In this document: positions 1 through 34,693 of the stretch, in pieces
Layout: each line of letters begins with the position of its first letter
Position numbering within the stretch: position 1 is the first letter of the stretch
NCBI GenBank assembly: GCA_947036815.1
Contig: CAMQRS010000015.1
Span: forward strand, 1 to 34,693
Reading direction: 5' to 3'
DNA: 34,693 bases
DNA from: an uncultured Erysipelotrichaceae bacterium
GTDB lineage: Bacteria; Bacillota_I; Bacilli_A; Erysipelotrichales; Erysipelotrichaceae
Translations under genes and position numbers: made by a program
The notes under the pieces: generated by a model
What the model was told of the DNA's origin: nothing
What the model saw: the letters and a program-made list of their open reading frames with translations, nothing else
Databases searched by the model: none

Positions 1-2
1 CT

Positions 3-1262
3 TCAATTTATACAGGTCAAAGCACCACTGTATATGTTGGGGGAAGTGTAACGGGTTATGTACAGATTAGTGCAAGTAATGCGACATTGTCTACAAGTAG
101 TGTATGGGTGGAAAATAATACTCAATCTATTACAGTTACACCAAGAAGTGCAGGAAGCACAGTAGTTACCTTTACACCAAGTGGAAATGATGGATTGGTA
201 GGATCCGATTATACAACTACCTTTGATGTAAAAAATATTACGATAAATGTGAGTAATAAACCAAGTGTGCCAAATCCAGGGACACCTACACCTCCACCAG
301 CTGAAGAACAAGGAGTCGATTTATCATTAGCGTCTTTAGAAGTATCGCAAGGTGAGTTAAGTCCAAACTTTAGTTCTGAAAATTTATTATATAATGTAGA
401 TGTTGCATCAGATGTTGAAGAAATAGAAATTAATGCGAAACAAGTAGCACCTGAAGCTACGCTAAGTGGTACAGGGAATCATAAGTTGGTTGATAAAGAT
501 AATAAAATAGAAATTACAGTAAGTGATGAAAAAGGGAATACAAATGTATATATCGTTAATGTGTATAAAGAACCTAAGCCAAGTGTATTTCATGATTATG
601 GATCTAAAGAGTTAGGTGTTGTATCTCTAGATAAAGCACCTAGATTAACTGGTTTTGAAATTGTTGAAATCTCTCGTGATGATAAAAAATTCGATGCTTA
701 CCACAATACACTTAATGATTTATATGTATTGTATATGATCAATGAAGATGGGGAAAAATTATTTTATCTTTATGATATTAAAAAGGAAAAGATAACATCT
801 AAGTATGTACCAGTCGTTATACTAGGTACTAGTTATGCAGTTGTTGATGTGCCTAAAAAAATACAAGAAAAAGAAGGATTTAAATTCACTACCATTATTG
901 TAGAAGATGCAGAATATGAAGGATTAGCGTATGAAGATAAAAATTTCAAAAATTATAGTTTAATTTATTTGATGGATGAAACAGGAGATACTAATTTATA
1001 TCAGTATGAATCATCTAAAAAAACTCTTCAGTTATTTTCACAAAGTGCACCTTTGATGCAAGAAGATTACGAAAAGATGGTAAAAGATAATCAAGTATTA
1101 TTAATTGTAGCAAGTGTGTTTGGAGTATTAACGCTTCTCTCAGTACTAAGTTGTATAGGATTATTAGTAAACAAAAATAATCTTAGAAAAAAAGAAAGAA
1201 GTGCAAAGATTGCTTCAAGAAATGAATCGTTATTCGAATCTGTAGCCGAAGAAAAAAAATAA
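3..1262 (+). CDS. Membrane-anchored surface protein with cadherin-like beta-sandwich domain (5' partial)
   Basis: The reading frame is open from the first complete codon in the window, so the true start lies to the left. The visible protein begins with an Ig-like, Thr/Ser/Val-rich beta segment, followed by a Pro-rich linker (PNPGTPTPPP) and a segment starting VDLSLASLEVSQGELSP and closing near TNVYIVNVYK. That pattern matches the bacterial cadherin-like beta-sandwich family. A further globular part follows, then one hydrophobic helix near the C-terminus (LLIVASVFGVLTLLSVL) and a basic cytoplasmic tail rich in Lys and Arg. No LPXTG sorting signal is present, so anchoring is by the transmembrane helix. 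The protein is probably extracellular and involved in surface interaction, but the ligand is unknown. A terminator follows directly. Confidence 0.8.
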   Translation, partial: SIYTGQSTTVYVGGSVTGYVQISASNATLSTSSVWVENNTQSITVTPRSAGSTVVTFTPSGNDGLVGSDYTTTFDVKNITINVSNKPSVPNPGTPTPPPAEEQGVDLSLASLEVSQGELSPNFSSENLLYNVDVASDVEEIEINAKQVAPEATLSGTGNHKLVDKDNKIEITVSDEKGNTNVYIVNVYKEPKPSVFHDYGSKELGVVSLDKAPRLTGFEIVEISRDDKKFDAYHNTLNDLYVLYMINEDGEKLFYLYDIKKEKITSKYVPVVILGTSYAVVDVPKKIQEKEGFKFTTIIVEDAEYEGLAYEDKNFKNYSLIYLMDETGDTNLYQYESSKKTLQLFSQSAPLMQEDYEKMVKDNQVLLIVASVFGVLTLLSVLSCIGLLVNKNNLRKKERSAKIASRNESLFESVAEEKK

Positions 1263-1268
1263 GATAGG

Positions 1269-1297
1269 ATAAGAGGGAGTATTTCCCTCTTATTTTT
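1269..1297 (+). terminator. Rho-independent terminator of the surface protein gene
   Basis: A perfect 10-bp stem (ATAAGAGGGA paired with TCCCTCTTAT) has a GTATT loop and runs into a short T tract. It begins seven bases after the stop codon. Confidence 0.88.
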
Positions 1298-1360
1298 GTT
1301 TATAATAGTATTTTTGAGTCATATACGCTATAATAAAATGCGTTACAAACGAGGGCTAAA

Positions 1361-1663
1361 ATGAAATTAAAGTACATAGATAAAAGGCAATATAGTAGTG
1401 TACAAGAAATGATTCAACAAAAGGATCAATTATTTATGCAACTTAGCATAGATGAGATTATTGAGGAATTAAATCAAAATCACATCACTGTATGCAAACT
1501 TGATATAAAACAATTGCTTAAGCAGTATGAAGTAGATGAAGTAATAGAACATTACCATACTATACACGATGTACCATTAGATGAATTAGCATCAAAGATG
1601 CAAACATTTGATGATGATGCTATTGTGTATTTAATAAATAAAATTATCAATGAAGATAATTAG
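1361..1663 (+). CDS. Small protein of unknown function upstream of ygiQ
   Basis: A 100-residue, mostly helical, charged protein starts at an ATG preceded by GAGGG. It has no signal peptide, no membrane segment and no cysteine pair or other motif I recognise apart from a single Cys. The acidic C-terminus ends IINEDN. It ends nine bases before the next start, and the AGGAGG of ygiQ lies in that gap, so the two genes are almost certainly co-transcribed. A TATAAT lies upstream at 1329-1334, but I find no convincing -35. It is probably cytoplasmic. I do not recognise the family, and the function is unknown. Confidence 0.7.
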   Translation: MKLKYIDKRQYSSVQEMIQQKDQLFMQLSIDEIIEELNQNHITVCKLDIKQLLKQYEVDEVIEHYHTIHDVPLDELASKMQTFDDDAIVYLINKIINEDN

Positions 1664-1672
1664 GAGGAATAT

Positions 1673-3562
1673 ATGAGTGAATTTTTACCTATAAATAAAA
1701 AAGAAATGTTGGAAAGAGGTTGGGAACAACCTGATTTTGTATACGTATCTGGAGATGCTTACGTGGATCATCCCTCTTTTGGAGCAGCAATCATTACGAG
1801 AGTACTGGAAAGTCACGGATATAAAGTTTGTTTTTTATCGCAACCAAATTGGAAAAACAAAACAGATTTCATGCAGTTTGGTAAACCAAGACTAGGATTC
1901 TTTGTATCTAGTGGAAATATTGATAGTATGGTAAATCACTATTCAGTTTCTAAAAAAAGAAGAAAGAAAGATAGTTATACACCAAATGCAGAGATGGGAA
2001 AAAGACCAGATAGAGCGACTATTGTTTATTCGCAAATGATACGACAAGCATACCCGGACACGAGTATTATTGTTGGAGGAATAGAAGCAAGTCTTAGACG
2101 TTTATCTCATTATGATTATTGGGATGATAGTGTGCGTAAGTCATTAATTATTGATGCGAATGCAGATTTACTATTGTATGGAATGGGAGAAAACAGTGTT
2201 ATTGAAGTAGCGGATGCACTAAATAGTGGAATGGATGTACAAGATATTACATACTTAGATGGTACCGTATTTAAGACTAAAGATGTATCTTTAGCATATG
2301 AACCACTTGTCTTACCTGCATACGAAGAAATAATTAAAGATAAAAAGCTATATGCGAAAAGTTTTCACACACAATATTTGAACACCGATCACTTTACTGC
2401 TAACACATTAGTTGAACCGTATCAAGGTTGGTATGTTGTTCAAAATAAACCGAATCGTCCATTGGAACAAAATGAATTCGATCGTGCATATGCGCTACCT
2501 TATACTAGAGAAGTACACCCAAGCATAGAAGCAATAGGACATGTGCCTGCCATTGATGAAGTTAAGTTTTCCCTAATTAGTAATCGTGGTTGTTTTGGAG
2601 CGTGTAACTTTTGTGCACTAACCTTCCACCAAGGACGAATTATTCAAAGTAGAAGTCATGAAAGTATTATAAGTGAAGCTAAAAAAATGATATGGGATCC
2701 AAACTTCAAAGGATATATCCATGATGTAGGAGGACCTACAGCGAACTTTAGAAAAACATCATGTGCAAAACAAGCAACTCATGGAGTGTGTCAAGCAAGA
2801 CAATGTTTATGGCCTAAACCATGTGATAACTTGACGGTAGACCATTCAGATTATTTAAGCTTACTAACAAAACTAAGAGAACTTCCCAATGTTAAAAAAG
2901 TATTTGTACGTAGTGGAATACGTTACGATTACTTAATGTATGATCGTGACGAAACCTTCTTTAGAGAGTTAGTACAACATCATATTAGTGGGCAATTAAA
3001 AGTTGCACCTGAACATATTAGTGATCGTGTATTAGAAAAAATGGGGAAACCAGGAAACGGGTTGTACCAAAAATTTGCTGACAAATATTATAAGATTAAT
3101 GCTGAATATTCTAAAAATCAATATTTAGTTCCTTATTTAATGTCTTCTCATCCTGGTAGTGATTTAAACGCAGCGATCGAGTTAGCAGAATACTTAAGAG
3201 ATATTAAACATCAACCAGAACAAGTACAAGATTTCTATCCAACACCTGGTACCTTAAGTACTGCAATGTACTATACAGAAATGGATCCTAGAGATTATAC
3301 TAAAGTATATATACCGAAGACGGCTGAAGAAAAAGCAATGCAAAGAGCATTGATGCAATATCGTAATCCGAAGCATTATGCAATTGTTCATGCAGCACTT
3401 GTAAAAGCGAATCGTAAAGACTTGATTGGACATGAAGTACATTGTTTGATTAGACCAAAACATAACCCGAATTCAAATTATCGTCCGTACCAAAATTTTA
3501 AAAGAAAAGAAAATAAAACAAATACGACACAAGCACCAAGTAATGCACCACACAAACGCTAA
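1673..3562 (+). CDS. YgiQ family radical SAM protein
   Basis: This 629-residue protein matches the YgiQ (UPF0313) family in length and sequence. The radical-SAM cluster motif is CFGACNFC, with Cys307, Cys311 and Cys314 placed to bind the 4Fe-4S cluster and S-adenosylmethionine. The N-terminal part (VYVSGDAYVDHPSFGAAI) and the later segments GGIEASLRRLSHYDYWD and VAPEHISDRVLEKMGKP are typical of the family. A second Cys-rich stretch follows the SAM core (CAKQATHGVCQARQCLWPKPC). The tail is basic and polar. The start is set by AGGAGG six to eight bases upstream. The reaction catalysed by YgiQ proteins is not established to my knowledge. The gene ends inside a terminator hairpin. Confidence 0.93.
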   Translation: MSEFLPINKKEMLERGWEQPDFVYVSGDAYVDHPSFGAAIITRVLESHGYKVCFLSQPNWKNKTDFMQFGKPRLGFFVSSGNIDSMVNHYSVSKKRRKKDSYTPNAEMGKRPDRATIVYSQMIRQAYPDTSIIVGGIEASLRRLSHYDYWDDSVRKSLIIDANADLLLYGMGENSVIEVADALNSGMDVQDITYLDGTVFKTKDVSLAYEPLVLPAYEEIIKDKKLYAKSFHTQYLNTDHFTANTLVEPYQGWYVVQNKPNRPLEQNEFDRAYALPYTREVHPSIEAIGHVPAIDEVKFSLISNRGCFGACNFCALTFHQGRIIQSRSHESIISEAKKMIWDPNFKGYIHDVGGPTANFRKTSCAKQATHGVCQARQCLWPKPCDNLTVDHSDYLSLLTKLRELPNVKKVFVRSGIRYDYLMYDRDETFFRELVQHHISGQLKVAPEHISDRVLEKMGKPGNGLYQKFADKYYKINAEYSKNQYLVPYLMSSHPGSDLNAAIELAEYLRDIKHQPEQVQDFYPTPGTLSTAMYYTEMDPRDYTKVYIPKTAEEKAMQRALMQYRNPKHYAIVHAALVKANRKDLIGHEVHCLIRPKHNPNSNYRPYQNFKRKENKTNTTQAPSNAPHKR

Positions 3563-3580
3563 GTAATTAGCGTTTTTTTT
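3555..3580 (+). terminator. Terminator overlapping the ygiQ stop codon
   Basis: A perfect 8-bp stem, AACGCTAA paired with TTAGCGTT, with loop GTAA, is followed by a T tract. The TAA stop codon of ygiQ is the end of the left arm. Confidence 0.9.
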
Positions 3581-3584
3581 GAAT

Positions 3585-3613
3585 TTGTATATATCATTTA
3601 TTTATTGTATACT
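3585..3613 (+). promoter_or_regulatory. Sigma-A-type promoter of proBA
   Basis: A -35 box TTGTAT (3585-3590) and a -10 box TATACT (3608-3613) are separated by 17 bases. The promoter lies between the ygiQ terminator and proB. Confidence 0.65.
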
Positions 3614-3640
3614 AAGGATTAATAAATTAGGAGGTAGTTT

Positions 3641-4411
3641 ATGAATCAGACTATTGTTATAAAAGTAGGAAGCAGCACAATAACGCATGAAACAGGACTG
3701 CTAAACCTAAGAAAAATAGAATTATTGGCACAGGTATTAAGTGATTTAAATAACTTTGGATATAATATAGTATTAGTGAGTAGTGGTGCGATAGCGGCAG
3801 GTAGAGGAAAAATGAAACTTACGGAGCGCCCTGACACATTACCAAAGAAACAAGCGATTGCTTCGATTGGTCAATGTGAATTGATGTATATTTATGATAA
3901 GTTTTTCTCACAATATTCTAAAGTAGTAGCACAAATGTTATTGACTAAAAGGGTAATGGTAGATCCACAATTAAGAGAAAACGCAACAAATACAATACAT
4001 ACGTTATTGTCTTATCATGCGATTCCAATCATTAATGAAAATGATAGTGTAGCTACAGATGAAATTATTTATGGAGATAATGATACGTTAAGTGCCATCA
4101 CCGCAAAATTAATTAAAGCTGATTTATTAATCATACTATCTGATATCGATGGGTTATATGATAAGAATCCAAATTTACATGAAGATGCAGTATTCATTCC
4201 CGTCGTTGAAGAAATTAACGAAACTATTGAAAACATGGGAACAGATAGCGTTAGTAATGTAGGCACTGGAGGAATGCACACGAAAATACAAGCTGCAAAA
4301 ATTGCGACTGAAGCAGGTTGTGATATGGTAATTGCAAGCGGTAAAGATATTCGTATTTTATATGATGTTTTAGATGGAAAAGCAGTAGGAACTTTATTTA
4401 AGGGGAAATAA
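3641..4411 (+). CDS. proB: Glutamate 5-kinase (short form without PUA domain)
   Basis: ProB phosphorylates L-glutamate with ATP to gamma-glutamyl phosphate, the first step of proline synthesis. The amino-acid-kinase fold is shown by KVGSSTIT at the N-terminus, SSGAIAAGRGKM (substrate and phosphate loop), INENDSVAT and the late GTGGMHTKIQAA motif. At 256 residues it contains only the kinase domain; many bacterial ProB proteins are about 370 residues because of a C-terminal PUA domain, which is absent here. The start follows AGGAGG. It ends four bases before proA, which supplies the next enzyme. Feedback inhibition by proline is usual in the family, but its strength in this short form cannot be read from the sequence. 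Confidence 0.95.
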   Translation: MNQTIVIKVGSSTITHETGLLNLRKIELLAQVLSDLNNFGYNIVLVSSGAIAAGRGKMKLTERPDTLPKKQAIASIGQCELMYIYDKFFSQYSKVVAQMLLTKRVMVDPQLRENATNTIHTLLSYHAIPIINENDSVATDEIIYGDNDTLSAITAKLIKADLLIILSDIDGLYDKNPNLHEDAVFIPVVEEINETIENMGTDSVSNVGTGGMHTKIQAAKIATEAGCDMVIASGKDIRILYDVLDGKAVGTLFKGK

Positions 4412-4415
4412 TAAG

Positions 4416-5657
4416 ATGGAACTAATACAAAAAGCAAAACAGATTAAAGAATCTTCTTATGAATTATTGGCAGCCTCAACATATACTAAAAATGAGGCAC
4501 TAAAAGCAATCGCTAATCAAATTAATGAAGATAGAAAAATCATCTTAGAAGCGAATCAATTAGATGTTGAATTCGCTCATAAAAATAGTAAAAGTAGTTC
4601 TTTTATAGATCGCTTAACACTGAATGAAGCACGTATCAATGATATTATTGATGGAGTGAATCAAGTAGTTTGTTTAGAAGACCCAGTAGGAAAAGTGATT
4701 GATAGTTGGGATAAAGAACAATTACAATTTAAGAAAATAAGTGTACCTATTGGAGTTATTGGGATTATCTATGAAGCTAGACCGAATGTAAGTGTGGATG
4801 CCGCTTGTTTATGTTTAAAAAGTGGAAATGCTTGTTTTTTAAGAGGAAGTAAAGATACCATTCATTCAAATATAGCGCTAGTGGAAACGATGAAACGGGC
4901 CCTATCAAAGGCCAACTTAAATACGAATTGTATTCAATTATTGGAAGATACATCTAGAGAAATAGCGTTAGAATTTATGAAATTAAATCAATATTTAGAT
5001 TTATTAATACCGAGAGGTAGTGCTAGCTTAATTAAGCATTGTGTAGAAAACGCAAGTGTACCTATTATTGAAACAGGAAGTGGTAATTGTCATGTATATG
5101 TAGATGATAAGGCAAATTTTGATAAAGCGATTGCCATTATCATAAATGCAAAAACGCAACGCGTAAGTGTATGCAATGCTTGTGAAAGTGTATTGATTCA
5201 TAAAGATATTCTAACGCAATTCTTACCGTTATTAGTAACTGAGTTAAAAAAACATAATGTGATTATTCATGCATGCAGTGAATGTGTGCAGATTGACTCT
5301 AAGTTACTACTAGCTAGTGAAGAAGACTATGCGTGTGAATACTTAGGATTAGAAATAAGCATAAAAAGTATAAGTGATGTGAAACATGCAATAACTCATA
5401 TTAATACATACCACACCATGCATAGTGATGTGATTGTGAGTGAAGATGAGAACCATATCAATCTGTTCAGTCTATTAGTAGATAGTGCTTGTGTATATGT
5501 GAATGCATCGACACGTTTTTCGGATGGGAATGAATTTGGATTCGGCGCAGAGATTGGAATTTCAACGCAAAAAATCCATGCTAGAGGACCGATGGGACTA
5601 AACGAATTAACTTCTTATAAGTATATTATTAGTGGAGATGGAACGATTAGAAAATAA
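4416..5657 (+). CDS. proA: Gamma-glutamyl phosphate reductase
   Basis: ProA reduces gamma-glutamyl phosphate to glutamate 5-semialdehyde with NADPH. The semialdehyde cyclises to the substrate of ProC, which is not in this window. The 413-residue protein has the aldehyde-dehydrogenase-like family signatures: IGVIGIIYEARPNVSVDA in the nucleotide-binding half, the catalytic cysteine in RVSVCNACE (Cys253) and the C-terminal DGNEFGFGAEIGIST and ARGPMGLNELTSYKY segments. Its ribosome binding site (AAGGGGA) overlaps the end of proB, so the two genes should be translationally coupled. A second Cys (Cys256) lies close to the catalytic one; many relatives have Ala there. Confidence 0.95.
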   Translation: MELIQKAKQIKESSYELLAASTYTKNEALKAIANQINEDRKIILEANQLDVEFAHKNSKSSSFIDRLTLNEARINDIIDGVNQVVCLEDPVGKVIDSWDKEQLQFKKISVPIGVIGIIYEARPNVSVDAACLCLKSGNACFLRGSKDTIHSNIALVETMKRALSKANLNTNCIQLLEDTSREIALEFMKLNQYLDLLIPRGSASLIKHCVENASVPIIETGSGNCHVYVDDKANFDKAIAIIINAKTQRVSVCNACESVLIHKDILTQFLPLLVTELKKHNVIIHACSECVQIDSKLLLASEEDYACEYLGLEISIKSISDVKHAITHINTYHTMHSDVIVSEDENHINLFSLLVDSACVYVNASTRFSDGNEFGFGAEIGISTQKIHARGPMGLNELTSYKYIISGDGTIRK

Positions 5658-5666
5658 CTAATAAGG

Positions 5667-5703
5667 CAGTCGCTTGTGTTACATACACGTGGCTGTTTTT
5701 TTT
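5667..5703 (+). terminator. Terminator of proBA
   Basis: The stem pairs CAGTCGC with GTGGCTG (two G-U pairs), then a two-base bulge, then GTGT with ACAC around the loop TACAT. A run of eight T residues follows. Confidence 0.75.
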
Positions 5704-5732
5704 AGTAAAAATTGGATATAATATGAAAATGG

Positions 5733-5761
5733 TAGACATTGTATTTTATATTGCATATAAT
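5733..5761 (+). promoter_or_regulatory. Promoter of the glmS ribozyme and gene
   Basis: A -35 box TAGACA (5733-5738), a 17-base spacer and a perfect -10 box TATAAT (5756-5761) place the transcript start near 5768, about 28 bases before the ribozyme cleavage site. Confidence 0.7.
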
Positions 5762-5789
5762 AGGTTAAGTTATTATTCTTAATCCAATA

Positions 5790-5925
5790 ATAATTAGCGC
5801 CAGGGCATATTGATGTTGACGAGGTGAACAGTTATCGAAATATTCGGCGGGTACTGTTCCGGTTAAGTGAATCGCAAGAAATAATACAGAGGCAAGATAA
5901 TAGGGCTTAAAAATTATTTCATCAC
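5790..5925 (+). promoter_or_regulatory. glmS ribozyme (glucosamine-6-phosphate riboswitch)
   Basis: This leader carries the conserved core of the glmS self-cleaving ribozyme: AGCGCC at the cleavage site (A5796/G5797), then GACGAGG followed by TTATCGA, then TTCGGCGGG and TCCGGTTAAG, in the family's order and spacing. A perfect 8-bp helix, GAAATAAT (5878-5885) with ATTATTTC (5913-5920), closes a later domain as expected for P3. In characterised members, glucosamine-6-phosphate is the cofactor for cleavage, and the cut mRNA is then degraded, giving product feedback on GlmS. The glmS gene follows about 65 bases downstream, confirming the assignment. The outer limits are approximate. Confidence 0.95.
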
Positions 5926-5989
5926 TCCTTTTTTTATAATGGAAACATGGTTTTTATTATGCAAAAAATACACAAGGAGGATGATTTTT

Positions 5990-7807
5990 ATGTGTGGTAT
6001 AGTGGGATATGTAGGGAAAAATAAAAATGCGATGAAAGTGCTAATGGATGGATTACAATGCTTAGAATATCGAGGATATGATTCAGCGGGAATCGCAATC
6101 CTTCAAAATGAAACGATTGAAATAATTAAATCAAAAGGAAAAGTAAGTAGCTTAAGCCATAAATTAAAGGCAAAAGGAATAGTGGAAAGTGAATTGGGTA
6201 TTGCACATACAAGATGGGCAACGCATGGAATTCCAAATGAGATAAACTCACATCCACATCGACAGGGGAGTGTCACTTTAGTTCATAATGGAATTATAGA
6301 AAACTACACACAACTGAAGGCGGATCTAGTCCTACAAGGATATAGCTTTACTTCGGATACAGATAGTGAGGTGGCATGTGGAGTCATTGATTCGCTGTAT
6401 AAACAATACAGGGATAAACACAAAACATTGCAACAGGCGAACGCTATGTTTAGAGGGAGTTTCGCATTTGCGATTGTGTTTGATGATGATATCAAAACAC
6501 TATATGCCATGAGAAGAAATTCACCACTCATTGTAGCGTTTAAAGAAGACGAAATTTATGTTGCTAGTGATGTTCCTGCGATATTGAAATATACAAATAA
6601 GTATACATTACTTGAACAAGATGAATATGCAGTTCTAACGAAGCATGAGGTTGAAATATATAGCTTACAAGGAACTCGTAGAGAGTATGAAATAAAAACT
6701 GCGGCAATGGAAGTTGTCGATATTCAAAAAGAAGGGTTTGATCATTTCATGTTAAAGGAAATTCACGAAGAACCAAAAGTTGTGAGTGAAACAATGCGTT
6801 TTTATCTAGGAGATGGAATAAGTGACTTGATGTCAAGACTTCCTGACTTATCAATATACAAAGAATTGTATATGATAGGATGTGGAAGTGCTATGTATGC
6901 ATGTATGGTTGCAAAAAGTCTAATTGAATCTAAGGCGAGAATTAAGGTAGAACTAGAGGTAGCTAGTGAATTTAGGTATAAGAATCCTATCTTAACGAAG
7001 GAAACACTCGTTATTGTAGTTTCACAAAGTGGAGAAACTGCGGATACACTTGCGAGTTTACAACTTGCCAAAGAAAATAACGTTGATACATTAGCAATTG
7101 TAAATGTAGTAGGGAGTAGCATAGCTAGAGAAGCTAAATATGTATGTTATACACTAGCGGGACCTGAAATTGCAGTTGCTACAACAAAGGCATATTGCAC
7201 TCAAGTGGCACTGCTATCATTGATTGGATTATCATTTAGTGTCATCTATCAAAAGGTATCAAAAAAAGAAATAGAAGAAATCATTAATGAAATAAAAAAT
7301 ATTGAAAATACACTCTCAAACGTAGTGAATGATGGACAATATGAAGTGGCAGCTAAGATTATATCTAAGTTTTCGAATGTATTCTTTATTGGTCGAGGCA
7401 TAGATTATGCATTGTGTATGGAAGCATCTTTAAAGCTAAAAGAAATTTCATATATTCATTCAGAGGCATATCCAGCAGGTGAACTAAAACACGGAACTAT
7501 TTCACTAGTAGAAAAAGGAACACCTGTCATAGCGATAATTACACAACAAAACATATTAGAAAAAATGATAAGTAATATGAAAGAGGTAAAAGCACGAGGT
7601 GCAAGTATTATCGTAATTGCAAGTGAAGATTTAGAAGTCGATTTAGATATTTTTGATTATCGCATTACGATACCTAAATCAAACTCGTATCTACAAGCAA
7701 TTACCGCAATAGTACCACTTCAATTATTATCTTATCAAGTGGCGATGTTAAAGGGATGTGACATAGATCAACCTAGAAATTTAGCAAAATCAGTGACGGT
7801 TGAATAA
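5990..7807 (+). CDS. glmS: Glutamine--fructose-6-phosphate aminotransferase (isomerizing)
   Basis: GlmS makes glucosamine-6-phosphate from fructose-6-phosphate and glutamine, the entry step to peptidoglycan amino sugars. The start at 5990 is chosen because it gives MCGIVGYVG, in which Cys2 becomes the N-terminal nucleophile after Met removal, and because AAGGAGG lies nine bases upstream. An earlier in-frame ATG at 5939 would bury that Cys and is rejected. The 605-residue protein has the class II glutaminase domain (about 1-230, with EYRGYDSAG, HTRWATHG and HNGIIENY), then two SIS sugar-isomerase domains (GCGSAMYAC, SQSGETADT, GRGIDY) and the conserved end PRNLAKSVTVE. Control is by the ribozyme upstream. 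It is monocistronic, with its own terminator. Confidence 0.97.
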   Translation: MCGIVGYVGKNKNAMKVLMDGLQCLEYRGYDSAGIAILQNETIEIIKSKGKVSSLSHKLKAKGIVESELGIAHTRWATHGIPNEINSHPHRQGSVTLVHNGIIENYTQLKADLVLQGYSFTSDTDSEVACGVIDSLYKQYRDKHKTLQQANAMFRGSFAFAIVFDDDIKTLYAMRRNSPLIVAFKEDEIYVASDVPAILKYTNKYTLLEQDEYAVLTKHEVEIYSLQGTRREYEIKTAAMEVVDIQKEGFDHFMLKEIHEEPKVVSETMRFYLGDGISDLMSRLPDLSIYKELYMIGCGSAMYACMVAKSLIESKARIKVELEVASEFRYKNPILTKETLVIVVSQSGETADTLASLQLAKENNVDTLAIVNVVGSSIAREAKYVCYTLAGPEIAVATTKAYCTQVALLSLIGLSFSVIYQKVSKKEIEEIINEIKNIENTLSNVVNDGQYEVAAKIISKFSNVFFIGRGIDYALCMEASLKLKEISYIHSEAYPAGELKHGTISLVEKGTPVIAIITQQNILEKMISNMKEVKARGASIIVIASEDLEVDLDIFDYRITIPKSNSYLQAITAIVPLQLLSYQVAMLKGCDIDQPRNLAKSVTVE

Positions 7808-7829
7808 TAGACTACGTTATTCAAATAGG

Positions 7830-7852
7830 AAAAGGAGCTTGCTCCTTTTTTT
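7830..7852 (+). terminator. Terminator of glmS
   Basis: The stem AAAGGAGC paired with GCTCCTTT, with loop TT, runs into seven T residues. Confidence 0.88.
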
Positions 7853-7899
7853 GCTTTTATTTGAAAAATAGTTTACACTATGTGAAAGAAGGTGGCTTT

Positions 7900-8610
7900 A
7901 TGAATTTTAAGAAGAAAGTATTGTTTGCGAAAATAGCATCTGTTTTATGTATTCTCGTTTTATGTTTAACGAGTTTAGATATGCTCTCTTTTCAAACTTC
8001 GTTTTATGAATATGAATTTAAACAATTAAATACATCACAACGTATAGGTATGTCTGAAGCTGATTTAACAGAGTCGATAGATGTATTATTAACATATATT
8101 CGTGGAGATGAGAATGATTTAAATATTGAATTTGAGGTAGAAGGTGAAGTAAGAGCAATTTATAGTGATGATGAAATATCACATATGAAGGATGTTAAAA
8201 ACTTATATGAGAGTGCCATGATTGTTAGAAATGGATCTTGTATTGGATTGTTATTCCTGTTTATTATTTTACTTGTAGATAATAGAAAAGAAATTGTTGA
8301 AGTGTGTACCTATGCATATATTCGTGTATATACTGCATTCTTATTTCTTTTAAGTGCTTTGTTGTTGTATGCAACTATTGATTTTACTGCAGTATGGACA
8401 ATGTTTCACAAGTTGTTATTCACAAATGATTTGTGGTTAATGGATGCCAATACAAGTTTAATGATTCAAATGTTAGAAGAGAAAGTGTTTTTTGATTTAG
8501 TATTTATGGTGCTGGGAGTATTCGCATTCATAAGCTTATCTATCTATATGTATAGTTTTTATTACCAAAGAAAATTACTTAAAAGAGGTGCTTTAGACGA
8601 AATAAATTAA
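7900..8610 (+). CDS. DUF1461 / TIGR01906 family integral membrane protein
   Basis: The 236-residue product has an N-terminal hydrophobic helix (KIASVLCILVLCLTSLDML), a polar extracytoplasmic segment, then three more membrane helices (around GLLFLFIILLV, YTAFLFLLSALLLYATI and LVFMVLGVFAFISLSIYMY) and a short basic tail. Two family marks are visible: GMSEADLTESIDVLLTYI after the first helix, and FHKLLFTNDLWLMD near residues 169-182, before the last helix. The start at 7900 is preferred over a TTG at 7861 because AAGGTGG lies five bases upstream. The family is of unknown function. It stands between glmS and ilvE without obvious functional linkage. Confidence 0.85.
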   Translation: MNFKKKVLFAKIASVLCILVLCLTSLDMLSFQTSFYEYEFKQLNTSQRIGMSEADLTESIDVLLTYIRGDENDLNIEFEVEGEVRAIYSDDEISHMKDVKNLYESAMIVRNGSCIGLLFLFIILLVDNRKEIVEVCTYAYIRVYTAFLFLLSALLLYATIDFTAVWTMFHKLLFTNDLWLMDANTSLMIQMLEEKVFFDLVFMVLGVFAFISLSIYMYSFYYQRKLLKRGALDEIN

Positions 8611-8621
8611 CTTGTCTTAAG

Positions 8622-8650
8622 TTGCATTTTCTAGTAAAAAGTAGTATATT
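8622..8650 (+). promoter_or_regulatory. Promoter of ilvE-maf
   Basis: A -35 box TTGCAT (8622-8627), a 17-base spacer and a -10 box TATATT (8645-8650) place the start near 8657, just upstream of the AAAGGGG ribosome binding site. There is no room for a T-box or other leader. Confidence 0.65.
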
Positions 8651-8679
8651 AATAAAAAAATGAAACAAAGGGGTACAAC

Positions 8680-9741
8680 ATGGAAATTAAAGTAACGAGA
8701 GCTAGTGTATTAAAAGAAAAACCAGATCAAAATACGTTAGGGTTTGGGTCTTATTTTAGTGATCATATGTTTGTGATGGATTGGAATGAAGCGGAAGGTT
8801 GGCACAATGCTCAAATTACGCCATATGCTCCAATTCCGATGGATCCTGCAAGTATGGTGCTACATTATGCGCAAGAAACGTTTGAAGGACTAAAAGCATA
8901 TAAAAATGATGGTAAAATATTTTTGTTTAGACCTGAAATGAATGCACAACGATTGATGAAATCAAATGAGCGTTTATGCATGGCACAATTAGAAGAAGAA
9001 TTATTTGTAGAAGCGGTAGAAGCGATTGTTTCTTATGAAGAAGACTGGATTCCTACCAATGAAGGGACCTCTCTATACATACGTCCATTTTGTTTTGCGA
9101 CAGAAGTTGGTGTAGGAGTACATCCTTCGAAAAGTTATAAATTTATAATTGTATTATCACCGGTGGGAGCTTATTATCCAGAAGGTGTAAATCCAGTTAA
9201 AATATATGTAGAAGACGAATATGTACGTGCTGTAGTAGGTGGTACAGGATTTGCTAAATGCGGTGGAAACTATGCAGCAAGTATAGCAGCACAAGTAAAA
9301 GCAGAGAAATTAGGGTATACACAAGTCTTATGGTTAGATGGTGTACACCGTAAATATGTAGAAGAAGTAGGAACGATGAACGCGATGTTTTTGATTGATG
9401 ATGAAATCGTGACAGCTCCATTAGAAGGAAGTGTGCTTCCAGGAGTTACTAGAGATTCATGTATCGCAATTTTAAAAGAATGGGGATACACGATAAGTGA
9501 GCGTCATTTATGTATCGATGATTTAATGGAATATGCACAAAACGGTAGACTAAAAGAAGCGTTCGGAACAGGAACAGCAGCTGTCATATCTCCAATTGGT
9601 GAATTGAACTATAAAGGAAATATTCAAATCATTAATGAATTTAAAATAGGAACGTTAACGCAACGTATTTATGATGAACTAACAAACATACAATGGGGAA
9701 ATATAGAAGATACTAGAAATTGGCGTCGAGAAGTTAAATAG
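8680..9741 (+). CDS. ilvE: Branched-chain amino acid aminotransferase
   Basis: This 353-residue enzyme transfers the amino group between glutamate and the keto acids of leucine, isoleucine and valine. It belongs to the class IV PLP fold, with the longer eukaryote-like BCAT architecture. Visible motifs are HYAQETFEGLKAY and FRPEMNAQRL in the N-terminal half, GGTGFAKCGGNYAAS containing the PLP-binding Lys193, KYVEEVGTMN with the Glu that contacts the pyridine nitrogen, and GTGTAAVISPIG near the C-terminus. No other branched-chain biosynthesis genes are nearby, so the role may be catabolic or for recycling; this is inference. It is separated by nine bases from maf and shares its transcript. Confidence 0.95.
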   Translation: MEIKVTRASVLKEKPDQNTLGFGSYFSDHMFVMDWNEAEGWHNAQITPYAPIPMDPASMVLHYAQETFEGLKAYKNDGKIFLFRPEMNAQRLMKSNERLCMAQLEEELFVEAVEAIVSYEEDWIPTNEGTSLYIRPFCFATEVGVGVHPSKSYKFIIVLSPVGAYYPEGVNPVKIYVEDEYVRAVVGGTGFAKCGGNYAASIAAQVKAEKLGYTQVLWLDGVHRKYVEEVGTMNAMFLIDDEIVTAPLEGSVLPGVTRDSCIAILKEWGYTISERHLCIDDLMEYAQNGRLKEAFGTGTAAVISPIGELNYKGNIQIINEFKIGTLTQRIYDELTNIQWGNIEDTRNWRREVK

Positions 9742-9750
9742 GGGTAAAAA

Positions 9751-10311
9751 ATGCAAAAGATTATCTTAGCAAGTGAATCAGTTAGAAGAAGAGAATTATT
9801 GACACAAATTGGAATGAATTTTCAAACAAAAGCAAAAAGAACACAAGAAGATTTTGACATGTCATTAGGTTTGGAAGAAGCACTTATGCAAGTCGCGCAA
9901 ACGAAAGCACAAGTTATTGCAGAGGATTACCCAAACGATATAGTGATAGGAGCAGATACAATTGTAGTTATAGATGATCAAATTTTGGGGAAACCAAAAA
10001 ATCCAGAACATGCAAAACAGATGTTACAACAATTATCAAATAGGACACATCAGGTGTATACAGGTGTTGCGATTATTCATCCCAAAGGAAATGAACTATT
10101 TTATGAAAAAAGTGAAGTTACTTTTTATGAGTTAGATGAATCATTGATTGATGAATATATTAAGAGTAAAGCATGTAATGATAAGGCAGGATCTTATGGA
10201 ATTCAAGACAAAGGATGCTTGTTTGTAGAGTCAATCAAAGGAGACTATAATAATATTGTAGGGTTACCGATTGCGCAACTATATAGAAAATTAAAGGAAA
10301 TAACTAGGTAA
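9751..10311 (+). CDS. maf: Maf family nucleoside triphosphate pyrophosphatase
   Basis: Maf proteins hydrolyse (d)NTPs, often dTTP, UTP or modified nucleotides, to monophosphates and pyrophosphate. They are linked to house-cleaning and septation control. The 186-residue length is normal. The N-terminal signature ASESVRRRELL, the catalytic-site motif VIGADTIVVIDD, LGKPKN, VYTGVAI and the late AGSYGIQDKGCLFVESIKGDYNNIVGLP region are all present. Base preference (dTTP/UTP-type versus others) cannot be settled with confidence by eye. It follows ilvE by nine bases and ends inside a terminator hairpin. Confidence 0.94.
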   Translation: MQKIILASESVRRRELLTQIGMNFQTKAKRTQEDFDMSLGLEEALMQVAQTKAQVIAEDYPNDIVIGADTIVVIDDQILGKPKNPEHAKQMLQQLSNRTHQVYTGVAIIHPKGNELFYEKSEVTFYELDESLIDEYIKSKACNDKAGSYGIQDKGCLFVESIKGDYNNIVGLPIAQLYRKLKEITR

Positions 10312-10327
10312 GCTAGTTATTTTTTTT
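10299..10327 (+). terminator. Terminator enclosing the maf stop codon
   Basis: A perfect 9-bp stem (AATAACTAG paired with CTAGTTATT) has the maf TAA stop in its five-base loop and is followed by a T tract. The last T residues are also the start of the next promoter's -35 box. Confidence 0.88.
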
Positions 10328-10355
10328 GCACAAATTTATATTTCTTACATATGAT
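10326..10355 (+). promoter_or_regulatory. Promoter of the repeat-protein gene pair
   Basis: A -35 box TTGCAC (10326-10331) overlaps the T tract of the maf terminator. An 18-base spacer leads to the -10 box TATGAT (10350-10355). The predicted start near 10362 leaves a leader of only about 15 bases. Confidence 0.55.
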
Positions 10356-10376
10356 GTAATAGGAATGAGGGAATGT

Positions 10377-10652
10377 ATGGGGTGTAGATGTAAGGGAAAA
10401 GGAAGATTAATCATTAAGATACTTAGTAATAAAGAAAAGATTCGATTGAAATTGATAGATCAATCAAATTATATCGATTATTATGATGTATGCATGAATG
10501 AAGGCGAAGGCAGGTTGTTATTAGATAATATACACGAAGGGTATATTAGAATAGAAACGAATGACACCATGCAAGTATATGAACCTTCACAAACGATATA
10601 TTTTGACACTACAGCACATACACATACATTACTAATCAAAGATGGGAGATAA
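10377..10652 (+). CDS. Small protein, single-unit relative of the adjacent five-repeat protein
   Basis: A 91-residue protein starts MGCRCKGKGRLIIKILS. The ATG at 10377 is preferred because GAGGG lies a few bases upstream; an ATG at 10365 would lie within that site. There is no signal peptide or membrane helix. Its second half (RLLLDNIHEGYIRIE, then YFDTTAHTHTLLI) aligns with the end of the roughly 100-residue unit repeated in the next gene (for example FSAILSGIKKGYYRV, then YVDQDTVVYMI), although the Tyr-x-x-Asn-Gly anchor of those units is missing. The early CRC could bind metal or form a disulfide, but this is speculation. It is followed four bases later by the repeat protein, so the two are one operon. 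The family is not recognised. Confidence 0.72.
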   Translation: MGCRCKGKGRLIIKILSNKEKIRLKLIDQSNYIDYYDVCMNEGEGRLLLDNIHEGYIRIETNDTMQVYEPSQTIYFDTTAHTHTLLIKDGR

Positions 10653-10656
10653 GTAA

Positions 10657-12180
10657 ATGAATCTGTGCAGTGAAAATAAATTAGTTATTTGTTTAAAAGA
10701 AGAGGTTAATGGCAAATTAGTAATGCCAAATGAACATATAAAATGCATTGTAAGTGTAACGACTTGTGGAATAGCATACTATCAGGTATTAGAAGCTAGC
10801 AACTGTTTTAGCGCGAGTTTATATGCGTTACTGAATGCAACGTATATGGTGGTAGGAATAGACCAAGAAATTGAGTATTACATTGTGAATGGGCAAACGA
10901 TGAATCATGCCCAAATTTGTTTTGACACGAAACATCAAGAAGTGTGTCTTGTGATGAAATCGAAAGCATGTTTAACCAACGTACAAATATCGAAGAAACG
11001 CTTCGATGCATGTAATCAAGAGATGGGCTTAGAAGGTTCGTATCCTATGGTGTTAAGTGGAAATGGAAAAAACTACCCATTTGAATTGAGCTGTGACAAT
11101 CACTACCAAATTCAATTTGATGGATTGAGCGAAGGTTGGTATGAATTGCATGAAAAAATAAACGAAGGCGAACGATTAATTTACGATGTAAATGGAGTAA
11201 AACAAGAAATCAACAAATTTTACTTGGAGGGAATGGAAAACACGGTAGTGAGTGAAACCCACGAAGAAGCACAAACTCATTGTGTGAGAATAACACGGTG
11301 GGATGATACAGGAGATACCCTAGTGTTACCGGATAGTACACAAAGTTTTGAAGTGAAAGTGTATGATGGAAAAGCGTATAAAGAATATACGTTAAATTGC
11401 ATGAATCATTTTAGTGTGTTATTGGAATTTGATAAAAATGATTGCATTAGAGTAGAATCACTGGATCCATTAGTAAGATATGAAGTAAACGGAAACGTTG
11501 TTTGCGTTGCAGAATTTATTGTGGATCAAGATAGTGATGTACGAATTATTGGACATACCCAAATCGTAGAAACATTTATGATGAGAATACAACGCTTCAT
11601 TGAAGAAGATGGTCATTTAATTATACCGAGTGTAGATCAATCATATGAAGTCATTATTGAAGGATATCAAGATGAAGTGGTTGTGTTAGATAAAAATAAT
11701 GGATTTAGTGCAATTTTATCAGGAATAAAAAAAGGTTATTATCGTGTAATGGATGCACATGATGATAGCAATATACGCTATGAGATAAATGGTAAAGCAG
11801 AAGAAGATGGATATGTTTATGTAGATCAAGACACGGTAGTGTACATGATAGAAACTAAATCTGATGTTGAGATAAACGGGAATGTGACTATTGAACAAAG
11901 AATAGGTACGTTAGCAAGTAATGAAGTAGTGAACACGGGCACGTATGTGGCGAGTGTTAATGATCAGTTATATGAATTGAATGAAGGCAATGCGTATTGT
12001 TTATCTTTAGAGTTAGCGAAAGACCAAGAAGTGAAGGTGTCTGGCATAAGTGAAACGAATGAGTTTCGCTATATGTTAGATGGGGTTACGCATGAAAATG
12101 AAATTATTTTCACAAATATAGGAAGTAACTATGAAGCAAAAATAATTACGAATCCAGAAAAAATAATCTATAAATTATAA
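10657..12180 (+). CDS. Five-repeat beta-rich protein of unknown function
   Basis: The 507-residue protein lacks a signal peptide, membrane helix and cell-wall sorting motif, so it is probably cytoplasmic or uses an unknown route. It consists of five degenerate units of about 100 residues. The clearest anchors are YYIVNG (residues 74-79), YDVNG (176-180), YEVNG (275-279), YEINGK (375-380) and YMLDG (472-476), spaced 97-101 residues apart. Before each anchor is a segment like FSAILSGIKKGYYRV, and after it an extended strand such as VDQDTVVYMI or VDQDSDVRII. The predicted structure is serial beta-sandwich or Ig-like modules. The first unit is richer in Cys. It shares an operon with the single-unit protein upstream. 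I do not recognise the family. Confidence 0.82.
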   Translation: MNLCSENKLVICLKEEVNGKLVMPNEHIKCIVSVTTCGIAYYQVLEASNCFSASLYALLNATYMVVGIDQEIEYYIVNGQTMNHAQICFDTKHQEVCLVMKSKACLTNVQISKKRFDACNQEMGLEGSYPMVLSGNGKNYPFELSCDNHYQIQFDGLSEGWYELHEKINEGERLIYDVNGVKQEINKFYLEGMENTVVSETHEEAQTHCVRITRWDDTGDTLVLPDSTQSFEVKVYDGKAYKEYTLNCMNHFSVLLEFDKNDCIRVESLDPLVRYEVNGNVVCVAEFIVDQDSDVRIIGHTQIVETFMMRIQRFIEEDGHLIIPSVDQSYEVIIEGYQDEVVVLDKNNGFSAILSGIKKGYYRVMDAHDDSNIRYEINGKAEEDGYVYVDQDTVVYMIETKSDVEINGNVTIEQRIGTLASNEVVNTGTYVASVNDQLYELNEGNAYCLSLELAKDQEVKVSGISETNEFRYMLDGVTHENEIIFTNIGSNYEAKIITNPEKIIYKL

Positions 12181-12203
12181 AGAAGGAATTTTCCTTCTTT
12201 TTT
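12179..12203 (+). terminator. Terminator of the repeat-protein pair
   Basis: A 9-bp stem, AAAGAAGGA paired with TCCTTCTTT, with loop ATTT, is followed by T residues. It begins within the stop codon of the five-repeat gene. Confidence 0.85.
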
Positions 12204-12215
12204 AGTGTTAAGTGC

Positions 12216-12244
12216 TTTTAATAAGCTAGGAATAAGCGTATAAT
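12216..12244 (+). promoter_or_regulatory. Probable promoter of nifJ
   Basis: A perfect -10 box TATAAT (12239-12244) lies 30 bases before the start codon. The hexamer at the expected -35 position, TTTTAA, is poor, so the -35 assignment is weak. Confidence 0.45.
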
Positions 12245-12273
12245 AAAACTAATTACATAAGGAGGATTTTTTG

Positions 12274-15200
12274 ATGGAAAAAAAATTCATGTCGATGGAT
12301 GGAAACACGGCTGCAGCACATTGTGCATATGCATTATCTGAAGTAGCGGGTATTTATCCAATTACACCGTCGTCACCGATGGCAGAATCGGTTGATGCAT
12401 GGGCTACACAAGGGCGTGAAAACGTATTTGGACAAAGAGTAAAAGTTAGTGAATTACAATCTGAAGGTGGAGCAAGTGGAGCAGTGCATGGAGCTTTACA
12501 AGGTGGTACATTAGCAACTACATTTACTGCGTCACAAGGATTATTATTGATGATTCCTAATATTTATAAAATGAGTGGGGAATTATTACCAGGAGTTATA
12601 CATGTAGCTGCTCGTGCATTAGCGAGTCGTGCATTAAATATATTTGGAGATCACGAAGATGTGTATGCTTGTCGCCAAACTGGTGCTTGTATGCTTGCAT
12701 CTCACTCGGTTCAAGAGAGTATGGATTTAGCAGGAATAGCACATTTAGCAGCAATCAAAGGTAGTGTACCTTTTATTCATTTCTTTGATGGGTTTAGAAC
12801 ATCTCATGAAATACAAAAAGTAGAAGTAATGGAATATGATTTCATAAGATCATTATTAGATATGGAAGCAGTTGAAAAATTTAGAGCAAATGCTTTAAAT
12901 CCACATACAAATCCAGTAACTCGTGGTGGTGCAGAAAATGATGATATTTTCTTCCAAGGAAGAGAAGCGCAAAATAAACATTATGAAGTAGTTCCTGAAA
13001 TCGTTGCAGATTACATGGAAAAAGTTTCTGAATATACAGGAAGAGAGTATGCTCCGTTTACTTATTATGGAGATCCAAACGCAGAACGAATTGTTATTGC
13101 GATGGGTTCTGTTACAGAAACTGCAAAAGAAACAATTGATACAATGAATAAATCTGGAGAAAAAGTAGGAATGATTAAAGTTCATTTATACCGTCCTTTC
13201 TCTACTAAATATTTAACTAAAGTATTACCAGCATCAGTGAAACAAATCGCAGTGTTGGATCGTACTAAAGAAATGGGTGCTAGAGAACCATTATACTTAG
13301 ATGTATTACATGCATTAAAAGGCCACGCAGTAAATATTGTTGGTGGACGTTATGGAATGGGAAGTAAAGATACGACTCCTGCTCAAATTCAAGCGGTATT
13401 TACAATGTTAGCATTAAAATCACCAAATGAAGAATTCACAATCGGAATTAATGATGATGTAACTCATTTATCATTAGCAATCGACCCTGAATTTGAAGTA
13501 GATGCAGATTATACTTCTTGTTTATTCTGGGGATTAGGTTCTGATGGAACTGTTTCAGCAAATAAAAATTCAATTAAAATTATTGGTGATAATACAGACC
13601 AATATGTACAAGCATACTTTGCATATGATTCTAAAAAAGCTGGTGGGGTAACAAGAAGTAATTTACGTTTTGGTAAATCACCGATTCGTAGTACTTACTA
13701 CATTAATAGAGCTGACTTTATTTCATGTTCATTAGATTCATATATGTTTAAATATGATTTACTTAAATCACTTAAAAAAGGTGGTACATTCTTATTGAAT
13801 ACTACGTTTAGTGCTGAAGAAATCGTGAAACAAATGCCAAATCGTATGAAAGTACAATTAGCGAAACACAATGCGAAATTCTATATTATTGATGCGACTG
13901 AAATTGCAAGCAGTATTGGAATGGGTAGAAGAACAAATACAATTTTACAAAGTGCATTCTTCGCATTGAATGAACAAATTATGGAATATGCAACTGCAAT
14001 GGATTTAATGAAATATGCAGCAAAAAAATCATACTCTAAAAAAGGTAATGAAATTGTTGAATTGAACTATAAAGCAATTGATGCAGGTAAAGATGGATTA
14101 GTTGAAATCACAGTAGATGCTGCTTGGTTAGATTTACCATTCAATACGACACATGCTAAAACAGGAGATGAATACTTCGATAATCATGTTTCAGTTATTA
14201 ATCGTTTAGAAGGTAATGATATGCCAGTTAGTGCATTCATGAAATACGATTTATTAGATGGATCATTAAGAAATAATGTATCTTATAAAGAAAAACGTAC
14301 GATTGCTACGCAAGTACCAACTTGGCATCCAGAATCATGTATTCAATGTGGATTCTGTTCATATGTATGTCCACATGGAACAATTCGTCCGTTTATGTTA
14401 ACTGATGAAGAAGTTAAAAATGCACCTAAAGACTTTAAAACAATTAAAGCAATGGGTAAAGGTTGTGAAGACTTTGCATACCGTATTCAAGTATCACCAG
14501 ATAACTGTGTAGGGTGTGGATTATGTGTTGTTGAATGTCCAGGTAAAGCAGGAAATAAAGCGTTAGAAATGGTAGATATCAAAGAAAAACTTGATCAAGC
14601 TCCATTGGCTGATTACTTATATAAAGAAACAAAACCAAAATTAGGATTCCATTCAGTTAACTTAGTGAAAGAATCACAATTTATGACTCCTTACTTTGAA
14701 GTAAGTGGGGCATGTCCAGGTTGTGGAGAAACTCCTTACTATAAATTAGTGTCTCAATTATTTGGAAAAGATATGTTAGTAGCAAACGCGACAGGATGTT
14801 CAATGATTTACTCTAGTAGTACTCCTTCATCTCCTTTTGTGAATGATGAAAATGGAGAAGGAGTTGCTTGGGCTAACTCATTATTTGAAGACAATGCAGA
14901 ATATGGATACGGAATGGCATTGGCTCAAACATTTAAAGAAGGAACGATCTTAGATATCATTGAAAAAACAATCAATGATGTAGAAGTTGAATTAAAAGAA
15001 GTGTTTACTAAATATATGTCTGTTCAAGGAGATCGTTTAGCACAACGCGAAATAAAAGCGGAAATAGTTAAATTAACAAAAGCTAGTAGTAACGAAGCAG
15101 TTAAAGAATTATTAAAATATGAAAGAGATTTAGTTTCTAAATCTGTTTGGATTGTTGGTGGAGATGGATGGGCATATGACATCGGATACGGTGGATTAGA

Positions 15201-15783
15201 CCATGTCTTAGCGAATGAATTAAATGTTAATGTATTAGTATTAGATACTGAAGTTTACTCTAATACAGGTGGACAATCAAGTAAAGCTAGTCAAGCTGCG
15301 AGTATTGCGAAATTCGCTGCTGGTGGTAAGGCAACTGCGAAAAAAGACTTAGGTCAAATCGCTATGGCTTATGGACATGTGTATGTTGCAAGTATTGCAA
15401 TGGGAGCAAATAAAGTTCAAACAATCAAGGCGATTAAAGAAGCTGAAAGCTATGATGGACCATCATTAATTATTGCTTACTCTCCTTGTGTAGAACATGG
15501 AATTAAAGGTGGATTAAGTAATCACCAAAGAACACAAGCGAAAGCTGTTGAATGTGGATACTTAAACTTATACCGTTTTGATCCGAGAAATGAAAAACCA
15601 TTAACTGTTGATAGTAAAGAACCTGATTTCGATAAATTCCAAGACTTTATCTTATCAGAAACTCGTTACTCACAATTGCCAGTAATCAAAGGTGAAACTG
15701 CATATAAATTGTTTGAAAAAACAAGAAATGATGCACAAAAACGTTGGGCTAAATTGAAAAAACAAGCAGAAGACCAAAACTAA
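12274..15783 (+). CDS. nifJ: Pyruvate:ferredoxin (flavodoxin) oxidoreductase
   Basis: This single-chain enzyme oxidises pyruvate to acetyl-CoA and CO2, passing electrons to ferredoxin or flavodoxin; it is typical of anaerobes. The 1169-residue length fits the fused family. Domains in order are the N-terminal thiamine-pyrimidine-binding domain (GNTAAAHCAYALSEVAGIYP), the CoA-side domain II, the gamma domain, and the EKR region (YKEKRTIATQ). Two 4Fe-4S motifs follow, CIQCGFCSYVCP (Cys689-699) and CVGCGLCVVECP (Cys745-755). The C-terminal TPP domain has CPGCGETPYYKL, GCSMIY, GGDGWAYDIGYGGLDH and DTEVYSNTGGQ. The start at 12274 is placed eight bases after AAGGAGG; the TTG immediately before it is less likely. 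The gene is monocistronic. Confidence 0.97.
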   Translation: MEKKFMSMDGNTAAAHCAYALSEVAGIYPITPSSPMAESVDAWATQGRENVFGQRVKVSELQSEGGASGAVHGALQGGTLATTFTASQGLLLMIPNIYKMSGELLPGVIHVAARALASRALNIFGDHEDVYACRQTGACMLASHSVQESMDLAGIAHLAAIKGSVPFIHFFDGFRTSHEIQKVEVMEYDFIRSLLDMEAVEKFRANALNPHTNPVTRGGAENDDIFFQGREAQNKHYEVVPEIVADYMEKVSEYTGREYAPFTYYGDPNAERIVIAMGSVTETAKETIDTMNKSGEKVGMIKVHLYRPFSTKYLTKVLPASVKQIAVLDRTKEMGAREPLYLDVLHALKGHAVNIVGGRYGMGSKDTTPAQIQAVFTMLALKSPNEEFTIGINDDVTHLSLAIDPEFEVDADYTSCLFWGLGSDGTVSANKNSIKIIGDNTDQYVQAYFAYDSKKAGGVTRSNLRFGKSPIRSTYYINRADFISCSLDSYMFKYDLLKSLKKGGTFLLNTTFSAEEIVKQMPNRMKVQLAKHNAKFYIIDATEIASSIGMGRRTNTILQSAFFALNEQIMEYATAMDLMKYAAKKSYSKKGNEIVELNYKAIDAGKDGLVEITVDAAWLDLPFNTTHAKTGDEYFDNHVSVINRLEGNDMPVSAFMKYDLLDGSLRNNVSYKEKRTIATQVPTWHPESCIQCGFCSYVCPHGTIRPFMLTDEEVKNAPKDFKTIKAMGKGCEDFAYRIQVSPDNCVGCGLCVVECPGKAGNKALEMVDIKEKLDQAPLADYLYKETKPKLGFHSVNLVKESQFMTPYFEVSGACPGCGETPYYKLVSQLFGKDMLVANATGCSMIYSSSTPSSPFVNDENGEGVAWANSLFEDNAEYGYGMALAQTFKEGTILDIIEKTINDVEVELKEVFTKYMSVQGDRLAQREIKAEIVKLTKASSNEAVKELLKYERDLVSKSVWIVGGDGWAYDIGYGGLDHVLANELNVNVLVLDTEVYSNTGGQSSKASQAASIAKFAAGGKATAKKDLGQIAMAYGHVYVASIAMGANKVQTIKAIKEAESYDGPSLIIAYSPCVEHGIKGGLSNHQRTQAKAVECGYLNLYRFDPRNEKPLTVDSKEPDFDKFQDFILSETRYSQLPVIKGETAYKLFEKTRNDAQKRWAKLKKQAEDQN

Positions 15784-15803
15784 TAGAAGACCAAAGATGA
15801 CGC

Positions 15804-15839
15804 AATACAACCAATCAATATGATTGGTTGTATTTTTTT
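15804..15839 (+). terminator. Terminator of nifJ
   Basis: A perfect 14-bp stem with a three-base loop (ATA) and a following T tract. The left arm begins AATACAACC and the right arm ends GGTTGTATT. Confidence 0.92.
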
Positions 15840-15843
15840 GTAT

Positions 15844-15869
15844 AAAAAAAGAAGAACTTATTGTTCTTC
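15844..15869 (-). terminator. Terminator of the arsR-type gene (minus strand)
   Basis: Read on the - strand, GAAGAAC and GTTCTTC pair around a five-base loop that contains the TAA stop codon, followed by seven T residues. It faces the nifJ terminator, so the two convergent transcripts each have their own signal. Confidence 0.87.
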
Positions 15870-16178
15870 CTGTATTTTATGTTGAATATGTATCGATGCT
15901 GTATGTAGTAGATCCACAATATGTTCATCATCTAATGAATAATAAATGTTTTTCCCATCTCTACGAGATTGAACAAAACCTTCTAACTTAAGTGACTTAA
16001 GTTGATGTGAGATAGCAGATTGAGTCATTGATAAAGTTTGAGCAATTGCATTTACACTTAATTCACCATTGGCTAAGGTATATATTATTTTCACTCTAGT
16101 TTCATCGCCGATGACTTTAAAGAAAGAAGCGATTCGGGTAATAGTTTTATCATTTAATTGATTTTGTTGATTGTTCAT
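15858..16178 (-). CDS. CzrA/SmtB-type ArsR family metal-sensing repressor
   Basis: This 106-residue winged-helix protein has the ArsR/SmtB fold, with recognition helix SMTQSAISHQLKSLK (about 50-64) and beta wing RRDGKNIYYSLDD. The C-terminal alpha5 metal site is intact: Asp84-x-His86, then His97-x2-His100. This is the Asp/His/His/His set of zinc and cobalt sensors such as CzrA, at the same residue numbers and the same overall length. The alpha3 cysteine motif of ArsR or CadC (ELCVCD) is replaced by ELSVNA, so it should not sense arsenite or use an alpha3N site. Metal binding is expected to release DNA. No metal exporter gene is adjacent. It is divergent from an M29 metallo-aminopeptidase. Confidence 0.9.
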   Translation of the reverse strand: MNNQQNQLNDKTITRIASFFKVIGDETRVKIIYTLANGELSVNAIAQTLSMTQSAISHQLKSLKLEGFVQSRRDGKNIYYSLDDEHIVDLLHTASIHIQHKIQEEQ

Positions 16179-16206
16179 GGTGCTACCTTTTTCTATGAAT
16201 TATCAT

Positions 16207-16237
16207 ATCATATTAAACAGTAAGTGAAAAGGTTCAA
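16207..16237 (-). promoter_or_regulatory. Possible promoter of the arsR-type gene
   Basis: On the - strand, TTGAAC (16232-16237) and TATGAT (16207-16212) are separated by 19 bases, longer than ideal. Inside lies TGAA-AAGG-TTCA (16225-16236), a short inverted repeat that could be part of an operator for the repressor; ArsR operators often contain TGAA/TTCA half-sites. Confidence 0.35.
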
Positions 16238-16341
16238 TTCTAAAGTGGAATACATATTGTTATTAATCATTCTAGTTTATGTAAAAGGACAAAGATTGAT
16301 ATGAGGTTATAAATTATTCGCGTGATGCTTGAATACTTTTA

Positions 16342-16371
16342 TAGACAGATTTAAAATAGTTATGATATGAT
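16342..16371 (+). promoter_or_regulatory. Promoter of the M29 aminopeptidase gene
   Basis: A -35 box TAGACA (16342-16347), an 18-base spacer and a -10 box TATGAT (16366-16371) place the start near 16378, just before the GGGAGGT ribosome binding site, so the leader is very short. Confidence 0.5.
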
Positions 16372-16393
16372 ATAGAAAATGGGAGGTAATAAT

Positions 16394-17626
16394 ATGAATG
16401 AAACAATATTAAGAAAATATGCACGGCTAGGTGTTGTCATGGGCGCAAATGTGCAAAAAGGACAAGCGTTAATAATCAATACTTCTGTCGAGGCAGTAGA
16501 AATTACTAGATATGCGGTAGAGGAAGCGTATAAAGTAGGAGCTAGTGAAGTTATAGTAAACTGGGGAGATGATTTGATTTCACGTTTGCACTATGAATCT
16601 CAAAGTGTAGAAAGTTTATGTGATGTTCCTGAATGGATGGTTGAACAAAAAGTTGCGAAACTAAGAGCAGGCGCAGCAATATTACATATTATTAGTGATA
16701 CGCCTGGTATTATGGGTGGAATCGATGCAGAAAAAATAAGTGAAAGTATGAAAGTTAGAGGAGAAAAATTCAAAGAAGCTAGAGAAATTACGATGGCAAA
16801 TAAATCTCAGTGGTCGATTATTGCAGTACCTAATGTACGTTGGGCTAAACAAGTGTTTCCGGAGTTAAGTGAAAATGATGCGTTAGCGGCGTTGTGGGAT
16901 AAAGTGTTATTTGCGGTGCATGTAAGTGAAGATAACGATCCAATTGCGATTTGGAAAACACACAATAAAGCGCTTGGAGCGAGAGAAACGATTTTAAATG
17001 ATTATAATTTTAAGTCATTACATTTTAAAAATGAAGTTGGAACTGATATAACGATTGACTTAGTAAAAGATCATATTTGGGCTGGTGGAAGTGAATACAA
17101 TGCAAATGGTGTCGAATTTAATGCGAATATGCCGACAGAAGAAATATTTAGTATGCCTTATAAATACGGGGTTAATGGAACGGTAGTAACAACGAAACCG
17201 TTGGATTATAATGGAACATTAATAAATGAATTTTCACTGACGTTCAAAAATGGTAAAGTAGTTGAATACAGTGCGAGCAATGATTTGAGTACGCTAACGT
17301 CGTTAATTGAATTTGATGAAGGAAGTGCGTATATCGGAGAGGTTGCTTTAGTTCCTTATAGCTCACCCATTTCAATGAGTAATACGTTATTCTATAATAC
17401 ATTATTTGATGAAAATGCTTCATGTCATTTAGCGTTAGGTAGAGCGTACCCTATGAATGTTAAAGGAGGTGTTGAAATGAGTCAAGAAGAGTTGAATGAG
17501 GTAGGTAGTAATCATTCGATGACACATGTAGACTTTATGTTTGGAAGTAAGTGTATGAATATTGAAGGTGTTCAACAAGATGGAACAAGAGTTTCAGTGT
17601 TCGAAAATGGAGATTTCACATTCTAA
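16394..17626 (+). CDS. M29 family metallo-aminopeptidase
   Basis: The 410-residue protein matches the M29 (AmpS/PepS, thermophilic aminopeptidase) family, which removes N-terminal amino acids from peptides using two divalent metal ions. Family signatures near the C-terminal half are PTEEIFSMPYK, the ligand-bearing YIGEVALVPYSSPIS, CHLALGRAYP and MTHVDFMFGS, which together supply the Glu, His and Asp ligands. The N-terminal region LRKYARLGVVMGANVQKGQ is also typical. The start at 16394 follows GGGAGGT; an earlier ATG at 16379 overlaps that site and is rejected. It is probably cytoplasmic, as no signal is visible. It stands just before the opp operon, so it could act on peptides that operon imports; this is inference. 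Confidence 0.93.
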   Translation: MNETILRKYARLGVVMGANVQKGQALIINTSVEAVEITRYAVEEAYKVGASEVIVNWGDDLISRLHYESQSVESLCDVPEWMVEQKVAKLRAGAAILHIISDTPGIMGGIDAEKISESMKVRGEKFKEAREITMANKSQWSIIAVPNVRWAKQVFPELSENDALAALWDKVLFAVHVSEDNDPIAIWKTHNKALGARETILNDYNFKSLHFKNEVGTDITIDLVKDHIWAGGSEYNANGVEFNANMPTEEIFSMPYKYGVNGTVVTTKPLDYNGTLINEFSLTFKNGKVVEYSASNDLSTLTSLIEFDEGSAYIGEVALVPYSSPISMSNTLFYNTLFDENASCHLALGRAYPMNVKGGVEMSQEELNEVGSNHSMTHVDFMFGSKCMNIEGVQQDGTRVSVFENGDFTF

Positions 17627-17647
17627 AAGAGCGAAAGCTCTTTTTTT
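17626..17647 (+). terminator. Terminator of the aminopeptidase gene
   Basis: AAAGAGC and GCTCTTT pair around a GAAA tetraloop and run into a T tract. It starts at the last base of the stop codon. Confidence 0.9.
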
Positions 17648-17694
17648 ATGATAGGAGAAGGCGGAGTTGATTCTTATGGATTTAGAGTGAATTG

Positions 17695-17767
17695 ATTATT
17701 TACATGTGAAAAGCCTTCAATTATTTGCATAAAATGTAAATAATTACATTTTATGCAAATAATTGAA
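17695..17767. repeat. Operator-like cluster with a perfect 24-bp inverted repeat
   Basis: Two 24-base arms (17716-17739 and 17744-17767) are exact reverse complements around a four-base centre (ATAA). Within and next to them is an 11-mer, ATTATTTRCAT, present four times: forward at 17695-17705 and 17720-17730, and inverted at 17734-17744 and 17753-17763. No T tract follows, and it lies about 75 bases upstream of the predicted transcript start of oppA, so it is better explained as a DNA-level operator or cruciform than as a terminator. The rest of the 17648-17806 gap shows nothing else that I recognise. Confidence 0.85.
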
Positions 17768-17806
17768 ACAAGAGTCAGTTTGTGTGAAAAATAAGTGTAT
17801 AAAATC

Positions 17807-17835
17807 TTGCATTAATGTGATTATTGTACTATAAT
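17807..17835 (+). promoter_or_regulatory. Promoter of the opp operon
   Basis: A -35 box TTGCAT (17807-17812), a 17-base spacer and a perfect -10 box TATAAT (17830-17835) predict a start near 17842 and a leader of about 40 bases. Confidence 0.75.
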
Positions 17836-17882
17836 AAACACATCATTAAAAAATAATGAAAGAGAGAGGAGAATGAATATTT

Positions 17883-19703
17883 ATGAAAAAATTATTCAAA
17901 TTTACATTATGTTCTCTAATGGGGTTAAGTTTAGTCGCATGTGGTAGCGGTGATACTGAAGCTAGAGATACATTAATCGTTGGAACGCCTGAAATTTCAG
18001 GAGACTTCATGGAAGGGTTTGGAAACAGTAGTTATGATCTATATGTTAAAAACTTATTAACAGGATATGAAACATACAACTTCGACCAAAAAGAAGAAGA
18101 TTTCTTACTTGATGAAACGGCAATGGCAGGAGTTGAAACTCTTACAAATGAAGACGGTTCAAAAACATATACTTTCACAGTTAACGAAGATTTAACTTGG
18201 AGTGACGGTGAAACAATTGACGCTAATGACTATGCGTTTTCTATGTTATGGCAAGCTGGAAAAGCTTGGGTAACTGCAGGAGCTGCTAGTGAAGAAGGGG
18301 ATGGATTAATTGGGTATGATGCATATCATGAAGGTACTGCAAACGCTTTTGCGGCGGTACAATTAATTGATGATTATAACTTCTCATTAACAATTGATGC
18401 AGCAGAACTACCTTATTTCTATGAAATGAATTATGTTTCTGTTAAACCATTACCACAACATATATTCTCACCAGAATCAAAAGTTCTTTCTACACCAGAA
18501 GGTGCTTATATTGATGCAGCTGATTTAGCTGGAGATATGGCAGTAGTTGCTGATGGAGAAGGTGCATTCCGTTTTGCTCCGACTGTGTCATGTGGACCAT
18601 ACGAATTCGTATCTTTCAAAAATCAAATTGTTACATTAGAAATTAACGAAGAATACGCTGGAGATCCAGATGGAGATTTACCTACAATTCCTACAGTAAT
18701 TGTTAAATATATCGATCAATCTACAGATGTTGACCAATTAATTGCTGGAGATGTAGACATCATTAATGGTGTTGTTGAAGGTGATAAAATTGAAAAAGCT
18801 AAAAAAGAAATAGAAGCAGGTAATTTAGCTGAATCTAATTATGCAAGAAGTGGTTACGGATACGTAGCTATGGCTAATGAACATGGGGCAACTGCTATTA
18901 AAGAAGTTCGTCATGCAATCGCTTATATTTTAGATAACGATGAAATTATTAACTCTGTATTAGGTGGTTACGGAACAAGTGTTGCTGCTGATTACGGTGT
19001 TTCTCAATGGATGTATCAAGAAAATGCTGATGCAATTGAAGAATTGAATTACTATTCATATTCAATCGCTAATGCAAATGCATCATTAGATAAAACAGAT
19101 TACCTATACGAAGCTGATGGAGTAACTTTATGGGATGCTGAAAAAGCAACTGCAGATAATGAGTACTACCGTTATAACTCTGCAAAAGAAGTGTTAGAAA
19201 TTAAACATTTTGGAACAGACGATAACACAGTTACAGATACTGTTGAAAACCAATTCAACGCAAACAGTGGATTAGTAGGAATTGACTTCTCGATTACTCG
19301 TGGGGATTTCGATGCATTATTAAGTGCTTACTACTATCGTTATGATGATGCAGTAGAAGATAGATATCACACATTTAACTTAGCTGTTGGATTTACACCA
19401 GTGTACGATCCATATTACTCATATCACTCAGATTACTTTGGAACATGGCAAAATTCTACGCAAACAAGTGATCCAACGTTAGATGCATTAATTATGGATT
19501 TACGTTCTACTTCAAGTACTGATCGTGATGCATATGCTGCTAAATGGTTAACATTCCAACAAGCATGGAACGACTATTTACCAATGATTCCAATTTACTC
19601 AAATTCTTACTTTGATTTCTACAATTCAAGTTTAGAAGGTGTTGATACATCTCCATTATTTGACTGGTCAAAAATGATTTGTAAAATTAAATGGGCTGAA
19701 TAA
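17883..19703 (+). CDS. oppA: Oligopeptide ABC transporter substrate-binding lipoprotein
   Basis: This 606-residue extracytoplasmic receptor captures peptides and delivers them to the OppB/OppC channel. A lipoprotein signal is clear: basic MKKLFKF, a hydrophobic stretch, and the lipobox LVAC with the lipidated Cys20. The mature part matches solute-binding family 5, including KTYTFTVNEDLTWSDGETIDANDYAFSML split over its early lobe, the KPLPQHIFSP region, SCGPYEFVSF, and EVRHAIAYILDNDEII with its following Gly-rich turn. GAGGAG lies 11 bases before the ATG. A hairpin after the gene probably reduces readthrough, so that the receptor is made in excess over the membrane complex. The preferred ligand is unknown. 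Confidence 0.95.
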   Translation: MKKLFKFTLCSLMGLSLVACGSGDTEARDTLIVGTPEISGDFMEGFGNSSYDLYVKNLLTGYETYNFDQKEEDFLLDETAMAGVETLTNEDGSKTYTFTVNEDLTWSDGETIDANDYAFSMLWQAGKAWVTAGAASEEGDGLIGYDAYHEGTANAFAAVQLIDDYNFSLTIDAAELPYFYEMNYVSVKPLPQHIFSPESKVLSTPEGAYIDAADLAGDMAVVADGEGAFRFAPTVSCGPYEFVSFKNQIVTLEINEEYAGDPDGDLPTIPTVIVKYIDQSTDVDQLIAGDVDIINGVVEGDKIEKAKKEIEAGNLAESNYARSGYGYVAMANEHGATAIKEVRHAIAYILDNDEIINSVLGGYGTSVAADYGVSQWMYQENADAIEELNYYSYSIANANASLDKTDYLYEADGVTLWDAEKATADNEYYRYNSAKEVLEIKHFGTDDNTVTDTVENQFNANSGLVGIDFSITRGDFDALLSAYYYRYDDAVEDRYHTFNLAVGFTPVYDPYYSYHSDYFGTWQNSTQTSDPTLDALIMDLRSTSSTDRDAYAAKWLTFQQAWNDYLPMIPIYSNSYFDFYNSSLEGVDTSPLFDWSKMICKIKWAE

Positions 19704-19751
19704 TTAAATTATATAAGTTTATAGTATTTATAAAGTTTATCTAATTTATAC

Positions 19752-19785
19752 ATGATAGGATGTTAATCGTCCTATCATTTTATTG
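19752..19785 (+). terminator. Intra-operon hairpin (partial terminator) between oppA and oppB
   Basis: ATGATAGGATG pairs with CGTCCTATCAT (one G-U pair) around TTAAT, followed by TTTTATT. The T tract is interrupted, and a good ribosome binding site for oppB follows, so it is probably a leaky terminator or mRNA stabiliser rather than an operon end. Confidence 0.7.
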
Positions 19786-19810
19786 TTAAAAGGTATGGAG
19801 GAAATTTAAA

Positions 19811-20770
19811 ATGATAAAATATTGTATTAAACGTGTCCTGTCAATCATTCCAGTATTATTTGTAATATCTGTGCTGCTATTTGGTATATCTAAAGCAATG
19901 CCAGGAGATCCTGTAGTTCACATGATCCAAGGTGTAAAAGCAGAACAGTATGATCAACAATATGCTTACTGGGAAGAAAGATTAGGATTGGATAAAAGTT
20001 TACCTGAGCAATACGTTGCTTGGATTTCAAATTTAGCTCAAGGTGAGCTAGGGTTCTCAACAAGTTACAACAAACAAGTTGTGTCAGTAATAAAAGACCC
20101 ATTAGTTAACACAATCGCACTTAATGTATTTGTGTTATTCTTCTCTCTTTCAATTTCAATATATGCTGGAATTCAATGTGCAGTTAAAAAAGGTACCTTT
20201 GTCGATAGGTTTTGGCAAGTATTTTCGCTGACTGGACGTAGTGTACCTGCATTCTTTGTTTCCATGTGTTTAATTTATTTATTTGCAATTAAACTAGGAT
20301 GGTTCCCAATTGGGGGAATGCCTATGCAATTAGATGGATTTAATCTATTGGAATGGCTAAGATATTTAGTGTTACCAGTTACCACATTAACATTAATATC
20401 TTTAGCAGGAACGATTCAATATGTACGTAACTCTATGTTAGAATCAATCAATCAAGATTATATAAGAACTGCAAGAAGTAAAGGATTAACGGAGAAAGTG
20501 GTAATTTATTCACATGCATTCCGTAATGCTTTAATTCCTGTAATAACAATAGTTATTTCTAGTATTGGGACGCTGTTTACAGGGTCTATGATTACAGAAT
20601 CAGTATTTGGATGGGAAGGGTTAGGAACAGTATTAATAAAAGCATTAAATAGTCGTGATGCAATGTTAATTATTGTGATGAACTTCTTCTATGCATTCAT
20701 TTATATATTAACTAACTTTATCGCAGATTTACTGTATGCAGTAGTAGATCCACGTATTAAATTGGATTAG
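19811..20770 (+). CDS. oppB: Oligopeptide ABC transporter permease OppB
   Basis: One of the two transmembrane subunits of the peptide importer, 319 residues as usual for the family. It has an N-terminal helix (RVLSIIPVLFVISVLLFGIS) followed by MPGDPV, a typical OppB/DppB feature, then an extracytoplasmic segment with ERLGLDKSLPEQYVAWISN, and five further helices. The cytoplasmic EAA loop that docks the ATPases is YIRTARSKGLTEKVVIYSHA (from residue 217) followed by FRNALIPV. It ends VDPRIKLD. The start follows GGAGGAAATTTAAA. OppC begins 11 bases after its stop. Confidence 0.96.
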   Translation: MIKYCIKRVLSIIPVLFVISVLLFGISKAMPGDPVVHMIQGVKAEQYDQQYAYWEERLGLDKSLPEQYVAWISNLAQGELGFSTSYNKQVVSVIKDPLVNTIALNVFVLFFSLSISIYAGIQCAVKKGTFVDRFWQVFSLTGRSVPAFFVSMCLIYLFAIKLGWFPIGGMPMQLDGFNLLEWLRYLVLPVTTLTLISLAGTIQYVRNSMLESINQDYIRTARSKGLTEKVVIYSHAFRNALIPVITIVISSIGTLFTGSMITESVFGWEGLGTVLIKALNSRDAMLIIVMNFFYAFIYILTNFIADLLYAVVDPRIKLD

Positions 20771-20781
20771 GAGGACAAAAG

Positions 20782-22608
20782 ATGAAAAATAATAATAAAA
20801 AAACATCATTTTTAGGTTCTCTTAAAAATATGTTTAATGTAAGAAAAAGTAATGAAGTAATGAATAATTTAGAAGAAGAAGAAATACTTACTCCAATGAG
20901 AGTAATCGTTCGTAACTTTTTTGCTAATAAACTAGCAATTGTAGGAATAGTTTTATTTACTGCAATTTGTGTGTTTTCTTTTGCAGGAAATGCCTACTAC
21001 GATGTAAGTCTTACATATACGGAATCAACGTTAAGAAATATTAGTCCAGGAACAGGATATTTAAGTGTTCCATCTGAATTAGAAGAAAATGGTATCGTAG
21101 ACATTCAGTCTGGGGTTTCATTCAGTGTTGGTTTAGATGAACAAGGAAATATTTATACTTGGGGTGTAAGCACAAATGAATCTTTAGATTTGCCTGAAGG
21201 TACATTAGAACGAAAATACTCGCAAATAGCAGTAGGAGATCGTCATGTATTAGCATTAGGTGAAGATGGAGAAATATATGGATGGGGTTATAACTCATTC
21301 TCTCAATCAGAAGTTAATTTCGAACTTGAACAAGATTTAAGAGGTAAAGAAATTGAACAAATTTACGCGAGTGAAGCGTATTCAGCTGTATTAACAACAG
21401 ATAACGAAGTGTATGCTTGGGGATCTGTACTGAGTTCTAAAGTTGATAAAATTCCAGCTGACATTCAAGGTAAAATAATTGATGTGACTTGTGCAACTTA
21501 TAACATGTTACTGTTACTAGATGATGGTACAGTAGCCTCGGTAGGTGTAACAGGAAGTGATGTTGCTCAAATACCAACTGAATTAACAGATGGTAGTGTC
21601 AATGTTGTAGATGTAACAATGTCTTATCGTAATGGGTTAGCATTAGATGATGAAGGAAATATCCATGTTTGGGGATCTCAAACTCACGGATTATTAAAAG
21701 TTCCTGAAATTGAAGGAGAAGTTCTTCAAATCGCTAGTGGAAAAAACTCATTATTTGTAGCAACAGATGAAGATATTTATGCATGGGGAGATAACTCATT
21801 AGGTGAGTTAGATGCTCCGACAGTTGAAAATTTAGATACATTATTCGCAGGTTATTTCCAAATGTATGCAGTTAATACAAGTGGAGAAGTAGCGACTTGG
21901 GGAAACAATGGATTCTTATTTGGAACAGATGAATTCGGTAGAGATTTACTTAAGCGTCTGATGTCAGGGGGAACTGTGACATTAAGTGTAGGAGTTATCG
22001 CTGCTGTGATTTCAACTTTCTTAGGTTTATTAATTGGTATGTTATCTGGATTTATCGGTGGTAAAGTAGATAACTTATTAATGCGTTTTGGTGAAATTAT
22101 TATGTCAATTCCATTTATGCCAATCGTTATTACATTAAGTAGTATTGTAGGAAGTGAAGTAAGTCCTTCTACAAGAATTAATATGATTATGGTTATTTTA
22201 GGATTATTAAGTTGGCCAGGATTAGCGCGTCTAGTTCGTGGACAAATATTAGTTGAGCGTGAAAAAGATTTCGTGCTTGCTGCTAGAGCATTAGGAGTGA
22301 AAGAAGTGAATATTGTTATATCACACGTTCTTCCGAATGTAGTTAGTATTTGTATTGTAAATATGACTTTAAGTTATGCAGGATTTATGTTAACTGAATC
22401 TGGATTATCATATCTAGGATTCGGAGTTGCTAATCCACAAGCGTCTTGGGGAAATATGTTAAATAGTGTAACAAATAGTGAAGCGATTGAAAATTATTGG
22501 TGGAGATGGGTTTTACCAGCAATGTGTGTAGTTATCGCAGCTATAGGAATTAACTTTATTGGGACGGCGTTATCTGATGCGATCGATCCTAAGGCTAACG
22601 AGAAGTAG
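20782..22608 (+). CDS. oppC: OppC-type permease with inserted seven-blade RCC1-like propeller
   Basis: The ends of this 608-residue protein are a normal OppC: cytoplasmic N-terminus, helix 1 (about 51-69), then after residue 380 FGTDEFGRDLLKRLMSGG, five membrane helices and the EAA loop (about 493-520, REKDFVLAARALGVKEVN). Between them, about residues 104-378, are seven RCC1-like repeats. Each has the form of a short strand, xxAxGxxxSxAL, DxGxIYxWG. The WG positions are YTWG 125, YGWG 166, YAWG 211, a degenerate ASVG 252, HVWG 295, YAWG 333 and ATWG 371, spaced 38-45 residues. By topology the propeller is outside the membrane, facing OppA. The last blade runs straight into FGTDEFGRD. Without the insert the length is about 333, normal for OppC. 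AGGAGG lies seven bases before the start. Confidence 0.93.
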   Translation: MKNNNKKTSFLGSLKNMFNVRKSNEVMNNLEEEEILTPMRVIVRNFFANKLAIVGIVLFTAICVFSFAGNAYYDVSLTYTESTLRNISPGTGYLSVPSELEENGIVDIQSGVSFSVGLDEQGNIYTWGVSTNESLDLPEGTLERKYSQIAVGDRHVLALGEDGEIYGWGYNSFSQSEVNFELEQDLRGKEIEQIYASEAYSAVLTTDNEVYAWGSVLSSKVDKIPADIQGKIIDVTCATYNMLLLLDDGTVASVGVTGSDVAQIPTELTDGSVNVVDVTMSYRNGLALDDEGNIHVWGSQTHGLLKVPEIEGEVLQIASGKNSLFVATDEDIYAWGDNSLGELDAPTVENLDTLFAGYFQMYAVNTSGEVATWGNNGFLFGTDEFGRDLLKRLMSGGTVTLSVGVIAAVISTFLGLLIGMLSGFIGGKVDNLLMRFGEIIMSIPFMPIVITLSSIVGSEVSPSTRINMIMVILGLLSWPGLARLVRGQILVEREKDFVLAARALGVKEVNIVISHVLPNVVSICIVNMTLSYAGFMLTESGLSYLGFGVANPQASWGNMLNSVTNSEAIENYWWRWVLPAMCVVIAAIGINFIGTALSDAIDPKANEK

Positions 22609-22617
22609 GTGAAGGAT

Positions 22618-23604
22618 ATGAATAATTTATTAGAAATCAAAAATTTACACACATATTTTGATACAAAAAAAGGTTTAATTAAAGCTGTTAATGGAGTTAC
22701 TTTGACAATTGGTCAAGGAAGAACATTAGGAGTTGTAGGTGAATCTGGAAGTGGGAAATCTCAAACTGCTATGTCAGTACTTAGATTGTTTGAACACAAC
22801 CAAAAAATATATGAAGGAGAAGTTTTGTTTAATGGACAAGACATCTCTAAATGCTCGATTGATGAGTTAAGAAAAATTCGTGGAAACTCAATTTCAATGA
22901 TATTCCAAGAGCCAATGACATCATTAAATCCTGTATTTACAGTAGAGCGTCAAATTGGTGAAGTGTTAATGCTTCACCAAGGTGTTAGCAAAAAAGAAGC
23001 CAGAAAAAAAACAATTGAAGTATTAGCGCAAGTGAAAATTCATAACCCTGAGAAGATATGTAATTCTTATCCTTTCCAATTATCTGGTGGGATGAGACAA
23101 CGTGTTATGATTGCTATGGCCTTAGCATGTCGTCCGAAGTTACTAATAGCAGATGAGCCTACAACGGCTCTAGACGTTACTATTCAAGCTCAAATATTAA
23201 AACTAATGAATGAATTACAAGCTGATTTAGGAACAAGTATTATGTTTATTACACATGATTTAGGTGTTATTAACCAAATGGCTGATGATGTTGCAGTTAT
23301 GTATTGTGGGCAAGTAGTAGAACAAGCGCCGGTGGATTCAATATTCCATCCAACTACGTTCCTACATCCTTATACGGAAGGACTTTTAACTTCTATTCCA
23401 AGATTAGATTCTGATAGAAATGCAAGGTTGGAAGCAATTCCAGGTTCAGTGCCACATCCTTTAGCATTGCCAAGTGGATGTAGATTTGCACCACGTTGTA
23501 AATATGCAAAAGAAATATGTCATAAAGAAAATCCTGAATTAAGTGAAATAGCGCCAAATCATTTGATTCGTTGTCACTATCCTGTGAAGAGAGGAGAAGA
23601 ATAA
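22618..23604 (+). CDS. oppD: Oligopeptide ABC transporter ATP-binding protein OppD
   Basis: One of two cytoplasmic ATPases powering peptide import, 328 residues. Walker A is GESGSGKS (41-48), Q-loop Gln97 in [11 protein letters not shown], signature LSGGMRQR (155-162), Walker [13 protein letters not shown] (175-186) and H-loop His213. The C-terminal OppD/DppD extension carries four cysteines (Cys288, Cys294, Cys301, Cys319) in the GCRFAPRC...C...RCHYP pattern, which in this family can bind an iron-sulfur cluster. The ATG at 22618 is chosen over a GTG at 22609 because AGGTG lies at suitable spacing. The stop codon overlaps the oppF start by one base (TAATG), so translation is coupled. Confidence 0.95.
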
Positions 23605-25013
23605 TGAGTCAACAAAAAGAACTAGTTAGAATATCAAATTTAAAGAAACATTTTCCTATGAAAAAATCTAGTATATTTTCAAAAGAACAATTATATGTAA
23701 AAGCAAATGATGGAATTACCTTATCAATTAGAGAAGGTGAAACATTTGGTTTAGTTGGAGAAAGTGGTTGTGGTAAATCTACTTTAGGTAGAGTATTACT
23801 TCAATTGTATCCTCAAACACAAGGGAATACAGTTTATTATGGAAAAAGTATCTATGAGGTGAAACCTGCATATGTTACTACCATTTTAAAGAAATTAAAT
23901 GCGAATGTGACTAAGTATAAAAAAGCACTAAGTGCTTCACAAGAGCATCTAGAAGATGAAAATCATAAAACACATGATGAAGAGAAAAAGAACTTTAATG
24001 TACTTGCACGTTTAGCAGGTGGATTAATGTTTAGCTCTGATTTATCTGCAGTTTCTAAAATTCTTTTAGAACAATATACAATAGGATGCAAAGTTGCTGA
24101 ATTATATGTTAAAAGCAATGGAGAAATCAGTTCAGAAATTAAAACTTTAGAAGTTCAAATGGATGAAATTGCAAGCCGTATTGCAACAATGAAACAATCA
24201 TTGAGTAATGAAGCAGATTTTGAAAGAGCAGAAGCAGAATACGATACTGGCTTAGATTTAACTTTGTTAAGTAAGTCTGAATTACGTCTGTTACGCCAAG
24301 ATATTCAAATTATCTTTCAAGATCCATATAGTTCTTTAAATCCAAAACTAACTGTAGGGCAAATTATATCTGAGGCATTAACTGCTCATAATGTATATCC
24401 GAAAGGTAGCCATGAATTAGAAGATTACGTATTATCTATTATGGATAAATGTGGGTTGGATAAATATTTCTTACATCGTTATTCTCACCAATTTTCTGGT
24501 GGACAAAGACAACGTATTGGAATTGCTAGAGCACTTGCATTAAAACCTAAGTTTATTGTATGTGATGAGGCTGTATCAGCACTAGATGTTTCTATCCAAT
24601 CTCAAATAATTAATTTATTACAAGATTTAAAAGAACAAGAAAATCTTACATACTTATTTATTACTCATGATTTAAGTGTTGTTAAATATATCTCTGATCG
24701 TATTGGAGTTATGTATTTAGGAAATATGGTTGAATTAGCGAATTCTGAAGATATCTTCAAAAATCCTGCACATCCATATACACAAGCATTAATGAATGCA
24801 ATTCCTACGACAGATATAAATAATAGAGAATTACATATTTTAGAGGGGGATATACCAAGTCCGATTAATCCTCCAAAAGGATGTAAATTCCATACACGTT
24901 GTGAGTTTGCATGTGATGTATGTAAACAAGTGAATCCTAGATGGCGTGAAATTGAAGATGGACATTTTGTTGCTTGTCACAAAACTGACCCAGAAATGAG
25001 CGAAAATTTCTAG
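23604..25013 (+). CDS. oppF: Oligopeptide ABC transporter ATP-binding protein OppF with large internal insert
   Basis: The second ATPase of the importer. Walker A is GESGCGKST (52-60), the Q-loop is in IFQDPYSSLNP (Gln239), signature FSGGQRQR (297-304), Walker B FIVCDEAVSALD (317-328), H-loop His355. The C-terminal Cys pattern CKFHTRCEFACDVC ... C is kept. The protein is 469 residues, against about 310-330 in typical OppF, because of roughly 137 extra residues (about 86-222) between Walker A and the Q-loop. The insert is Lys/Glu-rich and helical (ILKKLNANVTKYKKALSASQ; SSEIKTLEVQMDEIASRIA), with a hydrophobic middle, and probably forms a coiled coil. The start in TAATG, preceded by GAGAGGAG, is favoured over an upstream GTG or TTG. 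Confidence 0.94.
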   Translation: MSQQKELVRISNLKKHFPMKKSSIFSKEQLYVKANDGITLSIREGETFGLVGESGCGKSTLGRVLLQLYPQTQGNTVYYGKSIYEVKPAYVTTILKKLNANVTKYKKALSASQEHLEDENHKTHDEEKKNFNVLARLAGGLMFSSDLSAVSKILLEQYTIGCKVAELYVKSNGEISSEIKTLEVQMDEIASRIATMKQSLSNEADFERAEAEYDTGLDLTLLSKSELRLLRQDIQIIFQDPYSSLNPKLTVGQIISEALTAHNVYPKGSHELEDYVLSIMDKCGLDKYFLHRYSHQFSGGQRQRIGIARALALKPKFIVCDEAVSALDVSIQSQIINLLQDLKEQENLTYLFITHDLSVVKYISDRIGVMYLGNMVELANSEDIFKNPAHPYTQALMNAIPTTDINNRELHILEGDIPSPINPPKGCKFHTRCEFACDVCKQVNPRWREIEDGHFVACHKTDPEMSENF

Positions 25014-25014
25014 T

Positions 25015-25200
25015 ATGAGTTTTTTGAAAAAAAGAATGAAAAAGATGACTGCAAAAGATGCGGATGATTTATACAAAGATGTTGAATTTGAAAAGAACGA
25101 TGCTTTAGCAATGTTTATTGCAGCGTTTATCACTTTTGTACCAATTGTTATGATTATTGTAGCCATTGTTTATTTTATTTTCTACTTACTGTTTATATAA
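25015..25200 (+). CDS. Small single-span membrane protein at the end of the opp operon
   Basis: A 61-residue protein starts one base after the oppF stop, without a strong ribosome binding site, so it is probably made by translational coupling. It has a basic N-terminus (MSFLKKRMKKMTAKDADDLY), an acidic linker (DVEFEKND) and a long hydrophobic C-terminal segment (FIAAFITFVPIVMIIVAIVY) that would span the membrane. The position, directly joined to the transporter operon and before its terminator, suggests an accessory subunit, but I recognise no family. It could be a small assembly or regulatory partner of OppBC; this is inference. Confidence 0.7.
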   Translation: MSFLKKRMKKMTAKDADDLYKDVEFEKNDALAMFIAAFITFVPIVMIIVAIVYFIFYLLFI

Positions 25201-25228
25201 AATGGATGCCAATTGGGCATCCATTTTT
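25199..25228 (+). terminator. Terminator of the opp operon
   Basis: A perfect 12-bp stem, AAAATGGATGCC paired with GGCATCCATTTT, with a five-base loop AATTG and T tract. The left arm starts at the stop codon of the 61-residue gene. Confidence 0.93.
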
Positions 25229-25281
25229 ATGTTTTAGGGATTATTATGAATCTTGTACATATATATGTATAGGAGGGTCTT

Positions 25282-25614
25282 ATGAATATATATACAGTGA
25301 GTGAGTATGACAAAGAAAAGTTAGTAACTAATGCAATCAAAATGTATAAGGATTCGTTACTATTATTAAACGATGACAGTGGAAGAATAAACGAAAATAT
25401 GGGTGTCTATTCATGTTTATCAATGAAAGATAAAGTTGAACATATACTGGAAGGATTACGATTGGAATATGCCTACATTATTAGACGAGAATACATGGAA
25501 AGTAGCGTTGGAAATTACTATCAACAGTATTTTAGTGAAGAAGAATATATTATGTATAAAAAAGGTGCCATTGATTCATTTCTTCATTGCCTATACGGGG
25601 ATGCTTTGTTATAA
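25282..25614 (+). CDS. Small protein of unknown function upstream of ptsI
   Basis: A 110-residue soluble, helical protein. The start follows AGGAGGG by four bases. The C-terminal third, YYQQYFSEEEYIMYKKGAIDSFLHCLYG, recalls small Mollicute and Bacillota proteins of the MG284/MPN403 kind and sigma-like or ArpU-like regulators with a YY..FS...Y...K..A...FL pattern, but I cannot confirm membership by eye. There is no signal peptide or membrane helix. A 14-bp palindrome, TACATATATATGTA (25256-25269), lies just before its ribosome binding site. Its stop codon overlaps the -10 box of the ptsI promoter. A second overlapping frame here (25436-25663) is not credible. Confidence 0.68.
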   Translation: MNIYTVSEYDKEKLVTNAIKMYKDSLLLLNDDSGRINENMGVYSCLSMKDKVEHILEGLRLEYAYIIRREYMESSVGNYYQQYFSEEEYIMYKKGAIDSFLHCLYGDALL

Positions 25615-25615
25615 T
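25587..25615 (+). promoter_or_regulatory. Promoter of ptsI
   Basis: A -35 box TTGCCT (25587-25592), a 17-base spacer and a perfect -10 box TATAAT (25610-25615) lie inside the end of the preceding gene. They place the start near 25622. Confidence 0.6.
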
Positions 25616-25674
25616 ATAAGACGAATAGACTTATTAAAAATATATTATAATAAAGTCACTTAGGAGGAAATTAG

Positions 25675-27387
25675 ATGTTAAAAGGTATCGCGGCTTCAGC
25701 TGGTATTGCTGTAGCAAAAGTTTATAAATTAGAAGTTCCTGTACTGGATATTGTAAAAAAAGATTGTGCAGATTCAGAAGCAGAAATTGCTAAGTTTAAT
25801 GATGCATTAGAAGTTACAAAATCTGATATTGAAGGAATTAAAGAAAGAGCTACGGCAGCTGGAAAACTTTCTGTGGAAGAAATTGCAGTTTTCGATGCGC
25901 ATTTAATGATGGCTGGAGATCCAGAATTTGGTGGACAAATTATTTCAATGATTACAAATGACAAAGTGAATGCAGAATTCGCGGCTGAATGTGTTGCGAA
26001 TACAACGGTTGCTATGTTTGAATCTATGGACAATGATTACTTTAGAGAAAGAGCAGCAGATGTTAAAGATGTTACTTTCCGTTTAAAAGCTAACATAATG
26101 GGAGCTATTATTCCTGATTTAGGTGCAATTAATGAAAACTCAATTATTGTTGCTCATGACTTAACACCAAGTGATACAGCACAATTAAATGAATATGCAA
26201 AAGGGTTTGTTACTTCTATCGGAGGAAGAACAAGTCATTCAGCTATCATGGCTAGAAGTTTAGAAATACCTGCAGTTGTTGGATGTAGCGGAATTTTAGA
26301 AGAAGCTAACCACAACAATGTAATTGCAATGGATGCAATTACAGGAGATGTTGTATTAAATCCTACACAAGAACAAATAGCAGAATTCGAAGCTAAAAAA
26401 GTTACTTTCTTAGCAGAAAAAGAAGCATTAAAAGTATTAAAAGACGCTCCATCTGTTTCAACTGATGGGCACCATGTAGAATTAGCTGGAAATATTGGAA
26501 CTCCTGCTGATGTTGAAGGTGTTGTAAATAATGGTGGAGAAGGTGTTGGACTATACCGTACAGAATTCTTGTACATGAACTCTCAAGAATTCCCAACTGA
26601 AGAAGAACAATTCGTTGCATATAAAGCAGTTTTAGAAGGAATGAATGGTAAAAAAGTAGTTGTTAGAACATTAGACATAGGTGGAGATAAAATTCTTCCT
26701 TACTTTACATTCCCAGAAGAAATGAACCCTTTCTTAGGATATAGAGCAATTCGTTTATGTTTAGATCGCACAGATATTTTCCGTACACAATTACGAGCGT
26801 TATGTCGTGCATCAGTATTCGGTAAATTATGTATTATGTTCCCTATGATTGCAACAATCAAAGAGTTCTGTGATGCAAAAGCTATTTTTGAAGATGAAAA
26901 AGTTAAATTAATTGCTGAAGGTATTGCAGTTGATGCAAATATTGAAATTGGTATGATGGTTGAGATTCCTGCAGCAGCAGTATTAGCTGATCAATTTGCT
27001 AAACATGCAGATTTCTTCTCAATTGGAACTAACGATTTAATTCAATATTCAATGGCAGCTGACCGTATGAGTGAAAAAGTAGCTTACTTATACCAACCTT
27101 ACAACCCATCAATCTTACGTTTAATTAAAATGACTATCGATGGAGCACATAAAGAAGGTAAATGGGCTGGAATGTGTGGAGAAATGGCTGGGGAACCAGA
27201 TGCTGTAGCAATTTTATTAGGATTAGGATTAGATGAATTCTCTATGAGTGCAACATCTATCTTAGGTGCTAGAAAAGTAATTAACTCATTAAGTAAAAAA
27301 GAAATGGAATTAGCCGCAGAAAAATGTTTATCATTTGATACAGCTGAAGAAGTTCAAGCTTACATAAAAAAAGTTATCGCTAAATAA
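25675..27387 (+). CDS. ptsI: Phosphoenolpyruvate-protein phosphotransferase (PTS enzyme I)
   Basis: Enzyme I takes phosphate from PEP and passes it to HPr, feeding all sugar PTS systems, including the EII genes further downstream. The 570-residue length is normal. The N-terminal HPr-binding and phosphohistidine domain contains [12 protein letters not shown] with the phosphorylated His188. The C-terminal TIM barrel carries [46 protein letters not shown] and the active-site Cys segment [16 protein letters not shown] precedes the start. No ptsH is next to it, and it is monocistronic with its own promoter and terminator. Confidence 0.97.
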
Positions 27388-27392
27388 TTATT

Positions 27393-27419
27393 AAACCTAT
27401 CAAAATGATAGGTTTTTTT
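27393..27419 (+). terminator. Terminator of ptsI
   Basis: A perfect 10-bp stem, AAACCTATCA paired with TGATAGGTTT, with loop AAA and T tract. Confidence 0.92.
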
Positions 27420-27460
27420 ATATCTGTGCTGTATAATACGGGACGTATATTACCTAAAAT

Positions 27461-27486
27461 AAGTGTTCTAATCAACACTTTTTTTT
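27461..27486 (+). terminator. Second terminator downstream of ptsI
   Basis: AAGTGTT and AACACTT pair around CTAATC and run into eight T residues. It is about 45 bases after the ptsI terminator and has a TATAAT at 27432-27437 before it, so it ends either readthrough from ptsI or a very short separate transcript. Confidence 0.8.
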
Positions 27487-27614
27487 ATATACAAATTATA
27501 TTTTAATCATTAAAGTATATTTAAATAATTAATACATTATTACGATTAGCACTTAACAATCTATTAATTTTATAATACCATTTGAAATGGACATGAATAT
27601 ATATGTGTTATTTA

Positions 27615-27643
27615 TTGTATATGCTACAGGTTAATTTTATGAT
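27615..27643 (+). promoter_or_regulatory. Candidate promoter of the PRD regulator and PTS operon
   Basis: A -35 box TTGTAT (27615-27620), a 17-base spacer and a -10 box TATGAT (27638-27643) would start transcription near 27650, leaving a leader of about 205 bases before the regulator gene. The stretch 27487-27614 is AT-rich, with no gene that I can see. Confidence 0.5.
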
Positions 27644-27856
27644 TTAAATTGAACAAGAAGAACCCTCTCACAATTAGAGCGTGGTAGCAGGTAGTCTTTT
27701 TCATAATGATAGTGAATCGAAGGAATCTAAATAGTAAATATGGTAAATTTAATTTAAATAGATAACTACTGAATTAAAAATTACCGTATTAAAATGGTAG
27801 TTATATATTTTAAATTACAGTATAAAAAAATGTATACTGTAGAAACAGGAGGACTT
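27644..27856 (+). promoter_or_regulatory. Long leader with inverted repeats before the PRD regulator
   Basis: No credible gene is present. The first part (about 27655-27700) is richer in G and C than the surroundings. Then come ATAACTAC (27762-27769) with GTAGTTAT (27797-27804), a competing TACC/GGTA pair inside it, and a strong 9-bp repeat, TACAGTATA (27816-27824) with TATACTGTA (27833-27841), ending just before AGGAGG. They could be operators for the regulator or mRNA hairpins that limit its translation. The motif TGGTAAATT...ATAGATAA (27741-27765) recurs before the EIIB gene. Confidence 0.5.
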
Positions 27857-29836
27857 ATGAAGGAAGAAAAGAAAAGTTATTATATTATTAAAATTATGGA
27901 ATTGTTATTAGATGGTAACGTGCTTACAATCGATGCGATTTCCACACAGATAAAGGTTTCAGAAAAAACCACACGAACCAAAATAAATGAAATTAATGAT
28001 TTCCTAAGAAAGAATGATTTGGGTGAAATTTTGAAAAAACCTCGCATAGGTGTTTGGTATAGTTGTACTATGGATCAACAAGAAAAAACTAAATCTATTA
28101 TGTACAATGTTGAGCAAGTAAAATCAATTAATTTTGGAAATATACTATCTAATGATGAAAGACTATTTAAGGTATTAACTTATATTTTTAAGAATAGAAA
28201 AAAAGAAATTATAACAAGTCAAAAATTAGGTAGTGTATTATTTTTAAGCACACCGACAATTTTAAAAATTCTTAAGGATTGTGAACTATGGTTTAGAAAA
28301 TATGGAATCATTTTAGAGAATCACAGAACAAAAGGAATTGTTATTTATTTTGATGAAAATAGTTATCGTAGAGCTGTACAACAATTAATATTACAGGCGT
28401 CAGGAGTGAAAAACATTGAAAAGAATATTATAAATTTACTTCCTGGAATCCGCTATGAATCAATCAAAAAAACAATTTTAAAATCTGAAACAGAATGGAA
28501 CTTTGAATTTGTGGATGAATCATTTTATGAAATTTTAGTTTATTGTTGTGTTGCAGCTTCTAGAGGGAATAGAGGCACCATAGTAATTGAAGATGAAGAT
28601 ATTGAAACATTAAAACGATATAACGAGTATTTATTTGCAAAAACAATTATGCAATATTTAACTAGCGAATGTTCGATCAACTTTTCAGATAATGAAATCT
28701 ATTTATTAGCGATTCAAATATTATGTGCTAAATTCATGGAAAAAGATTTTGAACTAGGGTATAGAGATGCGGTGAAAGTGTACGATGATAAATTAATTCA
28801 ATTTACAGATGAAATGATATCTATGAGTAGTAACATCCTAGGAGTAGATTTAAAAGATGACAACATATTAAAAGAATCGTTAGTTATTCATCTAAGAAGT
28901 ACTTTATTTAGAATGAAATACAGTTCGTTGGCTACTAATACATTAATTTATTATATAAAAAAACAATACAAACATGTATTTAGAGCGATGTGGGGATTGA
29001 GTATTTTATTTGAAAGATACTTTGATTGTAATATTACGGAAGATGAATTGGGCTTTATTTGTTTGTACTTTCAAGCGGCTTTAGAGCGTAAGAAAACAAA
29101 GATGTATCAAATATTGATTGTGTCTACTCACTCGAGAAGCACGAATCAACTGATTGTTCATAAAATTTTAAAAGTAGGAGCAGGAATGGTAAGCGTAGAT
29201 GTAGTCGGGGTACATGATTTCAAAATTAAATGCTATGATAAATATGATCTTATTTATACTACGGACGATTTAGGAATTAAAGATAGTAGAGTAAAAGAGT
29301 TAAAGGATATTATAAGCAATGACTGGATCAATGAGTTATATAGTTATTTCAACCAATATAACATGGAGGAAAAAAGTGTTGTTTATACCTTTGATGTTGA
29401 GTGTCATCAATTGTTTGATCCTGATTTAATTTGTTTAAATATAGAGTGTAATACAAAGGAAGAAATATTAGAACTATTATCTTCCAAGTTACAAAAAAAA
29501 GGAATGGTTACGAAGCAATTTTTTGAAACAGTGATGCTAAGAGAAGGTGTTACATCAACTGATATTGGAAATGGGATAGCGTTGCCTCACGGGGATCAAC
29601 GTCTTGTGAATCAAGCTAAAGTAGCGATAGCGATATTAAAAAAACCTATCTTGTGGAATCAGGAAGAAGTAGATATAGTTTTTTTATTAGCTATGAAGAT
29701 GGAGACAAAAGATGAAGTTAGTAGAGCTCAAAAATTTTACAAGCAATATATAAGGTTGATCGAAACTGAAGAAAAATTGCAATTATTAAAGGGGTTTGAA
29801 ACCAATATAGATTTATATAACTATTTAATACGTTAA
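27857..29836 (+). CDS. PRD-containing transcriptional regulator with EIIB- and EIIA-like domains (MtlR/LicR type)
   Basis: This 659-residue activator type couples transcription to PTS phosphorylation. Domain order: N-terminal helix-turn-helix (about 1-70, IDAISTQIKVSEKTTRTKINEI split across its helices), PRD1 (about 195-295), PRD2 (about 305-415), an EIIB-like domain from about 416 (YQILIVSTHSRSTNQLI), and an EIIA domain (about 535-659) with the phosphorylatable His578 in IALPHGD. PRD2 keeps His345 in VIHLRSTLFRM, but the PRD1 region contains no histidine, and the EIIB loop has no cysteine. The start at 27857 follows AGGAGG; an earlier ATG at 27794 would translate through the leader hairpins. 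It heads the operon and probably controls it. Confidence 0.92.
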   Translation: MKEEKKSYYIIKIMELLLDGNVLTIDAISTQIKVSEKTTRTKINEINDFLRKNDLGEILKKPRIGVWYSCTMDQQEKTKSIMYNVEQVKSINFGNILSNDERLFKVLTYIFKNRKKEIITSQKLGSVLFLSTPTILKILKDCELWFRKYGIILENHRTKGIVIYFDENSYRRAVQQLILQASGVKNIEKNIINLLPGIRYESIKKTILKSETEWNFEFVDESFYEILVYCCVAASRGNRGTIVIEDEDIETLKRYNEYLFAKTIMQYLTSECSINFSDNEIYLLAIQILCAKFMEKDFELGYRDAVKVYDDKLIQFTDEMISMSSNILGVDLKDDNILKESLVIHLRSTLFRMKYSSLATNTLIYYIKKQYKHVFRAMWGLSILFERYFDCNITEDELGFICLYFQAALERKKTKMYQILIVSTHSRSTNQLIVHKILKVGAGMVSVDVVGVHDFKIKCYDKYDLIYTTDDLGIKDSRVKELKDIISNDWINELYSYFNQYNMEEKSVVYTFDVECHQLFDPDLICLNIECNTKEEILELLSSKLQKKGMVTKQFFETVMLREGVTSTDIGNGIALPHGDQRLVNQAKVAIAILKKPILWNQEEVDIVFLLAMKMETKDEVSRAQKFYKQYIRLIETEEKLQLLKGFETNIDLYNYLIR

Positions 29837-29847
29837 AGGAGAACGAA

Positions 29848-30300
29848 ATGAATTTATTAGATGCCATAGATGAAAGAATTATTGATTTAAAATTAACTGT
29901 AACGAGTAAGGAAGAAGCTATTAGAGCGCTAAGCGTGAAACTAAATGAGGCTGGGTATGTAGAGGATATAGAAGAGTTTATAAAAGATATATATTTACGT
30001 GAATCTGAGGGAGTGACAGGGATTGGAAACTATATTGCTATTCCTCATGGGAAAAGCGATTCTGTTACTCAAGTAGGAATTGCTATTGGTAGACTAGAAG
30101 ATGAAATAGAATGGGAAACATTAGATGGAAACGGAGTAAAACTTATATTTTTATTTGCCGTTAGTAATGATCATGACTATGCAATTAATCATATGAGATT
30201 ATTGGCTCAAATTGCTGGGAAATTAGGGAACGATGAGATTGTTGAAGCACTTCTACAAGTAAATACGGTAGAGCAGTTAAAAGAAATATTTAAAGGATAA
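29848..30300 (+). CDS. PTS fructose-family EIIA protein
   Basis: A 150-residue cytoplasmic phosphocarrier of the mannitol/fructose EIIA superfamily. It accepts phosphate from HPr on His67 (GNYIAIPHGKS) and passes it to the EIIB encoded next. The YLRESEGVTGIGNYIAIPHG and NHMRLLAQIAGKL segments are typical of the family. It starts 11 bases after the regulator stop, with AAGGAG, so the two are co-transcribed. The 135-base gap to EIIB is the largest inside this operon. Confidence 0.94.
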   Translation: MNLLDAIDERIIDLKLTVTSKEEAIRALSVKLNEAGYVEDIEEFIKDIYLRESEGVTGIGNYIAIPHGKSDSVTQVGIAIGRLEDEIEWETLDGNGVKLIFLFAVSNDHDYAINHMRLLAQIAGKLGNDEIVEALLQVNTVEQLKEIFKG

Positions 30301-30435
30301 ATGATTACCACATTGAATCTGGTAATAAAAAAAATACCACTTTAAAGTTACTTTATAAGTTAAACATAGAGATACATTAAATGGTAAATTATATATAGAT
30401 AAGTACAAAGGTACTAAAGTGAAAGGAGATAGGTT
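30301..30435 (+). promoter_or_regulatory. Gap between EIIA and EIIB with hairpin and repeated motif
   Basis: ATTACCA (30304-30310) and TGGTAAT (30320-30326) form a 7-bp hairpin followed by A residues, not T residues, so it is not a + strand terminator. TGGTAAATT (30382-30390), then ATAGATAAGTAC (30395-30406), nearly repeats a motif in the regulator leader (TGGTAAATT then ATAGATAACTAC). GTAC-AAAG-GTAC (30403-30414) follows. A second operator or internal promoter for the EIIB-EIIC-aldolase genes is possible; I see no clear -35/-10 pair. Confidence 0.45.
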
Positions 30436-30747
30436 ATGAACATAGTAGTGGTGGCGGCTTGTACGTCAGGAATTGCACATACTTATATTGCTAAGGAAAA
30501 ACTGATTAGAGCTGCTGAAAGTCTGGGACATACGATCCATGTGGAAACGCAAGGAACAATTGGTACAGAAGATGAGTTGAGTATGGAACAAATCAAACTT
30601 GCAGATGTTGCAATATTCGCTATTGATATAGCAATTACAGGGACGGAGCGGTTTAAAGGAAAAAAAGTGATCACAGTTCCAACGAATGTATGTGTTAAGA
30701 GTCCGAAACAATTGATTCAAAAAATTGAAGAAGAACTTAACAAATAA
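30436..30747 (+). CDS. PTS fructose-family EIIB protein
   Basis: A 103-residue cytoplasmic domain that carries phosphate on Cys9 in the loop ACTSGIAHTY and transfers it to the incoming sugar bound by EIIC. The rest, including VETQGTIGTEDEL and DVAIFAIDIAITGTERFKGKKV, matches the fructose EIIB family. The usual loop is ACPTGIAHT; here the Pro-Thr pair is Thr-Ser, but the Cys, Gly and His are kept, so activity is expected. AAGGAG precedes the start. EIIC follows 21 bases later. Confidence 0.93.
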   Translation: MNIVVVAACTSGIAHTYIAKEKLIRAAESLGHTIHVETQGTIGTEDELSMEQIKLADVAIFAIDIAITGTERFKGKKVITVPTNVCVKSPKQLIQKIEEELNK

Positions 30748-30768
30748 TTAAAGAAAGAGGGAAATAAT

Positions 30769-31854
30769 ATGAAAAGTTTTGTGGGAGAATTAAAAAGACA
30801 TGCTCTGACAGCGATTTCTTACATGTTGCCACTAGTGGTAGCGTCAGGGTTACTTATTGCGATTGGAAATTTGATGGGTGGTCAAGTAATTAGTGATTTA
30901 GATGCATTGACAATTCCAAGTGCATTAACATCATTAGGAGTGTTTGGAATGGGATTATTACCTTCGTTTATTGCTGGTTATATTTCTTACTCTATTGCAG
31001 ATCGTCCAGGAATTGCTCCGGGGTTCTTAATGGGTCAAATCGCTTCATTCTTAGGAGCAGGATTCCTTGGAGGAATGATTGGAGGGTATATCGTTGGGTA
31101 TGTAGCATTAGGTATTAAAAAATACTTGAAAGTACCAAAATGGGCACAAGCATTAATGCCAATGATGATTATTCCAACATTAGCATCAATTATAGCAGGA
31201 TTAATAATGTATTTCGTAGTAGGGACGCCAATTGTGTGGGCAACTGATGGACTTACTAACTTTATTACAGGATTGGATCAATCTTCTAAAGTATTATATG
31301 GATTTGTGATTGGAGCATTAGGGTGTATTGATTTTGGTGGACCTATTAGTAAAGTTCCAAACTTAATCTGTGATGGTTTATTAATGGAAGGAATATTAGA
31401 GCCAGAAGCAATTAAAGTATTAGCAGCAATGGTTCCACCATTAGGAATTACATTCTCTTTAGTATTATCTAAAATAATAAATAAACGCATTTATACTAAA
31501 ACCGAGGTAGAAAATATTAAAGTAGCATTCCCAATGGGATTATGCATGATTTCTGAAGGGGTTATACCTATCGCAATGAATGATTTATTGAGAACAGTAA
31601 TTTGTACAGCTACAGGGTGTGGAGTTACAGGAGCAGTTAGTTTCTCTTTAGGGGTAGGAAGTCCAGTTCCATCTGGAGGAATCTTCGTAATACCAGCGAT
31701 GACAGCACCAGTAGCGGCAGTTATTGCATTGCTAGCAGGAACAGCAGTTACAGGATTTATGTTAGTATTTATTAAAAAAAGAAAAACAGATGCAGATGAT
31801 ATTGAAATAGAAGAAGTAGAAGAACAATTAGACTTATCAGGAATTAAATTTTAA
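30769..31854 (+). CDS. PTS fructose-family EIIC membrane permease
   Basis: The 361-residue integral membrane subunit that binds and moves the sugar. It opens with KRHALTAISYMLPLVVASGLL split around the first helix, as in fructose EIIC proteins. Hydrophobic segments continue through LGAGFLGGMIGGYIVGYVAL and ALMPMMIIPTLASIIAGLIM. The substrate-site motif is DFGGPISKVPNL (more often DMGGPVNK in relatives), and the final helix AVIALLAGTAVTGFMLVFI is followed by a charged tail. EIIA, EIIB and EIIC are separate chains here, rather than one fused FruA. The family handles ketoses and related sugars; the substrate here is not proven. Confidence 0.94.
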   Translation: MKSFVGELKRHALTAISYMLPLVVASGLLIAIGNLMGGQVISDLDALTIPSALTSLGVFGMGLLPSFIAGYISYSIADRPGIAPGFLMGQIASFLGAGFLGGMIGGYIVGYVALGIKKYLKVPKWAQALMPMMIIPTLASIIAGLIMYFVVGTPIVWATDGLTNFITGLDQSSKVLYGFVIGALGCIDFGGPISKVPNLICDGLLMEGILEPEAIKVLAAMVPPLGITFSLVLSKIINKRIYTKTEVENIKVAFPMGLCMISEGVIPIAMNDLLRTVICTATGCGVTGAVSFSLGVGSPVPSGGIFVIPAMTAPVAAVIALLAGTAVTGFMLVFIKKRKTDADDIEIEEVEEQLDLSGIKF

Positions 31855-31869
31855 TAGGAGGATATATCT

Positions 31870-32724
31870 ATGTATGTTTCAATGAAGAACATGCTTCAAA
31901 AAGCGAATACAGAAGGATATGCAGTAATGGCAATAAATTGTTTTAATATCGAAACATCACGAGCGGTCATTGAAGCAGCTCAAGAGCTTCGCGCTCCAAT
32001 TATAGTCAATATCGTACAAGAACACATGGTGAATCATTGCGATAGTGAATTAATCGCTCCCATTGTTAGAAAGCTAGCTCAAAGAGCTAGTGTAGAAGTT
32101 GCATTAAACTTCGATCATGGAGAAGAATTAGGCTTAATAAAAAAAGCAATCGTTGATGGATACTCAAGCGTAATGGTAGATGCATCGAAATTTGATTTAG
32201 AAGGAAATATAAAAATGACTCGCGAGGTTGTTTGCTTCGCAGAACCGTATGGAGTTAGTGTAGAAGGTGAAATCGGATGTATTGGTGGTAGTGAAGGTGG
32301 AAACTTTACACAAGAAGCTATGCTAACAAATCCAGAGGAAGCAAAAAGATTTATAGATGAGACAGGAATTGATTGTTTGGCTATCTCTATTGGGACATCC
32401 CATGGGAATTATCCAGAAGGATATACTCCTGAATTTAGATTTGATCGTTTAAAAGAAATTAAACAATTAACACAGATGCCCCTAGTATTACATGGTGGTT
32501 CTGGATCAGGTTCTGGGAATATTAAGAAAGCAGTAGCATGTGGTATAAATAAAATTAATGTAGGAATAGATTTTATGAATGCTAATGTAGATAGCATTAA
32601 AAAACAATTATCAATAAACCCAAATATAAACTATTGGGTAATGATGAATAAAGTAGAACAAGATAGTAAAAAACTTGTAAAAGAGTACATAAAATTATCA
32701 GGATCTAGTAATAAATCATTATAA
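31870..32724 (+). CDS. Class II ketose-bisphosphate aldolase (GatY/KbaY/Fba-like), first copy
   Basis: A zinc-dependent aldolase of 284 residues that would split a ketose 1,6-bisphosphate to DHAP and an aldehyde. Catalytic Asp82 and zinc ligand His83 are in NFDHGEE, with further zinc ligands at His178 (GTSHGNYP) and His208 (VLHGGSGSG). The family phosphate-binding region NKINVGIDF is present. The usual HLDHG is changed to NFDHG, but the Asp-His pair is kept. It follows EIIC by 15 bases, with AGGAGG. Fructose-, tagatose- or another ketose-bisphosphate could be the substrate. Confidence 0.92.
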   Translation: MYVSMKNMLQKANTEGYAVMAINCFNIETSRAVIEAAQELRAPIIVNIVQEHMVNHCDSELIAPIVRKLAQRASVEVALNFDHGEELGLIKKAIVDGYSSVMVDASKFDLEGNIKMTREVVCFAEPYGVSVEGEIGCIGGSEGGNFTQEAMLTNPEEAKRFIDETGIDCLAISIGTSHGNYPEGYTPEFRFDRLKEIKQLTQMPLVLHGGSGSGSGNIKKAVACGINKINVGIDFMNANVDSIKKQLSINPNINYWVMMNKVEQDSKKLVKEYIKLSGSSNKSL

Positions 32725-32742
32725 TGAAAGAGGGAAATTAAT

Positions 32743-33609
32743 ATGTTAATGAATATGAAAGACTTATTAGCCGTTGCTAATAAAGAAGGATTTGCTGTAC
32801 CAGCGTTTAATGTTGGGAGTGATCAATTATTAAAATCAGTGATGCAAAAATGTAAGGAATTAAATTCACCAGTAATCTTAGAAATGTCACCAGATGAATT
32901 AGAATTTGTAGGTGAAGGTATGATTAAAAATATGATTTATGAAGCAAGTAAAACTGAAATTCCTGTTGTTATTCATTTAGACCATGGTGATACATTCGAT
33001 ACAGTATTAAGAGCAATTGCCGCTGGATTTACTTCTGTAATGATTGATGCATCTAAAATGTCATATGAAGACAATATTGAAATAACAAAAAAAGTTGTAG
33101 AAGTTGCGCGTCCTGTAAATGTATCAGTTGAATCTGAACTAGGAACAATTGGGCAAACAGGTAATTCAATTGAAGGTGGAACTAGTGCTATTATTTATAC
33201 AGATCCAAAACAAGCAGTAGATTTTGTAGAAAAAACAGGTGTTGATACATTGGCAGTAGCTATCGGAACAGCTCATGGGATTTATCCAAAAGATATGAAA
33301 CCTGCGTTACGTTTAGATATCTTAAAAGAGTTAAATGAAATTATCACAATCCCTATGGTATTACATGGTGGATCATCTAATAAAAATGAAGAATTGGCCG
33401 AAGCAGTGAAAAATGGAATTTCAAAAATTAATATTTCTAGTGATATTAAAGTTGCATTCTATGACAAATGTAGAGAAGTGTTAAATGCCAACCCAGGATA
33501 TAGAGAACCTTTGGAAATTTATCCTGAACCGATGAAAGCTTGTAAAAAAGTAATAGAAGATAAAATTAGACTTTTCAATTCTAATGATAAAGTAAAATAC
33601 TACTACTAA
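32743..33609 (+). CDS. Class II ketose-bisphosphate aldolase, second copy
   Basis: A 288-residue paralogue of the preceding gene, from the same family but clearly diverged. It has catalytic Asp80 and ligand His81 in VIHLDHGDTF, His178 in GTAHGIYP and His208 in MVLHGGSSNK, then INISSDIK, where the first copy has INVGIDF. The sequence is closer to the ordinary Fba/GatY form than its neighbour. AGAGGGA lies before the start; an in-frame ATG at 32752 is an alternative. Two tandem, non-identical aldolases suggest two substrates or stereoisomers rather than a recent duplication. A terminator follows. Confidence 0.92.
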   Translation: MLMNMKDLLAVANKEGFAVPAFNVGSDQLLKSVMQKCKELNSPVILEMSPDELEFVGEGMIKNMIYEASKTEIPVVIHLDHGDTFDTVLRAIAAGFTSVMIDASKMSYEDNIEITKKVVEVARPVNVSVESELGTIGQTGNSIEGGTSAIIYTDPKQAVDFVEKTGVDTLAVAIGTAHGIYPKDMKPALRLDILKELNEIITIPMVLHGGSSNKNEELAEAVKNGISKINISSDIKVAFYDKCREVLNANPGYREPLEIYPEPMKACKKVIEDKIRLFNSNDKVKYYY

Positions 33610-33639
33610 AAAAAAGGCGACATAGTTCGCCTTTTTTTT
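33609..33639 (+). terminator. Terminator after the aldolase genes
   Basis: AAAAGGCGA and TCGCCTTTT pair around CATAGT and run into a long T tract. It starts at the stop codon. The ROK gene beyond it needs readthrough or its own promoter. Confidence 0.92.
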
Positions 33640-33711
33640 AAAATCAAGTCTATGATTTAATAATGTAAAATGATATTATAAGAATATAAAATTCTATAAA
33701 AGGAGAAAAAA

Positions 33712-34614
33712 ATGCAATACGCAATTGGAGTGGACATTGGTGGTACTAACACAAGAGTAGCGCTAATCGATGAAGATTTAAAGATAGTAAGAAGAGATCA
33801 ATTTTCTACGAATGTTGAGGATCCGTATATTACATTAAATCAGGTAAATAAAATCATAAAAAGCTTTGGAGAAAAAAATATTGTAGGAATTGGACTTTCT
33901 TGTCCAGGACCATTAGACTTAATTAAAGGGAGTATATTAGAAACTCCAAATTTACATGGAGCATGGCATTATTTTAATGTTGCAGCAGGGTTATCACATA
34001 TTAGTGAATATCCAGTGTCGCTACAAAATGATGCTAATTTAGCAGCGCTAGCCGAAGCTACGGTAGGAGAAGGAAAAGGACAAAAAATTGTTCAATTCTT
34101 GACAGTTTCAACCGGTTTAGGTTCGGGACTAGTAATTGATGGAGAAATATATATTGGTGCTCATGGATATGCCCATGAAATTGCAAGCATTTGCATGTGG
34201 AGAAACGGTCCATCTCATGGGAGTGTGTATCCAGGAGGAATTGAAGCAATTTCAAGTGGTACAGGAATTACACTGAGAGCACAAAAAGGCGGATTGAATG
34301 TTGAGCACGCAGGCGAAGTTAATGACCTAGCAATGCAAGGCAATTCAGTGGCTATGGAAGTAATGGAGGATGCAAAAGAATATTTAGCAAATGCAATTGC
34401 TACTATTTTCGCTATCGTAGATCCTAGTATAATTATCTTAGGTGGAAGTGTCGCATTAAAAATAGAAGGTTTTGTTGAAGAAGTAGAAAAGCGTGTAAAA
34501 TCAAAAGTATATCCAAATTTAGCTAGTTTCGTGGATGTAAGAAAATCTACATTGAATGAGGATAGTGGTCTTATTGGTGCTGCATGTTTAGCATTTAATG
34601 AAGTAAACAAATAA
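33712..34614 (+). CDS. ROK family sugar kinase lacking the usual zinc-cysteine motif
   Basis: The 300-residue protein has the ASKHA nucleotide-binding fold of ROK kinases: phosphate-1 loop DIGGTNTRVALID, the SCPGPLD segment, catalytic Asp107 in LQNDANLAALAEA, phosphate-2 STGLGSGLVIDG, and adenosine motif IIILGGSVAL. There is no DNA-binding domain, so it is a kinase rather than a NagC-type repressor. His155 (GYAHE) is kept, but the ROK zinc site, normally CxCGxxGCxE, reads ICMWRNGPSHGSVYPGGIE with one Cys only. It probably phosphorylates a hexose or hexose derivative delivered by the upstream PTS or a related route. AAAGGAG precedes the ATG; the promoter between 33640 and 33700 is not clear. 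Confidence 0.9.
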   Translation: MQYAIGVDIGGTNTRVALIDEDLKIVRRDQFSTNVEDPYITLNQVNKIIKSFGEKNIVGIGLSCPGPLDLIKGSILETPNLHGAWHYFNVAAGLSHISEYPVSLQNDANLAALAEATVGEGKGQKIVQFLTVSTGLGSGLVIDGEIYIGAHGYAHEIASICMWRNGPSHGSVYPGGIEAISSGTGITLRAQKGGLNVEHAGEVNDLAMQGNSVAMEVMEDAKEYLANAIATIFAIVDPSIIILGGSVALKIEGFVEEVEKRVKSKVYPNLASFVDVRKSTLNEDSGLIGAACLAFNEVNK

Positions 34615-34634
34615 TTTATAATAAATAAAAAAAT

Positions 34635-34665
34635 AAGAAGAGGTGTTGATGTAATGCCTTTTCTT
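34635..34665 (+). terminator. Possible terminator after the ROK kinase
   Basis: AAGAAGAGG pairs with CCTTTTCTT (one G-U pair) around a 13-base loop, followed only by TTT after two A residues. It is a weak candidate at the right place. Nothing else is seen in the last 80 bases. Confidence 0.4.
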
Positions 34666-34693
34666 AATTTGTGTTAAGGTTATATTTAGATAG

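Follow-up and report, generated by a model that had tools for sequence, protein, structure and literature searches.

A predicted seven-bladed RCC1/BLIP-II-like propeller inserted in the OppC permease of oligopeptide importers from a lineage of Bacillota

Few ABC importers have been studied as thoroughly as those for oligopeptides. Cryo-EM of DppABCDF showed DppA bound by the scoop, the loop of DppB between transmembrane helices 1 and 2 (TM1-TM2 loop; PMC12136057), and in an AlphaFold model of the pneumococcal Ami system lobe 2 of the binding protein is touched by the equivalent loop of AmiD, which corresponds to OppC (PMC11192437). The classical extra domain of a permease subunit is MalF-P2 of the maltose importer, a folded extracytoplasmic domain (MalF residues 91-271) that is inserted in the subunit and contacts the binding protein (PMC3150292), and the large extracellular domains ECD1 and ECD2 of AmiC, likewise parts of an oligopeptide permease, have been proposed to act as a clamp on the binding protein (PMC11192437). 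The OppC protein described here shares the TM1 region, the FGTDxxGRD motif, the permease core and an oppABCDF operon with E. coli OppC (8z21) and DppC (8z1v), but carries ~285 residues where ordinary OppC and DppC proteins have a short TM1-TM2 loop. MalF-P2 differs from this insert in subunit family, loop and fold, and the likeness is one of analogy, not kinship. The AmiC domains are borne by an OppB-type subunit and are not reported as propellers, whereas here OppC bears the domain and OppB is of ordinary length.

The operon is located in a stretch of 34,693 nt from an uncultured Erysipelotrichaceae bacterium (GCA_947036815.1, contig CAMQRS010000015.1), referred to as the window. Its gene order, oppA-B-C-D-F (Table 1), is nearly constant in related operons, with C-F-D being found in L089 and its kin, and the propeller-bearing oppC was adjoined by oppA and oppB in all 61 operons compared. 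Full OppD and OppF were not found in two short divergent operons of the propeller clade. The nearest solved structure to the window OppA is OppA 9p48 (E 3e-34), and the window OppB lacks a long extracellular extension like that of AmiC. In the window OppF, the ABC_tran match is stretched over residues 48-335 and the best PRK15079 stretch starts at residue 227; OppF is also long (432-711 aa) in most other operons of the propeller clade, and lacks the long insert in the Gemmiger/Oscillospiraceae group (~336 aa) and in the insert-less sister. Directly upstream of oppA, on the same strand, lies an M29 aminopeptidase gene (16379-17626, E 1.7e-153), which was rejected as a conserved neighbor because none was found beside related operons. 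A PRD/EIIA-type regulator with a Mga-like helix-turn-helix is encoded at 27794-29836, and a PTS enzyme I-like gene (25675-27387) lies upstream of it. The home genome encodes one protein with OppC_N and one with SBP_bac_5, both in the window operon, and a single OppC-like core at E 1e-40. Thus, the operon probably encodes a working peptide importer, which is probably the only one of the family-5 type in this genome, and this sole-importer status suggests that the propeller is compatible with transport.

Table 1. Coordinates of the opp genes and of the parts of the propeller-bearing OppC in the window
Feature	Position (nt)	Strand	Evidence
oppA, lipoprotein-type family-5 substrate-binding protein, 606 aa	17883..19703	+	SBP_bac_5 E 5e-40
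oppB, ordinary length, 319 aa	19811..20770	+	BPD_transp_1 E 3e-39 + BPD_transp_1_N
oppC with inserted propeller	20782..22608	+	one uninterrupted frame, 608 aa
OppC_N region with TM1, residues 37-75	20890..21006	+	PF12911 match 37-75; AF2 helix 50-72
N-terminal linker, residues 76-97, conserved N86, P89, P97	21007..21072	+	conservation counts, 67 homologues
Seven-bladed RCC1/BLIP-II-like propeller (predicted), residues 98-374	21073..21903	+	Pfam, AF2, Foldseek/VIA-align
Blade 1, residues 105-128	21094..21165	+	AF2 strands
Blade 2, residues 146-169	21217..21288	+	AF2 strands
Blade 3, residues 191-214	21352..21423	+	AF2 strands
Blade 4, residues 232-255, degenerate anchor	21475..21546	+	AF2 strands; anchor composition
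Blade 5, residues 275-298	21604..21675	+	AF2 strands
Blade 6, residues 314-336	21721..21789	+	AF2 strands
Blade 7, residues 351-374, aromatic cluster Y358 F359 Q360 Y362	21832..21903	+	AF2; conservation
C-terminal linker NNGFL (375-379), then F-G-T-D (380-383)	21904..21930	+	sequence
OppC permease core, residues 379-608	21916..22605	+	PDB match E. coli OppC 8z21_B, E 1e-47, residues 375-604
oppD ATPase	22609..23604	+	ABC_tran + oligo_HPY
oppF ATPase, ~145-residue insert between Walker A and Q-loop region	23571..25013	+	ABC_tran, PRK15079

A preceding sequence-only reading had described one frame that joins an OppC N-terminus with TM1, seven repeats and an OppC core, and the frame, the Pfam matches and the PDB match confirmed this composition. 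Both permease parts exceeded their curated Pfam cut-offs, OppC_N (PF12911) with 26.2 bits against 23.9 and BPD_transp_1 (PF00528, residues 415-605 of 608) with 99.1 bits against 26.4; the nearest named model, the NCBIfam equivalog Opp4C (NF045476), gave 291.3 bits, below the 350 that its membership rule demands. Between the two Pfam matches, six stretches matched RCC1_2 (PF13540; E 1.1e-33, 114.6 bits against a cut-off of 22), and the insert also passed the curated cut-off of RCC1 (PF00415; 25.7 against 21.7 bits), in line with the RCC1 kinship proposed earlier, and stayed below that of the RCC1-like domain model WD40_RLD (PF25390; 121.6 against 150 bits). A sequence search likewise revealed that the middle of the protein resembles UVR8, HERC2 and BLIP-II, and that its C-terminal part is OppC. 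Considering these E-values and the existence of 66 further homologues, a chance origin of the RCC1 match is excluded.

In an AlphaFold2 model of OppC built on an alignment of 29 relatives, each of the seven blades was three-stranded with high confidence (pLDDT ~66 to 94 per ten-residue block, mostly >80), and the blades are predicted to close into one propeller of the RCC1/BLIP-II fold. The membrane core of the same model was poor (pLDDT ~45), and the orientation of the propeller is not readable from it. The best solved fold match was BLIP-II (3qi0_A; Z 29.6, rmsd 2.2 Å, 259 aligned residues, 28% identity; Foldseek/VIA-align), with UVR8, HERC2 and RCC1 ranking behind it. The complete seven-bladed propeller proposed from the sequence was therefore upheld by the prediction, whereas the likeness drawn to eukaryotic RCC1 gave way to bacterial BLIP-II, which is nearer in length and fold. 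BLIP-II (3qi0, 3qhy, 1jtd) and the RCC1-like domains of UVR8, HERC2 and RCC1 are likewise seven-bladed, but BLIP-II and RCC1 are free secreted or nuclear proteins, while the OppC propeller is a domain within a membrane permease; moreover, it is likened to BLIP-II by fold and sequence alone, which does not imply beta-lactamase binding. W-G anchors occur at residues 127, 168, 213, 297, 335 and 373, as had been read, and the blade 4 anchor at position 254, correctly taken as degenerate and differing in this from BLIP-II and RCC1, is V-G in the window and mostly L-T, L-G or L-S in relatives, with W-G absent from the commonest residue pairs at this position across the 67 homologues. All 67 propeller-bearing OppCs keep seven blades, which together with the seven modeled blades rules out a propeller fragment or a decayed repeat. 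Conserved positions of the propeller belong mostly to the blade scaffold, the clearest exception being the family-specific blade 7 aromatic cluster near the C-terminal linker, which is conserved above the equivalent positions of the other blades. Scaffold and blade 7 patch apart, the free surface is variable.

The insert had been placed at nt 21091-21915; this location stood, whereas comparison with insert-less sisters made the insert slightly longer on its 5' side (nt 21052-21912, about residue 91 to 377). It follows an (A/S)PG motif near residue 90 and stops immediately ahead of FGTDxxGRD (380-388), occupying a site where insert-less relatives have a short stretch, and G377, G381 and D383 are invariant across the 67 homologues. 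The extracytoplasmic place assigned to the loop after helix 1 follows the established topology of OppC and DppC (PMC12136057, PMC11192437). Given this topology and a last propeller strand that stops only ~5 residues ahead of the FGTD motif, the propeller must be held near OppC's outer face.

The 67 distinct propeller-bearing OppC proteins, that of the window included, come from two classes of Bacillota. Full-length relatives occur both within the family to which the window belongs and in further families of the same class, and in the second class the protein was detected in 17 of 391 genomes; named genomes include Gemmiger, Pseudoflavonifractor, Anaeromassilibacillus, Intestinimonas and others. 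In a quick tree, the permease cores of all 67 formed one clade (SH-aLRT 97), the sister of which (L110 and L111) comprises similarly built opp systems that lack the insert. Scored by their cores alone, the clade members reached 366 to 494 bits (66 of 67 at least 370, the remaining one 366) and insert-less proteins at most 356; thus, any insert-less member of the clade would, if sampled, have been listed among the matches, and none was. Moreover, no loss of the propeller was seen among ~780 sampled genomes. One clade with an insert-less sister fits a single gain, and one gain followed by long retention is the simplest reading of the tree.

Other large inserts were also encountered. Two propeller-bearing OppCs, L073 (1357-4791, 1144 aa) and L074 (3697-5967, 756 aa), have further large inserts within the propeller region, one of them with long coiled-coil-like stretches. 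In a separate clade of OppCs (L075-L084, 479-917 aa), the TM1-TM2 loop is likewise enlarged, but by inserts of other kinds. No Pfam match was obtained for the inserts of the members scanned, and owing to these unrelated inserts the loop seems to be a recurrent insertion site. Weak propeller matches in the same bacterial family were rejected as further OppCs, most being proteins of another architecture (L018-L026 and L028; genomes G078, G059, G044, G067, G069, G002, G029, G046, G056 and G034). These proteins (~565-700 aa) combine an N-terminal XRE-type helix-turn-helix, one TM helix, an RCC1/BLIP-II-like propeller and an FN3-like tail, the domains other than the propeller match being judged by eye, and the arrangement looks like a one-piece transmembrane regulator.

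Judging from the Dpp, Ami and MalF precedents, a propeller at this site of OppC is in a good position to contact OppA. The roles offered by the sequence-only reading were capture of peptides, holding of OppA and binding of another partner, and the data weakly favor the second: that the propeller is a docking or positioning domain for OppA, a role suggested by its anatomy and weakly by co-evolution, is given an even chance here and is the likeliest of the roles considered. In this scheme, an OppABCDF importer would once in evolution have taken up a complete seven-bladed propeller in its OppC TM1-TM2 loop, and the propeller, held on the outer face of OppC by tethers of ~20 residues on one side and ~5 on the other, would serve as a docking platform that touches the lobe-2 side of loaded OppA at a site opposite the OppB scoop loop and retains or orients OppA while the peptide is released. 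It would work like MalF-P2 or the extra AmiC domains, with a different fold and on another permease subunit, its contact with OppA being putative where that of MalF-P2 with its binding protein is established. The aromatic cluster of blade 7, next to the short C-terminal linker, is what a propeller seated firmly on the permease would be expected to show. Against docking, the insert-less sister presumably works without a propeller.

Divergence was compared among the operons, of which 29 were non-redundant. Mean identity was 32% for the propeller, 35% for OppA and 57% for the permease core, indicating similar rates of divergence for the propeller and OppA and a much lower rate for the core. In mirror-tree analysis, the residual divergence of the propeller correlated with that of OppA (partial r 0.35-0.38), and, with the lobe boundary set approximately by analogy with known structures, with that of OppA lobe 2 (partial r 0.28, p 0.009) and not significantly with that of lobe 1 (0.09). 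A similar residual correlation (0.25-0.37) was obtained for the control, cytoplasmic OppD, with which no contact is possible, and in Bacilli alone the propeller-OppA value was 0.18 and not significant (n=14); the co-evolution signal is therefore counted as weak. The idea that OppA gained an extra segment to pair with the propeller was rejected, because the OppA of the insert-less sister (601 aa) is about the same size as that of the window.

The next likeliest reading, although itself rather unlikely, is that the propeller is instead a receptor for a partner other than OppA, such as a cell-wall polymer, an extracellular peptidase or a host or neighbor protein, which would bring the importer beside a source of peptides. 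RCC1 and BLIP-II propellers bind proteins, the affinity of BLIP-II being picomolar (title of 3qi0), the variable surface looks as if partners differed by species, and the M29 gene adjoining the window oppA suggests peptide use. The same variability speaks against a single conserved ligand such as peptidoglycan, however, and no conserved partner gene was seen nearby, the peptidase gene being confined to the window operon among those compared. Also unlikely is a more specific version of this proposal, in which a separate partner outside the cell (for instance a peptidase or a surface under degradation) is recruited by the propeller and peptides are passed to OppA where they are made.

Ligand binding in the central funnel is common among propellers, and this general feature, like the position beside the entry site, would agree with a propeller that itself binds peptides and so provides a second site of capture or selectivity, before OppA or next to it. 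Such a role appears quite improbable, considering that family-specific conserved residues are lacking besides scaffold and stalk and that the operon retains its own OppA throughout. We attach a similarly low probability to the reading that a forgiving loop tolerates the domain as an almost neutral insert or spacer: high propeller divergence, the unrelated inserts in the same loop of the separate OppC clade and the further inserts accepted by the L073 and L074 propellers would be consistent with it, whereas seven blades intact in every homologue, no observed loss, and a conserved linker and blade 7 patch argue against it. An assembly or frame artefact that fuses two genes, for which nothing speaks beyond a draft genome of 68 contigs, is exceedingly improbable and was ruled out, as the same in-frame fusion recurs in 66 other genes from dozens of independent assemblies, including the isolate genomes of Gemmiger sp. 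An120 and Anaeromassilibacillus sp. An200.

Literature searches on RCC1 with OppC, ABC permeases, oligopeptide permease and Gemmiger, made in a collection with few subscription journals, returned nothing relevant; in agreement with the earlier surmise, an OppC with an RCC1-type propeller appears to have no description in that literature, even though Pfam recognizes its parts. Should recruitment of a partner prove true, the propeller would be a permease-borne targeting device, and to our knowledge such a device is not known from any ABC importer. A whole lineage of Bacillota, including Gemmiger and its relatives, bears a full predicted propeller at the meeting point of permease and binding protein, indicating that the OppC TM1-TM2 loop can accommodate a large domain and retain it. 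Sister lineages with and without the propeller offer a natural experiment on how a permease recognizes, retains and unloads its binding protein, and the finding bears on peptide uptake in bacteria that possibly have no other family-5 peptide importer.
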